Positions 1-64,000 of a stretch of 64,000 nucleotides of DNA are shown piece by piece. Numbering within the stretch: the stretch's first letter is position 1; every line of letters begins with the position of its first letter. Source of the stretch: Armatimonadota bacterium (lineage in GTDB: Bacteria > Armatimonadota > Fimbriimonadia > Fimbriimonadales > GBS-DC). The position numbers and the translations under genes were made by a program. The stretch is from positions 1-64,000 of the forward strand of contig JABWCR010000010.1 in the NCBI GenBank assembly GCA_013359125.1, read 5' to 3'. A model generated the notes under the pieces. That model saw only the letters and a list, made by a program, of their open reading frames with translations. It was not told where the DNA came from and ran no database searches.

Positions 1-1020
1 TTCGTTCCCGGCGATGTCGTAACTTACGGAACGCTTTTGAGCACAACCGATCATCCTGTCGTTGCAGGCGATTATCTGGTATGGCTGGATGACATTCCTG
101 GCAGCCGATTCGCGCGCGATTCTCGAATTCTCCTCGCTCGCATTGGGCCCGGTTGCGGCGTAACGATCGTTGCAACGCTTCCGACAAAGATCCCCGTTCG
201 ATTGAACTCGGCTCTGCTTTGGTCCGACCCTGCAGACATGCGAGGCCCAGACCGCTACTTCCCACTCATCACCCGATGGGATGCGCCCGATCCGGACGAT
301 TCTTTCGATGACGGCGGAGGCGGGATCCAATCAGGAAGGGTCGGCAAAAACGCTTCGTCGTTGATCGTCTATGGCAACTACGAAGAAGCCAACTCCGATG
401 AGACGTTAGATGCCGCCAAAAGCGTCCTCAACAGCATGGGCGTGCCTTCGGGCAACCAGTCCCAGACCATCTTCTCGAGCGCGAGCACGCCAACGGGGGC
501 TGCATTGCGGACGCGATTGTCCACTGACATTGCCGCAGCCGGAGGGATGGGACCAGGGCCAGAGTTTGTACTTGTCCTTTCGGCGCACGGCTTATCGGAT
601 GGCCCGGGCGGCGTCTGGTTCAACATTCACAACAGGTCGGCAGCGATCTCATGGCCCGAACTGCTTTGTCTTGTGTGCCAGGCGCTGAACGGCACCAACA
701 AGAGGCGCATCTGGATAGTTGCCGGCAACTGCTATTCGGGCACAGCGATCAACGCGCTCAATTCGCTCAATTGCAACCAATGCCGAGGATTCACCATCGG
801 GATCTCCACCGCTGCGCAGAAAGCCGAAGTTGCGCGCGCTACGGGTTGGAGCCTGACAAAAGACTTGGCATGGGATTTTGAGGACGAACTCTCGAAGCAA
901 CATAGCATCTTTGCGAACGGTACAGACTTCTATACGACCGCGCTGGACGCGACCTATGCCGCTGCCGGCGGGATGGACTCCAATCAGTTTCCTAGTTTTG
1001 GCTCGCGAAGCTTCCCATGA
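1..1020 (+). CDS. Caspase-fold (clan CD) cysteine peptidase-like protein, 5' truncated
   Basis: The frame is open from base 1 with no convincing start; the only early candidate is a TTG at 37, so the gene most likely begins outside the window and 339 residues are visible. The second half has the two hallmarks of a caspase/legumain-like fold: a hydrophobic strand ending in LSAHG (about residue 194) and a later strand ending in AGNCYSG (about residue 245), which would supply the catalytic His and Cys. Peptidase families C13 and C14 share this His-Gly...Cys layout. The N-terminal third is rich in beta-type sequence and resembles no family I can name. Substrate, secretion and activity are unknown. 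The gene is the only + strand gene before 17166 and converges on a minus-strand operon. Confidence 0.6.
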   Translation, partial: FVPGDVVTYGTLLSTTDHPVVAGDYLVWLDDIPGSRFARDSRILLARIGPGCGVTIVATLPTKIPVRLNSALLWSDPADMRGPDRYFPLITRWDAPDPDDSFDDGGGGIQSGRVGKNASSLIVYGNYEEANSDETLDAAKSVLNSMGVPSGNQSQTIFSSASTPTGAALRTRLSTDIAAAGGMGPGPEFVLVLSAHGLSDGPGGVWFNIHNRSAAISWPELLCLVCQALNGTNKRRIWIVAGNCYSGTAINALNSLNCNQCRGFTIGISTAAQKAEVARATGWSLTKDLAWDFEDELSKQHSIFANGTDFYTTALDATYAAAGGMDSNQFPSFGSRSFP

Positions 1021-1021
1021 T

Positions 1022-1056
1022 AAAAAACGCCCCTGCGGGGGCGGGCCGCAGGGGCG
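1022..1056 (-). terminator. Intrinsic terminator of the 9373-1184 minus-strand operon
   Basis: A perfect 11-bp stem (1028-1038 with 1046-1056) encloses a 7-nt GC-rich loop. Read on the minus strand it is followed directly by six T residues (1022-1027 on + are A), the classic stem plus U-tract. It lies about 130 bp downstream of the outer-membrane barrel stop codon. On the + strand the hairpin follows the caspase-like gene by 8 bp but has no U-tract, so it should terminate mainly the minus-strand transcript. Confidence 0.85.
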
Positions 1057-1183
1057 AGTGGCGGTGGCGCTGGAGGGCGCAGATAAAAGCGAATGTCTCC
1101 CCATTCTCTATCTGCCACACGGCCCAGCGCAATCCGTTGGCGCCTTTGACAGGAAGAGTTAGAAACCGGTAGAACGCCCGACG

Positions 1184-2908
1184 CTAAAACCGCTTGCCCA
1201 ATTTTATGCTGCCGCCGTATTTGACGCTGTCCGTCATGACGTTCAAGTCGGGCGCGAACGCAGAGGCTTCTAACTGCAGATCCAATGTGCCGACGCGACG
1301 CACCAGTCCCAATTTGATGGCCGCCTGGCGCAACCAAGGATCCTCCACGATCGCGCGTTCGATCTCTGTATGGTCGTACCGAAGGCTAAAGAGCGTATGG
1401 GGATCGATCTTGCGCTGGGCGCCCAGCGAATAGGTGTTGGTCGTCAGGTCGGCAGAGATTGAACGAGTCTGACCATATCCAAGAGAGTATCGCCACGGCC
1501 CCAAACTGACCGCGGCTTCTTGGGCAAATCGTTCGGCGTCCATCAACCGTCCGTCCTTGTCTTCGGGACGTTCGGTAAAGGACGACTTTAACGACACGCC
1601 GCGCGTCGGGCTCCATGTGGCTTCTGCAGTGCGCGATGCGGCATTGTAGCCTTGATAGCCGTCGTACTCGCGCTGCCGCCAGACGAAGCCGACATTGGGC
1701 GCCGGGGAGAGCGCCGCGCTAAATCCGATCGCGCTGCCTTGGGTGTCCCGAGCCAGCAGTTCGCCGCCGATCTTCAACGCGGGGTCGATCTGTGCATTTG
1801 CCTTGGCGGCCGCCTCGCGCACCAGCAATTCGCCCTTGCTGGTCTCGGTCAGGCTCAAGTCTGCGCCGCCCCGCTTGCCGTTGGCCGATAGCCCAACGCT
1901 GGTAGCGGCATGTTCCAATTCGCCGACCCGACCAAAGGTGTGCGAAATGCGAGCTGCGCCCCGGCCGTTGGAAGCCGTGGCAGAAACGGTGTCTTCCTGA
2001 CTGGTCAGTTCTTCGCCGGTGCGGTTTTCGGCGCGTTCGTACCTAACCTTCACGATCTCCGTCGCATTGGCCTCAACCATGTAGCGGTCGAAGATTCTGG
2101 GCTCTTGGCCGGTCTGGTCGCTGATCGACCGTTCCGCCGAGAATCGCGAGCCGGCCGTTCTGTAGGCCATCGAGAGGTTCCAAACGTCCTTCACCGTCGC
2201 GTTGGCGTCCAGTCCGCTAATGCCCGCATAAGACGCGCGCGCCGTCAGCCGATCGTTGGCGTCCCAAACGAAGTTGGCCTTCAGGTGTTGCTTGCCCGCC
2301 TCGCCGCCTTCGCCTTTCGCGTTCTGAAACTCCTTCTCTGCTCGGACCAAGCTGGCGCTAGCGCGAACGCGACCTTCCGACCAGTCGCCCTTGGCCTTGA
2401 TCAAGCTGGGCGCCGCCGAAGAGGGATTCTCCATCAGGTAGGCCGCTTCGCCCGAAGAGCCATCGCCTTTGTACCGCGCAAAAAAACCCACCGTTGCGCT
2501 ACCGCCCGCCGCGCCTTGAGCAAAGTTGCCTTGCAAACCAAACTCAGCGCCCGAATAGCGATACAATCCCAAACTCACGGGCAACTCGGAGCGCTTTGCG
2601 CTTTTTCGGGATCGGGGAGAGGTCTGATAAACGGCTCGAAACTGCTGCGCCCGACCGATCGCCTGCCGAAACGCGACGCGCCCCGCTTCGTAATCAACGT
2701 CGTACTCTTTGCCTCGGGCGAGCCAACGCCCGTCGACAAAGATCGATTCGCTCTTCTCGACGATGTTCTCGAACGACAAATAGTACGGCCCTCGCGAACC
2801 GTTGCCGGCAATATTCTCGGACTGTAGGGGTTGGGCAAAAAGCGCCGCGAGCATCAACGTTAGCCCGCCAGCGACGAAGCCTGTGCGAAGCAAAGCAAGA
2901 GTCATCAT
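1184..2908 (-). CDS. Predicted outer-membrane beta-barrel protein
   Basis: Encodes 574 residues starting MMTLALLRTG, followed by a hydrophobic stretch and a probable signal-peptidase site near LFAQ. The start at 2908 is chosen because AAGAGG lies 6 nt upstream; in-frame TTG (2959) and ATG (2947) starts would put charged residues before the signal. A short N-terminal domain (about 40-100) is followed by a long run of alternating amphipathic strands with many Gly, Ser, Arg and aromatic residues, ending in GKRF. A C-terminal Phe is the usual signal for barrel insertion into the outer membrane. It is the last gene of the exopolysaccharide-type operon, directly after the Wzi-like gene, so a role in surface or export functions is plausible but inferred. 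No specific family recognised. Confidence 0.65.
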   Translation of the reverse strand: MMTLALLRTGFVAGGLTLMLAALFAQPLQSENIAGNGSRGPYYLSFENIVEKSESIFVDGRWLARGKEYDVDYEAGRVAFRQAIGRAQQFRAVYQTSPRSRKSAKRSELPVSLGLYRYSGAEFGLQGNFAQGAAGGSATVGFFARYKGDGSSGEAAYLMENPSSAAPSLIKAKGDWSEGRVRASASLVRAEKEFQNAKGEGGEAGKQHLKANFVWDANDRLTARASYAGISGLDANATVKDVWNLSMAYRTAGSRFSAERSISDQTGQEPRIFDRYMVEANATEIVKVRYERAENRTGEELTSQEDTVSATASNGRGAARISHTFGRVGELEHAATSVGLSANGKRGGADLSLTETSKGELLVREAAAKANAQIDPALKIGGELLARDTQGSAIGFSAALSPAPNVGFVWRQREYDGYQGYNAASRTAEATWSPTRGVSLKSSFTERPEDKDGRLMDAERFAQEAAVSLGPWRYSLGYGQTRSISADLTTNTYSLGAQRKIDPHTLFSLRYDHTEIERAIVEDPWLRQAAIKLGLVRRVGTLDLQLEASAFAPDLNVMTDSVKYGGSIKLGKRF

Positions 2909-2938
2909 CCTGAGCCTCTTGGCAGAATCCGTTCTGCC

Positions 2939-2951
2939 ACTAATCATTATA
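2939..2951 (-). promoter_or_regulatory. Candidate internal promoter (-10) for the barrel gene
   Basis: On the minus strand a perfect TATAAT occupies 2951-2946, which would start transcription near 2939 and give a leader of about 30 nt carrying the AAGAGG ribosome site. No consensus -35 is visible 17 nt further upstream, so this is tentative. Confidence 0.4.
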
Positions 2952-2972
2952 CGCCCCAATCGACCGAAAGTT

Positions 2973-4355
2973 TCAGTATCGATACTCGATGTCTAGCTGA
3001 ACGCCGTCCCGTTTGACCGGTTGGCCGTTGGCGCGAGTCTCGTTCCACGCCAAATAGCGCAAACTGATCAGCAGTCCGTCCGAAGCTACAAAGCCCGTTT
3101 CGATGTTCCACCTCGTGCCAATGACGACCGGGGTTGACGAATTCGTCTGTGCGGTCGAGAAAGCCTGAATCGAGGCTCTATACGGCCCCTTGCTCCAATT
3201 CGCCCTCGCAAGCACGCCGTTGCGGTTTGCGCCGATCATATGCCCCATCGGCAAACCCTCTCGAAAGTAGGCATACTCGGACCGATGCCCGGCCGTACCG
3301 TAGAATCCTCCGTTGGACGTGCCATCCGTAAAGACGCCTTCGACCGTGATCCTAGTATTAGGAAGCAAGTCTCGCGTGCGAACTCCCAACACGGCGCCCA
3401 TCTTCCGAGGCGTATGCCCTCTTTGTCTTCTCAAAAAGTCGGGCGCCTGAACGTCGTCCGCAGCCAGATAGAGATAAGCAAGACTGTCCGTTCCATAACG
3501 ATAATGCATCCCGATCTGGGCAAAGTAGTTGATCCAGCCCGAATCGACCATCTGGTCGCTCATCCAATATTGATAGAGGTAGTAAGGCAGGATTTGACTC
3601 AAGAAACCGTTTGGAAGTTCAAGCGCCTTGGCTGTTTCAGTTAGAGAAATTTGCCAACGCGAACTGAGGTCTCGGGTTAACCTGCGCCCCATCCAATAGT
3701 GCCGCTCGCCGCCTTCGCGATAGGTAGAGAAAAACTGATCCAACTCCCATCGACCGATCAGGGGAATGTAGACCGGCAATCCGAATCTCGCATATTCGAC
3801 CGGCGGCGCGCCATCCCCAACGACCAGCCCCCCGCTGAACCCCGCGTCCCATCGCAAGAAGCCACGACCCGCCTCATACTCCAGATCGCCGTTCCGTCCG
3901 ATCAGCCTCGCTGTCTCCAGCGTATCGAACGCTTTCGAACTGCTTGGCTCCAGCCGCCGCTTGTCCGAGATTCCAACCTCGATCAGATGGTTATCGGCTA
4001 CCGTGCCGAACAGTGTTGCGCGATAGCTTCCGTTGGCCGTCTCAAAGTCGGTTTCCGCCGATGCGCCCCTCGCCATGACGGCGATCGTCGCGCCGAACAG
4101 GCCTTCTGGCAGAGTATTGTCCAATCCCAATCGCCAGCGGGCGACTTTGAAAGCCGATCCATGATCAGGATTCGCGCGAACCCGAGACAATGGCCGACGC
4201 ATCTCTGATTCGGTCAGCGGAGTCTGCCTCAGCGCCTGCGGGGTTCGGACGGCCGAGGCAAAGTAGTCGTAAAGCGGATCGCCTTGAGGCACTTGATCGA
4301 TGTACTGCGCCCAACCGATCGAGGTCGCCGCAAACAGGGCGACCAAGGCCCTCAT
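2973..4355 (-). CDS. Wzi-like capsule/exopolysaccharide assembly outer-membrane protein
   Basis: 460 residues with an N-terminal signal peptide (MRALVALFAATSIGWA). The start at 4355 is set by an ATGA overlap with the stop of the CapD-type gene and by the signal peptide beginning right there; an open extension upstream to 4442 is not convincing. The body is strand-rich and aromatic, ending in LDIEYRY, and contains a YYLYQYW segment followed by a DSLAYLYLAADD segment, which resembles the Wzi-type barrel that holds capsule on the outer surface. The neighbour is a nucleotide-sugar dehydratase, which fits a polysaccharide pathway. The Wzi assignment is from pattern memory only; another outer-membrane barrel family is possible. 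Confidence 0.55.
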   Translation of the reverse strand: MRALVALFAATSIGWAQYIDQVPQGDPLYDYFASAVRTPQALRQTPLTESEMRRPLSRVRANPDHGSAFKVARWRLGLDNTLPEGLFGATIAVMARGASAETDFETANGSYRATLFGTVADNHLIEVGISDKRRLEPSSSKAFDTLETARLIGRNGDLEYEAGRGFLRWDAGFSGGLVVGDGAPPVEYARFGLPVYIPLIGRWELDQFFSTYREGGERHYWMGRRLTRDLSSRWQISLTETAKALELPNGFLSQILPYYLYQYWMSDQMVDSGWINYFAQIGMHYRYGTDSLAYLYLAADDVQAPDFLRRQRGHTPRKMGAVLGVRTRDLLPNTRITVEGVFTDGTSNGGFYGTAGHRSEYAYFREGLPMGHMIGANRNGVLARANWSKGPYRASIQAFSTAQTNSSTPVVIGTRWNIETGFVASDGLLISLRYLAWNETRANGQPVKRDGVQLDIEYRY

Positions 4356-6241
4356 ACGGGCCGATTGGCCTGAATCACCCGCTTGCCCCAGGCCAGTTCC
4401 ATTAAAAACTCGCGAGCGCGGTCCGTTTGATCTGCGTCGCACAGATTGACCAGCGTGTCGATCTCGCCTCGCAGAAGTTCCAAATCGATCGGCGCGTTGT
4501 TCAGCGTCATGTTGATCTTTGGGTAGCTGGTCTTGATCACATGCTCGCGGGAATCGTATAGTTCCTCGTGCATCTTTTCGCCCGGTCGGACGCCCGTAAA
4601 CTCCAATTTGACGTCCTCGTCCGGCACCAGCCCGTGCATTCGGATCAGATCGACCGCCAGATCGTAGATTTTGACCGGCTCGCCCATGTCGAGCGTAAAA
4701 ATCTCGCCGTTTTTGCCCAGAGCGCTGGCTTGGATGATCAGCTGCACCGCTTCTGGGATGGTCATAAAGAATCGGGTCATGTCTTTGTGAGTGATTCTCA
4801 CTGGGCCGCCCCGAGCGATCTGCGCCTTCATCGTTGGGATCACGCTTCCGCGACTGCCTAGCACGTTGCCAAAGCGCACAATGGCAAACTCCGTCTCGTC
4901 CATGCCGGCCAACGCGGCAATGATCATCTCGCCCACGCGCTTGGTGGCGCCCATCATGCTAGAAGGGTTGACCGCTTTGTCCGTCGAGACGTAGATAAAC
5001 TTGCGGACGCCATAGCGGATGGCCAGTTCTGCCGTTACAGAGGTGCCCTGGATGTTATTCTTAATCGCCTCGGACGGGTTGCTTTCCATCAGCGGCACAT
5101 GTTTGTGCGCCGCCGCGTGAAAGATGACGGTCGGTCGTTCGCGCCGAAACACCTGCTCCATCCGTGTGGCGTCTTTCACATCGGCCACCACCACGGTCGG
5201 CCGGAACCCAACCGTCGCGATCAGTTCTTGCTCAATTTCGTAAAGGCTGTTTTCGCCCTTTCCTAACAAGATCAGCGTAGCAGGCGACATCTCCACAATC
5301 TGCCGCGCCAATTCGCTGCCGATCGAACCGCCGCCGCCCGTAATCAGCACCCGTTCGCCGCTGATCTGCGACTTGACCTCGCTCCAGTTCAGCGTTACGG
5401 GCTCGCGATTGAGAAGGTCTTCGATCTGAACCTCTCTAAACTGATCAAGATGCGCCGCGCCCTGAATAATGGACGGTATGGCCGGCAAAAGCCTCACACG
5501 GGCGCCGGTGTGCCGACATATCTCGAAGATTCGCCGAATCTCAGCGCCCTTGGCCGAAGGAATCGCGATCAAAATCTCTTCGATGCCCTTCTCCCGCACC
5601 AGTCGAGCCAAATCGTCCGTCCGACCGATGACCGGACAACCGCGGATCGACGCGCTCTGTTTGGCCGGGTCGTCGTCCACCAAACCAACGACGTGATGTT
5701 GAGGCATGGGCGACTTCGAAATCTCGCGCAGGATCATGTCGCCCGCATCGCCCGCGCCCACTACGATAGTCCTGCGGATGGGTCGGCCATCGCCGGATTG
5801 AGAGGTTCTCCAGGCGTACATTCGCTGACCGACGCGACGCCCGATCAACAGGGCTGCGCACAATAGGCTGAAAAGGACAGGGATTGCGGGCTTAAAGTCT
5901 CGCCCGGCGCCCGGCGCCGATTCCATAAACAGCAACAAGAGACCCAATCCCAAGGAGATGTAGGCCAGTTTCAGGCAGTCGGGCAGTCCAAGGTATCGAG
6001 GCTCGACGCGATAGACGCCAGACTTGGCGAAAGCGATGATCGATAAGAGCGTGAGGCCTGCGCAATAAAAGGAGATACGGGTCCAAACCGCGCTGGGGAT
6101 CTCGAACTGATAGACCAGTTCGAAAGCGAGCAGTACGCTGAAATTAACCAGAAAACTATCTGCGGCGACGCCGCCTAGCGTCTGCTTCCATCGACTCCCG
6201 TTGACGGTTTTTTCTGCCTGATCAGGCATTGTGCCGCTCAA
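4352..6241 (-). CDS. CapD/FlaA1/WbpM-type nucleoside-diphosphate-sugar 4,6-dehydratase
   Basis: 629 residues. The first ~150 hold four hydrophobic membrane segments, then a CoA-binding-like Rossmann domain (IVVGAGDAGDMILREI) and a C-terminal short-chain dehydrogenase domain with LITGGGGSIGSELARQI and STDKAVNPSSMMGATKR. In that last motif Met replaces the usual catalytic Tyr, as is typical of the WbpM/CapD class. The family converts UDP-GlcNAc or a similar sugar to a 4-keto-6-deoxy product for surface polysaccharide. The TTG start at 6241 is supported by GGAGGGA 5 nt upstream; the ATG four codons later would sit too far from it. Its stop overlaps the start of the Wzi-like gene by 4 nt, indicating coupled translation. 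Confidence 0.9.
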   Translation of the reverse strand: MSGTMPDQAEKTVNGSRWKQTLGGVAADSFLVNFSVLLAFELVYQFEIPSAVWTRISFYCAGLTLLSIIAFAKSGVYRVEPRYLGLPDCLKLAYISLGLGLLLLFMESAPGAGRDFKPAIPVLFSLLCAALLIGRRVGQRMYAWRTSQSGDGRPIRRTIVVGAGDAGDMILREISKSPMPQHHVVGLVDDDPAKQSASIRGCPVIGRTDDLARLVREKGIEEILIAIPSAKGAEIRRIFEICRHTGARVRLLPAIPSIIQGAAHLDQFREVQIEDLLNREPVTLNWSEVKSQISGERVLITGGGGSIGSELARQIVEMSPATLILLGKGENSLYEIEQELIATVGFRPTVVVADVKDATRMEQVFRRERPTVIFHAAAHKHVPLMESNPSEAIKNNIQGTSVTAELAIRYGVRKFIYVSTDKAVNPSSMMGATKRVGEMIIAALAGMDETEFAIVRFGNVLGSRGSVIPTMKAQIARGGPVRITHKDMTRFFMTIPEAVQLIIQASALGKNGEIFTLDMGEPVKIYDLAVDLIRMHGLVPDEDVKLEFTGVRPGEKMHEELYDSREHVIKTSYPKINMTLNNAPIDLELLRGEIDTLVNLCDADQTDRAREFLMELAWGKRVIQANRPV

Positions 6242-6289
6242 ATCGCTCCCTCCGTAGAACAGCTAAGCCAAAGACGCCCAACTGCGACT

Positions 6290-7546
6290 TTAAGTTTCTT
6301 TGGGCGACGTTAAGGATACCCCAACCTCTGTGGCGGGCTCAGCGACGGTCTCTCCATCCGTCTCGCACGGCTCGGACGTTGCGTCTCCAAGGAAATCCGC
6401 CTGACCATAGAAGTAGTAAAGCAGCTTCTCGACGATGATCTTGGCGGTCGTCGCAACCGGTACGGCCAGCAACATGCCCCAGATGCCGAACACTTGCGCG
6501 CCGACCAATATCGCAAACAGGCTCGCTAACGGTCGAAGCCCGACCGCGTTGCCCAATACTCGGGGGGTAATGATCATGTCGAAAAAAACATTCATCGAAA
6601 CGCCGCTCAGAATCACGACCAGCGCATGGATCATGGGCGGCGCGTCGTAGACGAAATAGGCCGGGTGAGCTGCGCCAAACGCAATGGTCAGCCCGCCGCT
6701 GATGAGCGCCGTGGAGAGCGCCCCGATATAAGGTACTGGATAGAGCAAACCGGCCAACACGCCGACCAATAGGGGGCTGGGCACGCCGGCAAAAAAATAG
6801 ACGAACGACGAGACTATGCCATAAAACACGGCAAGGGTCATCAGCCCGCGAACGTAGCGCAAGAACACGCCCCCGATCTGATCCAGCAGCGCCTTGACCG
6901 CCGGACGCTGGGGCGGAGGGATCAAGAACAGAAAAGCGCCGTGCAGGCTGTCCATCTCTAACATCAGAAAATAGACGATGATCGGAATGAGAATCAGCCA
7001 GAGCAGCGTCGATGCCGCGCCGAGAATGGCGTTGACCACCTTCTTGAACAGGGCTCCCGCTTGCTTAGCCGCCTGTTCGCTCACAGGGGCGACCACCCGA
7101 CTCTTGACTTCGTCCGCCAACTGGTTGGCGTCCGAAGGAAGATCGAACTGCGATAGCCAGGTGGAGGAGCGATCCAACAGCCCTTGGTTGGCCACCAAAA
7201 TGCTGCGCGCCTGCTCCTCGAACTGCTTGCTGAATCGTTCGATCGTGTTCGGCTCGGCGCCATTGTCCGAGCTGAACGCCTTGACGATGCTCTGGGCTTG
7301 CGAATAGAAGAACGGGCCGACGCCTATTCCAATGGCAAGCGTAAGGAAGATGAAAGCCAGAAAGATGTTGAGAACGGCGCGACTGCGAGGCAGATTGTGG
7401 CGGCGCTGCAGCGCTTCGACCGTCGGGTTAAGCAGTAAGGCGATCGCGCCGCCGATGATAAACGGCGTCAAGGCGGCGCGAATGACATAGATAAAGTAGA
7501 TCGTGGCGGCTACGACGGCCGCCCATCCGATCACTCTCCAGGCCAT
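6290..7546 (-). CDS. AI-2E/PerM family permease
   Basis: 418 residues with two N-terminal membrane helices (about 5-70), a soluble coiled region (about 75-150), then a block of at least five further helices including the family-typical YPVPYIGALSTALISGG and GNAVGLRPLASLFAILVGAQVFGIWGMLLAVP stretches. The family was named for proposed autoinducer-2 export, but members also act as Na+/H+ antiporters or have unknown cargo, so no substrate is assigned. It lies 10 bp after the YtxH gene and 48 bp before the CapD-type gene in the same operon. No strong ribosome site is seen before the ATG. Confidence 0.9.
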   Translation of the reverse strand: MAWRVIGWAAVVAATIYFIYVIRAALTPFIIGGAIALLLNPTVEALQRRHNLPRSRAVLNIFLAFIFLTLAIGIGVGPFFYSQAQSIVKAFSSDNGAEPNTIERFSKQFEEQARSILVANQGLLDRSSTWLSQFDLPSDANQLADEVKSRVVAPVSEQAAKQAGALFKKVVNAILGAASTLLWLILIPIIVYFLMLEMDSLHGAFLFLIPPPQRPAVKALLDQIGGVFLRYVRGLMTLAVFYGIVSSFVYFFAGVPSPLLVGVLAGLLYPVPYIGALSTALISGGLTIAFGAAHPAYFVYDAPPMIHALVVILSGVSMNVFFDMIITPRVLGNAVGLRPLASLFAILVGAQVFGIWGMLLAVPVATTAKIIVEKLLYYFYGQADFLGDATSEPCETDGETVAEPATEVGVSLTSPKET

Positions 7547-7555
7547 GCTGCGGCT

Positions 7556-7819
7556 TTACGAGGCCTCTTCGGACGTCTCTTCGCCGCGGCCCAATCGACC
7601 GCGGACAGACCGCACGGCATCCTCGCCGCGAGCCTTGACCTGGTGGCTCAGTTCCTTCACCTTGTCGGCCAGTTCGCCATACTTGTCCGCAATATCGTGT
7701 CGAAGCTCCGAGCCCGGCTTAGGCGCAAACAGCAACCCGAGCGTGGCGCCGATCAGCGTCCCCAGGCCGATGCCTGCCAGCAAATAGAGAATCCCGCTTC
7801 TTTCGTCATTGTCGTTCAT
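7556..7819 (-). CDS. YtxH family small membrane protein
   Basis: 87 residues: a short polar start, one Gly-rich membrane helix (about 9-28) ending in LLFAPKPGSELR, then an amphipathic charged helix. This is the standard YtxH architecture, a family linked to general stress in Firmicutes but without a known biochemical role. The ATG overlaps the end of the DUF948 gene by 14 nt and is preceded by GGAGGAAG. It pairs with DUF948 as in many Gram-positive genomes. Confidence 0.85.
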   Translation of the reverse strand: MNDNDERSGILYLLAGIGLGTLIGATLGLLFAPKPGSELRHDIADKYGELADKVKELSHQVKARGEDAVRSVRGRLGRGEETSEEAS

Positions 7820-8273
7820 TGTCTTCTTCCTCCATCGTGGTGTTCTCGCTCTTGACGAACGCGCCGTTCGACCGGCTCCTTTGGACTTTGGTCAGCGCGC
7901 CCTTTGCCGCTCCGGTCAATGCCCGCCCGCCTAATCTTAAAATAGCCCCCAATGCTCCGCCTGCTATTTTCGCCGCTCGGTCGGGCAACCCTCTAATCGT
8001 GCCGGCAATATTGTCCACCGTCTCCACCTTGTTGCGAATGTTGTCCGAGAGCGCATGAACGTTGGCCAGCGTGTCGGCGGCCTCTCTCAATGCTCTCTGC
8101 GTCTCTTGCAGCGCGGGCACCGTCTCGTCCAAAACCCGATCGATCTTGACATTGACCTCCTGTATGGCGGCCTGCGCCTTCTTTAGTTGAAGAACGGCAA
8201 CAATCACCGCCCATACAAACGCCAATAGAGTAACCGAATGCAATACGATCAGCGTCAGCAACAAGCCGTTCAT
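7806..8273 (-). CDS. DUF948 family membrane-anchored coiled-coil protein
   Basis: 155 residues with one N-terminal membrane helix (about 3-26) and a long heptad-patterned region (about 30-100), then an Ala/Gly-rich helix and a basic, polar tail. The DUF948 (YoxC-like) family shares this layout; its function is not established. The start codon overlaps the mnmA stop in an ATGA tetranucleotide (8270-8273) and the 3' end overlaps ytxH. Confidence 0.8.
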
Positions 8274-9373
8274 GCCGCTCTCCTCGCAATCACGCCTCCG
8301 CCCAAGACAGTCTGGCCTCGATAGAAGACCGCGATCTGTCCCGGCGCAATAGCGCGAACCGGACGACGAAACTGCACGTTGGCACAGTCTGACTGCAACC
8401 CGGGAACGACGATAGCGGGCGCCTCTGGCATGTTATATCGAATCTTTGCCTCGACGGCTATGGGTTCCTGCAAAGTATCCACGCTGCTCCATGTAACATT
8501 CTCGGCTGTCAACTCCCGCTCGTAGAGTTCGCTCTCAGCCCCGACCACAATCTCGTTCGTCTCGGGAGCGACCTTCAGCACGTAAAGCGGCGATCCGTTC
8601 ACATTGAGATGAATGCGCCGCCGCTGGCCGACCGTATAGTTCGCAAAGCCCTCGTGACGGCCCAACCGCTTGCCGCTGGAATCGACGATGGCGCCCTCTT
8701 CGAACGCCTCGGGCGCCCGCTGACGCAAAAAGTTGTGATAGCCGCCGTTCTCGGCCACAAAGCAAATCTCCTGACTGTCCGGCTTGTTGGCCACCCACAG
8801 CCCTAGCTCGGTCGCCAACTGTCGCGTCTCGGCCTTATCGCGCATCCGGCCCAAAGGAAAGAGCGTGCGAGAAAGCTGATGCTGATCCAGCATGTAAAGC
8901 ACGTAGGACTGATCCTTGGCCTTGTTCGCAGCTCTCAGCAGGTTCCAGCGGCCCGTCCTCGGGTTGCGCCGCGTTCGCGCATAATGTCCCGTGGCGACAT
9001 AATCGCAACCCAGTTCGTCGGCCTTGCGCAACAGCGCGTCGAACTTGATAAAGCGATTGCACTGCACGCACGGATTGGGCGTGCGGCCGGCCAGATACTC
9101 GTCCACAAAGTCTTGAATGACCGTCTCGGCAAAGAGTTTTCGGAAGTTGAGCACATAGTGCGGGATACCGAGGCGACGGGCTACGCGGCGCGCATCCTCC
9201 ACCGCGCCGAGCGAGCAGCAGCCGCTGTGCCGAGGGTCGGCTACCGTCTCCTGCCAAATCTGCATGGTGACACCGACGGCGTCGTAGCCCTGGCGCAACA
9301 AGAGGGCGGCGGCTACAGAACTATCGACCCCGCCGCTCATTGCCACCAGAACCGTCCCCCGCTTCTTGCTCAT
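8270..9373 (-). CDS. mnmA: tRNA-specific 2-thiouridylase MnmA
   Basis: 367 residues, normal for the family. MnmA activates U34 of tRNA Lys, Glu and Gln with ATP and inserts sulfur at C2. Visible motifs: the PP-loop SGGVDSS (about 15-21), the NPCVQCNRF segment with one catalytic Cys (about 102), and DSQEICFV with the second Cys (about 200). The C-terminal beta domain ends in [15 protein letters not shown]. It heads the operon running to 1184. The promoter-proximal region shows TAGAAT 10 nt before the ATG with no Shine-Dalgarno, so the mRNA may have almost no leader. Confidence 0.97.
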
Positions 9374-9383
9374 GAGCGCGTAG

Positions 9384-9433
9384 ATTCTACCCGGTGAGGC
9401 CTATTGGAACGCCTTTGGCAGGGGTTCCAATAG
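9384..9433 (-). promoter_or_regulatory. mnmA promoter -10 and adjacent hairpin
   Basis: The minus strand has TAGAAT at 9389-9384, 10 nt before the mnmA ATG. Immediately upstream is a perfect 10-bp inverted repeat (9401-9410 with 9424-9433, half site CTATTGGAAC, 13-nt spacer), extended by three more pairs after one mismatch. The repeat covers the expected -35 position, so it could be an operator or the terminator-like end of the neighbouring repeat island. No -35 consensus is visible. Confidence 0.4.
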
Positions 9434-9589
9434 ACCTGCTCTTAAACTCAATCCCTCCTCGTTTTGTAGATACCGTCTCACTAGCTATTGTCCGTATTAC
9501 GCCCTCGTCCCATTTTAAGGATGCCGGGAGGCAGGCTGGTCAACCAGTCTGTCAATGTACCGCGAGCGTCCTCGCGAGCCCATGCCGTG

Positions 9590-9646
9590 GGAACGCCAGG
9601 CTTCCGCCTGGCAGAAGAAACGGGGCCGCCCGAGAGGGCGGCGTTC
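9590..9646 (+). repeat. GGAACGCCAGGC-family palindromic repeat, copy 1
   Basis: A 57-bp unit made of two adjacent hairpins: GCCAGGC...GCCTGGC and CCGCCC...GGGCGG, flanked by GGAACG and CGTTCC so that the whole unit is roughly palindromic. The same unit occurs as a tandem array at 41090-41231, 31 kb away. It resembles REP/BIME-type intergenic repeats. Confidence 0.8.
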
Positions 9647-9695
9647 CAGCGGCGTTCCGGTCAGCGGCTCGCGAGGACGCTCGCCCTCCCGGCTT

Positions 9696-9970
9696 GATTT
9701 GTACTCAAAATTGTGCTACATTTTGAAAAAATCCCGTTCGTGAGGGACGATTTCGGCTCGCGGGGACGCTCGCCCTCCCGGGCGGCGGCTAGTAGGGCCA
9801 GGCAGGAGCCTGGCGTTCCAAAGGCGGGCGTTCCGGTCAGCGGCTCGCGGGGACGCTCGCCCTCCCGGGCGGCGGCTAGTAGGGCCAGGCAGGAGCCTGG
9901 CGTTCCAAAGGCGGGCGTTCCCCGTCGAACGGGAATCTGCGAAAATGTAGCACAAAATTAGGTACGAATC
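9696..9970. mobile_element. 275-bp element with 45-bp imperfect terminal inverted repeats (MITE-like)
   Basis: The left arm 9696-9740 and the right arm 9926-9970 are inverted copies, 45 nt each, about 80% identical, sharing GTGCTACATTTT and TCCCGTTCG blocks and outer ends GATT(T/C)GTAC. The left arm also recurs alone at 41391-41435 with only one mismatch. Between the arms lies an 87-bp tandem repeat. There is no transposase, and no target-site duplication is obvious. The right arm reaches into the stop codon of the VOC gene (9969-9971). Calling it mobile is inference from the structure. Confidence 0.55.
9754..9922 (+). repeat. 87-bp tandem repeat, about two copies
   Basis: Copy 1 is 9754-9840 and copy 2 runs from 9841 to about 9922, essentially identical. 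Each unit contains GGGGACGCTCGCCCTCCCGG, then GGGCCAGGCAGGAGCCTGGC (a hairpin), then GGCGGGCGTTCC. A diverged partial copy precedes the left arm at about 9651-9692. Confidence 0.9.
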
Positions 9971-10310
9971 ACGACCTAGGATTCACTATTTGCAACCAAC
10001 GGCCGTCGGGGTCGCGAAAGAGCGGGCAACCCTCGTCGCCGTCGTAATCGACCGGCGAACAGCCCATCGCCACCAGCCGACTGATCGCTCCAGGCAGGTC
10101 GTCCGTATAGACCACGATCGCAGCGCCGGACGAAGCGTAAGCATCGGCTTGGGGCGCGGAACCTGGCCTGATCAGAAGTTCGGTCTCGCCCGATTTCAGC
10201 CAGACGATGTTCGGACCCTGCTCGTCGATGCGCTCAAAGCCGATCGCTTCGTAGAACCGGCTCGTCGCGCCCACATCCTTTGCAAACAGTTCGATATGTC
10301 CAAACCTCAT
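9969..10310 (-). CDS. VOC (glyoxalase/bleomycin-resistance fold) family protein
   Basis: 113 residues, one VOC domain made of two beta-alpha-beta-beta-beta modules: it opens RFGHIELFAKDVGATSRFYE, with IGFERID and later DDLPGAISRLVAMGCSP and PLFRDPDGRWLQIVNP. The ligands would be His5 and a Glu near 43, with an acidic residue late in the chain, as in metal-binding members. The substrate cannot be read from the sequence; it could be a lyase, dioxygenase or binding protein. The ATG at 10310 overlaps the rsmE stop by ATGA. Its stop lies inside the right arm of the repeat element. Confidence 0.85.
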   Translation of the reverse strand: MRFGHIELFAKDVGATSRFYEAIGFERIDEQGPNIVWLKSGETELLIRPGSAPQADAYASSGAAIVVYTDDLPGAISRLVAMGCSPVDYDGDEGCPLFRDPDGRWLQIVNPRS

Positions 10311-11074
10311 CGCCTCGCCTCCATCATCATCCCCTCGACAGCACCGAGCACATAGAGCGCTGCGCTTTCCGTGCGCAATACGCGCGGACCGACCGAAACG
10401 GCTTCCGCGCCTAACGCTACTATCCGCGCGGTTTCCGCCTCGCCAAATCCGCCCTCCGGCCCGATGATCAGCGTCAAATCCTCGGTAAGCGATAGCCGGC
10501 CCAGCCGCTCGATGCTCTCGCCCTCGTGCAGCAACAGCCGCCGACCGTCCGCGTTTTCCAACGCCGTCCCTATATCCCCCATATACTCCACGCTCGGGTA
10601 GCGCGCCCGAAAGGAAAGCTCGGCTTGCTCTCGCGCTATGGCCTGCCACCGACGCAATCGTTCGGCGCCCTTCCGCTGGTCCCATCGCACCACCGAGCGC
10701 TCCGTCGGAACAAAGACGATCCGCATCGCTCCGGCCTGCGCGCAGCCCTGTATCGCCAACTCGGCCTTCTCGCGACTGATGAGCGACTGTAGCACCGTAA
10801 CTCGATACGGCAGCTCGGTCGCAGGCCAATGATCCTCCTCGATCACCCCCGACGCCTCGCCATTCGACGCACGTTCTAGCGCAACCACCAGCAATCGACC
10901 GTCGTTGGGCAGCGCCGAAACGCGATCCCCCGGCTTCAATCGCAACACCCGCACTATCTGGTGCGCGATGTCGGGCGGGAACTGAACCTTGCCGCCCTGT
11001 ATGCTCTCCAAAGACACGAAAAAGCGAGGATAAGCACGAATGGAGGTCACTTCGAGAAAACTCCCGCCGTCCAT
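10307..11074 (-). CDS. rsmE: 16S rRNA (uracil-1498-N3)-methyltransferase RsmE
   Basis: 255 residues from the ATG at 11074, which has AGAGG 5 nt upstream. A GTG at 11050 would overlap the prmA stop as GTGA and remove eight non-conserved residues; both are credible. The N-terminal PUA-like part (RFFVSLESI...HQIVRVLRLKPGDRV) is followed by the SPOUT knot with LIIGPEGGFGEAE and VGPRVLRTESAA, the SAM-binding signature of the family. RsmE methylates U1498 of 16S rRNA in the assembled 30S subunit using SAM. Neighbours prmA and rsmE form a common pair of translation-apparatus methyltransferases. Confidence 0.95.
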   Translation of the reverse strand: MDGGSFLEVTSIRAYPRFFVSLESIQGGKVQFPPDIAHQIVRVLRLKPGDRVSALPNDGRLLVVALERASNGEASGVIEEDHWPATELPYRVTVLQSLISREKAELAIQGCAQAGAMRIVFVPTERSVVRWDQRKGAERLRRWQAIAREQAELSFRARYPSVEYMGDIGTALENADGRRLLLHEGESIERLGRLSLTEDLTLIIGPEGGFGEAETARIVALGAEAVSVGPRVLRTESAALYVLGAVEGMMMEARR

Positions 11075-11901
11075 GTGCGCCTCTTTCGCCTCTCTACCAA
11101 CCGCAAACCGTTAGAAGCCAGCGCATTCTCCACCGACCGCCAGTTGCGACCGCTGATTCCTGAGGCGATATAGAGGCCGCCCGGCGCTAAATGCTCTGCA
11201 ACCCGGCCCGCAGTGCGCAGATGAAAGAGCGTAATGATATTGCAAACGATCAGATCGAACTGGCCGGAAACCGCCGCCCACCCATCGCCCTCGATGACCT
11301 CCACTCGCTCCGAGACGCCGTTCTGCGCGCAATTCTGTCGGGCGATCTCCACCGCTATGGGGTCGTCATCGACGCCCAAGACCTGCCCGGCGCCCAGCTT
11401 GGCCGCAGCGAGAGCCAAAATGCCCGTGCCCGTGCCCAGGTCCAACACGCTCATCCCAGGCCGAACATGCGCGCTCAACAGCTCCAAGCAAAGCGATGTG
11501 GTGGGATGCCCGCCGGTACCGAACGCCATGCCCGGCTCGATCACGATCAGAATCTCTTCAGCCCCAGGCCGAAGGCGGCTCCAAGGCGGTTGAACTCGAA
11601 TCCGGCCAAACCTGCGGCTGCGGAAGAAGCGCTTCCACGCTCTCTCCCAACCGTCCGCACCGATCTGATCGATAACAGCCGTACCGACCAGCGGCAGGCC
11701 TAACTCAGGAAACTCCTTGAACCTCTGTACAGCAGCAAGCGCCGATTCCCGTGCAATCAATGGGTAATAACCGACCACTTGGCCGGCACTGGAAAGAATC
11801 TCGCTACCGATCGCGCCGGTATCGGCCAGCACGCCCGCAATGGTTTCAAAGAGCGCATCGGGCGCTTCTACAGTCAGCCTCAGCCAAGCCGCATTTGCCA
11901 C
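11047..11901 (-). CDS. prmA: Ribosomal protein L11 methyltransferase PrmA
   Basis: 284 residues, typical for PrmA, which trimethylates L11 using SAM. The N-terminal substrate-recognition domain (about 1-110) has WERAWKRFFRSRRFGRIRVQPPW; the Rossmann domain has GMAFGTGGHPTTSLCLELL, LDLGTGTGILALAAAKLGA and VDDDPIAVEIARQN, and the catalytic-region motif CNIIT. The GTG start at 11901 is preceded by TAGAAT only 6 nt upstream and no Shine-Dalgarno, so translation from a leaderless transcript is likely. It heads the prmA-rsmE-VOC operon. Confidence 0.96.
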   Translation of the reverse strand: MANAAWLRLTVEAPDALFETIAGVLADTGAIGSEILSSAGQVVGYYPLIARESALAAVQRFKEFPELGLPLVGTAVIDQIGADGWERAWKRFFRSRRFGRIRVQPPWSRLRPGAEEILIVIEPGMAFGTGGHPTTSLCLELLSAHVRPGMSVLDLGTGTGILALAAAKLGAGQVLGVDDDPIAVEIARQNCAQNGVSERVEVIEGDGWAAVSGQFDLIVCNIITLFHLRTAGRVAEHLAPGGLYIASGISGRNWRSVENALASNGLRLVERRKRRTWTAGVFSK

Positions 11902-11907
11902 GGTGCG

Positions 11908-11913
11908 ATTCTA
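11908..11913 (-). promoter_or_regulatory. prmA -10 element 6 nt from the start codon
   Basis: TAGAAT on the minus strand (11913-11908) is followed by six nucleotides and then the GTG start. Transcription would begin at or next to the start codon. Confidence 0.5.
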
Positions 11914-11940
11914 CCGCTACGAGGCTTCAACGTCGGTTCA

Positions 11941-11982
11941 GCATCGGTGCAGGGTCGGCGCCGCGTCGGTCGCGACCGATGC
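11941..11982. promoter_or_regulatory. Nested palindromes in the prmA upstream region
   Basis: A perfect 14-bp palindrome TCGGTCGCGACCGA (11966-11979) lies inside a larger inverted repeat GCATCGGT/ACCGATGC (11941-11948 with 11975-11982). It is in the 113-bp gap between the M29 peptidase stop (12015) and prmA. It could be an operator for prmA or the processed 3' end of the peptidase transcript; there is no U-tract. Confidence 0.35.
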
Positions 11983-12014
11983 GGAAGCGACGTCCATTGG
12001 ACGGCGAACCGGGG

Positions 12015-13160
12015 CTAACGGCCTAATTGATCGGGATTCAAACCCAAGAGATCGTCTGCTGCAAAGAGACCATCCTTGCGCACCAGTTGGCCGTCGAACC
12101 AGACCTCGCCGCCGCCGTAGTCGGGGCGCTGGATGCAGACCAAATCCCAATGCACGCCGGAGACGTTGCCGTTATCCGCCGCGGCGTAGGCTTGCCCGGG
12201 CGTCATGTGGAACGATCCGGCGATCTTCTCGTCAAAGAGCGTGTCGTTCATCGGATGGAGGATATGCGGGTTGAAACCCAGCGACCATTCGCCAATGTAG
12301 CGGGCGCCCTCGTCGGTGTCCAGTATCTGGTTCAGTTTTCTGGGGTTTCCGGCGCCGGGCCGGTCGCCGTCGTCCGCACAGGCCGCCTCGACGATCTTGC
12401 CTCGACTGAACTTAAAGGAGACGTTCCGATAAAGATTGCCCTCGTAGACCGAGCCGACGTTGTAGGTCAGCGTGCCCTCGACCGAATCGCGCACGGGGCA
12501 ACTGTAGCATTCGCCGTCCGGCACATTGCGCAGGCCGACGCACGGCACGACACCGATATCCTTTATCGAGAAGGTCAGGTCCGTGCCCGGGCCGACCAGA
12601 CGGACCTGGTCCGTTCGCATCATGCGATCGACCAGCGGCTGAACGGCGCGCTCCATTTTGGCGTAGTCCAGCGTGCAGACGCGAAAGTAGAAGTCTTCGA
12701 AGCCTTCTGTGCTCATGCCGGCCGATTGCGCCATGCCGGGGCTTGGCCACCGCAGGGCGACCCACTTAGTGTTGGGCACCCGGACTTCTTGGTGCACGGG
12801 CGTCCAGTATCGTCGGCGCATCAGTTGGTTTTTGTCGGAAGGCACGTCGGACATTTCGGCAAAGTTTCCGCCGCCGCGCACGCCGATGTAGGCTTGCATC
12901 TGCTCCATCCGCGCTCGATCCAGTTGGCCGATAAGGGTCATCTGCTCGTCGGTCGCGGTTTGATAGAGCGCGCGCAGGACGGCGACGGAGCGGGTCTCCA
13001 CCAAGGGCAGCCCGCCGTGCTTTGCGATGGTGCGAATTAGGAGCGCGACGAAGTCGGGCGGCGCATCGAACGCTTCGATAAGGACTTTCTCGCCCGGTTG
13101 GACGCGCACGGAATGGGTTGCCAGCATCTCGGCCAGCGCTACCCATCGAGGATCGGTCAC
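12015..13160 (-). CDS. M29 family metallo-aminopeptidase
   Basis: 381 residues when started at the GTG at 13160, which overlaps the deacetylase stop as GTGA (13157-13160); the 31 extra in-frame codons upstream look non-conserved. The sequence has the features of aminopeptidase T/AmpS-type M29 enzymes: an N-terminal SVRVQPGEKVLIEAFD..., GPGTDLTFSI in the middle, then the metal-binding part with EGTLTYN, EWSLGFNPHI, DEKIAGSFHMTPG and VHWDLVC. In this family Glu and His residues of these segments bind two metal ions. It probably trims N-terminal residues from peptides in the cytoplasm. It is coupled to an upstream deacetylase-fold gene. Confidence 0.85.
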   Translation of the reverse strand: MTDPRWVALAEMLATHSVRVQPGEKVLIEAFDAPPDFVALLIRTIAKHGGLPLVETRSVAVLRALYQTATDEQMTLIGQLDRARMEQMQAYIGVRGGGNFAEMSDVPSDKNQLMRRRYWTPVHQEVRVPNTKWVALRWPSPGMAQSAGMSTEGFEDFYFRVCTLDYAKMERAVQPLVDRMMRTDQVRLVGPGTDLTFSIKDIGVVPCVGLRNVPDGECYSCPVRDSVEGTLTYNVGSVYEGNLYRNVSFKFSRGKIVEAACADDGDRPGAGNPRKLNQILDTDEGARYIGEWSLGFNPHILHPMNDTLFDEKIAGSFHMTPGQAYAAADNGNVSGVHWDLVCIQRPDYGGGEVWFDGQLVRKDGLFAADDLLGLNPDQLGR

Positions 13161-13894
13161 AGGATCTCTTCGGACGCCAGTTGGGTCAGCGAGGCGAAGC
13201 GGGCGCCCTTTTGCCGCAGCATTCCGACGGCCTCTCGCATGGCTTCGACGCAATCGCCATAGTCGCGGGCGGCCAGGCAGATCAGGGAGCTGCCCGCATC
13301 GAGGTGGTGCTCGACGATGGGGCGGACATGGTCCCAGCCCTCGTCTAGATAGGCCATTTTGCCCTGGTGCGTGGCTATGGGCGCTTCTAGAATCTTGGCG
13401 CTTCCCGCCTGCTTGGCGTCGTCATAACTGGGGTGGTAGGGTTTGTCCGGCGCGCCGTCCCAGTCCACGAACATTCGGTATTCGGCCGACGGCGCGACGC
13501 TCGAATCGACCAAGATGCCGATGTCTTCCAGATAGCGAAGGTCGGGCGGGATGAGCGCGAAGCCGCTGGCGCGGAACGCAGTCGGTTTGACATGGCACTG
13601 TTTCAAAACGTCCTTGCCCATTTGGATCAGGTGCGCGCGCTCCTTGGGGTCTTCGACATACCGCCCCTCGCCGTTCTTGAAGCCCAAGTGCAGTCCGAAT
13701 TCGTGCCAAGAGGGGATGCGGTGGAGATATTCCTGATGGTAAAGGAGCATGTTGCTCATGGGGTCTTGTCCGGAAACGTGGATCAGCCAGGTCAGGGGGA
13801 TTGTAAACTCTTCGGAGACTTTGACGAAATCCTTGGTGAAACATCGATTGTGCGAGGCGGCCTCGCAATCGACCGTTATGCTAACGACCGGCAT
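13157..13894 (-). CDS. Polysaccharide deacetylase-like (NodB-fold) protein
   Basis: 245 residues with no signal peptide, so probably cytoplasmic. The NodB-type motifs are recognisable: SITVDCE near the start (motif 1 Asp), HEFGLHLGFKNG (motif 2 His pair about 64 and 68), and FRASGFALIPPDLRYLEDIGILVDSS (motif 3). A late LEAPIATHQGK strand is also in place. Substrates of this fold include N-acetylated sugars and some small amides; nothing here decides between them. GAGGAG precedes the ATG by about 10 nt. It starts a two-gene unit with the M29 peptidase. Confidence 0.75.
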   Translation of the reverse strand: MPVVSITVDCEAASHNRCFTKDFVKVSEEFTIPLTWLIHVSGQDPMSNMLLYHQEYLHRIPSWHEFGLHLGFKNGEGRYVEDPKERAHLIQMGKDVLKQCHVKPTAFRASGFALIPPDLRYLEDIGILVDSSVAPSAEYRMFVDWDGAPDKPYHPSYDDAKQAGSAKILEAPIATHQGKMAYLDEGWDHVRPIVEHHLDAGSSLICLAARDYGDCVEAMREAVGMLRQKGARFASLTQLASEEIL

Positions 13895-14013
13895 AGCGAA
13901 TCACTCTCCTCTGTGTAGGGTTGGGCGCCCGTTTCGAGCGCTGTCTGAATGCCCATTGGTTGGTGTGAATGGGATATTCGACGCGCCGCGCTGCAATTCC
14001 TGCAAGCGATTCT

Positions 14014-15186
14014 CTAGGCGCTGGTCGGGATGCTGATTCTAAACCGGCTGCCTTTGTGCAATTCCGACTCGACGGTGGCCGACCCGCCGTGCGCTTCGAC
14101 TATGTGCTTGACGATAGAGAGTCCCAATCCGGTGCCGCCCGAATCTCTCGATCTAGCTTTGTCGGCGCGATAAAAACGCTCAAAAATACGGGGCAGGTCG
14201 GCAGAGAGAATGCCAATGCCGTCGTCCTCGACCTCCAGCCACGTTTGGCCGTCTTGTTCTCCGCCTCTTACAATGATGCTGCCGCCTGCCTTGTTGTATT
14301 TGATGGCGTTCTCTATCAGGTTGATCACCACTTGGGTCATCTGGTCGGGATTGGCGCTGACTGGGAGTTTCGGCGGCAGTTCGTCGATTATTGCGATACG
14401 GTCTTGTTCGGCTTCGCGCCGCTTTCGCTCGATGATCGCTCGTGCGATCTCGGTCAAGTCCATCGGTTCCTTGCGCGGCGGTTGCAGCTCGGCCTGAGAC
14501 AGGGTCAGCACGTCGTCGGCGATGCGGGTCAGGCGTTCGGTCTCATCGACGATGAGGCTGAGGAATCGTTTACGATCTTTGACCGGCATATCGGGCTCGT
14601 CTTGCACGGTCTCGGCCAATGCGCGGACCGCGGCGAGGGGCGAGCGGAGTTCGTGAGAAACGTTGGCGACAAAGTCTCGACGGACTTGCTCCAACCGGCG
14701 CTGTTCGGTCTGATCGATCAGCATGACGGCGTAGGCGCTTTTCTCGCCTTGAAACGGAGGAAAAGGCCAGACAGACGCATAGAGGCGGCCTTCGGCCGGA
14801 TAGTTGAGTTGGATAAGGCCGTTGACCTGCGCCGAGCGGTGGATGCAGCGTTGCAGCAAATGGCTCAAATCGGCAGAGAAGGTGAGCGCGACCAGCGAGC
14901 GTCCGTCGGGCGCGACAAACTGAAAGAACTGTTTAGCGGCTTCGTTGGCCATTTCGACCGTTCCGTCTTCTTTGCAGACGAAGATGGGGATTTCTAGCCC
15001 TTCGATGAGGGCGCGCCATTGACGGGCTTGAGATTCGAGCGCTCGATTGGAATCGTCGATCTGGGATCGGAGGTCTTGGATGGCGCGCTCTCTTCTTTGG
15101 CGGCGGCCTCTTTCCAGACTCCACAAGAATACAAAGATCGCACAGCCGAGGAGACCCCCGATGGCGGCCGCCCAAAGCGCGATCAT
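14014..15186 (-). CDS. PhoR-like sensor histidine kinase
   Basis: 390 residues. One N-terminal membrane helix (about 4-24) is followed by a coiled segment, a PAS-like domain (about 55-165, IEGLEIPIFVCKEDGTVEMANEAA), HisKA with the phosphoacceptor in FVANVSHELRSPL (about His177), and a HATPase domain with NLIENAIKYNKAG, DDGIGI and GTGLGLSIVKHI. There is no large periplasmic sensor domain, as in PhoR. The ATG overlaps the response-regulator stop as ATGA (15183-15186), so the pair is co-translated. The signal is not known; phosphate is only a guess from family resemblance. Confidence 0.92.
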   Translation of the reverse strand: MIALWAAAIGGLLGCAIFVFLWSLERGRRQRRERAIQDLRSQIDDSNRALESQARQWRALIEGLEIPIFVCKEDGTVEMANEAAKQFFQFVAPDGRSLVALTFSADLSHLLQRCIHRSAQVNGLIQLNYPAEGRLYASVWPFPPFQGEKSAYAVMLIDQTEQRRLEQVRRDFVANVSHELRSPLAAVRALAETVQDEPDMPVKDRKRFLSLIVDETERLTRIADDVLTLSQAELQPPRKEPMDLTEIARAIIERKRREAEQDRIAIIDELPPKLPVSANPDQMTQVVINLIENAIKYNKAGGSIIVRGGEQDGQTWLEVEDDGIGILSADLPRIFERFYRADKARSRDSGGTGLGLSIVKHIVEAHGGSATVESELHKGSRFRISIPTSA

Positions 15187-15893
15187 GCTCCGGGACTAAA
15201 TCGGTAGCCGCTGCCTCGCACGGTCTGAAGCCAGGTTGGTTGGGCTGGATTAGGCTCGACCTTAGCCCGCAACCATCGAATGTGCACGTCTACCGTGCGC
15301 GGCGTGATGTAGCTATTGAGGCCCCAAACACGATCCAGGAGCTGGTCTCGCGTGAACGCCTTGCCCGGATGAGAGGCCAAAAGCGCAAGCAAAGCAAACT
15401 CTTTGGGCGTCATCTGAAGCGGCTCGCCGTTTTTGTAGACGACTTTTCCGGTCAGATCGATCTCCACATCGCCAAACGCCAAACGCTCTTGACGCTCTTG
15501 GGGCTGGCCGCGCCGCAAGAGGCCCCGGACCCTCAGCATCAGCTCCTTCATGTTGAACGGCTTGGTGACATAGTCGTCGGCGCCCAGTTCCAAACCCGCA
15601 ACCCGGTCCAAGTCGGCCGTCTTGGCCGAGACGAAGATAATGGGCGCGTTGCTGGTTTCTCGGATGACGCGACAGACGTCGAGCCCGCTTCGGCCCGGAA
15701 GCATAACGTCCAACACGACCACATCCGCCGGATCGGCGTGAAACTTCCTCAGCGCGCTTTCGGCGTCTCGCGCCAGATCGACTTTATAGCCTTCGCGCGC
15801 GAGGTTGTATTGAAGCATCTCGGCCATGACCGAATCGTCCTCGACGACCAGCAACCGGGCGGTTCTCTCTTCTGTCGCGGTATCAGCAGTCAT
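15183..15893 (-). CDS. OmpR/PhoB-family response regulator
   Basis: 236 residues. The receiver domain has the acidic pair EDD (18-20), the phosphoacceptor Asp62 in VVVLDVMLPGRSG, and the Lys of FVSAKT. A winged-helix DNA-binding domain follows (about 135-232) with MTPKEFALLALLASHPGKAFTRDQLLDRVWG and TVDVHIRWLRAKVE. It sits 9 bp after the unknown barrel-sandwich gene and is coupled to the histidine kinase, so all three are probably one operon. The targets are unknown. Confidence 0.95.
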   Translation of the reverse strand: MTADTATEERTARLLVVEDDSVMAEMLQYNLAREGYKVDLARDAESALRKFHADPADVVVLDVMLPGRSGLDVCRVIRETSNAPIIFVSAKTADLDRVAGLELGADDYVTKPFNMKELMLRVRGLLRRGQPQERQERLAFGDVEIDLTGKVVYKNGEPLQMTPKEFALLALLASHPGKAFTRDQLLDRVWGLNSYITPRTVDVHIRWLRAKVEPNPAQPTWLQTVRGSGYRFSPGA

Positions 15894-15902
15894 GGCTCAA
15901 GA

Positions 15903-17027
15903 TTACTTCTCGACGATGATCTCGACGTTAGCGCGAGGAATGGTCACCCTCGATCCATCCTCCAGCTCGGCTTCTAGGACGCGCACTAAAGTGCCCGATT
16001 CGACCTTTACAAGGTCTGACGGCAGCGCGGTTACCCGGCCAATGGCGCCAAAATAGGGTTCTCGAATGGCTCGGATGCGACCGCCGATCTCCAAAGTTTG
16101 AGCGCCATCGGCGCGGGCTGCAAGGTTCTCCGGTCGATGTCCGGGGGCGATGATCTCAGGGCGTATGACGCCCGCCCGGATCTGAGTAGCGCCATTGATC
16201 GAAACGGCGCGGCCTTCCAGCGCTTTGAGCAGTTCGAAGGTCTGGTCGGCCATGCGCACGTTGCCAAAACCTTCGGTGGCAATCAGGCTCAGCGGAATGT
16301 CCTCTTGGCCGGTAATCGCCACGCCGATATCCCGGCCTAGATAGGCGATGAGATCGGAGTCTTTCAACCCTCCAACCACGATTCCTAGGGCGCCGTTGGT
16401 CGCAGCCTTACGAATCGCTTCGGCGGTTACGCCCGATCCGCCCACCAGCACTTTGCCTTCGCATTGGGCAGGAATGTCCTCGGCGTTGAGCGCTTGGTCG
16501 GGCGAACTCGCAATCATCATCAGCGTGCCTTGTCGCTCGCCACCCACGCCAAAGATGCCCTGGATCAGCGCGCCTTCGGTCTCGATAATCGCGCCTTCTT
16601 CTGGCAGCACTTCGACAACTTTGCCGCTAATGTAGGCGAGGACTTCGATAACGGTAGGAGGTTCTCGAACGCCGACATGGCCAAAGTCGCCTTGGATCAA
16701 CTCGACCGTGCCTTTGATCGGGGAGCGGGCCTGACCTTTGAACAGACCCATAAAACCCTTGGATTCGGCGATCAGTTGGTCCTTCTCGACCTCGTCGCCG
16801 ACTTTGACCTTGAGCACATTTGGCAGATCTTTGGCCTCGATGCCCAGCTGGTCGGCAACGCGCACCGTCTGCATAATGCCGGGCAACAAAGCGCGCGCAA
16901 CGACCGTATGCGGCTCGACGGTGTCGCCTGCGTTGACCAAAGTCTCGCCCTTGATCGGTAATCTTCGAGTTTTCTTGATGACCGTATGCGCGCTCACGGT
17001 CAATCCAGGAGTATAAGCTGCGCCCAA
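15903..17027 (-). CDS. Conserved protein with lipoyl/barrel-sandwich-like domains, function unknown
   Basis: 374 residues. The TTG at 17027 is preferred because GGGGG lies 5 nt upstream; a TTG at 17042 would add five residues. The N-terminal half contains repeated short-strand motifs such as GETLVNAGDTVEPHTVVAR, LKVKVGDEVEKDQLIAES and GKVVEVLPEEGAIIETEG, which look like barrel-sandwich hybrids (as in biotinyl/lipoyl domains or RnfC). A Lys in the expected lipoylation turn is not evident. The middle part (about 170-270) has an alpha/beta look with VLVGGSGVTAEAIRKAATNGALGIVVGG, and the C-terminus has KOW-like strands. No signal peptide. I do not recognise a named family; position before phoBR-type genes suggests an envelope or signalling link. 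Confidence 0.6.
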   Translation of the reverse strand: MGAAYTPGLTVSAHTVIKKTRRLPIKGETLVNAGDTVEPHTVVARALLPGIMQTVRVADQLGIEAKDLPNVLKVKVGDEVEKDQLIAESKGFMGLFKGQARSPIKGTVELIQGDFGHVGVREPPTVIEVLAYISGKVVEVLPEEGAIIETEGALIQGIFGVGGERQGTLMMIASSPDQALNAEDIPAQCEGKVLVGGSGVTAEAIRKAATNGALGIVVGGLKDSDLIAYLGRDIGVAITGQEDIPLSLIATEGFGNVRMADQTFELLKALEGRAVSINGATQIRAGVIRPEIIAPGHRPENLAARADGAQTLEIGGRIRAIREPYFGAIGRVTALPSDLVKVESGTLVRVLEAELEDGSRVTIPRANVEIIVEK

Positions 17028-17108
17028 TCGAACCCCCAGCAAATATCGAGTTTTTCTAATTCTACCAGAAGACGAAGGAATCTGCGGCTAAGAGGGTGAA
17101 TATGCTAT

Positions 17109-17140
17109 CCGGAGCGCCGTTGCTCCGGCGGTCGCAAGGC
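17109..17140 (+). promoter_or_regulatory. Two consecutive hairpins in the leader of the 17166 gene
   Basis: CCGGAGC/GCTCCGG (17109-17115 with 17122-17128) is followed by a partly overlapping GGCGG...CCGCC pair ending near 17143. They lie 25-55 nt before the ATG and upstream of its GGAGG ribosome site, in the divergent region shared with the barrel-sandwich gene. They could stabilise the mRNA or bind a protein. No known riboswitch consensus was recognised. Confidence 0.35.
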
Positions 17141-17165
17141 CGCCATCTCTACTTGGAGGTTTAAC

Positions 17166-18830
17166 ATGAAGCGGTTGCTTTTGGCCGTATCGGCGCTCTT
17201 TGTTACCAGCGCCCTTTTCGCCCAACCGATTCCATCGGTTTTCCCACCTTCTAACGCAGGCCCGCCTAGCTGGATTCAGGGCGGCCTTTGGTCTCAGCCG
17301 TGGGACAATGTGTCCCAAGGAACCGTTGCTCAGGACTTTCCAGACTTTCCGACCTTCTCGACGTACGAGTTTAACGACATGCGCGTGCCTGGCCCAGGCT
17401 GGAATATCACGTCGGTTCGCGGCGTGGGCTTCAATTCTGCCAGCTCAAATCGGGGCCTGAACGAAGATGTTCGGCTTCTGATCTCCTCTAATGCCAACTT
17501 CGCCAACCCGGGCACGATCTATGCCTTGGTGAGCGGAAAGTCGGTGTTGGATGCGGGGTTAGACACCTTGATCTTCGACGAGTTCAGCCTAAGCCTGCCG
17601 CGCGGCGACTACTGGGCTTCGATGTGGGTGCGCCGACCCTTCGGAGGCGGAGGCGGCCAGTGGTTCTGGGCTCGAACGCTGCCTATTCGCCTAGGCGAGC
17701 ATATCTTCCACAACCCGGGCGGCGGGTTCGGCTTTGGCACTGCGCCAGTTCCTGGAACCACTGTTTTCGGTACGGCGGCCGATCAGAACATCAATGTTGC
17801 CGGCACGTTGGGCGAACCGTCTGGCGATGTGAACGGCGACGGCATCGTGGACGATTCCGACCTGGCCATGGTGCTAGAGGCGTTTGGCAACGACTGCGAC
17901 GGTTGCGCAGAGGATGTGAACGGCGATGGCATCGTCGATGACAGCGATCTGGCAACCGTGCTGACCGAGTTTGGCCAGGAGAAGATGAAGTGCGAGGTTT
18001 CGGCCTTCAACGTGCCGACCAATCGGTCAGGATGCGTTAACGAAGATGCCGGAGGCGGCCGCCGCAAAGCAGGCGAGCGCTTCAACATGAACGCCGACTT
18101 CACCGGCAAGTGCGAGTGCTGCGAGTACCGACAATACGTCAAGGGCTTCTTTAAGTTCAACGGCGTCAATCTGGTTCACCGCCTCTGCGGGGAGAATCTC
18201 GACGAAAACAACTACCGTGAAGACGGTTTCGAGCAAGGCACCGACTGTCACCGATACGGCTATCGCGCTGACGCTTGGGGCCAGGCCAGCAACGACATCT
18301 ATCAGGCGCCCAATCGGGCGACCGGCTGCGAGTACCGCGGCTTCGACTTCCCGGGCATTACCGCCAATGCGGGCAATACCTATGAGGTCAATCTGAGCTT
18401 CCGCGGCGAGATCGTAGACGTGTGCAACGGGAACAAGGTTGTCCGCACGACCACATGGACCGTCAAGTGCTCCGGCACGCTGTCGGCCGAAGAGGAGCCC
18501 ATCTCCCAGCGAACCATCGAAACGAGATTGGACGGTCGAGACGTTACCGTTCAACTCAAGTCGATGGACGACGGGCGACTGATCGCGGTCGTTTCCATTC
18601 CCAATGGCGACGGCTCGCTGCCGCTCTTCTCCAACGACATCGACCTTTCGATCGGCAATCTGAAACTGAACAGCAAGACCGAAGGCCGCCTGATCGAGAC
18701 CCAGATCTTCGTCTCGAGCAGCAGCCACTCGATCTATGAGTTCTCGCTGCCCGCCAACATGCGCGGCAAGGCGATGAAGATGAACCTGTCCGTTCGAGGG
18801 GAAACCGTCGGAATGATCGTAACGCCGTAA
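17166..18830 (+). CDS. Secreted protein with central dockerin-like repeats and a Cys-rich C-terminal domain
   Basis: 554 residues with a signal peptide (1-19, ending ALFAQ). Residues 25-215 form a strand-rich domain reminiscent of exported PEP-CTERM-type modules. Residues 220-270 carry two dockerin/EF-hand-like Ca-binding repeats, DVNGDGIVDDSDL and again DVNGDGIVDDSDL, separated by a short Cys pair. Unusually these are not terminal: a further 280 residues follow, opening with a Cys-rich stretch with CECCEYRQYVKG (316-327) and CNGNKVV near 420, then a strand-rich end. The CCEYRQYVKG-type domain occurs in other hypothetical proteins as far as I recall but has no function I know. GGAGG lies 6 nt before the ATG. 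Confidence 0.75.
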   Translation: MKRLLLAVSALFVTSALFAQPIPSVFPPSNAGPPSWIQGGLWSQPWDNVSQGTVAQDFPDFPTFSTYEFNDMRVPGPGWNITSVRGVGFNSASSNRGLNEDVRLLISSNANFANPGTIYALVSGKSVLDAGLDTLIFDEFSLSLPRGDYWASMWVRRPFGGGGGQWFWARTLPIRLGEHIFHNPGGGFGFGTAPVPGTTVFGTAADQNINVAGTLGEPSGDVNGDGIVDDSDLAMVLEAFGNDCDGCAEDVNGDGIVDDSDLATVLTEFGQEKMKCEVSAFNVPTNRSGCVNEDAGGGRRKAGERFNMNADFTGKCECCEYRQYVKGFFKFNGVNLVHRLCGENLDENNYREDGFEQGTDCHRYGYRADAWGQASNDIYQAPNRATGCEYRGFDFPGITANAGNTYEVNLSFRGEIVDVCNGNKVVRTTTWTVKCSGTLSAEEEPISQRTIETRLDGRDVTVQLKSMDDGRLIAVVSIPNGDGSLPLFSNDIDLSIGNLKLNSKTEGRLIETQIFVSSSSHSIYEFSLPANMRGKAMKMNLSVRGETVGMIVTP

Positions 18831-18842
18831 AACTGAGCGACA

Positions 18843-18879
18843 GGCCCGGAGGCCGGAGGGAGTCCATAGCCTCCGGGCC
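18843..18879 (+). terminator. Strong hairpin after the 17166 gene
   Basis: An 11-bp perfect stem (18843-18853 with 18869-18879, GGCCCGGAGGC/GCCTCCGGGCC) with a 15-nt loop lies 13 bp after the stop. There is no U-tract on either strand, so it may protect the 3' end or act with Rho rather than as an intrinsic terminator. It sits between convergent genes. Confidence 0.5.
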
Positions 18880-18930
18880 CGCTCGATCGTTCTCCGTAAA
18901 CATCAGTCTACCACAGGGATTGTACAAATG

Positions 18931-19806
18931 TCAACCCCCTTTTGACTTTTCTGCGAAAATTCTCAAACCGACCCTTGCCGGAGTTATGACGACTGTGCCG
19001 TCCTGGTCTGTTCGTCTGACAGGGACCTTCGCCTTTATCAGCGCTTCTATCGTCTCGCGATGCGGGTGGCCGTGGACGTTTCGGTCGCCGCAACTGATAA
19101 CGGCCAGTTTAGGTCGGACTCGCCGAAGAAAAGCCGAATCGGTACCGTCTGCAGAGCCGTGATGGGCGACCTTGAGCACGTCGGCTCTTAGGTCTGCGCG
19201 AGCCAAGTAGGCTTGACGCCTCTGTTCTTCCTGCATGTCTCCGGTAAAGAGGAGCCGGACGCCTCCCAACGTAACGCGCGCGACGATGCTGTTGTTATTG
19301 GCGTCGGAAGTTGTCCCTCTCAGCAATGGATCGATGGGAGCAAGAACATCTATGCGGCCGCCATCGAACGCCGTGCTGCGGCCTTTGCGAGCGACGACGA
19401 TCTTGGCGCTCGATTCTTTCATCGCTTTTTGGAACTCTTGGGCAGACGGGGTCGCGTGTTCCAGTCCATTGTGCCAAACCTCAGCAACGCGCATTGAACG
19501 AAGGATGGAGGTCAGGCCGTCGATGTGATCGCTGTGCGGGTGAGTAGCGATCATCAGATCGATGCTTGTTACTCCGTACTCATCCAGTTTGGCCATCAGT
19601 TTGTGCGCTTGGTCGCCCGGCCCGCCATCGATGACGACTGTCTCGCCCGTGGGAAATCGAACGACGGCCGCATCCCCTTGACCAACGTCCACAAAAGCAA
19701 CGTACCCTCCGTCGATCGTGGGCCTTGGGGCGATGAGCCGCCATGCTCCATATATCAGCGAACCGAAGACTGCGCTGAGAAGCAGGTACCGAAACAGGCG
19801 AGCCAA
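18931..19806 (-). CDS. ComEC/Rec2-like secreted metallo-beta-lactamase-fold hydrolase
   Basis: 291 residues. An N-terminal membrane anchor or signal (about 5-25) is followed by an MBL domain with FVDVGQGDAAVVRFPTGETVVIDGG, the zinc motif HPHSDH (89-94), LLFTGDM and LKVAHHGSADGT, and finally GDRNVHGHPH. This corresponds to the free C-terminal hydrolase part of ComEC, without the competence channel. Such stand-alone proteins may be extracellular nucleases or phosphodiesterases. TTG start at 19806, 3 bp after the rhomboid gene, so it should be translated in the same unit as YebC and rhomboid. Confidence 0.9.
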   Translation of the reverse strand: MARLFRYLLLSAVFGSLIYGAWRLIAPRPTIDGGYVAFVDVGQGDAAVVRFPTGETVVIDGGPGDQAHKLMAKLDEYGVTSIDLMIATHPHSDHIDGLTSILRSMRVAEVWHNGLEHATPSAQEFQKAMKESSAKIVVARKGRSTAFDGGRIDVLAPIDPLLRGTTSDANNNSIVARVTLGGVRLLFTGDMQEEQRRQAYLARADLRADVLKVAHHGSADGTDSAFLRRVRPKLAVISCGDRNVHGHPHRETIEALIKAKVPVRRTDQDGTVVITPARVGLRIFAEKSKGG

Positions 19807-19809
19807 GGA

Positions 19810-20961
19810 CTATCCCTTGTTCAGTCGGAATCGCGCGGCATCGGCTTCGGGGGAGCCTTCGTGCTCCTCAACGATCTGGCGCAACACTCGGATCGATTCT
19901 TGAGTTCGTCCGAGCGGCGATCGATAGAGGTTGGCAAGCCTCAGCATCAGGCTGGCTCTACCGGGTATGGTGCGAAATGCTCGAACCATGCCGTCCATCA
20001 GCAAAGCCGCAGCCGCCGCGTCCTTCTGACCTAATGCCCACGAGACCAGTTGTTCGATCTCGGTGGGCTGGCAAGCGTCCAGAGCGCCTAACAGCATCAG
20101 ACGCCGAGCGCACAGCATCGCTTCGTCGTATCGTTTGGGCGAGAGGGCCAGGCACTGTCGCAAAGAGCCTGCGTAGTTTTCCGCCGCCTCGACCTTGTTG
20201 CCAAGACAGTCCCAAGCTTCCGCATAGAGGCGCAGCGCCTCTGCGTCGGGCGGAACGCGCTTGACCAAAGGCTCCAAGCACTTGATCGCCGCGGTCGGGT
20301 ATGCCTGGCGCAACTGCTCCTCAGCCTCGTGGATCAAGAGGTCGCGCTCGCCCTGAGCGCCCGCGCCCCAAAAAGCGGCGATCAGCAGTCCGGCCAGAAA
20401 CCCGCTCAGGTGCGCCCAATAGCCGATCGGTCCGCCTTCAAAGTGAGAAGCGCCGATCGTTGCCCCCACAGCCTGCCAGATCGCCCATGCCAGCACCGCA
20501 AGCCAAATGGGCACCAGAGCCCCTGCGCGCGTAAACGAAACGAACCGCAGCCGGGCCCGATAGAAACGCAGGGCAAAGTAGCCGACCAGCGCCGAGATAG
20601 CGCCCGATGCGCCGACCAAGGCTTGGTCGGCCAAGTTTGGATGAAAGCCCACGCCGAGCGCATAGTGCCCGCCGACGGACGCCAAGCCCCCAATCAGATA
20701 CAAGGCGAGCAGTTTTCGAGCGCCTGCAGCCGCCTCGACGTAGTGGCCGAACAGCCACAAAAAGAGCATGTTGGCCGAAAGATGCGGAAGGTGCGCATGG
20801 ACGAAAAGACTAGAGAAGGCCGAATGAAGATTAGGATGGGACGGCGTGAAGCCGAGCGAGCGCAAGGTTTGCTCGGAACCTATCGTGAAGATTCCGACTG
20901 CGACGTTGACCGCAATTAGAGACAAAACTGCCCAAGGCGCGCGACGGAAGGTAGCGACCAT
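19810..20961 (-). CDS. Rhomboid-family intramembrane serine protease with C-terminal TPR-like region
   Basis: 383 residues. Six or so membrane segments lie within 1-200. The catalytic dyad is intact: Ser119 in LVGASGAISAL and His184 in YWAHLSGFLAGLL. The HANMLFLWLFGHYVE-like segment here reads HLSANMLFLWLFGHYVE (60-75), containing the loop His and Asn of the family. Residues 205-383 are helical repeats resembling TPRs, probably cytoplasmic. Rhomboids cut transmembrane substrates; the TPR part may recruit them. It follows yebC by 12 bp. Confidence 0.9.
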   Translation of the reverse strand: MVATFRRAPWAVLSLIAVNVAVGIFTIGSEQTLRSLGFTPSHPNLHSAFSSLFVHAHLPHLSANMLFLWLFGHYVEAAAGARKLLALYLIGGLASVGGHYALGVGFHPNLADQALVGASGAISALVGYFALRFYRARLRFVSFTRAGALVPIWLAVLAWAIWQAVGATIGASHFEGGPIGYWAHLSGFLAGLLIAAFWGAGAQGERDLLIHEAEEQLRQAYPTAAIKCLEPLVKRVPPDAEALRLYAEAWDCLGNKVEAAENYAGSLRQCLALSPKRYDEAMLCARRLMLLGALDACQPTEIEQLVSWALGQKDAAAAALLMDGMVRAFRTIPGRASLMLRLANLYRSPLGRTQESIRVLRQIVEEHEGSPEADAARFRLNKG

Positions 20962-20973
20962 GATTATTCAAGG

Positions 20974-21714
20974 TTAAGCGCTGAGCGCCTCGTCCGGCAT
21001 GTCGAAATTGGCCGAAACGGACTGTACGTCGTCATGCTCTTCTAACATGTCGAGCAGGCGCAATAGTTTCTCTGCAGTGTCCCCTGAAACCTGCACGAGA
21101 TTGGTCGGCGCCAGGCCCAGTTCTGCGCTCTCCATCGAGACGCCCGCGTCCTCTATGCTCTGTCTGACGGAGTAAAAAGCATCCGGACCGGTAATCACCA
21201 CATAAGCGCCGTCCTCTGCTTTCACATCTTCTGCGCCCGCTTCGAGAGCGATCTCTATGACCTGTTCCTCGGTGGCGCCGTTCTGGGGGATGAGAATAGT
21301 TCCCTGCCGTTGGAATTGCCAAGAGACGCTGCCCGCATCGGCCATGTTGCCGCCGTACTTGCTAAGAAGGTGCCGAATCTCCGAAACCGTGCGATTCTTG
21401 TTGTCGGTCATGCACTGTACAATGATCGCTACGCCGCCCGGGCCATAGCCTTCGTACAGAACTTCTTCGTACTGTACGTCGGCGATTTCGCCCGTGCCCT
21501 TTTGGATGGCTCGCTTGATATTGTCCGCCGGCATCGAGGCTTCTTTGGCCTTTTGCACGGCCAATCGCAAGCGGGGATTGCTCTCTGGGATGCCGCCGCC
21601 GTCCCTTGAGGCAATGGTTATCTCGCGCGCCAGCTTGGTAAAAAGTTTGCCGCGCAGGGCGTCCTGCTTGCCCTTGCGAATACGGATGTTATGCCACTTA
21701 GAATGCCCGGCCAT
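20974..21714 (-). CDS. YebC/PmpR family DNA-binding/translation-associated protein
   Basis: 246 residues, the normal length. The hallmark start MAGHSKWHNIRIRKGKQDALRGKLFTKLAREI is present, followed by NPRLRLAVQKAKEASMPADNIKRAI and, further on, EGYGPGGVAIIVQCMTDNKNRTVSEIRHLLSKYGG. Members have been described as transcriptional regulators and, more recently, as factors that ease ribosome stalling on proline-rich sequences. A TATCAT hexamer 8 nt before the ATG with no Shine-Dalgarno suggests a leaderless mRNA. It heads the unit yebC-rhomboid-MBL. Confidence 0.95.
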   Translation of the reverse strand: MAGHSKWHNIRIRKGKQDALRGKLFTKLAREITIASRDGGGIPESNPRLRLAVQKAKEASMPADNIKRAIQKGTGEIADVQYEEVLYEGYGPGGVAIIVQCMTDNKNRTVSEIRHLLSKYGGNMADAGSVSWQFQRQGTILIPQNGATEEQVIEIALEAGAEDVKAEDGAYVVITGPDAFYSVRQSIEDAGVSMESAELGLAPTNLVQVSGDTAEKLLRLLDMLEEHDDVQSVSANFDMPDEALSA

Positions 21715-21722
21715 CGCGATTT

Positions 21723-21728
21723 ATGATA
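21723..21728 (-). promoter_or_regulatory. yebC -10 element 8 nt from the start codon
   Basis: TATCAT on the minus strand (21728-21723) then eight nucleotides and ATG. No AGGAGG-like site intervenes. Confidence 0.4.
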
Positions 21729-21738
21729 CCCGACGCCA

Positions 21739-22674
21739 TTATTCGCCGAAGCAGTAGAGCCGCGCCGCAAGATAGGCCAATGTCGAACGGGCTGATCGGT
21801 CGAGACTAACGCCCGTCTCGGTGATCGCGTCCGCAACAGAGCCGTGTTCGGGATCGTACAGCGCTTGGTCGAGTTCGTTTTCGCCGTGAAACCAATCGAA
21901 GCAGCGCGCGGTGTGCTTTTTGGGCGATTGATAGCCGGTAGCGCGATAGTACTCCCAGCAAACCATGGCCAGCACGGCGGCCTCCGCAGTAAGTTGATCA
22001 AAATGGGCGCGAGAGCCGGCGATGTGGGGCCTTCGCTGATCGCCATAGAGCATTAAGAACCCGTGCGAAGAGGTTGTGAACTCGACTAAGAAGTCCAATG
22101 CTTCGGTCGCCGTCTCGATCCACTCAGGCTGCTCGAAGGCCACGCCCAGTCGTAAGAGCGCCTGCGGAAGGACTGTACCATATGCACAGATCGCGGCATC
22201 GAACCATCGCCACTCGGGCTGTCGGTTTTCGCGGTACAGGTTAAGAAGTTTTCGGCCTAACGCGCGTCCGAAATCGACCGAAGGTTCGTGAAGACTCCAG
22301 ACGCATTGCGCAACGAGATCGTCTATCGTTTCTTGCAAGGGAAGAAGCGACTCCGCCCGTTCGATCGCGGACTGGGCGAGGTCCGATTCGGGCATGGACA
22401 GTATCAGTTCCGATAGGCCCTTTCGCCAGAAAGCGATGCCGACTTGATCGACGTCTTGACCGTTCCATCGGAGCGATACATCGGCGGCGCGCTCTGCGTC
22501 GTTGGGGCGCCCTGCGGATGCAAGAAGACTGGCGACGCTCAAACCCAAGCCCTGCTCGAAGGCTCGGTAGCCTCCCTCTGGGTCGGGCGATCCATGATGC
22601 GCCTTGGCATAGTAGCCGCCAGGACCGGCCATACGGTCCAAGTGCCGCAAGTTCAGAGGAGGAAGCGGCTTCAT
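21739..22674 (-). CDS. Helical (alpha-toroid-like) protein of unknown function
   Basis: 311 residues with no signal peptide or membrane helix. It is almost entirely helical, with paired amphipathic helices and many Trp and aromatic residues (WRWFDAAICAYGTVLPQALLRLG, FDQLTAEAAVLAMVCWEYYRATG), and resembles the six-hairpin (alpha/alpha) toroid of some glycoside hydrolases and glycosyltransferase partners. The DAAICAYG segment carries an acidic residue where such folds often place a catalytic one. The function is not assigned. Its ATG abuts the metX stop codon (TGA then ATG), so it is co-translated with metX, which says little about its role. Confidence 0.6.
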   Translation of the reverse strand: MKPLPPLNLRHLDRMAGPGGYYAKAHHGSPDPEGGYRAFEQGLGLSVASLLASAGRPNDAERAADVSLRWNGQDVDQVGIAFWRKGLSELILSMPESDLAQSAIERAESLLPLQETIDDLVAQCVWSLHEPSVDFGRALGRKLLNLYRENRQPEWRWFDAAICAYGTVLPQALLRLGVAFEQPEWIETATEALDFLVEFTTSSHGFLMLYGDQRRPHIAGSRAHFDQLTAEAAVLAMVCWEYYRATGYQSPKKHTARCFDWFHGENELDQALYDPEHGSVADAITETGVSLDRSARSTLAYLAARLYCFGE

Positions 22675-23748
22675 TCAATCGGCCTCCATGAAGGCTTTGA
22701 TAGCAGGCTTGAGATGGGGTTTGACGCGCTCGACCAAGAACGAGTCGTGCCCCCAAGGCGAATCGATGCAAACGTGGTCGGCCTGTTTGCCAAGATCGGT
22801 CAGCATCCTGGCGCACGCTTCGTGCGGCTGGCTGGGAAAGAGCCAATCGGACGTGAAACTAATGAATCGCATCCGGGATCGAACGCGCTTTAGAGCCGTT
22901 TCGAGATGGCCGCCGCCAAACTCCTCGGCCAGGTCGAAAGCGTCCATCGCTTGGGTAATCCGCAGGTAGCAGTAGGGATCGAACCGATCCACGAAAGTCC
23001 GCCCCTTGTGCTCCAAGTACGATTCCACCTGAAACTCGCCTTGTTCGTTCCTCTCGCGGCCAAACTTGAGCGCGAGGGCCTCTTCGGAGAGATAAGAGAC
23101 GTGCGCCAATTTTCGAGCGGTTGCCAAATCGTTGGGCAACGCCTGGCGCTGAATGTGGTTGAGGGCAATGACCATCGCGCTGGCGGCGGGCGCAGCGGCG
23201 ATTACGCACGCTCGGTCGACCCAATCTGGCCAAGCAACCGCCCAGTAGAACGCGGTCATTCCGCCTGTGGACCCGCCAACAACGCCGTGAAGACGATCGA
23301 TTCCCATTCGTTCAAGAACCGTGCGTTGCAGAATTGCCCAATCGCCGACGGTTATAACGGGAAAGTCGCCATCGTATCTGCGTCCAGTAGTAGGATTAAT
23401 CGAGTTGGGTCCGGTAGTGCCGTAAGGACTTGCCAAAACGTTGATGCAAATCAGAAAGAAGCGATCGGTGTCGAGCGCCTTGCCCGGACCGATATAAAGA
23501 TCCCACCAGCCCGGTTTGCGGTCGTCGGGCGAGTGTCTGCCTGCGGCATGAGCGCCGCCCGAAAGGGCATGACACACCAAGATCGCATTGGATCTCGCCT
23601 CGTTGAGCGCGCCATAAGTTTCGTAAGAAATTTCTACGTCCGGCAAGCGGGCGCCGCTCTGGGTAACGAACGGTTCTGCCAGCGCGATGCGCTGTGGAAC
23701 GACCAGACCGATTTCGCCCTCTTCGGAGCGATGGAACGCCTCCCCCAT
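22675..23748 (-). CDS. metX: Homoserine O-acetyltransferase (MetX-type alpha/beta hydrolase)
   Basis: 357 residues. The family-typical sequence is clear: CHALSGGAHAAG, GWWDLYIGPGKALDTDRFFLICINVLASPYGTTGP, the nucleophile elbow in VVGGSTGGMTAFYWA (Ser about 151) and the late SDWLFPSQPHEACARML and SPWGHDSFL with the catalytic Asp and His. The elbow reads GGSTGG rather than the more usual GGSMGG. The enzyme acylates homoserine in methionine synthesis; acetyl versus succinyl donor choice cannot be fixed by eye. A perfect TATAAT lies 8 nt before the ATG with no ribosome site, so the mRNA is probably leaderless. Confidence 0.93.
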   Translation of the reverse strand: MGEAFHRSEEGEIGLVVPQRIALAEPFVTQSGARLPDVEISYETYGALNEARSNAILVCHALSGGAHAAGRHSPDDRKPGWWDLYIGPGKALDTDRFFLICINVLASPYGTTGPNSINPTTGRRYDGDFPVITVGDWAILQRTVLERMGIDRLHGVVGGSTGGMTAFYWAVAWPDWVDRACVIAAAPAASAMVIALNHIQRQALPNDLATARKLAHVSYLSEEALALKFGRERNEQGEFQVESYLEHKGRTFVDRFDPYCYLRITQAMDAFDLAEEFGGGHLETALKRVRSRMRFISFTSDWLFPSQPHEACARMLTDLGKQADHVCIDSPWGHDSFLVERVKPHLKPAIKAFMEAD

Positions 23749-23756
23749 GGCCGCCT

Positions 23757-23762
23757 ATTATA
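23757..23762 (-). promoter_or_regulatory. metX -10 element (TATAAT) 8 nt from the start codon
   Basis: Perfect TATAAT on the minus strand followed by eight nucleotides and ATG. This places the expected transcription start at or beside the start codon. Confidence 0.55.
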
Positions 23763-23820
23763 GCAGGAGAAGTCCGGGCAAGGTCGAAACTATGGGCGGG
23801 ATCGTTCCCAAGGAGCCGCC

Positions 23821-24795
23821 ATGAACGCTTTCGAATATGTTGCGCCGACATCGATAAAGGACGCGATCGCCGCGCTAAACCCCAACGCAAAGCCGATGGG
23901 CGGCGGCATCGACCTTGTTCAAGAGATCAAGGATGAGATTATCGCGCCGGAGCGAGTGGTCAACCTGAAGACCATTCCCGGCCTGACCGAAATCCGAGCC
24001 GACAACCGGGGCGTTACTTTTGGCGCTCTTTGCACGCTCAGCGCGATCGCGAATCATGCACAGGTCAAAGCACGCTTTCCCGGCATTGCTCAAGCGGCGG
24101 CCAGCGTCGGATCGCCCCAAATACGAAACGTCGGAACGATTGGCGGCAACCTGTGCCAGCGTCCCCGCTGTTGGTACTATCGCGACCATGCGGTCAACTG
24201 TATGAAGAAGGGCGGCCCGAAGTGCTATTCCGTGGCGGGCGAGAACCAGTACCACGCGATTTTGGGCGGTGGGCCGTGCTTTATCGTGCATCCCAGCGAC
24301 CTGGCGCCCGCATTGATGGCCTATGGCGCGCAGGTTACGATCGCCGGTCCCAAGGGCGAGCGCGAGATGGACTTGGCAGAGTTCTTCGTGCTGCCGTCTA
24401 AGAAAGTAACGGTCGAGAACATCCTGGCGGCCGACGAGATTGTAACCAAGGTCTTTGTGCCCGCTGGAACGGCGAACTCGGCTTACGTCAAAGTGCGAGA
24501 GCGGGAGTCGTTCGATTGGGCTTTGGCCAGCGCCGCCGTGGCGCTGACGATCAGCAACGGCGTCTGCGAATCGGCCAAGGTCGTGATGGGCGGAGTGGCA
24601 CCGATCCCATGGCGAAGCCCAGAGGCCGAGGCGGCGCTGAAGGGTAAGAAAATCGACGACGCGGTCGCTTTGGCCGCTGGCGCGGCGGCAGTGAGCAAGG
24701 CCATCCCGATGACCCAGAACGCCTACAAGATGCACATCGCCAAGAACGCCGTGCGCGAAGCCGTGCTGCTGGCGGCAGGGTTGGCTGCCGGTTAG
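23821..24795 (+). CDS. FAD-binding subunit of a xanthine dehydrogenase/YagS-type molybdenum hydroxylase, orphan
   Basis: 324 residues matching the medium FAD subunit. FAD-binding motifs are visible: AKPMGGGIDLV (about 24-34) and VGTIGGNLCQRP (about 103-114). A Cys-containing insertion follows, CQRPRCWYYRDHAVNC...GGPKC (about 112-138), as in the YagS/4-hydroxybenzoyl-CoA reductase beta type, which binds an extra 4Fe-4S cluster. The C-terminal CO-dehydrogenase-type domain is present (SFDWALASAAVAL). The large Mo-cofactor subunit and the small 2Fe-2S subunit are not in the window on either side, so partners must be encoded elsewhere. AGGAG precedes the ATG by 5 nt. Its stop interlocks with the WD40 remnant stop. 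Confidence 0.9.
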   Translation: MNAFEYVAPTSIKDAIAALNPNAKPMGGGIDLVQEIKDEIIAPERVVNLKTIPGLTEIRADNRGVTFGALCTLSAIANHAQVKARFPGIAQAAASVGSPQIRNVGTIGGNLCQRPRCWYYRDHAVNCMKKGGPKCYSVAGENQYHAILGGGPCFIVHPSDLAPALMAYGAQVTIAGPKGEREMDLAEFFVLPSKKVTVENILAADEIVTKVFVPAGTANSAYVKVRERESFDWALASAAVALTISNGVCESAKVVMGGVAPIPWRSPEAEAALKGKKIDDAVALAAGAAAVSKAIPMTQNAYKMHIAKNAVREAVLLAAGLAAG

Positions 24796-25307
24796 GGTTG
24801 TCCGGGATAGGGCAACATCACGACCGAAGCGCCATGGCTAACGAGTAGTTTCTTGCCGTCGGGAGAGAATGCCGCACTTGGCCCACCGTAGCCGCCCATA
24901 ACAGGAATCTGTCTCACCAGGGAGCCATCATCGATGCGCCATATTGCTACGTTCGGCCCAGTTCGGAGTCCTGTCAGGTATTGTCCGTCCGGCGAGAATC
25001 CAAAGGCGGAGAGATTGGTCGGCATTGCCATGGTACTCATGGTAGACCCGTCTGAAACTCTTACAACCCTAACCGTTCGAACTGTTCCTGAACTTATGTT
25101 GCCGGCCACTAAAGCGCCATTGGGCGAAAGGACGATATTTTGAAGCTGAGAGTTCAGCACGATTCGCAAAGGGTTGCCAGTCTCAATTGCTCGCTCGACA
25201 ACCCGGCTGCCACCTGTTAAGTAGGAATTGCCGCCTGGAAGAAACTGCAAGCCCCTCGCGCTTTCGCCTGACTGTGTTAGATTATAAAGCAGTCTCCCTT
25301 CTTCCAA
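24792..25307 (-). pseudogene. WD40-like beta-propeller fragment
   Basis: The conserved-looking part begins near a TTG at 25307 and gives about 171 residues of repeated blades, such as LQFLPGGNSYLTGG, IVLSPNGALVAGN, FGFSPDGQYLTGL and AAFSPDGKKLLVSHG. This is only three to four blades, with no signal peptide and no proper ribosome site; a complete propeller needs at least six or seven. The frame is open further upstream but there it overlaps the AlkD gene in a shadow frame. The likely explanation is the surviving 3' end of a larger WD40 protein. A short functional gene is possible. Confidence 0.5.
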
Positions 25308-25344
25308 CTCTATACAATCAGCCCTCGACCAGGAAAGTTCCTGC

Positions 25345-26079
25345 CTACTTCCTCTTCCGCGTCGCTGCCATGATCTCGTGCCGGACGTCTTTGGGCCAGC
25401 GCTCGATCGCGTAACGGAGCGATGTGCGCGGGGTCTTTTCACCCTGCTCCAACAAGAACGCCTTTAGCCTTTCAGGATCGGTCGTGCCCGCCTCTCTCAG
25501 CATCCAGCCAACCGCCTTGTGGATGAGGTCTTCCCTATCCCATTGCAGGCGCACTGCCTGAGCATAGCCTTCGTCCAACCATCGGCCCCGGCGGACATGA
25601 GGGATCAAACCCACCACGCTGCCGCGCCTTAACCACAACACATCCGATTCGGCCCAGTCCAATACTCTCGGCAACAGGTGCGGGTACGTGCCAATCAGCG
25701 GCGCGGTCAATTGGGGCGAGATCGTATCGACCGCCCACCAGTCGGTGGAGTAGTCGCGCAGCCAGATTTCGAGGCTCTCGATCAAGTCTTCAGGAAAGCG
25801 GCGCTTGAACTTGCCCAAGCGCTCAATACCGAGCAACTTTGCCTCTACGAACGGCTCGCGCATCATCAAATCGCAGTAGTCGCGCGCCTCTTGGTATCCC
25901 CAGTCCTTCAGATGCTCTGCGCCCAAGTCCTTGGCGATCTGACGCATTTCGCTCGCGTAGAGGCCAAAAGCTCGAACGGGATGCTTCGAGTATCGCTGTG
26001 CCAGCTCGTCTCCGTTCGGTCTTCCGGCGGCTCTCAGCATCTCGATGGTCAGTTTCTTGGCTTCCTTTGGCGTCGTCAT
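25345..26079 (-). CDS. DNA alkylation repair protein (AlkD-like glycosylase)
   Basis: 244 residues built of paired helices (HEAT-like). Motifs of AlkD-type N3/N7-alkylpurine glycosylases are visible: STDWWAVDTIS with the Trp-Asp pair near 112-116, LWLRRGSVVGLI with the active-site Arg about 150, and LIHKAVGWMLREAG. The family removes positively charged alkylpurines from DNA without base flipping. CATAAT lies 5 nt before the ATG with no Shine-Dalgarno. The gene is divergent from carA and the two promoters lie within about 35 bp. Confidence 0.9.
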   Translation of the reverse strand: MTTPKEAKKLTIEMLRAAGRPNGDELAQRYSKHPVRAFGLYASEMRQIAKDLGAEHLKDWGYQEARDYCDLMMREPFVEAKLLGIERLGKFKRRFPEDLIESLEIWLRDYSTDWWAVDTISPQLTAPLIGTYPHLLPRVLDWAESDVLWLRRGSVVGLIPHVRRGRWLDEGYAQAVRLQWDREDLIHKAVGWMLREAGTTDPERLKAFLLEQGEKTPRTSLRYAIERWPKDVRHEIMAATRKRK

Positions 26080-26084
26080 GCCCT

Positions 26085-26106
26085 ATTATGCACTCGCTGG
26101 TATACT
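26085..26106. promoter_or_regulatory. Back-to-back -10 elements of the AlkD-like gene and carA
   Basis: Minus strand: CATAAT at 26090-26085, 5 nt before the AlkD-like ATG (26079). Plus strand: TATACT at 26101-26106, 9 nt before the carA ATG (26116). Neither gene has a ribosome site. The two -35 regions would overlap the opposite -10, so the genes may compete for polymerase. Confidence 0.5.
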
Positions 26107-26115
26107 CCAATCGTC

Positions 26116-27231
26116 ATGTCGGCCTATCTTGTCCTGGAAGATGGTACCGTCTTTGAAGGGCATCCATTGGGCAAGAGCGGCTCTGTCGCGGGCGAGGTCG
26201 TGTTCAATACGGGCATGACCGGCTATCAAGAGGTCTTGACCGATCCATCCTATGCGGGCCAGATCGTCGTCATGACCTATCCCCTTATCGGCAACTACGG
26301 GCTGAATCGCGACGACTTCGAATCAAGCCGAGTGCAGGTCGCGGGCTTTGTGGTGCTTGAGGATTGCGATGCGCCCTCCAATTGGCGCGCTCGCTCGGCG
26401 CTGCACGATTTTCTTGCCGAGCACGGCGTCGTCGCCTTGTCAGGCATCGATACGCGCGCTGTAACATTAAAGATCCGTGAGCACGGCGCGTTGATGGGAA
26501 TGATTTCGGAGCGCCCCAACGCGATCGATGCATTACAGTCCGCGCCTCGCTACGACGATCAAGACTTTGTCTATCAGGTTACAACGTCCAAACCATACGG
26601 CTGGGGGCGATATGGGTACGAAACCGAGCCTGGGGACGGAAAGGGATACAAGGCGCGAGCGGTCGTTTTGGACTGCGGGCTGAAATGGAACATCTTGCGG
26701 CGATTGGCCGGTTTGGGCGTGCATTCGACCGTAGTACCGGCCACAATGAGCGCCGATGAAATTTTGGAGATGAATCCCGACGGCCTGTTTCTGTCGCCCG
26801 GCCCGGGAGACCCCGACCGTCTGGACGACGTTGTCAGCACGGTTCGCGATTTGATCGGCAAGCGACCCATGGCGGGAATCTGCTTGGGTCATCAGATGAT
26901 CTGCAAGGCTCTGGGCGCCCAAACCTATAAGCTAAAGTTTGGGCATCGAGGCAGCAACCATCCGGTCAAGGATTTGAAAACCGGGCGCATCGCGATTACC
27001 TCGCAAAACCACGGCTATGCGGTCGATGTCGAGAGTTTGAAGGGCACGGGACTCGAACTCACCCATATCCAATTGAACGACGGCACGGTGGAGGGCGTTG
27101 AGAGCGAGGAGTTGAACCTCACCACGCTTCAATATCATCCCGAGGCCGCGCCCGGCCCATGGGACAGCCGACCGTTCTTCGAGCGGTTTGTGCAATCTAT
27201 GGATAAAAGCAAGCAGGAATCCCAGGTTTAA
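26116..27231 (+). CDS. carA: Carbamoyl-phosphate synthase small (glutaminase) subunit
   Basis: 371 residues from the ATG at 26116 (MSAYLVLEDGTVFEG). The frame is open about 440 bp further upstream but only as an antisense shadow of the AlkD-like gene. The N-terminal domain has GEVVFNTGMTGYQEVLTDPSYAGQIV and NYG; the class I glutaminase domain has FLSPGPGDP, GICLGHQMICKALG with nucleophile Cys256, GHRGSNHPV and QYHPEAAPGP with the catalytic His and Glu. The protein supplies ammonia to CarB for carbamoyl phosphate used in pyrimidine and arginine synthesis. carB is not in this window; the next gene downstream is a glycosyltransferase-like protein. Confidence 0.97.
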   Translation: MSAYLVLEDGTVFEGHPLGKSGSVAGEVVFNTGMTGYQEVLTDPSYAGQIVVMTYPLIGNYGLNRDDFESSRVQVAGFVVLEDCDAPSNWRARSALHDFLAEHGVVALSGIDTRAVTLKIREHGALMGMISERPNAIDALQSAPRYDDQDFVYQVTTSKPYGWGRYGYETEPGDGKGYKARAVVLDCGLKWNILRRLAGLGVHSTVVPATMSADEILEMNPDGLFLSPGPGDPDRLDDVVSTVRDLIGKRPMAGICLGHQMICKALGAQTYKLKFGHRGSNHPVKDLKTGRIAITSQNHGYAVDVESLKGTGLELTHIQLNDGTVEGVESEELNLTTLQYHPEAAPGPWDSRPFFERFVQSMDKSKQESQV

Positions 27232-27242
27232 CGCATAAAGAT

Positions 27243-28961
27243 ATGCCTGCGTTGCCGTCGGACGGAGGGAGCTCGTTCCACAGGGACGCTCCGGCATCTT
27301 CCAAGGTACTGGGAGCGTCCCGCCCTCTGCGATGGGGCGCGATCTTGATTCTTATTCTAGGCGTTTTCTTAAGAATCGCTAGTCTGGGCGCCGATCCGGA
27401 CTGGCGATTGGACTGGAATCCCGGGCTGCTGACCGACGAGGCGTTCTACGCGCACAACGCCCGCAACTTAGCGCTGTTTGGTCAAACCCGTTTGGACGAG
27501 TTCAACAACATGATCCTCAGCCCGATCGTTCATGGGTTGCAGGTGTTGGTCGTTAAAGCATTTGGGGTCGGCTATATACCGATTCGAGCGATTTCCGTCG
27601 CTATGTCGCTTATGGGGATCGCTCTGTTCGGTCGTCTGCTCTTCTTGATGTTTCGAAACAGCGCGATCGCCTGGTTGGGAGCGGCTTGGCTGGCGATCGA
27701 TCACGCTGCGCTGCTCTTCTCCCGAACGGCGCTCTTAGAGACCCCGGTCGCTTTCTTCTGCGTTGCGTCGGCTTGGGCGTTGGCCGAGGCCGCACATCGT
27801 TCGAATCGTCCTTTGGCCGTACTTTCTGCGGTCTTGGCCGTATGCGCGATCGCGACCAAAAGCACGGCGGTCGCCTTCCTGATTGGGCTTCTAGTAGCAG
27901 CCTGGCCGATGCGCGAGATTCGCCGCCCGTTTGCCGTCGGAATGTTGAGCGCTTTGGCAGTGTGGGTCGGTCTGTGGGTTCTTCCGAACTGGGACGAGTG
28001 GGCGCACATGCAGCGCTACTACCTCGCCGTTCAGGGCCGTCCGAAAGACCTTTGGGGACAGTGGCTGGCCATTCAGCGCGGGGTGTTCGGCGAGCGGTAC
28101 GGCCTGAGTTACTTTATGATGCTGCACGCGCCGATCGTTTGGGGTCTTGCGGTGTTGCTAGCGGCCGCTTTGGCCTCGGGCGGACTTTGGAACCGTTTGA
28201 GCGGGCTGGAGCGGCTCGCGGTCGTCTGGTTTTGGCTGACTTGGGCACAGATGGCGCTGATCCGCGTGTCGCCCACTCGCTACATGGCGGCGGCATGGCC
28301 CGCGCTTGTCATCTGTGCGATCGTGCTTGTTGCGCGCTGGCCAGAGGTCAGAGCGGCGCTCTCCCAGAGGACGAAACGGGCGATCTTGGCAAGGTCGCTC
28401 GGCTTTGCATGGCTCATCTACCTGCTTAGTCTGGCATTCATGCCGACCTACCAATGGCGCGCGCTGAGGTATCCGGCGCTAGAGCCGGATTTTCAGATAC
28501 GTCTGCTAGCCTTTGCAGTTCTGCTTGGATGGCTGATCGCCCTCGCTGTTCCTCGGCTTCGCCTAACTTGGAGATGGACAACGCCCGCGCTATTGGCAAT
28601 CGCGATATTCCTTAATGCTCGGTGGTTGACAACGTACTTTAGCGATCTTCGGTATGAAATTGCAGAAAAGGACGCGACAATCTCCTCGCGCTTACCGACG
28701 GGAAGCGTTCTCCAGGGCGTTGCGTTCGAGTCGCCCTTCCGTTACTTCTTTACGTTTAAGGGTCTTTGCAACTGGCGCCAGCCGCCCGAGGCCCTCGGCG
28801 CCACCCACCTGCTGCTGCTGGGCACGGACGAGACCGTTACCCAAAAACAATTCGATGCGCTTGAGCGCTGGGAAGAACTGGCCGACATTAGCGGCGTGGA
28901 ACAGAGGCTGTTCTCCGGCGATGTCGGCCCTTATCAGTACGTCGTCTACGACGCTCCCTAA
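27243..28961 (+). CDS. Polytopic membrane glycosyltransferase of the GT39/ArnT-like superfamily
   Basis: 572 residues with about a dozen hydrophobic segments. The first loop contains DEAFYAHNARNLALFG (about 64-80), matching the acidic pair plus Tyr that marks GT39/GT83-type enzymes using polyprenyl-phosphate sugars. The C-terminal 110 residues are soluble, likely periplasmic. No acceptor can be assigned. The first 30 residues are odd: they span an inverted repeat (27283-27292 with 27312-27321, GGGACGCTCC/GGAGCGTCCC) like the GGGACGCTC repeats elsewhere, so the true start may be further downstream or the N-terminus may be repeat-derived. It is 11 bp after carA; its stop interlocks with mtnP. 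Confidence 0.75.
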   Translation: MPALPSDGGSSFHRDAPASSKVLGASRPLRWGAILILILGVFLRIASLGADPDWRLDWNPGLLTDEAFYAHNARNLALFGQTRLDEFNNMILSPIVHGLQVLVVKAFGVGYIPIRAISVAMSLMGIALFGRLLFLMFRNSAIAWLGAAWLAIDHAALLFSRTALLETPVAFFCVASAWALAEAAHRSNRPLAVLSAVLAVCAIATKSTAVAFLIGLLVAAWPMREIRRPFAVGMLSALAVWVGLWVLPNWDEWAHMQRYYLAVQGRPKDLWGQWLAIQRGVFGERYGLSYFMMLHAPIVWGLAVLLAAALASGGLWNRLSGLERLAVVWFWLTWAQMALIRVSPTRYMAAAWPALVICAIVLVARWPEVRAALSQRTKRAILARSLGFAWLIYLLSLAFMPTYQWRALRYPALEPDFQIRLLAFAVLLGWLIALAVPRLRLTWRWTTPALLAIAIFLNARWLTTYFSDLRYEIAEKDATISSRLPTGSVLQGVAFESPFRYFFTFKGLCNWRQPPEALGATHLLLLGTDETVTQKQFDALERWEELADISGVEQRLFSGDVGPYQYVVYDAP

Positions 28962-29761
28962 AGCGTAACGCGCGCAAAATCGAGCGCCTGGCCGCAGGGG
29001 CAGTCCCGCTCTTTGGGAATCTGCGCGATCATGCCAAAGATCACCTTTCGAATGCGCTCGGCGTTCTTGTGAAACACGTGCATGACCTCTTGGGCATTGA
29101 CAGGAGAGACCTCGCCCTCGGCCACCAAACCGCTGTCGTAGTCGGTGATGAGCGAGATGTTCACCACGCACATGGCCAATTCCCTGGCCAGATAAGCCTC
29201 TGGATATTGGGTCATATTGATCACTTCCCAACCGTTAGAGGTGAACCATTTGCTTTCGGCCTTGGTCGAAAAGCGCGGGCCCTGGATGATAACGACCGTG
29301 CCCTTGTCGTGAACTTCAATGCCCTCGGTTCGCACCGCGTCGATGGCCAGGCGCCGCAAGGTCGGACAGTAGGGGTCGGCGGGCGAGACGTGATGCACGG
29401 TCGGACCGTCATAGAAAGTGTCCTTGCGCCCGGTCGTTCGATCCACATATTGATCGCAGACGACAAAATCGCCGGGCTTGACGCGCGCCTGAAGGCTGCC
29501 GGCCGCACAGGGACTGACGACGCGAGCAACGCCGAGCTCCTTCATCGCCCACAGATTGGCGCGGTAGTTGATCATGTGGGGCGGGATCGAGTGCTGACGG
29601 CTGTGTCGAGGCAAAAACGCGACGCGCCGACCCGCAATCTCGCCGATCGAGACCATGTCGCTGGGTGAGCCGTAAGGCGTGTCCACCTTGACCGTCTCGA
29701 CATTCTCCAAAAACGAGTAGAATCCGGAACCTCCAAAAACGCCTATTTCAGCTTGAGCCAT
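28958..29761 (-). CDS. mtnP: S-methyl-5'-thioadenosine phosphorylase (MtnP/MTAP family)
   Basis: 267 residues. The start IGVFGGSGFYSFL is followed by FLPRHSRQHSIPPHMINYRANLWAM, the phosphate-binding and dimer segment RVVSPCAAGSLQ, the hallmark IIQGPRFSTKAES, and VINMTQYPEAYLARELAMC with the substrate Met/Asp region NISLITDYDSG. The enzyme cleaves methylthioadenosine with phosphate to adenine and methylthioribose-1-phosphate for methionine salvage; 6-oxopurine-specific relatives exist, and NMTQYPE plus TDYD favour MTA. It overlaps the rnc 3' end by 14 nt and is co-transcribed with it. Confidence 0.93.
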   Translation of the reverse strand: MAQAEIGVFGGSGFYSFLENVETVKVDTPYGSPSDMVSIGEIAGRRVAFLPRHSRQHSIPPHMINYRANLWAMKELGVARVVSPCAAGSLQARVKPGDFVVCDQYVDRTTGRKDTFYDGPTVHHVSPADPYCPTLRRLAIDAVRTEGIEVHDKGTVVIIQGPRFSTKAESKWFTSNGWEVINMTQYPEAYLARELAMCVVNISLITDYDSGLVAEGEVSPVNAQEVMHVFHKNAERIRKVIFGMIAQIPKERDCPCGQALDFARVTL

Positions 29762-30446
29762 TTATCGTTGATCTCCTTGTTTCTAAGTTGTTCAGCGCAT
29801 CCTCCGCCGCGCGCTGTTCGGCTTCCTTCTTGCTGCCGCCTTCGCCAACGCCCAGCACGTCGCCGCCCAAACGGGCCTCGACGACGAAGGTCAGCATGTG
29901 CGGGTCTCCGCGCTCATCGATCACGCGGTAAGTGGGCGCTTGCCGCCATGTCGCTTGGGTCGCCTCTTGAAGAAGCGATTTGAAGTCCTTATGAGGCAAA
30001 TCGCCCGAGATCGCTTGTTCGATCGCCTCGCGCAATGTCTCCAGAACGAATTTTTGCGCCTGCGTCCAACCTCGATCCAGATAGACAGCCGCCACGACAG
30101 CCTCATAGGCGTCCCCAAGAATGGATGGTTTTTCTCTTCCGCCTGCGGCCTCTTCGGCCTCGCTGATCATCGTCAATTCGTTAAGGCGTATCGATTGGGC
30201 TGCGATGGCTAACGACGCCTGTTGCACAATACTGGCCCTTGCGCGAGAGAGATGTCCTTGGTCCCAATCCGGGCGGCGGCGATACAGTTCTTGCGAGACG
30301 ACCGCGCCTAAGATCGCATCGCCCAAAAACTCCAGCCGCTCGTTCGAGAGTTCGGCGCGACCGTTGGTTTGCGAACGGTGCGTGAGCGCTAATTGGAGGA
30401 GCGACTTGTTCTTAACGGGGATTTTGCTGTGCCGCGAGAACCACAC
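29748..30446 (-). CDS. rnc: Ribonuclease III
   Basis: 232 residues. The endonuclease signature NERLEFLGDAILGAVVSQ (about 40-57) and the second acidic site GDAYEAVVAAVYLD are intact, followed by a linker and a dsRNA-binding domain ending GVGEGGSKKEAEQRAAEDALNNL. RNase III processes double-stranded RNA, including rRNA precursors. The GTG at 30446 is the only good start; a perfect TATAAT sits 5 nt before it, which would start the mRNA at the GTG itself. Confidence 0.96.
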   Translation of the reverse strand: MWFSRHSKIPVKNKSLLQLALTHRSQTNGRAELSNERLEFLGDAILGAVVSQELYRRRPDWDQGHLSRARASIVQQASLAIAAQSIRLNELTMISEAEEAAGGREKPSILGDAYEAVVAAVYLDRGWTQAQKFVLETLREAIEQAISGDLPHKDFKSLLQEATQATWRQAPTYRVIDERGDPHMLTFVVEARLGGDVLGVGEGGSKKEAEQRAAEDALNNLETRRSTINGSS

Positions 30447-30451
30447 GGCGA

Positions 30452-30457
30452 ATTATA
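30452..30457 (-). promoter_or_regulatory. rnc -10 element (TATAAT) 5 nt from the start codon
   Basis: Perfect TATAAT on the minus strand, five nucleotides, then GTG. The -35 region is GC-rich and not consensus. This implies a leaderless rnc-mtnP transcript. Confidence 0.5.
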
Positions 30458-30524
30458 CCTTTTGGCAGGAGGGCGCGCTGGCAGGAGGCGATGCCGCCGC
30501 ATCGATATTGATAATTAGTTATTA

Positions 30525-31670
30525 TTACTCCAAATAAACCGTCGCCGTCAAGCTGCCGCTTCTTGGCTTTCTGCCGGGCGGAAACTTGAGCGCCACTCGC
30601 TTGCCCACTAGATCGCCCAACGCCTCCCGGTAGCCGTTCGCAAACCTCGGCCGCACCACCAGCCCGCTGTCCAGCCGCAGTTCCCCGTTCTCGATAACGT
30701 CTATTACGACGTAGCTTCGATCGCCCTTCCGGTCTTTCTGAGACACTCGAGAGCCAAACCTCAATGCCCTCGGATCGATCTGGGCATCCATTCCGTGCGG
30801 GTCCTTATAAAGATACGGGAGCCTCGCGAATCTTTCTTCGCGATCAAACAACGATTCGATCTTCGCAAATTGAAGATCGGGCGGCTGATCGAACAAGCCG
30901 CCGTTTAGACGCGACCCAATAACCGTCTCGCACTCCGGATTCAACTCGACCCCGATCGAGTCGTGACCCAATTCGTGCGCCGCAACGCATATCGTTCCCG
31001 ACCCGACAAACGGATCCAACACGGTTTCGCCCGGGAACGCGAACATCTTTATCAGTCTCCTGGGCAGTTCTACAGGAAAGGGCGCCAGATGCGAGTTCTG
31101 CTTTTCGCCCGGAAAGCTCCAGTGTCCCGCAAAGTAGGCGTTCCAATCGTCGGTCGTCAACCTCGACTGTGCTTTTTGCGCATCGGTGGGTTTGGGCGGT
31201 TTGCCCTGCTTCTTGAACAGCAAGATGTGTTCGTAATCGATCTTAACGATCCCGTTTCGCGGATAGGGAAACGATCCCATGATCGTGGCGCCGCCCGTGG
31301 TATTCGTCGTAGTTACCTTTTGCCAGATGATCGTGCCCATGTAGTCCATTCCGATCGTCTCGCAAAAGCGTATGATCTCCGACTGAATGGACACCACCTT
31401 GTACCGGCCATAAACGACCGAGCGGGCAAATTGGTCTCCAATGTTGATGCACATCCGACAACCCGGCGCCAAGGCTCGATAGCACCCGAGCCAAACCAGG
31501 TTCAGATTGTTGATGTAATCCGCGTAGCTCTCGCCAAAGCCGATCTGGCCTTCGTGGCCATAGTCTTTCAACTGCCAATAGGGAGGGCTTGTTACGACCA
31601 AATGCACCGATTCGGGCGCGAGAAAGTCTAGATTTCGAGCGTCGCCCAAGTACACTCGGTGGCTGGTCAT
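30525..31670 (-). CDS. Beta-class DNA methyltransferase (amino-methylating), no adjacent restriction gene
   Basis: 381 residues from the ATG at 31670, which has TAGAAT 7 nt upstream and no ribosome site. Catalytic motif IV TSPPY (27-31) precedes motif I DPFVGSGT (219-226), the order of beta-class enzymes; the TSPPY form is common in N4-cytosine and in several N6-adenine members, so the modified base is open. IDYEHILLFKKQGKP fits the motif preceding the target-recognition part. Residues 262-381 are a C-terminal extension, strand-rich with many basic residues, that I do not recognise. No endonuclease lies beside it, so it may be an epigenetic regulator or a lone guard. Confidence 0.88.
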   Translation of the reverse strand: MTSHRVYLGDARNLDFLAPESVHLVVTSPPYWQLKDYGHEGQIGFGESYADYINNLNLVWLGCYRALAPGCRMCINIGDQFARSVVYGRYKVVSIQSEIIRFCETIGMDYMGTIIWQKVTTTNTTGGATIMGSFPYPRNGIVKIDYEHILLFKKQGKPPKPTDAQKAQSRLTTDDWNAYFAGHWSFPGEKQNSHLAPFPVELPRRLIKMFAFPGETVLDPFVGSGTICVAAHELGHDSIGVELNPECETVIGSRLNGGLFDQPPDLQFAKIESLFDREERFARLPYLYKDPHGMDAQIDPRALRFGSRVSQKDRKGDRSYVVIDVIENGELRLDSGLVVRPRFANGYREALGDLVGKRVALKFPPGRKPRSGSLTATVYLE

Positions 31671-31677
31671 CAAGTGG

Positions 31678-31683
31678 ATTCTA
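31678..31683 (-). promoter_or_regulatory. Methyltransferase -10 element 7 nt from the start codon
   Basis: TAGAAT on the minus strand (31683-31678), seven nucleotides, then ATG. It lies in the 53-bp divergent gap shared with the 31724 gene. Confidence 0.5.
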
Positions 31684-31723
31684 CCTTCATCTATGGAACA
31701 ACCAGGCAGGAGGTGGAGCCGCC

Positions 31724-32098
31724 TTGGTCGATAGCGCGCGTCTGGGCGACGCATTGCCGGAGTTTGCACAGGAGCTCTTCTGCCTGCTTCAGAATCTTGG
31801 GCGGGCCGACCTGGCCGTGCAAGCGCCCACCCTGTTGCTTTTGCGAGGATGCGACTGCAAAGACCCCTTCTGTTCGTCGTTCCACACTGCGCCGCCGACC
31901 GAAGATAAGCAGGAGATTGAATCGATCCACTTGGCCTCTGAGGCGGGCCTGGTGATTGTCGATGTGTGCAATGGCCGAATCGTCTATGTCGAGTCGCTCT
32001 ACCGCCCCGATGTCAAAGCGAAAATCAGCCAAATCTTTCCGAAGTTGGAGGACGACCGGCCTAAAGACGAACCCGATCCCCTTCGTACAGCGCCTTAA
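31724..32098 (+). CDS. Small conserved-looking hypothetical protein with a CDCxDPFC motif
   Basis: 124 residues from a TTG at 31724, chosen because GGAG lies 5 nt and AGGAGG 10 nt upstream; the frame continues upstream only by overlapping the methyltransferase antisense. The sequence is a small alpha/beta protein with LLLLRGCDCKDPFCSSFHTAPP in the middle, three closely spaced Cys residues that could bind metal, and a C-terminal EAGLVIVDVCNGRIVYVESLYRPDVK. No membrane segment. I do not recognise the family. Its last 38 bp overlap the cyanophycinase-like gene tail to tail. Confidence 0.6.
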   Translation: MVDSARLGDALPEFAQELFCLLQNLGRADLAVQAPTLLLLRGCDCKDPFCSSFHTAPPTEDKQEIESIHLASEAGLVIVDVCNGRIVYVESLYRPDVKAKISQIFPKLEDDRPKDEPDPLRTAP

Positions 32099-32768
32099 GC
32101 TCTAGCCGGTCGCAACCGAGGAGGTCGCCCTTTGATCTTGCCTTCGCCAATGCCTTGACCACGATCGCCTGTCCGCCGCCCACTTCCAGCTGTCTGCCGG
32201 TTACCACTGCCCAACTTCTCTCCTCGATTCCGATGCCGGTCAGGTTGGGACGCTCGATGACGGCCGTAATCAATCGCATCAGCCGGTCTCGAGCCAGGAA
32301 ATGCTGGTCGGCGATTATGCCCGGCAATAGTCCCAGCCCCTTGGAGACCGGCGCGCCGCCCTTCTTGAACGGCGCCGGCGCTGCTCCGGTCGGCATCATC
32401 TCCCCCATCAGCGAACAGCCTGCGCTGGTGCCGCCCACAACCGCGCCTTTCGCTAGCGCTTTTCTCATCGCATCCGCCACTGGGCTTTGATCCGAAAACC
32501 GTTCAAAAAAACGATTTTGGTCGCCTCCCGGCAGATAGATGCCTTTCGACTTCTCGATTAGAGCGGGTAGATTGTCGACTCCGTGCTGGACGTTTCGAGC
32601 GCCGTTTTCCTTCCAAAAGTCGACCGAACGTTTGCCGGCGGCATCGGCGTCTTCTGAAGAAAAAGCCAAGATCAAGATCAGCGCGTCGGGACCGCCTGCC
32701 AGAGAGATAAACCTCTGCATGGCTTCTGGCGGGGTCGATCCGCCTCCGATCAGCATCACAGATCCCAT
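32061..32768 (-). CDS. Cyanophycinase-like S51 family serine peptidase
   Basis: 235 residues. The fold is clear from VMLIGGGSTPPEAMQRFISLAGGPDA, the oxyanion segment IYLPGGDQNRF (77-87) and the nucleophile Ser115 in VVGGTSAGCSLMGE; LPGIIADQHFLARDRLMRLI and IGIEERSWAVV supply the His and acidic parts. Cyanophycinases release beta-Asp-Arg dipeptides from cyanophycin; relatives act on other peptides, and no cyanophycin synthetase is seen here. Two bases separate it from the dehydrogenase gene upstream, so both probably form one unit handling amino-acid nitrogen. Confidence 0.88.
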   Translation of the reverse strand: MGSVMLIGGGSTPPEAMQRFISLAGGPDALILILAFSSEDADAAGKRSVDFWKENGARNVQHGVDNLPALIEKSKGIYLPGGDQNRFFERFSDQSPVADAMRKALAKGAVVGGTSAGCSLMGEMMPTGAAPAPFKKGGAPVSKGLGLLPGIIADQHFLARDRLMRLITAVIERPNLTGIGIEERSWAVVTGRQLEVGGGQAIVVKALAKARSKGDLLGCDRLELKALYEGDRVRL

Positions 32769-32770
32769 CG

Positions 32771-34048
32771 CTACGGATAGATGCCGCGAATTTCGGTCGC
32801 ATCGGCCACGCGCTTGACGCCGATCATGTAGGCCGCAATGCGCATATCGACGTTCTTCTCTTTGCTCATGGCATACACGTCGCCAAAGCTCCGCTTCATC
32901 ATCTCGGTCAAGCGGTCATTGACGTGCTTCTCGTCCCAAAAGAAGGCTTGAAGGTCTTGCACCCACTCAAAGTAGCTCACAATCACGCCCCCGGCATTGG
33001 CCAAAATGTCGGGAACGATGAAAACGCCCTTCTCGTTCAAGATCGCGTCCGCATCGGGCGTTACCGGTCCGTTTGCGCCTTCCACGATCAATTTTGCCTT
33101 TATGCGATTGGCGTTGCCCTCATTCACCACGCCGTGAGTCGCACAGGGCGCCAGGATGTCGCATGGTAGCTCGAGCAGTTGCTCATTCGAGATGAGATCG
33201 GCATCTCGATAAGCCTGCAGGCAGCCGTCGCGACCGGCGCAGTGCATCAGGCTCGGTATATCCAGCCCGTTGGGATTGTAGATTCCGCCCATCGAGTCGC
33301 ACACGGCGACAACCTTCGCGCCGGCCTTGTGCATAAGATGCGCGGTAACCGAGCCCACGTTGCCAAACCCGTGAACGACGACCGTGCTGCCCTCTAGCCC
33401 CATGCCCAGCGCCTTGGCGGCTTCGCCCGCGGCCACTGTAACGCCTCGTCCTGTGGCCTCGACGCGCCCTTCCGAGCCGCCGACGGCCACCGGTTTGCCG
33501 GTAACAACGCCCGTAACCGTGTGGCCCCGATGCATGGAGAAGGTATCCATGATCCACGCCATAATCTGAGGATTGGTGCCGACATCGGGCGCCGGAATGT
33601 CCGATTCGGGGCCCACAATGATGTTGATTTCGGTGATAAATCGGCGCGTCAGGCGTTCCAATGCATCGCCCGAAAGTTTCTTTGGATCGCAGACGACGCC
33701 GCCCTTCGCGCCGCCATAGGGGATGTTGGCGACCGAGCACTTCCAGGTCATCCACATAGCCAAGGCGCGGGTCTCGTCCAGGGTCGTATCGGGATGATAC
33801 CGGATTCCTCCCTTGCTCGGCCCGCGAGCTACGTTATGCTGAACGCGGTAGCCTGTGAACATGTTGACCGATCCGTCGTGCATCTTGACGGGAAAATTGA
33901 CGGTCAACTCTCTCCGGGGCATCTTAAGGACTTCAAAAAGAGTGCGTTCGTAGTTCAGATGTTCAAACGCGATTTCCAACTGCTTGACGGCCATATCGTA
34001 TGCGGAATGTTCCACTTTGGTCGGCTCCTCTTTGAGCATTTGCTGCAT
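32771..34048 (-). CDS. gdhA: Glutamate dehydrogenase (Glu/Leu/Phe/Val family)
   Basis: 425 residues from the ATG at 34048, which has AGGAGG about 9 nt upstream; a longer frame enters the mreD-like gene and was not used. Substrate-domain motifs are YRVQHNVARGPSKGGIRYHPD, NIPYGGAKGGV with the catalytic Lys, and PAPDVGT; the nucleotide domain has VVHGFGNVGSVTAHLMHKAGAKVVAVCDS. The length and motifs match hexameric catabolic-type glutamate dehydrogenases, which interconvert glutamate and 2-oxoglutarate plus ammonia. Cofactor preference is not readable with certainty. The gene lies 38 bp after mreD and 2 bp before the cyanophycinase-like gene. Confidence 0.93.
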   Translation of the reverse strand: MQQMLKEEPTKVEHSAYDMAVKQLEIAFEHLNYERTLFEVLKMPRRELTVNFPVKMHDGSVNMFTGYRVQHNVARGPSKGGIRYHPDTTLDETRALAMWMTWKCSVANIPYGGAKGGVVCDPKKLSGDALERLTRRFITEINIIVGPESDIPAPDVGTNPQIMAWIMDTFSMHRGHTVTGVVTGKPVAVGGSEGRVEATGRGVTVAAGEAAKALGMGLEGSTVVVHGFGNVGSVTAHLMHKAGAKVVAVCDSMGGIYNPNGLDIPSLMHCAGRDGCLQAYRDADLISNEQLLELPCDILAPCATHGVVNEGNANRIKAKLIVEGANGPVTPDADAILNEKGVFIVPDILANAGGVIVSYFEWVQDLQAFFWDEKHVNDRLTEMMKRSFGDVYAMSKEKNVDMRIAAYMIGVKRVADATEIRGIYP

Positions 34049-34086
34049 CGCTGCATTCCTCCTCAACATATTCTGGCCGAAATCGG

Positions 34087-34638
34087 CTATTCTTCGGATG
34101 GTCGGAACCATCTTTTGACCAGCGCCATGGCGGGAAAGGCCAGTATCGCGTTGACCAAAGCCGCGCCGCAGGCGGCAGAAATCTGGCTGCGCCATCCCGA
34201 ACTGGGCGCAAAAAGAAACAGCCCGAGTTCGGCCGTCATAACGACCGCGATAGCCGCTACGCTCGGCGTCAGCGGGTGGTGCTTGGCCAATCTTGACGGC
34301 AACAGACCCGCTACAAAGCCGGCAAACGTCCGGCTGGCGATATGGCCGCCTAAGGCAACCCCGGTCGCCGAGCCTTCGGCCAGTCCGACAAAGAAACCAG
34401 CCCAGGCGCCCGTCGCCGATCCAGCCGAAGCGCCGATCAGCGCAATCGCCAGCATCCCAAGATGCGGCGTAAACAGGCCCAAAGAGAGCTTTGCGCCCAA
34501 CGCGCCCTGAAACGCAACCGCCGCTAAGGCGATTACGGCGGCACGGATGACCGCGCCGCTATGCGACCACGGTCCCGACCATCGCGAGCGCCAAGACCTG
34601 CGATCGTAAATCTGTTCCGGCGAGCGCCGCACCGTCAT
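34087..34638 (-). CDS. mreD: MreD-like rod-shape membrane protein
   Basis: 183 residues with five or so hydrophobic segments after a basic N-terminus, including FTPHLGMLAIALIGASAGSATGAWAGFFVGLAEG. MreD proteins are poorly conserved; the call rests on size, topology and its position 14 bp after mreC in a mreB-mreC-mreD order. It would be part of the elongasome that guides peptidoglycan synthesis along the cylinder wall. Confidence 0.8.
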   Translation of the reverse strand: MTVRRSPEQIYDRRSWRSRWSGPWSHSGAVIRAAVIALAAVAFQGALGAKLSLGLFTPHLGMLAIALIGASAGSATGAWAGFFVGLAEGSATGVALGGHIASRTFAGFVAGLLPSRLAKHHPLTPSVAAIAVVMTAELGLFLFAPSSGWRSQISAACGAALVNAILAFPAMALVKRWFRPSEE

Positions 34639-34652
34639 CTTGACAGCGCTCG

Positions 34653-35471
34653 CTACTTGATCAACACCAGCGCAAGCCGTTCGTCCTCGAAGGACGCGAA
34701 CGGTTTGACCAGCGCTTTTCTAACGGAAAGCCGCGTATCGTCCCAGACTTTTTCTATAACGCCGATGGGGATGCCCGCAGGATATTTTTGCCCAATGCCC
34801 GAGGTCGAAACCCGATCGCCGACTTGCACGGGCGCTCCGGGCGGAAGGTAGTTGAGCAACAGAGTGAACTCATCTTGACCTTCGCAGATTCCTGCCGAGT
34901 GCCGATCGACGTTTTCAACCTGGGCGCTGACGGCTGTGCGCGCGGAGCACAGCAGCCTTACCCGAGACGAGTTGGCATCGGCCGCCTCCACAACGCCGAG
35001 CAACCCATTGCCCGAAACGACGGGCGCGCCCACCTGCACGCCTTGATTGTGCCCCTTATCGATCACGATGGTGCGCACGCCTGCCTGGGAGTAGCTGGCG
35101 ATGGTGCGAACGGCGGCCCACCGGCCCTTCAGTTCGTCGCGAGCGTTCAGTAGCTTCTTTAGCGCGTCGTTCTCTTCCTTCAACGCCTGGGCCTCGGCCA
35201 ACTGCGCCTTCAAACGTTGGTTTTCTTCGACGACCGATTCGTGCTCGCCGATGATGCCCCGAGCCTGGAAGATCGAAGCAAAGAAGTTCCCCGTACTGTC
35301 AATGGTCGACGATAAGCCTGATTGAACGGGCAGCATCACCGCGCGAACGAGGCCCGTAACCGGATCGGATTTGGACTGGCGAGCGTGGTGATTGTGCAAT
35401 GCGCCCAGCGTCATGCCCAGCACGGCCAAGCCGATTAACGTTATCCAGGGTCGAGGTCTTCGATCGTTCAT
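34653..35471 (-). CDS. mreC: Rod-shape-determining protein MreC
   Basis: 272 residues: a short cytoplasmic start, one membrane helix (about 8-25), a coiled coil (about 75-115, rich in [20 protein letters not shown]) and the paired beta-barrel domain containing [39 protein letters not shown] and [23 protein letters not shown], the signature of MreC. The ATG at 35471 overlaps the mreB stop as ATGA. MreC sits in the inner membrane with its barrel in the periplasm and links MreB to the synthases. Confidence 0.95.
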
Positions 35472-36514
35472 CGCTTCCTCTGAGAGTTTAGCAGCACCTT
35501 GCGCAGCATCGGGTTGATGTCCAGCTCTTCCAACACTTTGCCCGTGCCGATTACCACGCACGATGTGGGATCGTTCGCGATAACGACGGGCATTCCCGTC
35601 TCACGACTGATCAACTTATCTAAGCCTCTCAAAAGCGCGCCGCCGCCGCATAGCATAATGCCACGGTTCATGATGTCGGCGGCTAACTCGGGCGGGGTGC
35701 TCTCCAAAGTCTGCTTGACCGCCTCGACAATCGCGTTGACCGGCTCCGAGATGGCCTGTCGAATCTCTTCGGAGTTGATGGTGGAGCTTCGCGGCAATCC
35801 GGTGATCAGGTCTCGGCCTCGCACTTCCATCTCCAATTCTTGCTCCAACGGAAAGGCTGAGCCGATCTCGATCTTGACTTGTTCGGAAGTGCGCTCGCCG
35901 ACAAAAAGGTTGTAAGCGCGTCGGATATACGCGGCGATCGCTTCGTCGATCTCGTCGCCGGCCACGCGGATGCTGCGGCTGGCAACGATGCCGGCCAGCG
36001 AGATTACGGCGACCTCTGTGGTTCCGCCCCCGATATCGACCACCATCGAGCCGGTCGGCTCATCGACAGGCAATCCCGCGCCGATCGCAGCGGCCATCGG
36101 CTCTTCGATCACATACGCCTCTCTCGCGCCCGCTTTGAGCGTGGCTTGGAACACGGCGTTACGCTCGACCTCGGTAACGCCGCTGGGGATGCCGACCACG
36201 ACCCGCGCGATCCACGGATGGCGCGACACCTTGCTGATGTAATACTGGAGCATCTTTTCGGTCTGGTCGAAGTCGGCGATCACGCCGTCCTTAAGCGGCC
36301 TAATAGCGACGATGCTGGCCGGGGTGCGGCCTAACATGCGCTTGGCCTGTTCCCCCACGGCCAGCACTTTTTGGGTTTCCGAATCGATGGCGACGACCGA
36401 GGGTTCGCGGAGCAGGATGCCTTTGCCTTTGGCGTGCACTAGCGTGGTCGCGGTGCCCAGGTCGATTCCCAGGTCTCGCGTAAAGCGTCCTAATAGTCGC
36501 GATAAGATGCGCAA
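35468..36514 (-). CDS. mreB: Rod-shape-determining protein MreB
   Basis: 348 residues, full length. Actin-fold motifs: [31 protein letters not shown] (phosphate 1), [16 protein letters not shown] (phosphate 2), and [15 protein letters not shown] (adenosine). [16 protein letters not shown] is typical of MreB rather than DnaK. A membrane-binding amphipathic start ([14 protein letters not shown]) is present. GGAGG precedes the ATG. It heads the unit mreB-mreC-mreD-gdhA-cyanophycinase. Confidence 0.97.
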
Positions 36515-36614
36515 GCCTGCCTCCGCGGCTTTTCAGTTTCTGATGTTAAGGATACCCGATTGCAGGTCCGTCGGCGGCTTTGTCTGCGAACCGTTGTCTT
36601 GTACGCGCCTCCTC

Positions 36615-38039
36615 CTACTCACACCCTAGGCCGAAGTTGTGGAGGACTTCTTCCAAGTCTAAATCGTCCACAATGCCGTCGCCGTTCAGATCGGCGGATG
36701 GGTCGCTCGTGCCGAACGCCTCCAGCGCCATCGCCAAATCCTTGTCGTCGACGCACCCGTCCCCGCTGACGTCCCCCTCCGACCGAACGGCGAGAATCTT
36801 GTACTTGACCAGGGGCGGAAGAGCAATCCCGCCCATCATCATATACAAGTTTCCTCGGTCGTACCTCACCCAGGATGCATGCATGAGCGGCATGTCAAGA
36901 TAAGTGAACCAAACCGGCCGAAAGTTGCGATCTAGTTTCAGGACCATCTGGACGCGGTTAGTGTTGTTCAAATCGTATCCAGACCCTTGGATGTAGTACG
37001 CCCCTCTCTCGTCGGATGCGAAGTAGTAATAGAGTTCTGTGTGTCGCACCCTTGGCTTAGGCAGGAGCAATGCGCCGATAACATCGCCGGTCTCTTTGTC
37101 AAAATGTAATAGATATTGGTCGCCACCTCCGTCGAACCAAGAAGCAAGCAAACGATCATAGGGGTCGGTCCAAATCTTGAATCCCGAGGCATAGAGTTGA
37201 CCGTTTGGCGGAAGCATCTGATGCCACTGCGGCGCGCCGATGTCGTCAAGTCCTAGAAGGCTGTTCCTCCATGTCTGGCCCGATCGAGCAAAAGTGCCAA
37301 CTGACGACGGACCCGTCTCTGGAATGGCGATTTTGCCTTGGTCCGTGAAGCTTTCGTCAAAGTCGCCCAGTGCAAAGTCGTACTCCAAAGCGCCAGTATT
37401 CGAATAGCGCAGCACGATGACGCTCGTTGCAACGCCGCCCAGAACGCAATTGCGAACGATACAACGGCCGTTGGCACGACCAGACCGTACGATATAGGGC
37501 TGTCCAAATGGCGATGTGTGCTCTGCCGACCAGATGGCGGTCAAATCGTGTCGATAAGAGCGCGTTACAATTGCGCTCCGAGTTCCAGTGAACAAGAACA
37601 ATGGCCCTTCCGCCATCTGTTGAATGCCGATGTCTTCTATCGCGGGCCCGGTCGCCGACGCCAGCAATTGACCCATCGAGTCAAGAAGCATGATCAACGC
37701 AACTGTTGACGAACCCTGCATATATATGCCGGCGCACAGAACCGCTCCTGTTGGAGAAATGGCCGTATGCAAGACCGCTTCGCTTGTTCCAAAGTTGAAC
37801 GCCCGATACCACTGCTGATTGCCCTGGTGATCAAACCGCACGACGAGCATCCAATTTGTCCCGCTCACAGAGCCGCCCATTGTAACGTTTCCCTCCTCGT
37901 CCACTACGCCGGTCGTCAAACTCGGACGAGGATATTGATCGGTGTTGGGAAACGTCCGCCACAGCTCCACCAGTTGCCCTGGACTCGTCTGGAGCAATGC
38001 AAGACACGCGACTGCCGCCAGCCATCTTGATCGTTTCAT
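36615..38039 (-). CDS. Secreted beta-propeller-like protein with C-terminal dockerin-like repeats
   Basis: 474 residues. The ATG at 38039 (MKRSRWLAAVACLALLQTSPG) has GGTGA 5 nt upstream; a GTG three codons earlier is possible. After the signal peptide come repeated strands with NWMLVVRFDHQGNQQWYRAF and YYIQGSGYDLNNTNRVQMVLKLD, like the SBBP or delta-60-type repeat of extracellular propellers. The C-terminal ~55 residues hold two Ca-binding repeats, DVSGDGCVDDKDLAMALEAFG and DLNGDGIVDDLDLEEVLHNFG, ending LGCE. It follows the galactose-oxidase-like gene with a strong hairpin in between. Confidence 0.75.
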   Translation of the reverse strand: MKRSRWLAAVACLALLQTSPGQLVELWRTFPNTDQYPRPSLTTGVVDEEGNVTMGGSVSGTNWMLVVRFDHQGNQQWYRAFNFGTSEAVLHTAISPTGAVLCAGIYMQGSSTVALIMLLDSMGQLLASATGPAIEDIGIQQMAEGPLFLFTGTRSAIVTRSYRHDLTAIWSAEHTSPFGQPYIVRSGRANGRCIVRNCVLGGVATSVIVLRYSNTGALEYDFALGDFDESFTDQGKIAIPETGPSSVGTFARSGQTWRNSLLGLDDIGAPQWHQMLPPNGQLYASGFKIWTDPYDRLLASWFDGGGDQYLLHFDKETGDVIGALLLPKPRVRHTELYYYFASDERGAYYIQGSGYDLNNTNRVQMVLKLDRNFRPVWFTYLDMPLMHASWVRYDRGNLYMMMGGIALPPLVKYKILAVRSEGDVSGDGCVDDKDLAMALEAFGTSDPSADLNGDGIVDDLDLEEVLHNFGLGCE

Positions 38040-38062
38040 ATCGTTCACCGTTTTTCTAAAGC

Positions 38063-38090
38063 GCCGGATGACGCCGTGGCGTCATCCGGC
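38063..38090 (-). terminator. Perfect hairpin between two dockerin genes
   Basis: A 12-13 bp perfect stem, GCCGGATGACGC paired across CGTG or shorter loop with its complement, lies 13 bp after the stop of the oxidase gene and 24 bp before the next start on the minus strand. It lacks a U-tract in that direction. On the + strand it is followed by a weaker T-rich stretch. It may protect the upstream 3' end or attenuate read-through. Confidence 0.6.
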
Positions 38091-38102
38091 ATTAGTTCCT
38101 TT

Positions 38103-40931
38103 TCAGTCGCCTCGGCGGCCCATCGATCTCAAAAGTATCTCCATGTCGAGCGGGTCCACAAGGCCGTCCTTGTTCAGATCGCTCCGAAGGAAGCGCCCTT
38201 GCTCCCGATCCGACCGCAACCCGGTTTCCTGTACCATCAGCGCCAGATCGGCCGAATCGACGACGTTGTCGCCGTTCACATCGCCGGTAAGCAGCGCAAC
38301 CGGAATCCGCTGGCCCTGGGCAACGCGAGCGACCAAACGCCGAGCCAAAAAGCCCTCCTGAGTCGGCAATATGAGCGCGTAGTCGCCCTCCGGCAGGCTG
38401 CCCGGCAAGGGGCAGCGCACAAGACCGTCCGCGTCCATCCCGTTGACGGCCAGGCGATAGACGCCCATCGAGCGACCCGTCTGCAGACTCTCGATCCGCA
38501 CCTCGATCGGCGGCATGTGCAGAGGACGAACGACAGCGACGGTTTCTTCGCCGCAATCGGCCGCTTCCTCTTCGCCCGCGCCTTCCATCAAGAACTCCAT
38601 CTCCGGATCGGCGATGCAATCCCCGCCGATAAACGGAGGCAAAAGGCGAATCCAACTGGCGATAGACGGCACGCCCTCGCTGTCGATCAAGAACAGCATA
38701 TACCACCCAGGCGGCGCGATCTGGTTGGACCAGGGCATTGTTACGGAGAGCGAGCCGGTCTGCGGCTGCGATCCCTGCTCGGGCGTGAAATGGCACCGCA
38801 CCAGCCTCTGGTCAAAGTCGACCGAGTGAGTAACCGAGCCCGGCCGCACCAGATGCACGGCTTTCACCTGGCGACCAGTCGGCAGGGCGTAAAGAACCTG
38901 AACGACTTGAGAATGGGCCGCTTGCTCCTCCATGATCGAGAGGATGCCAAGAACCCGAGGTCTATCGGTCGCGTCGACGATCGGATCGCCGTTCGGCTTG
39001 AACAGGTAGGGCGGCGAATAGATCGTCGGATAGAGATTCCGAACGCGCCGATGATGCGGTCGCGGGTCGGCGTTCCCATATCCCCACACGTCCGGATTGT
39101 TCCAATAGGCGTCGTCCTGTTCATGGGAATCCATATCGGTTCCCGAAGCCAGCACCCGCCCGTCCGGCATGAGCGACATTGTGGAATGGTACATCCGAGC
39201 CCCGTCGGGCGTCAGCAGCCCGCGGTTGAATTTAGGGATGTGCGTCTCGCTGTGGAGCGGATAGTCGCGATCGATGTCGACCGAACTCATCGTTGCGACC
39301 GGATCCCAGGCCGCGTTCTGCCACGATCCGTTCGTAGCGCGGGCAATGTCGCATTCGTAGCGGACATGCTGCCCCATGTGCCAGACGCAGTTCTGGTCGT
39401 TGGCGTGCTTCATGCCTCCGCCCACGAACAGATCGCCGTTGGGCAGGATGACCGCCGAAGGATACTTGGCGCCCGGCCGGCTGGGCGGATAGAGTCCCAT
39501 GGCAGCATGGCTGGCCATCGTATCGTGCTCGCTCGGCTCGGCTCGATATTGGTAGGTGTAAACCCTCGCGAAATCGGAGCCGGAATGAGGGACGCAGCCT
39601 TCGTTGCCGCCGATCCGGGCTACTTCGTAAAGAACCTGCCCGGCGGCATTGATCGGATTGGAATTGCCGTCCATGCGAGGCAAGAGCACGGTGGCGCCGC
39701 CGCTTCGGGTGAACGTCGGATAAGGCCCGCCGTCGTGCGCGGCGCCGTTCTTGCGCTTCCACGACCAGGCGCCCGCTCCCGTAGCCGGGGGCGCGCATCC
39801 CGGCATCTTGTTCTGCGAGTCGAGCACGAAGATAGGATAGAGCGGGCCGTTGTAGGTCGTTCGCGACGTTACCTGCGTTCCTTGCATAAAGCTGACCAGA
39901 TGCAGCCGCGGGTACTCGTTGCCGAGGAAGCGCCTTTGGTCCCCGCTTTGAAATCCGCCAGACGCATCGCACGGCTGAGCGGCCAGCGGATAGTTGGCAA
40001 GCGTGTTGTTGTGAGGGTGGTAAAGCTCGAAGCTGGTCGTGAATCGCGGATTGCCAACCTGTCCGAAGCAAGCGGTCGAGCCGCCCGTATTGTCGATGCC
40101 GCCCACGATCAGCGCGCTGCCGTCTTGCAACAGCATCGGAGAGGCGTACCAGCGCTTCTCGCTCATCAAGGGCAGCTGTTGGGCCGGGAGCGTCGCCGCG
40201 GAGCCCATCCAGCCGGCCTGGACCCCGCTCGCATCGTTTCGCCACTGTTCCGCGTCGTAGATGAACAGCGAGAAGAGTCCATGCGTCGGCTGATGTCCCA
40301 TCAAGGGATGGTAGCTGCCACCAACCACGAACAGCCGACCATCGTCTAACAGTGTGTGGCCGGAACAAAAGAGATTAGAAGATCGTATGTAAGCGAAAGG
40401 CTCCGAGTGATTCGTGATATCCCAGTCCGTGGAATATCCAATCATCCCGTATCCGCGTCGACCGGCGCCGTTCTGATCGTACAGTTGGCTCCAAGGATGC
40501 CGCCAGAAGAGATGAGCGTTCCAACTGTGGGTAAAGACGTTGGGATTCTCGATGCTGTATTGCTCGCCTCTGCCGATCAGCATAAAGACGCCTCGAGGCT
40601 CTCGTCCTGACTGCCCAGGCAAAAACAATCGGCTTGGCAACAAAACAGAATGGACGCCGAACGTGTCGCGAACCTCTCTGCCTCTAGACCGAACGCTTGC
40701 AAGGTTGACGCTCTCGGCCGATTCGATGTCGGCCGGAGTCTGATCGCTGTACGGGGCTATAAGGTCCAGACCGATCCCAAACGGATGCTCGCGCCATCGA
40801 ATGGGGCGTGGGTTTTCCCAAGTCTGGCCTCCCATGATAAAGTCCCACTTTCCAAGCGTTGCAGGACCTTGAGCGGGGGCGGACGGCGGCTGGGCGACAA
40901 ATGCGAAGATCAAAGCAAGGGTCGAGAGCAT
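38103..40931 (-). CDS. Secreted galactose oxidase/glyoxal oxidase-like copper-radical oxidase with dockerin-like tail
   Basis: 942 residues: a signal peptide (about 1-21), a Kelch-type propeller (about 90-660), a DUF1929/early-set Ig-like domain (about 660-765), a linker domain, and a C-terminal dockerin pair (about 882-938: DVNGDNVVDSADL and DLNKDGLVDPLDM). By comparison with galactose oxidase, all copper and radical ligands seem intact: Cys189 in NLFCSG and Tyr262 in KRWYASP for the thioether cofactor, Tyr581-His582 in RMYHSTMSLMPDGRV, and His702 in VTHSVDFDQR. The family oxidises primary alcohols or aldehydes with O2, giving H2O2. The substrate is unknown; a surface polysaccharide is plausible. 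The protein is longer than fungal members because of the tail. Confidence 0.85.
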   Translation of the reverse strand: MLSTLALIFAFVAQPPSAPAQGPATLGKWDFIMGGQTWENPRPIRWREHPFGIGLDLIAPYSDQTPADIESAESVNLASVRSRGREVRDTFGVHSVLLPSRLFLPGQSGREPRGVFMLIGRGEQYSIENPNVFTHSWNAHLFWRHPWSQLYDQNGAGRRGYGMIGYSTDWDITNHSEPFAYIRSSNLFCSGHTLLDDGRLFVVGGSYHPLMGHQPTHGLFSLFIYDAEQWRNDASGVQAGWMGSAATLPAQQLPLMSEKRWYASPMLLQDGSALIVGGIDNTGGSTACFGQVGNPRFTTSFELYHPHNNTLANYPLAAQPCDASGGFQSGDQRRFLGNEYPRLHLVSFMQGTQVTSRTTYNGPLYPIFVLDSQNKMPGCAPPATGAGAWSWKRKNGAAHDGGPYPTFTRSGGATVLLPRMDGNSNPINAAGQVLYEVARIGGNEGCVPHSGSDFARVYTYQYRAEPSEHDTMASHAAMGLYPPSRPGAKYPSAVILPNGDLFVGGGMKHANDQNCVWHMGQHVRYECDIARATNGSWQNAAWDPVATMSSVDIDRDYPLHSETHIPKFNRGLLTPDGARMYHSTMSLMPDGRVLASGTDMDSHEQDDAYWNNPDVWGYGNADPRPHHRRVRNLYPTIYSPPYLFKPNGDPIVDATDRPRVLGILSIMEEQAAHSQVVQVLYALPTGRQVKAVHLVRPGSVTHSVDFDQRLVRCHFTPEQGSQPQTGSLSVTMPWSNQIAPPGWYMLFLIDSEGVPSIASWIRLLPPFIGGDCIADPEMEFLMEGAGEEEAADCGEETVAVVRPLHMPPIEVRIESLQTGRSMGVYRLAVNGMDADGLVRCPLPGSLPEGDYALILPTQEGFLARRLVARVAQGQRIPVALLTGDVNGDNVVDSADLALMVQETGLRSDREQGRFLRSDLNKDGLVDPLDMEILLRSMGRRGD

Positions 40932-41089
40932 CTTGATGAAGGTCGATAGGGTCGATGCGAATCCGGCCTTTTTGTTTAAGGCGCTACCTGGTCGATCCCC
41001 GGCGCTCAGCCCAAAGCCGGGGGGGGATATATTGCAAACAGCGACTGCTCAGAAACGCGCTCTTCATCATCTGCATCCTCCTGTCCGCT

Positions 41090-41231
41090 GGAACGCCAGG
41101 CTTCCGCCTGGCAAAAGTCCTTGCCGCCCGGAAGGGCGGCGTTCCAACCGGAACGCCAGGCTCCCGCCTGGCAAAAGTCCTTGCCGCCCGGAAGGGCGGC
41201 GTTCCAACCGGAACGCCAGGCTTCTGCCTGG
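41090..41231 (+). repeat. 60-bp GGAACGCCAGGC-family tandem repeat, 2.4 copies
   Basis: Copies at 41090-41149 and 41150-41209 differ by one base (CTTCC versus CTCCC) and a partial third copy follows to 41231. Each unit has two hairpins (GCCAGGC.../GCCTGGC and CCGCCC/GGGCGG) ending CGTTCC. The same unit occurs once at 9590-9646. Confidence 0.9.
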
Positions 41232-41349
41232 CCTCTCTGCATCCTTCGCGCCCTTTGCGAGAAACCTTGCCGTCGGAGCCTATCGCCCATCCCACCGCGC
41301 AACTTCGATCAATACGACAAATCTATTATACGCCGTTTCGCCCAAAGCA

Positions 41350-41389
41350 GATCTCTCAAGATCTTCACACCCATAGGTGTGGAGAGATC
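41350..41389. repeat. Compound inverted repeat
   Basis: GATCTCTC (41350-41357) pairs with GAGAGATC (41382-41389), and CACACC (41366-41371) with GGTGTG (41376-41381). The unpaired side between them, AAGATCTT (41358-41365), is itself a palindrome. The structure ends one base before the solo arm at 41391 and lies downstream of pdxH, so it could be its 3' end or part of a mobile element remnant. Confidence 0.5.
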
Positions 41390-41390
41390 G

Positions 41391-41435
41391 GATTCGTACT
41401 CAAAATTGTGCTACATTTTGAAAAAATCCCGTTCG
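41391..41435 (+). repeat. Solo copy of the 45-bp arm of the 9696-9970 element
   Basis: 44 of 45 bases are identical to 9696-9740 (the mismatch is T versus C at the fifth position). No inverted partner is seen within the island. It lies 22 bp downstream of the pdxH stop on the minus strand. Confidence 0.9.
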
Positions 41436-41457
41436 CAGGGGCACAAGCGCTGTTGAT

Positions 41458-42024
41458 TTACGGCATCAATACCGAAGTTCTCCATTCGCCGTCTTGGAGC
41501 ACGAAGAGCGTCCGGTCGTGCAGGCGGTCGGGATATCCTTGCCAAAACTCAAAGGCGTCTGGGATCAGTCGATAACCGCCCCAATGCGGAGGGCGCGGCA
41601 CATGCCGCCCTTCAAACTCCTTTTCAACCTTCTGAAGCCGCTCGATCAGCGCCACCCTGCTTTCGATCTCCTGGCTCTGATCGGAGGCCCATGCAGAAAG
41701 TTGTTTGGCCCGCTCGCGGCCGGCAAAGTAGGCGTCCGATTCTTCCGGCGTTGTCCGTTCGACGCGCCCTTCGATTCGCACCTGTCGATGAAGCGGATGC
41801 CAGTAGAACAAAATCGCCGCTCTCGGGTTCATCGCCAACTCGCTTCCTTTGCGGCTCTGGTAGTTGGTATAGAAGACGAATCCTCGCTCGTCAAATGAGC
41901 GAAGCAAGGTCATGCGAACGGACGGCTGGCCTTCATGCTCGGTCGCCAGAGCCATCGCATGGGGCTCGGACTCGCTCTGAGCATCGGCAAACCATGCCTT
42001 AAACAGGGCGAACGGATCGCTCAA
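41458..42024 (-). CDS. pdxH: Pyridoxamine/pyridoxine 5'-phosphate oxidase
   Basis: 188 residues from the TTG at 42024, which overlaps the upstream stop as TTGA (42021-42024) and gives the plausible start MSDPFALFKAWFADA; a longer form from 42063 adds 13 residues. FMN and PLP motifs are in order: SVRMTLLRSFDERGFVFYTNYQSRKGSELA, AILFYWHPLHRQVRIEGRVER, and the C-terminal FWQGYPDRLHDR. The enzyme uses FMN and O2 to make PLP and releases H2O2. The final segment WRTSVLMP is close to the usual W...RLxP. Its place behind two cyclase genes is unusual and may be just co-transcription. Confidence 0.93.
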   Translation of the reverse strand: MSDPFALFKAWFADAQSESEPHAMALATEHEGQPSVRMTLLRSFDERGFVFYTNYQSRKGSELAMNPRAAILFYWHPLHRQVRIEGRVERTTPEESDAYFAGRERAKQLSAWASDQSQEIESRVALIERLQKVEKEFEGRHVPRPPHWGGYRLIPDAFEFWQGYPDRLHDRTLFVLQDGEWRTSVLMP

Positions 42025-44597
42025 TCCGCCAGCCTCCGCGATAGTTCTACCAATTCTTCCCACGTTAGCGACGCCCCTTCTTGCTTGAGTTCGGAGAATC
42101 GAGCTTCGCCATATAAAGACTTCAGATGGGCAACCGATTCGCGCCGTCGTTCGGTATCCAGCAGGCCTGCGTTGCGCGCCCCAAGATCAACGAGTCGGTC
42201 CACTGCGCCGAGAACGCGAACAGCGTTTTGCGGGTCGCCCAGTTCGATCAGCAGTCTGATCAATAGGGTCAATGTGAGCGCCATATAGAGCCGATCGCCC
42301 ACTCGACCGCGGATTTCCAGGCTTTCTCGCACCGCGTTCAGAGCGCCCCCCACATTGCCGCGGTCGAGCAACGCCTCGCCATAGTTGTGCAATGCCGCGC
42401 CCAAATACCATAGATAGGCCTCGCCCGTGCCGCGCAGCGTCTGGACTGCGGTTTCCAAGTCGTCCAAGGGCAGATCGGAGACGTATGCGTCGTTTGCAGC
42501 GCCATAGACGTTGATGGTTGCAATGGCGAACTTGACGTTATCGCCCAGCGTACGGAAAATCGCTTGCGCTTCTCGATAGCGGTCATAGGCCGTCGAATGT
42601 CGGTTCATTTCCTTAAGCGTACGGCCTAAGTTGTTGAGCGTGGCCGCCTCTCCGGCTCGATCGCCGATCGCCCGCCTAATGTCGAGCGCCTCTTCCAGAA
42701 GTTGACGCGCGTCGTCGATCTTCCGCTCTTCGGTAGCGAAAAGGCCTAACGCATTCAGCGATCTTGCCTTTAAGTCTAGACGGTCTTCCGACCCGATCTC
42801 TAGACCCCGCGAAAGCCACTCCTTTGCCTCTTCCACGCGGCCGACCGAGTACCAAAAAGGCAACACGGCAACCGCAAGGGTCAGCACATCGGGGCTTTCT
42901 TGTTGGGAAAGCGTCCGAAGCGCCGTCAACAGATTTTCGTGCTCGACGCCGAATCGCCGATAACTGGCCGAATCGCCCGTGGCCGACAAGCGCCCTTCCA
43001 ACTCTTGCGCCAGCGACAAGTAGCGATCTGCGTGATCCAACCTTAACTTTTCTGCCTCTTCTTTGGCTTCCAGCTGGCCGAACTCGCGCAGCGCGCTGAG
43101 CATCCTGTAGCGCGATTGGTCTCCAAAGGCCTCGCGACAGAGCATCGACTTTGCGACCAGGGAATCGATGAGCGGCAGGATCGAATCTCTCGTCAGAGGC
43201 GGCTCGCTGCAGACCGTCTCCGCCGATTCGATGTCGAATCCGTTGACAAAGACGCTACAGCGGGCGAAAAGCCGCTTCTCCGTGTCGGTCAGAAGCTCGT
43301 AGCTGGTACGAATAGTCTCAGTAAGGCCGCCTGGGGCGCTCCAGACTATCCGATCGAGACGTCTTTCGATTTCGCTCGGCGTAAGGCTGCCAGCCCACGA
43401 TGCAGCCAGTTCGATGGCCAAGGGAAGGCCATCGACTCGCCTGCAAATGTTCGCGATCGCGCTCAAATCGAGGGACGAGGCCAGCACATCTCGCCAGTCC
43501 AGTTCTGCACGCTCGGCGAACAGCCGGCACGCATGGCTTTCGATGACCTTTTCCGGCGATGCGCCTTCCGATAGCGTCAGGCCGCTGATCGCAAGGGTCT
43601 TTTCGTACGGCAAATCCAATCGATGTCGCGACGCCGCAAGGATTATAACGGCTTTGCATTGCGCCAGCGTTTTCTCGACGAGGGCTCTGGCTGACGCTCC
43701 AGCGCTCTCTAACCCGTCTAACACCACTAGCCAATGCCCTTCTTTGAGCGCATCGACGATGGCTTCCTCGACGCTTTGATCTGCTCGGCGAGGAACCTTC
43801 AGAGCGCTCAGCATCGCTCGCCAGATGCCCTCTTCGTCCTTGGTCTCGCTACAGTCTACCAACCACGCTCCGCGATCGTATTGAGCCGCCGCGAGGGCGG
43901 CGACGTGCGCGGCCAATCGAGACTTGCCCGCCCCTCCCGGACCGACGATAGAAACCAATCTCGCACTTTGAAGCAGAGAGATGAGCTTTTGAGTCTCTTC
44001 ATGTCGCCCAATAAAGGCGCTCAGGTTCTCAGTCAGATTGCCTTGCGACGCCGCGGGCGCCCGCAGAGGCGGAAAATCGGCAGCCAGGTTTGGATGACAG
44101 AGCTGATAGAGTTTCTCTGGTTCCTCAAAGCCTCTCAGGTGAAAGCTTCCGAGAGGTTTTAGGGACATTCTCTTCGGAAGCCCTGTAGAGATCAGCGCCT
44201 CTGTCGTCTCGGACACCACAATCTGGCCGCCGTGCCCAGCATCCATGACTCGGGCGGCTCGATGTACGGCAAGCCCCCGATAATCCGTTGCGATCTGTTC
44301 GGCTTCGCCCACATGGATGCCTATGCGCGCGCGCAATTCTGCATCCTGCGGCCAGATTTCTGAAACCAAAGCCAGTTGCGTTTCGACCGCGCATTCCGCG
44401 GCGGCGATCGCCGATTCGAATGCGGCATATCCGCCGTCGCCAGTCGCCTTGAAGAGCGAACCGCCATGTTCGGGCACTTTCTCAGCCAAAAGCGTCTCGA
44501 ACCGCCGCATAGAATCGGCCATGGCCTCTGGATAGCGCGAAAGCAGAGCCGTGCTGTTCTCTATATCGATAAGCAGAAACGCGCAGACCTGGCTCAC
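42021..44597 (-). CDS. Class III nucleotidyl cyclase - STAND (NB-ARC-like) ATPase - TPR fusion
   Basis: 858 residues from the GTG at 44597, which overlaps the upstream cyclase stop as GTGA and leads straight into the cyclase core; 43 extra upstream codons look like shadow sequence. Residues 8-170: cyclase homology domain with LLIDIENST (metal Asp about 11), GDGGYAAF (second Asp about 54) and DYRGLAVHRAARV, where His stands in place of the usual transition-state Asn while the Arg remains. Residues about 190-500: ATPase with FIGRHEE, P-loop GPGGAGKSR (about 218-226) and LVVLDGLE. Residues about 540-855: TPR-like helices. Such AfsR-like sensors couple ligand or protein recognition to an output; whether the cyclase is active is doubtful given the His. 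Confidence 0.85.
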   Translation of the reverse strand: MSQVCAFLLIDIENSTALLSRYPEAMADSMRRFETLLAEKVPEHGGSLFKATGDGGYAAFESAIAAAECAVETQLALVSEIWPQDAELRARIGIHVGEAEQIATDYRGLAVHRAARVMDAGHGGQIVVSETTEALISTGLPKRMSLKPLGSFHLRGFEEPEKLYQLCHPNLAADFPPLRAPAASQGNLTENLSAFIGRHEETQKLISLLQSARLVSIVGPGGAGKSRLAAHVAALAAAQYDRGAWLVDCSETKDEEGIWRAMLSALKVPRRADQSVEEAIVDALKEGHWLVVLDGLESAGASARALVEKTLAQCKAVIILAASRHRLDLPYEKTLAISGLTLSEGASPEKVIESHACRLFAERAELDWRDVLASSLDLSAIANICRRVDGLPLAIELAASWAGSLTPSEIERRLDRIVWSAPGGLTETIRTSYELLTDTEKRLFARCSVFVNGFDIESAETVCSEPPLTRDSILPLIDSLVAKSMLCREAFGDQSRYRMLSALREFGQLEAKEEAEKLRLDHADRYLSLAQELEGRLSATGDSASYRRFGVEHENLLTALRTLSQQESPDVLTLAVAVLPFWYSVGRVEEAKEWLSRGLEIGSEDRLDLKARSLNALGLFATEERKIDDARQLLEEALDIRRAIGDRAGEAATLNNLGRTLKEMNRHSTAYDRYREAQAIFRTLGDNVKFAIATINVYGAANDAYVSDLPLDDLETAVQTLRGTGEAYLWYLGAALHNYGEALLDRGNVGGALNAVRESLEIRGRVGDRLYMALTLTLLIRLLIELGDPQNAVRVLGAVDRLVDLGARNAGLLDTERRRESVAHLKSLYGEARFSELKQEGASLTWEELVELSRRLAD

Positions 44598-45559
44598 GTT
44601 CGAGTTGGAACGGCCGATTCCTCGATCCATCGACAGATCGTCTCGTAGGCAGAATCGATGCGTTCTCGGATGCTCTCGGCTTTGGCTCGTTCGGGCGAAT
44701 CGGTCGGAAACCGAGCGGGATCGCATCGTTCCATCAGTTTGGCATAGGTGTCGTCCACCAGTTGACAGGGCGCGGTCTCGCTCAATCCAAGCAGCCTATA
44801 GGCAGCGAGCGTTTCTTGAGGCGGCTGTCTGGCCTCCAAAGCGGGCGCCTTTCGGAAAAGCCCGGTCGGATCGAGCGGCTCTAGGATGTTGATGAGCGAA
44901 TCCAGCCCAGCCGCCGGCTTGTCCACATAGTGTCTGACGATCCGGCCAAGCGTCGAGCCGAACTGAGTCAGCTGGGCTACCAGGTCTCCGCTCTCTTTAG
45001 ATTCCAGAGACGCGATGGGAGGAAACGACTGCGCAATTCGAGGATGCTGGAGTTGGAAGAGCCTTTCTGCCTCGACCAGGCCCTTCAGCTTATGCTCTCC
45101 TAAGAACTCCAAGCGAGACCCGCCGGGCAGATCGTCGCGCACCATCTCGGCAGTTGTGGCACAGAGCAGAATCTGGCCGCCGGAAGCCGCGCTCAGCACG
45201 CGGGCGCAACGATTGACGGTCGGCCCAAAGTAGTCGTCTCCGGCGCTTTCCACAGTGCCGGAATAGAGCGCCATGCGCACCTTGATCCCTTTGCTGACCG
45301 GCCATCGCTCTCGGCCGAGCGCGGTTTGCGCCATGAGCGCCGCGTTCAAGCCGTGTAGCGGATTTCTAAAGACCGAGCAAAACGCATCGCCAAAGGTCTT
45401 AAAGACAAGCCCCTCGTACGCCTCTATCGAGCCCCGCAACAAGGCGTTGTGTCGGTCGAGCGACTGCCTCATGCTTTCGGGCTCTTGCTCCCAAAGCAGA
45501 GTGCTGTCCACGATGTCGGTAAAAAGAAACGTCAGCAAAGGCGGTTCGGCCATATCCAT
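44594..45559 (-). CDS. Class III adenylate/guanylate cyclase with C-terminal J-domain-like module
   Basis: 321 residues. The ATG at 45559 has GGGG 6 nt upstream; a TTG four codons earlier is weaker. The cyclase domain (about 5-175) looks complete: LFTDIVDST and FGDAFCSVF give both metal Asp residues, and DDYFGPTVNRCARV gives the Asn and Arg of the transition state. Residues about 255-315 (AAYRLLGLSETAPCQLVDDTYAKLMERCDP...IDSAYETICRWI) resemble a J-domain without its HPD loop, CDP standing there instead. The product, cAMP or cGMP, cannot be fixed. It is co-translated with the cyclase-STAND gene and faces sigH divergently. Confidence 0.85.
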   Translation of the reverse strand: MDMAEPPLLTFLFTDIVDSTLLWEQEPESMRQSLDRHNALLRGSIEAYEGLVFKTFGDAFCSVFRNPLHGLNAALMAQTALGRERWPVSKGIKVRMALYSGTVESAGDDYFGPTVNRCARVLSAASGGQILLCATTAEMVRDDLPGGSRLEFLGEHKLKGLVEAERLFQLQHPRIAQSFPPIASLESKESGDLVAQLTQFGSTLGRIVRHYVDKPAAGLDSLINILEPLDPTGLFRKAPALEARQPPQETLAAYRLLGLSETAPCQLVDDTYAKLMERCDPARFPTDSPERAKAESIRERIDSAYETICRWIEESAVPTRT

Positions 45560-45621
45560 ATTTAACCCCAAAATAGTCGAAGCGGCTTAGGCGGAAAGTC
45601 CCAAATAAATGGTCTGGGCGC

Positions 45622-45651
45622 TTGACATTCCTGCCTGGGATGTTCTACAAT
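45622..45651 (+). promoter_or_regulatory. Consensus housekeeping promoter of sigH
   Basis: TTGACA (45622-45627), an 18-nt spacer and TACAAT (45646-45651), the best match to a sigma-70/sigma-A promoter in the window. Transcription should begin near 45658, giving a leader of about 100 nt to the ATG at 45760. Confidence 0.8.
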
Positions 45652-45759
45652 GGATGAACAACGTCCGCAGGCAGGACGGCTAATGGGTTTTTGCATCTCT
45701 TATCGCTTGCCAATGGGAGGGCGCGCAGCCGGGTTGCGCTCGTTAAACTGACTATAACA

Positions 45760-46551
45760 ATGTCTCATCTCTCGGACCTTAGCGCGGCTTATCTGAGCAA
45801 CCTCGGCGACGAGGGTTATGACGATTGCCGGTTCGATTTCTTCCCCGAAGAACTCCCTGACGAACCGATAGACGAAACGCTTCTGTGCTTCTTCAGGATG
45901 GAGGACGAGGAGTTGGTCGTTTATTCGAAGCAAGGCAGCAAGCGCGCGGCCGAAAATCTAATGGACCGCTATCGATCGTTGGTCGAAAGCAAGGCAAGAG
46001 CCTACTTCCTGATGGGCGCCGACCATGACGATGTGGTTCAAGAGGGCATGATCGGTCTGTACAAGGCGATAAGAGACTTTCGGTACGACCGCCTGGCCAA
46101 GTTCCGACCCTTTGCCGAACTCTGCGTTACGCGCCAGATCATCACAGCGGTCAAGACGGCCACCCGGCAGAAGCACATCCCTCTCAATGGCTACGTCTCT
46201 CTTTATCGACCCATTCAAAACGATGATTCGGACGGCTCTCTGGTCGAGATAATCCCTGACGTCAACGCGCCCAATCCAGAGGATTGGATCATCAATCGCA
46301 AGATGCCGGAGACGATCTTCGAGCAGGTGCGCCCCACACTGAGCGAATTGGAAGAAGATGTCCTGGACTGCTACCTCGACGGCATGTCGTACCGAGAAAT
46401 GTCCGACCGTCTACGTCGCCATACCAAGTGCATCGACAACGCGCTCCAGCGCATCAAGCGGAAGTTGGCCCTCAAGTATGAGGAGCTTTACCAAGAACAG
46501 CCGGCGGTCGGTCGAAAACGCCGAACGTTTGGCAACGGTTGTCTCGACTGA
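45760..46551 (+). CDS. sigH: Sigma-H (Spo0H/SigH)-like RNA polymerase sigma factor
   Basis: 263 residues from the ATG at 45760; an in-frame TTG at 45691 would add 23 residues and neither has a good ribosome site. Region 2 is nearly textbook SigH: LMDRYRSLVESKARAYFLMGADHDDVVQEGMIGLYKAIRDF, then AELCVTRQIITAVKTATRQKHIPLN; region 4 has LSELEEDVLDCYLDGMSYREMSDRL with a helix-turn-helix. The N-terminal ~45 residues are very acidic (YDDCRFDFFPEELPDEPIDE) and lack a counterpart in Bacillus SigH. In Firmicutes SigH drives stationary-phase genes; the regulon here is unknown. Confidence 0.9.
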   Translation: MSHLSDLSAAYLSNLGDEGYDDCRFDFFPEELPDEPIDETLLCFFRMEDEELVVYSKQGSKRAAENLMDRYRSLVESKARAYFLMGADHDDVVQEGMIGLYKAIRDFRYDRLAKFRPFAELCVTRQIITAVKTATRQKHIPLNGYVSLYRPIQNDDSDGSLVEIIPDVNAPNPEDWIINRKMPETIFEQVRPTLSELEEDVLDCYLDGMSYREMSDRLRRHTKCIDNALQRIKRKLALKYEELYQEQPAVGRKRRTFGNGCLD

Positions 46552-46557
46552 TCGCCC

Positions 46558-47766
46558 TTACTGTCGCAGTTGCAGGATCTCGTCCCTCGTTATCGGAATC
46601 ACCTTGACCACGCGGCGCACGCCGGGTATGGTCTTGTCATCCAAGTACTTGGGATCGGTGATGCCTTCGCCGCTCCATCCGATTCGATCCTGAACGTTGA
46701 TCGAGGCGGCCCGGGGGTTGAAAGAGATCTCCAATTCGTACTCCTGCGCCTTGAAACCGTACATGCGCGGGTCTTTGCTCATATCGATCTCGCGTCGAAA
46801 CTTGCCGTCGCGAACGGCGAGCGAATCCTGCATGTAGGTCAGGTCTTTGTCCACCTCGAAGCTGAACGATTCCATCTGCGATGGGTCGTACTTCATCTGA
46901 AAGCCCTTGTTGCGCAAGATCACATCCACCCGGGCGCCAATGGTCAGGATGCCAAGCGTGCCCTCCACCAGGATGGTCTTGGGTCGAACCACTTTGGCGG
47001 TAGCCTCAAAGTCGAGCACAATCGGAGGCAAGGTCTCCGGATATTTGCCGTAGCGTCGAACGATGCGCATCAGCAGGCCTTCAAGGTTGTTTCGGACGAC
47101 GTCGCGATTGCTGCGAGCGTCGAAACTGTCTGGGTCCTTCTTGTACCGATCTTCGGCGCGCTCCAACAGTTCGACCCATAGGTTGACGGCGTCTTGGAAC
47201 CGTCCCGCCTTGGCATAGGCGTGCGCTAGAACGCGACGGCGCGCCTCTAACATGTCTGGATGCTTCGAAGCCTCCTCCATCCAAGGAATCGCGCTCACGG
47301 GGTCTTGGATCTTATGGAAGTAGGTCCAACCTAGCTCGAACTTCAGATCCCAGACGTTGGAGTTGTTGCGAACGCCTTCCTCTAGGAACTTCAGCGCGGG
47401 CTGGATGTAGCGGCGATCCGAGCGCTGCGATTCGTCGGTGAAGTTATAAGCCAAGTGCCAGCCGCCCGTGGTGTACACCTCTAATTGGTGCGGATCGAGC
47501 CAGGTTACGATGCGCAGCACGGGCAAGATCGCATCGTAATTGCCCGTATGGAAGAAACTGTCCGCCCGCACCCAAAGGACGCCCGCCATAAACTCTCGAA
47601 AGCCGGCAAACGCGAACAGAATCTGTTCGGGCGACAGACCGACGACGTTCGCGGTCTTGGGCGCCAAATCCTTGCGCCAAGAGGGGAACACAAAGCGGTC
47701 TTGGATGGCCGCCTGCCCCAATAGGAGCGCTAACAGCGCGATGCGCAGACTCGTCTTGTTCTTCAT
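46558..47766 (-). CDS. TPR-type membrane-anchored protein linked to an ABC-2 exporter
   Basis: 402 residues with an N-terminal hydrophobic anchor or signal (about 8-24). Residues about 50-250 form helical repeats (FREFMAGVLWVRADSFFHTGNYDAILPVLRIVTWLDPHQLEVY, WDLKFELGWTYF, AHAYAKAGRFQDAVNLWVELL) and the C-terminal third is strand-rich. No enzyme motif. It starts 3 bp after the permease gene, so it probably works with the ABC system, for example as an extracytoplasmic partner. The family is not recognised. Confidence 0.65.
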   Translation of the reverse strand: MKNKTSLRIALLALLLGQAAIQDRFVFPSWRKDLAPKTANVVGLSPEQILFAFAGFREFMAGVLWVRADSFFHTGNYDAILPVLRIVTWLDPHQLEVYTTGGWHLAYNFTDESQRSDRRYIQPALKFLEEGVRNNSNVWDLKFELGWTYFHKIQDPVSAIPWMEEASKHPDMLEARRRVLAHAYAKAGRFQDAVNLWVELLERAEDRYKKDPDSFDARSNRDVVRNNLEGLLMRIVRRYGKYPETLPPIVLDFEATAKVVRPKTILVEGTLGILTIGARVDVILRNKGFQMKYDPSQMESFSFEVDKDLTYMQDSLAVRDGKFRREIDMSKDPRMYGFKAQEYELEISFNPRAASINVQDRIGWSGEGITDPKYLDDKTIPGVRRVVKVIPITRDEILQLRQ

Positions 47767-47769
47767 CCG

Positions 47770-48561
47770 CTACACCTCGCGCCGGTCGAAGATCAAGATC
47801 GCTCCCACCATCATCAGCACGATATAGGTCAGCGCATAGACGAGCGTCTGAAGCAAATAGGCCGTCGGATTGCTAAGGGTTTGCTGCGGATTGATGATCG
47901 GGTTCTGGACGTTGAAGTTCGAGAAGTTCGGCATCGCCAGCACCAAGAGCCGGATGGGTAGCCGCGCAGCCTCGGTTATCTTCGGGTTGTTCATCAGCGT
48001 GTTCAGCAGCGTCGAAAGGATGTTGCCCACCAAGAACGCGCCGCCCGACAAGAAGAAGTTGACCATCGGCGAGGCAAACGTCGAAAAGAAGATCGTAACC
48101 GCCGCCAAAAGCGAACTCTGCATAAAGAACATAAAGATGCCGTAGGCGACTTCTCGCGCAAACTCGCCGTCGAAGCCGGGCATGAATTGGCGAAGCACCA
48201 GCAGATAGATCAGCCCCATCAGAAAATAGGAGAAGATCAGCGTGGTAACCGCACCAAAATACTTGCCCAAGATGAAGTTGTAGCGCATGACCGGCTTCGA
48301 TAGGATGGTGTAGATGGTGCGTCGCTCAATCTCCTGCGGCAGCATGTTGATGCAGAGAATAATGGCGACCAGAGTGCCGGAGATCTGGATGACGCCCAAT
48401 CCAAAGCTGAGCAGGATCGTGCGCTGATCCCGCGGCGACAGCACGCTAAAGGCGGGCGAAACAAAGATGATGAGAACGGTAACGAGCAGAATAATCAGCA
48501 GCACGCGCTTGCGGATGGCTTCGCCAAAGGTGGCGCGCGCTATGGCCATCGTTGCTTTCAT
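47770..48561 (-). CDS. ABC-2 type transporter permease
   Basis: 263 residues with six membrane segments. It opens MKATMAIARATFGEAIRKRVLLIILLV and contains INMLPQEIERRTIYTILSKPVMRYNFILGKYFGA, the cytoplasmic coupling segment characteristic of ABC-2 permeases of the NosY/YhaP sort. The ATG overlaps the ATPase stop as ATGA (48558-48561). The substrate is unknown. Confidence 0.88.
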   Translation of the reverse strand: MKATMAIARATFGEAIRKRVLLIILLVTVLIIFVSPAFSVLSPRDQRTILLSFGLGVIQISGTLVAIILCINMLPQEIERRTIYTILSKPVMRYNFILGKYFGAVTTLIFSYFLMGLIYLLVLRQFMPGFDGEFAREVAYGIFMFFMQSSLLAAVTIFFSTFASPMVNFFLSGGAFLVGNILSTLLNTLMNNPKITEAARLPIRLLVLAMPNFSNFNVQNPIINPQQTLSNPTAYLLQTLVYALTYIVLMMVGAILIFDRREV

Positions 48562-49493
48562 GAAGCTTCTTCCTTCCCTTGGATCGTCTCCAAAAACAGA
48601 TCTTCTAACTTGCGTCGATGCGGCACGATGCGATGAATCTTGCCGTTCTGCGCTCGAATCGCGTCGATCGCCGCGCTGACCGAATCGTCGTCCGGCTGCT
48701 CTAGTATCAACCGACCGCTGTGAAGCGTCGCCTTGCCGCCAAAGGCTTGAAACTGTGGCAGGCTTTCATCCTTAATGCCATCGGCGGTGATCTCGACAAA
48801 GCTTCCCTTCAACAGTTCGTCCAGTCGGCCCAACGTCTCCATTTTGCCTTGTTTGAGGATGGCTACGCGATCGCAGACGGCCTCGACATCGGACAGTTGA
48901 TGCGAGCTGATAAAGAGAGTCTTGCCCTGGCTCTTAAGGTCTAGGATCATGTCTCGAATGTCGATGTGAGCGATAGGGTCGAGGCCGGCGGTCGGCTCGT
49001 CCAAAATCAGCAATTCAGGATCGTTCAGCAAAGTCTGCGCTAAACCAATGCGCTGCTGCATGCCTTTCGAATAGCTTCGCAACTGCTGATTGGCCGCCGC
49101 GGTCAGGCCGACTCGGTCTAACAGCGCGTTGATTCGCTTCGTCCGCTCCGGCTCTTGAATGGAGAAGAGTTGAGCGTAAAAGTCGAGGATTTCGCGCCCG
49201 GTCATGAAGTCGTAAAAGTACGGATTCTCTGGCAGGTAGCTCAATCGATAGTGAGTTTCCGGGTCTCCAGCGGGCTTTCCCAGCGCATAGGCTTCGCCAG
49301 AAGTGGGATAAATAATGCCGAGCAGGATCTTGATCGTGGTCGTCTTGCCTGCGCCGTTTGGCCCTAAGAAACCAAAAATCTCGCCGCGATGCACCTCCAG
49401 ATTGAGGTCTTTCACCGCTTCTGTAACTTTGCCGCTCCACATGGCGGAGTAGCGCTTGTACAGGTTGACGGTTTTAATCGCTACATCGTCCAC
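48558..49493 (-). CDS. ABC transporter ATP-binding protein
   Basis: 311 residues from the GTG at 49493, which has AGGAGG 7 nt upstream; further upstream codons are not credible. Walker A GPNGAGKTT, Q-loop YLPENPYFYDFMT, signature YSKGMQQR, Walker B LLILDEPTAGLDP and switch His in SSHQLSD are all intact. The C-terminal ~85 residues form an extra domain common in NosF/DrrA-like ATPases. It powers the permease encoded next to it. Confidence 0.96.
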   Translation of the reverse strand: MDDVAIKTVNLYKRYSAMWSGKVTEAVKDLNLEVHRGEIFGFLGPNGAGKTTTIKILLGIIYPTSGEAYALGKPAGDPETHYRLSYLPENPYFYDFMTGREILDFYAQLFSIQEPERTKRINALLDRVGLTAAANQQLRSYSKGMQQRIGLAQTLLNDPELLILDEPTAGLDPIAHIDIRDMILDLKSQGKTLFISSHQLSDVEAVCDRVAILKQGKMETLGRLDELLKGSFVEITADGIKDESLPQFQAFGGKATLHSGRLILEQPDDDSVSAAIDAIRAQNGKIHRIVPHRRKLEDLFLETIQGKEEAS

Positions 49494-49589
49494 CCAACCA
49501 CCTCCTTGTTCGCAACGGACTGCGTCCGGATGCGGACATTGAGTATACCCGGCGAAAATGACGGCCTCACAAATGTCCAAAACGCCGCA

Positions 49590-49598
49590 TAATATAGT
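49590..49598 (+). promoter_or_regulatory. Candidate -10 element of the 49604 gene
   Basis: An AT-rich block contains TATAGT (49593-49598), 5 nt before the ATG, overlapping TAATAT (49590-49595), 8 nt before it. No ribosome site is present, so a leaderless mRNA is likely. Confidence 0.4.
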
Positions 49599-49603
49599 AA
49601 AAA

Positions 49604-50737
49604 ATGGATAGGGGTAGATTGATAAAATCCATTCGTGTTATAGGTTATCTCGCTGTATTTTCGCTCTGTCTGGGTTTGTTGGCTTTGGTTTTTGCCGGCG
49701 GCAGCGACATTCTGACGTGGAACACGGCTCTGTCAGGCAACTGGAACGATGCGACAAAGTGGACGCCGAACAATGTGCCGGACGCCGCGAACGAAGTGGC
49801 CGTGATACCAACCGGCACGGTTACGATGAATGTCAGCCCCGCAATCAGCGCGCTTCAGATAACTTCCTTGCCAGGAACGCTAAACCTAGCTGGCAATACG
49901 CTCGATCTGCTCGGACCAGACCCCAGTTTCAACAGCGGATTTATCATCGGCAATGCGGGCAATGCTGTGATAAACGGAGCATTTGAGAATCGTGCAGACG
50001 GCGCCATACGCATTCAGGCCGGAACATCGCTGACGTTTAGCGGACCATCATTGGTGAACGACGGCCTCATAACCGTGAACTTCAACGGCGGAGCCTTTGG
50101 CACCAACATCACCTTTGGCTCGACTATGACGGTAACCGGCGGCGCACTACAGATATTGGGCGGCGTCTTGAAGGGCTCTGGCACGGTTGTGGCAGCGATC
50201 GTCAACGATAACGGCGGCTCCATCGAGCCGGGCGCTTCCGTTGGGCGCATGGCCATTACCGGCATACTGACCAACAATTCTCAGGGCATTGTCAAGATGG
50301 AAGTCGGCGGCTTGACCGCAGCGACCGAACACGATCAGATCACGGTTGGCGGTACTGGCGCGAATGGCGCCGCAAGCTTCGACGGCAAGATCGAAGTCGA
50401 TCTAATAAACGGATTTGCCCCCGTTGTGGGAGATGCTGCAACGCTAATGACCTATCGATTCTTGTCGGGTCGTTTCCAAGAAGCCGACATCCCTAGCTTA
50501 ACCGGTATTCGGCTTCGGCTTCAATATCTCGGCACTAGTTTGCGACTGATCGCGCTGGACGAAAACGCACTGGGAGATACGAACGGAGACGGCTGTGTGG
50601 ACGATACCGACCTGGCCGCAGTCTTAGCCGCCTTTGGCTTAATAGGCGCTGCGATGGCCGAGGACGCGAACGACGACGGTTTCGTGGACGACATCGACCT
50701 GGCTATCGTGCTGGAGCGCTTCGGACTGGGCTGTTAA
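49604..50737 (+). CDS. Secreted beta-solenoid-like protein with C-terminal dockerin-like repeats
   Basis: 377 residues. A basic start and hydrophobic stretch (about 8-31) act as signal peptide. The central part (about 35-310) has short strands, LTWNTALSGNWNDATKWTPNNVPDAANEVAVIP followed by repeated N- and G-rich turns, as in autotransporter-associated right-handed solenoids. The C-terminus carries two Ca-binding repeats, DTNGDGCVDDTDLAAVLAAFG and DANDDGFVDDIDLAIVLERFG, ending LGC, like the propeller protein at 36615. The stop interlocks with that of mazG (TTAA, 50734-50737). Confidence 0.75.
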   Translation: MDRGRLIKSIRVIGYLAVFSLCLGLLALVFAGGSDILTWNTALSGNWNDATKWTPNNVPDAANEVAVIPTGTVTMNVSPAISALQITSLPGTLNLAGNTLDLLGPDPSFNSGFIIGNAGNAVINGAFENRADGAIRIQAGTSLTFSGPSLVNDGLITVNFNGGAFGTNITFGSTMTVTGGALQILGGVLKGSGTVVAAIVNDNGGSIEPGASVGRMAITGILTNNSQGIVKMEVGGLTAATEHDQITVGGTGANGAASFDGKIEVDLINGFAPVVGDAATLMTYRFLSGRFQEADIPSLTGIRLRLQYLGTSLRLIALDENALGDTNGDGCVDDTDLAAVLAAFGLIGAAMAEDANDDGFVDDIDLAIVLERFGLGC

Positions 50738-52092
50738 GTTCGCTGGGCCGACTTTGCGGCGGCCCAGTACGCTTCCCACTCGTCCGGCGTCAAGTCGCCG
50801 AGCGACTTTCCATCGCTTGTTGCCGCCTGCTCCATCGCCTCGAACCGGTCGATAAAGCGAGCGACCATGTTTCTTAAGGCTTCTTCTGGATGAACGCCCG
50901 CATGGCGCGCCACATTGACCACGGTAAACAGCAGATCGCCAATCTCAGCTTCGATCAACTTGGGGTCTTGGCTTCGGATGGCCTCTTGGAGTTCTGCTTC
51001 CTCTTCCCGGAGTTTGTCCATCACGCCCTCGATCGATTCCCACTCGAAACCGGCTTTGGCCGCCTTCTTGCTCACTTCAAAGGCTCTCATCAGGCTGGGC
51101 ATCGCGTTGGGAATGTCGGCAAGAATGCCTCTCATGGCGTCCTTCTTCTCCGACCGTTTGATAGCCTCCCAGTTGACCAACACCTGCGCCGACGTTTCGG
51201 CCTTGACATCCCCGAATACATGCGGATGGCGGCGAATAAGCTTCTCGCTGATCGCGCTGATGACATCGCTCAATCCAAATCGACCGCTCTCTTGAGCGAT
51301 CTGCGAGTGAAGGAGAACCTGCAACAGCACATCGCCCAATTCCTCTGACAGAGCCTTCGGATCGTCTCGATCGATCGCGTCCAAGGCTTCGTACGTCTCT
51401 TCCAATAGGCAAGAGCGCAAAGATTCGTGCGTCTGTTCGCGATCCCAAGGACAGCCGTCTGGAGCGCGAAGCTGGGCGACGATCTCGACAAGATCGGCGA
51501 ATGCGTAGTTGCTTGGCAATTCAAGCGCAGGCACGAAGAGCGCAAGATGGGGGCTTAAACCCTCCTCCAAGTTAAACAGCCGCTCGGTCTCGCCCGTTGC
51601 GGGATTGACCAGATAGGTCGGAACCTTCTCGCCATATCGCCACAAAAGGCGCGCCTGCAGGTTGCGGCCCGGCAAGTTATAAATAATGCAGGGAAGCACA
51701 GGATTTGGCCAGACGTTGCTTTCGGCATCGATCATTTGCAGCCCGTCGCTCGCGTCTGCGCCGACCGCTTCAAGAATCGCCTCTATCCCGCTATCGCCGC
51801 CCAGAATCTTGACCTGAGCGACCTTTCGCAATGCCGAAATCACAGGTTGACCGATGAGCGGATGCCCAGGCACGACGATCAGAACGTCTTCGTCCGACAG
51901 GGCGGCCAACTGTTCGGGAAGCTCGATAGAATCGGGGTCTTCCGGCACTTCAAAATCGATGCCCATCGCCGCGACGAGGAACGTTGAGGGATGCTCGGGA
52001 TTCAGGACGATGACGCGCTTTGCGCGCCGAAGCGCGGATTGGGCATTGTCAGGCAGCGCCCCGCCAATGCCCAGTCCGACGACGTAGATCAT
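50734..52092 (-). CDS. mazG: Tetrapyrrole methylase-like/MazG nucleotide pyrophosphohydrolase fusion
   Basis: 452 residues. The N-terminal ~215 residues resemble the SAM-dependent tetrapyrrole methylase fold (IYVVGLGIGG, VLIVVPGHPLIGQP, CIIYNLPGRN). The rest is MazG: LRAPDGCPWDREQTHESLRSCLLEETYEALDAI and LSEELGDVLLQVLLH give the EExxE and ExxD metal sites, followed by a second MazG-like half (KLREEEAELQEAIR, EIGDLLFTVVNVARH). This is the YabN layout of Bacillus. It hydrolyses NTPs, probably housecleaning. Its ATG overlaps the foldase stop as ATGA. Confidence 0.93.
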   Translation of the reverse strand: MIYVVGLGIGGALPDNAQSALRRAKRVIVLNPEHPSTFLVAAMGIDFEVPEDPDSIELPEQLAALSDEDVLIVVPGHPLIGQPVISALRKVAQVKILGGDSGIEAILEAVGADASDGLQMIDAESNVWPNPVLPCIIYNLPGRNLQARLLWRYGEKVPTYLVNPATGETERLFNLEEGLSPHLALFVPALELPSNYAFADLVEIVAQLRAPDGCPWDREQTHESLRSCLLEETYEALDAIDRDDPKALSEELGDVLLQVLLHSQIAQESGRFGLSDVISAISEKLIRRHPHVFGDVKAETSAQVLVNWEAIKRSEKKDAMRGILADIPNAMPSLMRAFEVSKKAAKAGFEWESIEGVMDKLREEEAELQEAIRSQDPKLIEAEIGDLLFTVVNVARHAGVHPEEALRNMVARFIDRFEAMEQAATSDGKSLGDLTPDEWEAYWAAAKSAQRT

Positions 52093-53114
52093 TGACCGGG
52101 CTTATCTTCTTTGGCCTTCTGAGCGTCAAAAGCCTCGACGAGCCTCTTGACTTCCTTCAGCCTTTCGTCCCACATCTTTTTCCAGCCGTCGTTCTTGATC
52201 TCGATCTTGGTGGCCAACAAGTCCCGCGCGATCTCGACTTCGAGCTCGTTGTTGGTCAGTTGGCCTTTTTGGAGCAACAGCGTGTCTCGAATCTGACGCT
52301 TGACTTCGTCAAACGTCTGCATTCGAGCCTGCCGAACGTCTACAACTTGAAATCGCCAGTTGCTGTTCTGTCCTTGCTGAGAAATCTTGACCCATCCCGT
52401 TCGGTCCCCGTTCTTCTTTCCAGTCAACGCGGCCTTCACCTCAGGATTCGCATTGGGGTCTTCGAGGCTAATACTGTTCTCGCCTGCGATCACGCCGCTA
52501 TTGGGGTCCTGGGAGTATTTAGGCACTAGGGCCTCGAACGTAAATCGGCCTTGAAGCTCGGAGTCGATCACCTTCATCTTTTCCGAGTCTTGAGTCATCA
52601 GGTAGAGGACGCGAGTCTGCTGGGGCAGTCGGAAGCGTTCTTTGTTGCTCTCAAAGTAATCCTTGACCTCTTGGTCGGTAACGCTGACGTTTTTGGTCAT
52701 CAGTTTGAACCGAGCCAGATCGCGGCGAACCTGACGCTTGTAGTCGTCTGTGGTCATGCTGGCGCGAGCCAGAGCTTCCTTCAACTGCTGGTTCTGCGCC
52801 AGATTCTCCTGAACGCGCTCGTCGACTTCCTGATCGGTGGGGCTGACGCCTTCCTTCTCGGCGCGCTGAAGAATGATCGATTCGTTGATGAGTTCGGCCA
52901 TCATGACGTATCCGGCCGGCATGCTTCCGCCTTGAGCGCCCTGAGGTTGAACCATGTACTGCTCGAGCCGCTTATGGAATTCGTCTTCGGTGATGACTTT
53001 CTCGCCTACCTTAAGGGGGGCGCCCTGCGCAGTGCCTCGATTGCAGGCCGCTATGGACAAGACGGCGGCTATCGCAACAGCCGTCGCCAGGACAATGATC
53101 GTTTTCCTTGGCAT
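52089..53114 (-). CDS. SurA/PrsA-like lipoprotein foldase
   Basis: 341 residues. A lipobox LSIAAC gives a lipidated Cys24. The SurA-type N-terminal helices follow (VITEDEFHKRLEQYMV, LINESIILQRAEKEGVSPTDQEVDERV), then KDYFESNKERFRLPQQTRVLYLM and a diverged parvulin-like region (about 175-270) without an obviously complete prolyl isomerase active site, then a return helix. It probably acts as a periplasmic chaperone for outer-membrane or secreted proteins, many of which occur in this window. GGAG precedes the ATG. Confidence 0.85.
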   Translation of the reverse strand: MPRKTIIVLATAVAIAAVLSIAACNRGTAQGAPLKVGEKVITEDEFHKRLEQYMVQPQGAQGGSMPAGYVMMAELINESIILQRAEKEGVSPTDQEVDERVQENLAQNQQLKEALARASMTTDDYKRQVRRDLARFKLMTKNVSVTDQEVKDYFESNKERFRLPQQTRVLYLMTQDSEKMKVIDSELQGRFTFEALVPKYSQDPNSGVIAGENSISLEDPNANPEVKAALTGKKNGDRTGWVKISQQGQNSNWRFQVVDVRQARMQTFDEVKRQIRDTLLLQKGQLTNNELEVEIARDLLATKIEIKNDGWKKMWDERLKEVKRLVEAFDAQKAKEDKPGQ

Positions 53115-53123
53115 GATGGTCTC

Positions 53124-53516
53124 CTAACTTCTCCTATGCTTTTTTAACCGCGCGATCAGTTCGACCTCTCCTGGTGTGAGGCCGGTCTGCTTCGCGGCAT
53201 CAAGGCTGGTCATGCCCTCTCCGGTCATGGCCAGCGCTCGTTCGTATTTTGGCAACGTCTCTTCTTCACTATACCGCGAGGCGGGCGTCAAAGTTTCATC
53301 AGTGGCTCGGCGCAGCGCGTTGATTTTGGCGTCCAATCGCTCGGCTTCTGCCGCAACCCGCACCAAAAGGCTTTCGGCCGATCGCCTCAACTCCTCTGTT
53401 TCGCCGGTCAACGATTGCCGCGCGGCCTGGGCTCTCAGTTCCGTCTGTGCCTTGACGAACAAGAGCCATCCGGCTATCAGCAGCATCGCCTGCAACAGCA
53501 GCATGACCTCGCTCAT
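53124..53516 (-). CDS. Small membrane-anchored coiled-coil protein, unknown
   Basis: 130 residues: an N-terminal membrane helix (about 4-21), a heptad-rich region (about 25-75, ELRRSAESLLVRVAAEAERLDAKINALRRA), and a C-terminal helix-turn-helix-like piece (YERALAMTGEGMTSLDAAKQTGLTPGEVELIARLKKHRR). DUF6115-type proteins share the idea of a coiled coil plus a terminal HTH-like segment. The gene lies 9 bp before the foldase gene. Function unknown. Confidence 0.65.
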   Translation of the reverse strand: MSEVMLLLQAMLLIAGWLLFVKAQTELRAQAARQSLTGETEELRRSAESLLVRVAAEAERLDAKINALRRATDETLTPASRYSEEETLPKYERALAMTGEGMTSLDAAKQTGLTPGEVELIARLKKHRRS

Positions 53517-53519
53517 CGG

Positions 53520-53711
53520 TCAAACCTTAAGGTCGATTGCATGTCTTTCTTCGTCGTCTTCAATCGTGATGGGTTCCTCAATCTCCTCGTGCAACTCGTC
53601 TCGCTTAGCGTCCCGGCGCCGCTCGTTCTTGGCGTCTTCCTTCGTTGGCCTTGGCGCAATCGCAGGCGGTTGAACGATTCGGTCGGCGCTTCTCACTGGG
53701 TCTGTTGCCAT
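53520..53711 (-). CDS. Small highly charged hypothetical protein
   Basis: 63 residues, no membrane segment. Pro-rich start, then alternating acidic and basic residues (KEDAKNERRRDAKRDELHEEIEEPITIEDDEE). It ends 3 bp before the membrane coiled-coil gene, and GGAG is found about 10 nt before its ATG. A real but short gene seems likely because of the spacing; no homologue is known to me. Confidence 0.45.
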   Translation of the reverse strand: MATDPVRSADRIVQPPAIAPRPTKEDAKNERRRDAKRDELHEEIEEPITIEDDEERHAIDLKV

Positions 53712-53783
53712 CGTCGCAAGGCTCCTTGCCCAGTTTCATTCTCGGTATTTTTGCCTGTAGATTATAGCATTCCCGAACAAACC

Positions 53784-54890
53784 TTATCGGGTTATCTCGG
53801 CCAGTTTGACCGCTGTATGCACGGCGTCGGCTGCGGAAAGATGGGCGGAAGCGATCAGTTCTTGCGCTTCCTTGATGACGGCGGCCTGCTCGCTCTCTTT
53901 GGGCAATCGCTCTAACAGCTGCTGGGTGGTAACGGTAACCGCGATGCCGTTTTGGCGAGCGACCGACCGCACCGCTTGCTCTAAGATCGTCTCTAACGCC
54001 GCCGCCCGTGCCGATGCAGAGCCGTAAAGCCGAGACATCGCCTCCACATAATCGGTTGCCATCGGAATTCGGCGAGGCTCCGGCCGGGCCAATCCAAAGC
54101 GCCGACCGACGCTCAGCATGACCATGGCGGTAAGGAGGCCGACATGCCAGATAAAGACCCTCCATGCAGACGGCCAGGAGACCAACGGCGAACCGGAAGC
54201 CTGCCTGCAATCTCCCAAAGCGCAATCGTCGAACAAGACGCTTTCGGGTTGGGCCCGATTCGCGATCGAAGCCAAAATAGCCGCGTTGTTCTCCTTTGCA
54301 ATATAGGCATTGGTCGCAATACCCGGCTCGACCGCTTGTATCCAAGCGCCTTCGCCCCAATACTCGATAGAGATCGTGCTGCCGTAAACATCCCCCATCA
54401 AGGGCGCCCATTCTCCCTCTTCCGGGGTCAGGCGCAATTTCGGATCGGGCGCGCGCGCGAGGGCCTTTCGCGGCGTCCAGGCGTTTGCAAAGTAGGTCCG
54501 CGCTTTGTACTCATCCCCGCTCTGAACCTCTTCCGCTCGATCGGTAACCGTGTATTGGTATCCTGGATTGCCCAGAGAGAGCACGATCCCGCCCTCGTAG
54601 ACCCAATCCAACAGCAAGTCGATTTCGGTCCAAGAGTACTTGCTATTCTCAAATAGAACGAGCAGATGGCGCCCCTCTGGCAGCTTCTCGTAGTTCGTTC
54701 GAAACCGTTCGACCTTAAAACCCTCCGATTCGAGCAAGCGATAGAAAGCCAGCGAGCCTTGCGGTTCTGGATTGGCCGAATGATAGGGGCGAAGATTGGA
54801 GTCTTTATCGCCCAGCGCGTTCATCGCTACCAGGATAGCGCCTGCGATCAGGAGCGCGGGCAGACCTAGGACCAGCCAATTACTCTTCAT
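53784..54890 (-). CDS. DUF4350 domain membrane protein
   Basis: 368 residues. An N-terminal membrane helix (about 6-25), then the DUF4350 core: PYHSANPEPQGSLAFYRLLESEGFKVERFRTNYEKLPEGRHLLVLFEN, LLLDWVYEGGIVLSLG, and a second membrane helix (about 240-260), followed by a helical C-terminal domain. DUF4350 genes usually accompany MoxR ATPases and DUF58/DUF4129 proteins. The ATG overlaps the DUF4129 stop as ATGA (54887-54890). Confidence 0.85.
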   Translation of the reverse strand: MKSNWLVLGLPALLIAGAILVAMNALGDKDSNLRPYHSANPEPQGSLAFYRLLESEGFKVERFRTNYEKLPEGRHLLVLFENSKYSWTEIDLLLDWVYEGGIVLSLGNPGYQYTVTDRAEEVQSGDEYKARTYFANAWTPRKALARAPDPKLRLTPEEGEWAPLMGDVYGSTISIEYWGEGAWIQAVEPGIATNAYIAKENNAAILASIANRAQPESVLFDDCALGDCRQASGSPLVSWPSAWRVFIWHVGLLTAMVMLSVGRRFGLARPEPRRIPMATDYVEAMSRLYGSASARAAALETILEQAVRSVARQNGIAVTVTTQQLLERLPKESEQAAVIKEAQELIASAHLSAADAVHTAVKLAEITR

Positions 54891-55690
54891 CGCGTCGCCT
54901 GCAATGCCGGAATCTCTGCCAAAATGCGCTCGAACTTCGCATACTCGGCTTCATCGGCGGGAAAGCGTCCGTACCAGATAGCGTCGAAACGGTGCGTCGC
55001 GGGCGTCAGCAATCGGTAAACGTCCTCTCGCCCTTCTGAGCGCGCGGCCCTCAACCGCTCCCAATTCGTTTTCGAGTCGTCTTGGGCCAGCAATCCCCGC
55101 TCGCCCAGCGCAACGGCCGCCGCCAGATAGAGCGCGCGACAGGCCTCGCGGTATCGGCCCTCCTTGGCCAGCCGTGCGGCTTCTGCCCGCCAGTCGGCCG
55201 CTTCGCTGATCCAGTCGATTGGAACGGCAGTCTCTTGCAAAACTCTTTTTCGGGGCTTGGGCAAGAACCGGATGGCCATGGCAACGCCAATAGCCAGCGC
55301 AACCGCCGCAACTGCGATCACGATCGCCTGTGCGATGGGCGATTGCCCTCCGCCGGGAAAGAGACTTGCAAGCCACTCGATGAACCGCCTCCAAACCTCG
55401 CTGATCTGCTCTGACAGTCGTTCTAGAAAGCCCTTTTCTCTTGGCTTGAACTCGTCCGAGGCCAGAATCTTTTGAATCTCGGAGTCCGCTCTGGCGTGGT
55501 CGGCCCATGCCTCGCCCTGGCTCTTCTGAAACGCGGTTACAAAGGCTTTGGCTCCGTCCGTGTCGCCATTAGCCAGCCTCTCGTTCGCGTAGTTCTTCAG
55601 CGGCGCGGGCAACTGGCCGACGTCTTGCTTCAGATCGGCCTGCACGACTAACGGCAGGAGAATCGCCAGCGCAAGAAGCCTATGCTTCAT
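54887..55690 (-). CDS. DUF4129 domain membrane protein
   Basis: 267 residues from the ATG at 55690, which starts a signal peptide (KHRLLALAILLPLVVQA). One further membrane helix (about 125-147) separates a periplasmic helical part from the cytoplasmic DUF4129 part (DWRAEAARLAKEGRYREACRALYLAAAVALGERGLL...TPATHRFDAIWYGRFPADEAEYAKF). It overlaps the upstream membrane gene by 11 nt and the DUF4350 gene by 4 nt. Role unknown; the family is associated with MoxR-type modules. Confidence 0.85.
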   Translation of the reverse strand: MKHRLLALAILLPLVVQADLKQDVGQLPAPLKNYANERLANGDTDGAKAFVTAFQKSQGEAWADHARADSEIQKILASDEFKPREKGFLERLSEQISEVWRRFIEWLASLFPGGGQSPIAQAIVIAVAAVALAIGVAMAIRFLPKPRKRVLQETAVPIDWISEAADWRAEAARLAKEGRYREACRALYLAAAVALGERGLLAQDDSKTNWERLRAARSEGREDVYRLLTPATHRFDAIWYGRFPADEAEYAKFERILAEIPALQATR

Positions 55691-56681
55691 CCCGATCGAT
55701 GCCGCGCATATAGGCCAATTCAATGTCGAGTCCCTCTGTCTCGTAGCGCAAGTTGAAGTACATGAGCGCATTTGCAACAGCCATCGCAGGCGCGACGAAG
55801 CAGGCCGTAATCGCCAGAGTAACGGTCTGGACGAGGTTCAGAATCCAGGCGAATCTCGGGTCGGTTTCCATCGTCTCTAAGTTGAGGCCGCCATATAGAA
55901 ACAGGAGATACATGATCAGAAATACGATCATAACGAACACCATCGAGAATAGAACTTGAAGAACCGAAACTCCCAATGCGTATCCGTAAGAGGCCTTGAA
56001 CCGGCTTCTAGCGAGCTTGGAACTTCTCTCCACCGCAGCAATCCCGCCCAAAGCCTCTTCGGATATGGCGGGCCCGATAAAGAGCACAAGGCTCAAGAAT
56101 ACAGGCAGCAACAAAATCATGGCGAGGCCGCCGATAACCATAACGACGGCCGCGACGGCGATCACGGCGCCCTCGCCCGAGACTGCAGCGCCTACCCCCG
56201 CGATCGCCAAAACAAACATAAAGCCAATGGTCATTAAGATGATCGCGCCGCCCAGAAGTAAGGCGCTGACGATGCCGCTGCCAATAACGGAGCCCAACTT
56301 GCCCATGGAAGCGCGGATCGCCTCGCCCGCAGTCATACGACCGCCTCTTAGCCGCTCGCTCAGCATCTTGGCCACGGCAACGCTCATAAAGATCACGCCG
56401 AACCAGTAGGCGACGTTCGCGCCAAATCCAAAGAGGCCCTCGACGATCGCTCCGGTCATCTGGTCGCCTTGAGAAGAGATCGAGGCGCCCCATGCCGAAC
56501 CCACGATCGTCATCAAGATCGTCGGCGTCATGCTGAAGATGCCAACCTTGGCTATCTCTTTGAACTGAGATCGGAATATGGCGACGGCATCGTCCAGAGC
56601 ATCCAAGACAGACAAACGGCGCAACGGAAGCACAAGCCGAGCGACTGGCGCATCCGATCGGCTCCAAGCTCCGCTTTCCAT
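55680..56681 (-). CDS. Polytopic membrane protein of the DUF4129/DUF4350 cluster
   Basis: 333 residues with six or seven hydrophobic segments. It begins RLSVLDALDDAVAIFRSQFKEIAKVGIFSM, like the glycerophosphodiester-phosphodiesterase membrane-domain type of integral protein, and contains FIGPAISEEALGGIAAVERSSKLARSRF in a cytoplasmic loop. No enzyme motif. A perfect TATAAT 8 nt before the ATG with no ribosome site makes it the leaderless head of a three-gene unit. Confidence 0.7.
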   Translation of the reverse strand: MESGAWSRSDAPVARLVLPLRRLSVLDALDDAVAIFRSQFKEIAKVGIFSMTPTILMTIVGSAWGASISSQGDQMTGAIVEGLFGFGANVAYWFGVIFMSVAVAKMLSERLRGGRMTAGEAIRASMGKLGSVIGSGIVSALLLGGAIILMTIGFMFVLAIAGVGAAVSGEGAVIAVAAVVMVIGGLAMILLLPVFLSLVLFIGPAISEEALGGIAAVERSSKLARSRFKASYGYALGVSVLQVLFSMVFVMIVFLIMYLLFLYGGLNLETMETDPRFAWILNLVQTVTLAITACFVAPAMAVANALMYFNLRYETEGLDIELAYMRGIDRDEA

Positions 56682-56689
56682 GAGCCACC

Positions 56690-56695
56690 ATTATA
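56690..56695 (-). promoter_or_regulatory. -10 element (TATAAT) 8 nt from the 56681 start
   Basis: Perfect TATAAT on the minus strand, eight nucleotides, then ATG. It heads the membrane-protein/DUF4129/DUF4350 unit. Confidence 0.55.
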
Positions 56696-56743
56696 TCCCT
56701 AACTCCTGCGCCGCAGGTATCATTGAGCTGCGCAAACCTTCCA

Positions 56744-57073
56744 ATGAAACTATCCGACCTGCGCGAACGAGCGCTCCAAGCCTTTGGCCCAGGACTTCAG
56801 AACGCCACGCCTGCCAACGTGCGAGAGTTTGTCGACGCCATTCATACGGAAGCCCATGCCAAGCGCAAAGGCGAACGCTACGAAATGACCGAGGAGAAAC
56901 TGGCCAGTTACGAAGATATCCTGAAGGACTTCTTTGCGCGGGCGTTGGATCTGCCGGCCGACGAGGCTGCCGGCATCCTTTGGCAAGTAGGGTTGGAACT
57001 CGCCTTCGCCCTCATCGAACAAGAAAACGCCGAGCGGCTGGACCCTCTTTTTCGCAACCTGGGCGAAGAGTAG
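56744..57073 (+). CDS. Small helical hypothetical protein
   Basis: 109 residues from the ATG at 56744 (MKLSDLRERALQAFGPG). It is acidic, helical and soluble, with ALDLPADEAAGILWQVGLELAFALIEQ near the end. No Shine-Dalgarno is obvious. A TATCAT hexamer lies about 20 nt upstream. It ends 34 bp before the aminotransferase gene. Unrecognised. Confidence 0.5.
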   Translation: MKLSDLRERALQAFGPGLQNATPANVREFVDAIHTEAHAKRKGERYEMTEEKLASYEDILKDFFARALDLPADEAAGILWQVGLELAFALIEQENAERLDPLFRNLGEE

Positions 57074-57107
57074 CGCCGTGCTACAATAGGCGACAGGAGA
57101 CTGCACA

Positions 57108-58373
57108 ATGCAACCTATCGATGGTGAGAGGCTCAACGAGGAGGTCGCCGACCTCTATTCTGAATATCTAAACCCCGGACTGGCCAAGGTCTTCCGTTTT
57201 GCCGGTTTGGGGGTCGAATCGCGCGCGGAGGGCTGCTACGTCTACGACGCGACGGGCCGACGCTTTCTGGACTGCTTGGGAGGATATGGCGTCTTTTCGC
57301 TCGGCCATCGCCATCCTGCGGTCGTGCAATCGGTCAAGGATCAACTGGACCGAATGCCGCTGCCTTCCAAGATCATGTTCAACGAGCCGCAGGCGCGGCT
57401 GGCGGCCAAATTGGCGCAAGTCCTGCCGGGCGATTTGCAATACACCTTTTTCTGCAATTCGGGAACGGAAGCAGTGGAAGGAGCGCTGAAAATTGCGCGA
57501 AAGGCCACGGGCCGAACGCGCATCGTCAGTACTCTCGGAAGCTATCATGGCAAGACGTTTGGCGGGCTGTCCGCCAGCGGGCGAGAGGTCTATAAGAAGC
57601 CGTTTCTTCCGCTCTTGCCCGATTTCGAGCAGGTTCCTTTTGGCGACCTTTCGGCAGCGGAGACCGCAATCGACGAGAAGACTGCGGCCTTCATCGTCGA
57701 ACCCGTGCAGGGCGAAGGCGGCATCCTGATCCCGCCTGCAGGCTATCTGCGCGGCTTGCGACATCTTTGCGACCGGCATGGAGCGTTGCTCATCGCGGAC
57801 GAGGTGCAGACGGGCCTTGGCCGTACAGGCTTCATGTTCGGCGTCGATCGCGATGGGGTTGCGCCTCACATTATCACGTTGGCCAAGTGCTTGGGCGGCG
57901 GGGTGATGCCGATCGGCGCGTTCTCCTCCACGCCCGCCACTTGGGACGCTGCGTTTGGCGACAATCCGCTGATCCATACATCCACCTTCGGCGGCAACCA
58001 GCTCGCCTGCGCCGCGGGTCTGGCGGCCCTCAACGTTATAGAGAGCGAGGGGCTGGTAGAGCGATCTCGCACCATGGGACAACTCTTGGTCGAACGATTG
58101 CGAGCCATTCAGGATAAGTTCAACGGCTTCATAACAGATGTTCGCGGCTTAGGACTGATGATCGGAGTCGAGTTCGCCGAGCCGGATTATGGCGAGCTGA
58201 CCGTAACCGGCATGATTCAGCGTGGCGTGATTGCCGCCTACACGCTCAACAATCCTAAGGTGATTCGATTTGAGCCGCCGTTGATCATAACCGAATCGCA
58301 CATCGACGAGGCGGCGCGAGCGGTCGAAGAATCGGTGTTGGCTGCCCAAGAACTGGTCGTCTCGATCGCCTAA
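57108..58373 (+). CDS. Class III PLP aminotransferase (ornithine/putrescine type)
   Basis: 421 residues. Motifs: FFCNSGTEAVEGALKIARKATG, SYHGKTFGGLSASG, EPVQGEGGILIPPAGYLRGLRHLCDRHGALLIADEVQTGLGRTG with Asp231 for the PLP nitrogen, and the Schiff-base Lys260 in ITLAKCLGGGVMPIGA. The start and the spacing resemble acetylornithine/ornithine or putrescine aminotransferases; substrate choice is not decidable by eye. GGAGA lies 8 nt before the ATG. The stop interlocks with the M16 gene stop. Confidence 0.92.
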   Translation: MQPIDGERLNEEVADLYSEYLNPGLAKVFRFAGLGVESRAEGCYVYDATGRRFLDCLGGYGVFSLGHRHPAVVQSVKDQLDRMPLPSKIMFNEPQARLAAKLAQVLPGDLQYTFFCNSGTEAVEGALKIARKATGRTRIVSTLGSYHGKTFGGLSASGREVYKKPFLPLLPDFEQVPFGDLSAAETAIDEKTAAFIVEPVQGEGGILIPPAGYLRGLRHLCDRHGALLIADEVQTGLGRTGFMFGVDRDGVAPHIITLAKCLGGGVMPIGAFSSTPATWDAAFGDNPLIHTSTFGGNQLACAAGLAALNVIESEGLVERSRTMGQLLVERLRAIQDKFNGFITDVRGLGLMIGVEFAEPDYGELTVTGMIQRGVIAAYTLNNPKVIRFEPPLIITESHIDEAARAVEESVLAAQELVVSIA

Positions 58374-59611
58374 GAGCCGTTCGGCACGATAGCGGTCAGC
58401 GTGAGTTTGCTGGGCGATAGAATCTCGCTCGCCAAGGCGTGCAGGCTCTCCGGCGTTACGGCGTCGATGCGCTGAACGATCTCTTCCATCGGAATCGTTC
58501 GGCCATAGATCAGTTCGAGGCGCCCTAAACGGCTCATTCTGGCAGGCGTGCTCTCCAAGCCGATGAGCAGAGCCCCCTTCAGCAGGTTCTTGGCGTCGTC
58601 CAACTCGCTTTCGGACACGGGTTGTGCCGCGATGTTGTCTAATTCTGCCTGCACAAGTCGCTTGACCTCGGCAAAACAGTCGGTCGCGCATCCGCCATAG
58701 ATGACCAAAGCGCCCTTGTGAGCGCCGGTCAGCGTGTAGGCGCCCACCTCGTAAGCCAATCCGCGCCGCTCCCGGATCTCGGTCCACAGCCGACTGAACA
58801 TGCTGCCGCCCAGGATGTTGGCCAGAATGGCCAAATCGTACTTGCGCTCGTCCAGTTCCGACGGCGCATCGCATCCCATGCAAAAACTGACCTGCTCGAC
58901 GTCTCTGTGGACGATCTTCTGCTCGCCCGTCCCGGCGACGCTCGGTCGGTCTGCTTGGAGCGCCGTTGCGCCCGGCTTCCAGGAGCCTAGTCGCTTTTCG
59001 ACATCCTCGGCGAACTGATCGGGGTCTAGATTGCCGCTAGCCGTTATCACCACGCTTTCGGGCGCATATTGGTTTTCCATAAAGGCCAGCAAATCTTCGC
59101 GCGAAAGCGGAGAGACGGTGTCGGGCGTGCCGATGATCCGCCGTCCAAAGGGATCGTCCGGCCAATGGGTCTCGGCAAAGAGGTCGTGCACCGCGTCGGC
59201 CGGGCTGTCCTCGTACATTTTCATCTCTTCCAAGATGACGCCCTTTTCGCGCGCCAACTCTTCGGGATCGTACAGCGCGTTAGCAAACATATCGGCCAAC
59301 ACATCGAACGCATCGGTCAGATGCTCGCTGAGCGTGTGGGCGTAATAGCCCGTAACCTCGCGCCCGGTGCCCGCGTTGAGCGATCCGCCCCGACCCTCGA
59401 TCTCGCGCGCGATCTGCTGCGCGTTGCGAGCGGGGGTGCCCTTGAACATCATGTGCTCGATGACGTGCGCCACGCCCGAATGGTGCTCCGGCTCGTGGCT
59501 GCTGCCCGCCGCGACCCAAATGCCGCAGGCCGCGGAGCGCACCGTGCTGACCGGCTCGGCCAGCACGCGCACACCGTTCGTAAGGGTGAATCGTTTGACG
59601 CGCTCTTCCAT
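58370..59611 (-). CDS. M16 family zinc peptidase (processing-peptidase-like)
   Basis: 413 residues. The inverted zinc motif HVIEH (49-53) lies in HHSGVAHVIEHMMFKGT, and the third ligand in GVILEEMKMYEDSPAD (Glu128/129). The second half-domain with ERRGLAYEVGAYT is present but lacks its own zinc site, as usual. It lies 6 bp after pnp; an M16 peptidase follows pnpA in Bacillus too. Likely cytoplasmic; substrate unknown. Confidence 0.93.
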   Translation of the reverse strand: MEERVKRFTLTNGVRVLAEPVSTVRSAACGIWVAAGSSHEPEHHSGVAHVIEHMMFKGTPARNAQQIAREIEGRGGSLNAGTGREVTGYYAHTLSEHLTDAFDVLADMFANALYDPEELAREKGVILEEMKMYEDSPADAVHDLFAETHWPDDPFGRRIIGTPDTVSPLSREDLLAFMENQYAPESVVITASGNLDPDQFAEDVEKRLGSWKPGATALQADRPSVAGTGEQKIVHRDVEQVSFCMGCDAPSELDERKYDLAILANILGGSMFSRLWTEIRERRGLAYEVGAYTLTGAHKGALVIYGGCATDCFAEVKRLVQAELDNIAAQPVSESELDDAKNLLKGALLIGLESTPARMSRLGRLELIYGRTIPMEEIVQRIDAVTPESLHALASEILSPSKLTLTAIVPNGS

Positions 59612-59617
59612 CAGGGT

Positions 59618-61945
59618 TTAACGTTTCGGTCGAAAGTCCGGCTTTGGGAGTTCCTCGGTTGCCGTCTCGCCTTCGCTGCTGGCCGTTGGCTCGTCCCTTC
59701 GCGGCGGTCTGCCGCCTCGAAAGTCGCGCCCGCGTCCTCCGCGATCGCCTCGGTCGCCTCGATCCTCTCGGCGCGGAGCACGATCCTCGAAATGAGGATT
59801 GTCGCCCGCTTCGACCGCGGCCGTCTTCAGGCTTTCGAGCGTCTGGTCCAACCCGCGAGCGCTCAAGTTGACGCGGCCCTGGCTGTCGATCTCGCGAACG
59901 CGCACCGTGATCGTGTCGCCCAATTTCACCAGCTCGTCCACGCGCCGAACCCGCTTGTTGCTGAGGTCTTCGACTTTCACAAGTCCCTCTTTGCCCGGGA
60001 TCAGCTCGACAAAGGCGCCGAAGTTCATCAGTCGCGTTACCCTGCCGGTATAAACCTCGCCGATAGCGACCTCCTTGGTGAGCGCCTCGATCGCCTTCTG
60101 AGCAGCCGCTCCAGCTTCGCCGTCAGGCGCAGCGATGAAGATTTTGCCCGTCTGTTCGATCTGTATCTGGCATCCGGTTTCGGCGATGATGCGCTTGACG
60201 GTCTTGCCGCCAGGCCCGATCACTTCGCCGATCTTTTCGGGGTTGATCTCGACGATAAAGATGCGCGGCGCCAACGGCGACAACTCTGGCCGAGGGCCGG
60301 GCAGCGTCGCCAGCATCACGTCGAGGATCTTCATCCTCGCTTCCTTGGCTCGGTCCAGCGTCTCGGCAAGGATGTTTCGCGGCAGCCCGTGGATTTTGAT
60401 GTCCAACTGGATGGCCGTGATGCCGTTCGCTGTGCCGGCGACCTTGAAATCCATGTCGCCGACGGCGTCCTCCATGCCTTGGATGTCGGTCAGAATCTTG
60501 TACTGGTCGCCTTCGGTTACCAGGCCGGTCGCGATGCCCGCCACCGGCGCCTTGATCGGCACGCCCGCGTCCATTAGGGCAAGCGTCGATCCGCAGGTAG
60601 CCGCCATGCTGGTCGATCCGTTCGATTCCAAAATCTCCGAATAGAGCAGCACAGCATAAGGAAACTCTTCTTGATCGGGGATCATGCGGGCGAGGGCCCT
60701 TTCGGCCAGCATCCCATGCCCGATCTCGCGGCGCCCTGCAGATCGCAAGGGTCGCGCTTCTCCCACGCTGAAAGGCGGGAAGTTGTAGTAATGCATGTAC
60801 CGCTTGGAAGTCGCCAGTTCGAGCGAATCGATGGTCTGGGCGTCTTCCAACGATCCAAGGGTGCAGACCGTCAGCGCCTGCGTCTGACCGCGCTGGAATA
60901 GACCGGAGCCGTGCGCTCTGGGCAGCACGCCGACCTTGGCGCTCAGGTTCCGAATGTCTCTGTCGCCTCGTCCGTCGGGCCGCAGACCCTTGTCGATGAT
61001 CAGGCTTCGAACGGCCTTCTTGATCACCTCGTCGACCGCCATGCCCAGTTCGAGCATTCGATTGGCATAAGGCGACGGTTCGCCCTCTGCAGGCGGCTTC
61101 GCAATCTGCGCGACGACCTCGTCCTTTAGTTGGCTCAATGCCGCTTCGCGAGCCAGTTTGTCCGCGTTTTGAATGGCGCCCCGGATCTGCTCGCCCGCTT
61201 GGCTTTCGACCGTCTGTTTCAAATCGTCGGCGACCAAGAAGTACTGAACCTCGGTCTTCTCCTTGCCGGCCTTCTGCTGAAGCTCCAGGATGGCTTGGAT
61301 GATCTTCTGGTTCTCCCTCTGCGCCAGATCGATCGCCTCAAGCATCTCGCTCTCAGAAAACTCATCGGCGTCCGCCTCGATCATCACCGGATTGTCGTTG
61401 AGGCTCGCCACGACCAGATTCAGATCGCTAGCGGCCAATTGCTCGCCCGAGGGCGAGACGATCAGCTGCCCGTCGATTCGGCCGATGCGCGTAGCGGCGA
61501 TCGGTCCGTTCCAAGGAATGTTGGAGATGCTCAGCGCGGCAGAGGCGCCGCACAGCGCGAGCATCTCTGGCATGGCCTCGTAATCGACGCTGTAAGGCAT
61601 CGCCACAACCTGCACTTCGTTGCGCATGCCTTTGGGAAAAAGGGGCCGCACCGACCGGTCGATCAGCCGCGACTTGATCACGGCCTCGTCGGTCGGTCGT
61701 CCGCCCCGCTTAATAAATCCGCCCGGAATGCGACCGATGGCGTACTTGCGCTCTTCGTAATCGCACGTCAGGGGGAAGAAATCGATCTCGGTTCGAGCCT
61801 TGGGGCTCATGGTGGCGGTTACCAGCAAGAACGTGTCGCCCTGCCGGACCACCACTGCGCCGGAAGCCTGATTGGCTAGCTCTCCGGTCTCAAATGTGGT
61901 TAACTTGCCGCCGATCTCTACGGCGACTTGGTGTACGTTTGGCAC
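59618..61945 (-). CDS. pnp: Polyribonucleotide nucleotidyltransferase (PNPase)
   Basis: 775 residues. Two RNase PH-like domains (GRIPGGFIKRGGRPTDEAVIKSRLIDRSVRPLFP in the first, GRGDRDIRNLSAKVGVLPRAHGSGLFQRGQTQALTVCTLG and the catalytic-site EILESNGSTSMAATCGSTLALMDAGVP in the second), then KH (KIGEVIGPGGKTVKRI) and S1 (GEVYTGRVTRLMNFGAFVELIPGKEGLV) domains. The tail beyond the S1 domain is long and has an RGD/RGG-rich stretch (GDRGDRGGRGRDFRGGRPPRR) absent from most PNPases. The enzyme degrades mRNA 3' to 5' with phosphate. GTG start with AGGAGG. Confidence 0.97.
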   Translation of the reverse strand: MPNVHQVAVEIGGKLTTFETGELANQASGAVVVRQGDTFLLVTATMSPKARTEIDFFPLTCDYEERKYAIGRIPGGFIKRGGRPTDEAVIKSRLIDRSVRPLFPKGMRNEVQVVAMPYSVDYEAMPEMLALCGASAALSISNIPWNGPIAATRIGRIDGQLIVSPSGEQLAASDLNLVVASLNDNPVMIEADADEFSESEMLEAIDLAQRENQKIIQAILELQQKAGKEKTEVQYFLVADDLKQTVESQAGEQIRGAIQNADKLAREAALSQLKDEVVAQIAKPPAEGEPSPYANRMLELGMAVDEVIKKAVRSLIIDKGLRPDGRGDRDIRNLSAKVGVLPRAHGSGLFQRGQTQALTVCTLGSLEDAQTIDSLELATSKRYMHYYNFPPFSVGEARPLRSAGRREIGHGMLAERALARMIPDQEEFPYAVLLYSEILESNGSTSMAATCGSTLALMDAGVPIKAPVAGIATGLVTEGDQYKILTDIQGMEDAVGDMDFKVAGTANGITAIQLDIKIHGLPRNILAETLDRAKEARMKILDVMLATLPGPRPELSPLAPRIFIVEINPEKIGEVIGPGGKTVKRIIAETGCQIQIEQTGKIFIAAPDGEAGAAAQKAIEALTKEVAIGEVYTGRVTRLMNFGAFVELIPGKEGLVKVEDLSNKRVRRVDELVKLGDTITVRVREIDSQGRVNLSARGLDQTLESLKTAAVEAGDNPHFEDRAPRREDRGDRGDRGGRGRDFRGGRPPRRDEPTASSEGETATEELPKPDFRPKR

Positions 61946-61968
61946 CCAGGTTACCTCCTGTGGGTTTC

Positions 61969-62244
61969 TTAGAGTCGGCTGCGAATGCCGAGCCTTTCCA
62001 CCAGTTGGCGGTATCTCTGGATGTCGCGCTTGGCAAGATAGTTGAGCAATCGTTTTCGCTGACCGACCAGTTGCAAGAGCCCTCGGCGGGAATGGTGATC
62101 CTGCTTATGGGCTTTCAGATGTTCGGTCAGGTAAGCGATCCGAGCCGACATGAGCGCGATTTGAACATCGGGCGAACCGGTGTCGGATTCGTGCGTCTTG
62201 TACTCGCTAATGATGCTCTCTTTTTGTTCCAAGCTCAACGGCAT
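61969..62244 (-). CDS. rpsO: 30S ribosomal protein S15
   Basis: 91 residues (usual 88-90). It contains [53 protein letters not shown], the S15 signature. S15 binds the central domain of 16S rRNA. A GAGGAGG-type ribosome site precedes the ATG. It lies 23 bp before pnp, in the conserved rpsO-pnp order. Confidence 0.98.
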
Positions 62245-62364
62245 GCGCTGAACCTCCTCGCTTATCGTCTATCGCGAGGTCTGGTCGTTGCCGTTTTGGC
62301 AAAGCTCCAATAGAGCCTTGACACAACGGCACCGCTATCCCCGCTTGATGGGGAGTATACCTGA
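62245..62364 (-). promoter_or_regulatory. rpsO leader region
   Basis: 120 bp upstream of rpsO. It contains a small hairpin TCCCC/GGGGA (62338-62342 with 62350-62354), an inverted GCCGTT/AACGGC-type pair and the GAGGAGG site. S15 often represses its own mRNA by binding a leader structure; this region is the place for it, but I see no proof. No clear -10 or -35. Confidence 0.3.
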
Positions 62365-63444
62365 TTAGTGCAACTCCCTTAACCTATACCAAGATTCCAG
62401 GTCGAAGGTCAGCAGATGGACCGGAGACGACGACGCAACCACGGAGCCTTTCGCCAAGTAGCGCGGGCGTTGGAAGTGGAAGGTCTCCGTCCACTTGGGA
62501 TTCCACTCCATAAGACTAACGAGCGTCTCGGTCTGACCGCTGAGATGTCGCGCAGAGAGACGATACGGCTGGCCCGCCTTCCCATCGACCGGCAATGCCA
62601 TGACCAAGACGCACGAATCGGCGATAAGACGAGAACCAGACCCCAAAAAGAGCGTCTTGGGCGAAGCGATGGGTCGGTTTTGATCGGCAACCAGCCCGAT
62701 CGCAATCTCGGCATCTTCCTCGCGCCCCGTTCTCAGATACTGAACCCGCGCGACCAACTCCGAGCCCCGAGGCGCGCGAACCGCGACCCCTGCCCCCAGG
62801 GCCATCGGTCCAAACCCAGAAGTCCATGCGCCGACGAATCCCTGATCTGCCCCCTTGCGCCAAAACAGCTGCAAGTGGTGCGCCGATTTGGGCGCTGAAG
62901 GCAAGACATCGACCGAACGGATATAGATCTCCCTGCCGAACGGCAGCCGATAAGTCCTCACCGCCTCCTCGCCCGTTGCGCCGACCGTTTCCCCGACGCC
63001 CGCCTTCAGCACAATGTCGGGATGCCCGACGGTCCATCGCTCAGCGGTCAGCGTAGGGATCGGCCTGTCGTCGCCTTCGCCTTTAGGCGCGCCGGATAGC
63101 GCCCAATCTTGCAAGGCCTTGATCTCGTGATCGGTCAGTCGCAAGCCCGCAACGCCGTCGAACGGACCACCCTCCGCATTGATGGGCGGCATCGCGCGCC
63201 GAGCGGCATAAGCGGCGATCTCCGTGCGCCAACGAAAGGCATCTTCGTACGTTCTCAAGGCGAAGGGCGCGACGCTGCCGGGCGCGTGGCAGGGCGAGCA
63301 GTTCTTGGCCAGTATCGGCCTCACGTCGGCCAGATAGGTCGGCGCGATGGTCGAAGCAAACCCAAACGACCAAACGCAGGCGACGGCGATAAGCCTAATC
63401 GGACGAAGATTGGAACGCCGCCATGGCCAGCGCCAAATCGTCAT
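62365..63444 (-). CDS. Exported c-type cytochrome with C-terminal copper-monooxygenase-like part
   Basis: 359 residues. A basic then hydrophobic start (about 16-31) is a signal peptide. The heme site CSPCH (49-53) and a likely axial Met85 (RRAMPPINA) form a small cytochrome c domain; PGSVAPFALRTYEDA is typical of the cytochromes fused to ascorbate-dependent monooxygenase-type domains. The strand-rich rest has KSAHHLQLFW with a His pair (about 186-187), but the complete set of copper ligands of that family is not visible. The ATG has AAGGTG 5 nt upstream and overlaps the upstream oxidase-like gene by 50 nt, so the two are co-transcribed. Confidence 0.75.
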   Translation of the reverse strand: MTIWRWPWRRSNLRPIRLIAVACVWSFGFASTIAPTYLADVRPILAKNCSPCHAPGSVAPFALRTYEDAFRWRTEIAAYAARRAMPPINAEGGPFDGVAGLRLTDHEIKALQDWALSGAPKGEGDDRPIPTLTAERWTVGHPDIVLKAGVGETVGATGEEAVRTYRLPFGREIYIRSVDVLPSAPKSAHHLQLFWRKGADQGFVGAWTSGFGPMALGAGVAVRAPRGSELVARVQYLRTGREEDAEIAIGLVADQNRPIASPKTLFLGSGSRLIADSCVLVMALPVDGKAGQPYRLSARHLSGQTETLVSLMEWNPKWTETFHFQRPRYLAKGSVVASSSPVHLLTFDLESWYRLRELH

Positions 63445-64000
63445 CGCTCACCTTGCCATCCCTGTTTAGGTCGGTCGCTGGGTCGTTTAGATTCCAGCGC
63501 AAAACCCACTCGGCCGCACTGCCAGGTCGAAGCGACAGCCTAACCGATGCATGGCGCCGAACGGCCTCCGCGCTTCCTGTCAGCAGCCCATTGAGCGCCT
63601 TGACACGGACCTCGAATCGGGGCTCGTCTATGGTCGGTTTTAGCGCGATCTCTGCCCGTCCACCCGCGACCGCGGTCGCATTAGCCGTATATCGCCTAGG
63701 CGCCGCGCTGCCTTCACAGGAAGCGACTTCAACTTCGTAACTCGCCCCTTCGATCGCGCCGTCTATCGACAAGGTCATCAGGTCGCCCGTCTGGCGCTTT
63801 ACCTGAATCCATCCAGCAACGGACGGCACGACCATGCCTCCGGCATCCGGCGCGTAGGCCGTCAAAAAGACCATGTACCAGCCGGGCGGCGCGATCAGCG
63901 GATCGAAGGGCGCGGTAACCTGCAGGCTGTACCGCCCGTTGCCCAGATGCTCCGCTTCGTATTTCAGCCGGATCATTCGCTGCTCGTTGTCCCATGCGTG
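63395..64000 (-). CDS. Galactose-oxidase-like C-terminal domain with dockerin-like tail, 5' truncated
   Basis: 201 residues are visible and the frame runs on through the right window edge. It opens HAWDNEQRMIRLKY, aligning with THSVDFDQRLVR of the 38103 gene, so the first visible His would be the copper-ligand His. APPGWYMVFL matches APPGWYMLFL there. After the DUF1929/early-set domain (about 1-65) comes a strand-rich linker, and one clear Ca-binding repeat, DLNRDGKVSDDDLALAMAAF, near the C-terminus; the partner repeat is weak or missing. It is a paralogue of the 38103 oxidase and is co-transcribed with the cytochrome gene. Confidence 0.8.
   Translation of the reverse strand, partial: HAWDNEQRMIRLKYEAEHLGNGRYSLQVTAPFDPLIAPPGWYMVFLTAYAPDAGGMVVPSVAGWIQVKRQTGDLMTLSIDGAIEGASYEVEVASCEGSAAPRRYTANATAVAGGRAEIALKPTIDEPRFEVRVKALNGLLTGSAEAVRRHASVRLSLRPGSAAEWVLRWNLNDPATDLNRDGKVSDDDLALAMAAFQSSSD

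Follow-up and report, generated by a model that had tools for sequence, protein, structure and literature searches.

An apparently species-specific family of 45-nt bipartite arms with a near-invariant 10-bp core, putative ends of gene-less miniature mobile elements in an Armatimonadota genome

The window, that is, the whole 64,000-nt stretch of DNA analysed here, represents contig 10 of a 2.82-Mb draft genome in 47 contigs from one strain of an Armatimonadota species. Between mnmA and a glyoxalase-domain gene lies a short element bounded by two inverted arms of 45 nt, and a single copy of the same arm lies farther along the window beside the gene for pyridoxamine 5'-phosphate oxidase. The features are as follows.

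8270..9373, minus strand: mnmA (tRNA thiouridylase), the other neighbour of the window element
9664..9695, plus strand: GC-rich repeat GGCTCGCGAGGACGCTCGCCCTCCCGGCTT, abutting the outer end of the left arm
9696..9740, plus strand: left arm of the window element
9711..9720, plus strand: core TTGTGCTACA of the left arm, invariant
9741..9925, no strand: interior of 74% GC with REP-like GC-rich repeats
9926..9970, minus strand: right arm, inverted, whose outer end provides the glyoxalase-domain gene with its TGA stop
9946..9955, minus strand: core TTGTGCTACA of the right arm, invariant
9969..10310, minus strand: glyoxalase-domain gene, its stop codon overlapping the right arm
41391..41435, plus strand: solo arm, with 22 nt between it and the stop codon of the gene for pyridoxamine phosphate oxidase
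41458..42063, minus strand: gene for pyridoxamine 5'-phosphate oxidase, whose 3' end lies beside the solo arm

An earlier note on this DNA had described the two arms of the element as inverted and about 80% identical, which agrees with the 78% measured over 45 nt, and its third copy (41391-41435) does differ from the first arm by a single base, a degree of similarity for which shuffled sequence gave 0 matches. The interior is, as the note had it, a GC-rich tandem array (a perfect 87-bp repeat in 1.9 copies at 9754-9921), and GGAACGCCAGGC, which belongs to a separate repeat family that occurs also away from arms, is indeed common to both islands. The GC-rich interior likewise belongs to REP-like repeat families that are distinct from the arm. 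Exact copies of one of these repeats, GCTCGCGGGGACGCTCGCCC, number 106 in this genome and 15 in a sister genus, where the repeat is found within MITE-like elements of about 300 bp that have unrelated ends (AGAGACTGTTTAA) and, as read by eye, apparent 3-bp TNA duplications. Repeats are located preferentially on the inner side of the arm, hairpin repeats lie just outside some arms, and a flank that is the same as GGCTCGCGAGGACGCTCGCCCTCCCGGCTT, or nearly so, precedes about five other arms.

Several other repeat loci were seen in this genome. On contig 17 (at about 4.2 kb) an intact RAYT gene has arrays of AGTACCGCCGGCGTCCCCGCCGGC, a REP family recurring through the repeat islands of the genome, on both sides, from which it follows that REP systems are present. 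On contig 28 (at about 20.8 kb) GATCCCTCCACACCCGCGGGTGTGGAGGGATC-type palindromes stand on both sides of a broken RAYT-like gene; such palindromes also adjoin some arms and have a variant form at 41362-41391 of the window. Repeats of another kind, the GDVNGDGIVDDSDLA-type coding motifs at 17812-17980, 36653-36706, 38228-38285 and 50576-50730 of the window, resemble dockerin-type repeats at protein ends.

Searching the 2.82-Mb draft with a sequence-only profile of 28 arms (cut-off E<0.02) gave about 121 arm copies, so that the family is far from being limited to the three copies of the window. In an anchored alignment the order of each arm is GATTCGTACTC, 4 nt, the core TTGTGCTACA, an 11-nt A/T-rich spacer, and TCCCGTTCG or GGCCGTTCG, such that the inner end reads TC or GG followed by CCGTTCG, with a gap of 13 nt between the core and CCGTTCG in 114 of the 121 copies. 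Relative to the consensus, the outer and inner blocks diverge by 11% and 12%, the 4 nt by 25% and the spacer by 35%, while the core shows 2 changes in 1,210 positions (0.2%). Just outside the arm, G is preferred at positions -6 to -4 (59-78%). The profile had been seeded on the core and a test for bias was run for this reason: the core follows every one of the 56 pattern-fitting GATTCGTACTC sites of the genome and is exact at 55 of them, and the reversed-pattern control gave 0 sites, showing that core invariance is not an artefact of the search.

Such strict conservation is why a putative protein-binding unit, one of the readings offered by the earlier note, stays a candidate. In that case a lineage-specific DNA-binding protein would recognise the arm, and selection would preserve the arm whatever its origin; the contrast between 0.2% change in the core and 11-12% in the outer and inner blocks, together with the retention of the core at every pattern-fitting GATTCGTACTC site, speaks for such a site. 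However, the arms are not tied to any one gene direction or to promoters, are absent from all relatives and travel with repeat islands, and active transposition alone could account for an invariant core, all of which makes a host-used site unlikely. We consider it equally unlikely, in a wider form of the same idea, that the arm is the target either of a lineage-specific DNA-binding protein adopted by the host or of an as yet undescribed transposition system, for which the argument is a 10-bp core that is near-unchangeable across about 120 otherwise diverged sites.

Outside this genome the arm was sought at several depths. The arm profile had no convincing match in 17 other genomes of the family, and a core-plus-inner pattern with one mismatch allowed had 0 matches in 290 further genomes of this phylum. 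An exact pattern of 21 of 25 arm bases had no match among the GTDB species contigs, exact arm patterns had none among viral contigs, and blastn found no match to the arm in a plasmid collection. Phage matches to the arm were weak and at chance level (E 0.2-0.8) and were discarded. By these sequence comparisons the arm family looks species-specific among the genomes compared. About 121 copies with a nearly invariant core, in this genome only among those compared, bear out the suggestion that the arm is under recent spread or selection.

Twenty-two pairs of neighbouring arms lie within 600 nt of each other, and these face inward in 17 cases, outward in none and in the same direction in 5. The elements are 117-374 bp in size, with compact forms of about 117-150 bp, and contain no genes; a compact element on contig 21 (53.8 kb) has arms that are 93% identical. 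Near contig ends (up to 500 nt away) 26 arms face outward where about 1 is expected, which indicates that the repeat-rich interiors break the assembly and that some pairs are hidden. There are 59 solo arms, and within 450 nt of them no decayed partner was found beyond the known neighbours and a weak candidate at C22; a search downstream of them for a second, different end yielded just the GC-rich and hairpin repeats already described. Likeness between the two arms of an element does not exceed that between arms taken from different elements, and pairing brings no extra conservation (pairwise identity 75.0% for paired and 76.5% for solo arms).

The MITE-like character proposed at the outset holds for the size, the inverted ends, the lack of genes and the intergenic location, but most arms are solo, and neither a target duplication nor a matching transposase was found. 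No target duplication of 2-10 nt was seen at the 17 inward pairs, no plausible transposon lies between the arms of any pair, and the search for DDE transposases, which covered PF01609 and PF00665 (rve), found no gene of either family in the genome. A classical MITE, in which the arms are the terminal inverted repeats of a DDE transposon since lost or missed and the solo arms are remnants of deletion, would explain small gene-less intergenic elements with inverted ends in high copy number, and the sister genus, with its MITE-like elements, their apparent 3-bp duplications and related GC-rich interiors, also speaks for it. Such an origin is nevertheless improbable, though worth keeping in view, given that even the pair whose arms are 93% identical lacks a duplication, that PF01609 and PF00665 genes are absent, and that 59 solo arms stand without a decayed partner.

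Four genes with a Y1 domain are present, of which two are intact RAYTs (NCBIfam NF047646; on contig 17 at about 4.2 kb and on contig 21 at about 35.2 kb), one is a broken RAYT-like gene and one combines Y1 with a region like sigma-70 region 4, and no arm lies within 1.5 kb of any of the four. It is possible that a tyrosine transposase gene flanked by arms was lost in an assembly gap. The Y1-sigma protein (233 aa; contig 18, about 22.8 kb), which has an IS200-like Y1 domain and a sigma-70 region 4-like end, is encoded beside an aspartate carbamoyltransferase-like gene, lacks by eye the usual HUH motif, and is possibly a domesticated transposase.

With few exceptions the arms are intergenic and, with gene positions taken from a crude home-made ORF caller, 34 of them lie in convergent, 34 in co-directional and 16 in divergent gene gaps, an enrichment of convergent gaps when compared with the gene order of the window itself (odds ratio 4.5, P=0.001). 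Of the 65 arms whose outer end points toward the 3' end of a gene, 18 are placed at -2 to +7 nt from the stop, and several genes, such as the glyoxalase-domain gene of the window, take their TGA stop from the arm itself. In xerD the native stop is precisely where the arm starts: among 12 related genomes the same stop codon is used in 11 and one codon later in 1, unrelated DNA follows, and none of the 12 has an arm there, these empty sites being comparisons with other genera, all of them arm-free. The ruvC, tatD and pyruvate kinase genes are essentially full-length and have an arm a few bases past each. These alignments, mainly that of the one gene xerD, suggest that insertion may have taken place at the native stop. 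On contig 1 (about 172 kb) ruvC is followed by an inverted-arm element and then by convergent tatD, and ruvC directly adjoins its downstream gene in relatives, so that the element here stands at a breakpoint in gene order.

Positions directly past so many stops, together with the hairpin repeats outside some arms, could also suggest a structured RNA or 3'-end processing element acting in transcripts, the former being another reading of the earlier note. Yet RNAalifold predicted 0 conserved base pairs across 28 arms, folding of the arm is little better than that of shuffled sequences (z -1.4 with DNA parameters), neither an Rfam scan nor a tRNA scan returned any match, and arms occur in either orientation and also between divergent genes. 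The structured-RNA proposal is not supported, and a role of this kind is very improbable. Two further functions were set aside: a terminator, since arms also lie between divergent genes, and, by inference, an uptake sequence, for which the copies are too few and the conserved stretch too long.

Among known systems, TIR repeats and TIRtrons are moderately abundant long inverted ends, unrelated to REPs, that occur singly, as dimers or grouped (Di Nocera 2013, PMC3733652), and the arms resemble TIR repeats in being long inverted ends, single or dimeric, that are unrelated to REPs. Unlike in TIRtrons, no tyrosine transposase gene flanked by the arm was found, and none of the 120 arms tested has at its outer end the GGGGWSAS motif that some TIRs share. 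REPINs are extragenic inverted doublets and singlets with conserved outer ends and a variable interior (Bertels and Rainey 2011, PMC3116915), a description that also suits the arms, whereas the arm is longer than the palindromic REP unit, A/T-rich and devoid of its own conserved hairpin, its doublets are not more conserved than its singlets, and no RAYT adjoins it. Both the doublet and singlet pattern and the 3' placement of the arms are those of REPINs and TIR repeats (PMC3116915, PMC3733652); as the arms depart from each in at least one tested feature, we claim only that they work like them. The BrickBuilt MITE of Porphyromonas gingivalis (about 19 copies, 12-bp IS5-like ends, some target duplications; PMC4596501) is likewise miniature, with inverted ends that enclose a tandem repeat, but the present family has about 121 ends of 45 bp and no target duplications. 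Correia elements (more than 120 copies in N. gonorrhoeae) and the pneumococcal BOX and RUP families, which cluster and nest in one another (PMC10969869), are like the arms small intergenic repeats, but they differ in sequence, and in the arms conservation is concentrated in one 10-mer inside a bipartite end.

The explanation we prefer, tentatively and at a little under even confidence, is that the arms are the recognition ends of lineage-specific, miniature, gene-less mobile elements that are moved in trans by an HUH (Y1) transposase. Such transposases of the RAYT/TIRYT type act on single-stranded DNA and leave no target duplication. It is the lack of target duplications, the doublet-and-singlet pattern and a placement like that of REPINs and TIR repeats that point to a mover of this type, and from these we infer both the mobility of the arms and the identity of what moves them. 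The basic unit would be two inward-facing copies of the bipartite end of about 45 nt, many copies persisting as single ends, and the mover would most likely be an HUH (Y1) enzyme of this RAYT/TIRYT type acting in trans, for which the invariant TTGTGCTACA would be an essential contact and CCGTTCG, at a fixed distance from the core, a second one. Insertions would be tolerated at or just past stop codons, mainly between convergent genes, and the window copy would carry REP-like GC-rich repeats between its ends. Known Y1 transposases need a hairpin, and a single arm without a conserved hairpin counts against a Y1 mover, as does the distance of more than 1.5 kb between the Y1 genes and the arms; that conservation is no higher in paired than in solo arms, unlike in REPINs, also counts against mobilization by an HUH transposase.

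The arms add a high-copy family of putative miniature elements, found in one species among those compared, and the genome that carries it yielded no PF01609 or rve transposase. Little explanation exists for families that have long non-palindromic ends but no known mover, and the present one is a small and tractable case. Its simple arm code (an invariant 10-mer, a fixed spacer and a second block) is directly testable against the few tyrosine transposases of the genome. The location of these elements in repeat islands that break the assembly also matters for the reading of such genomes.
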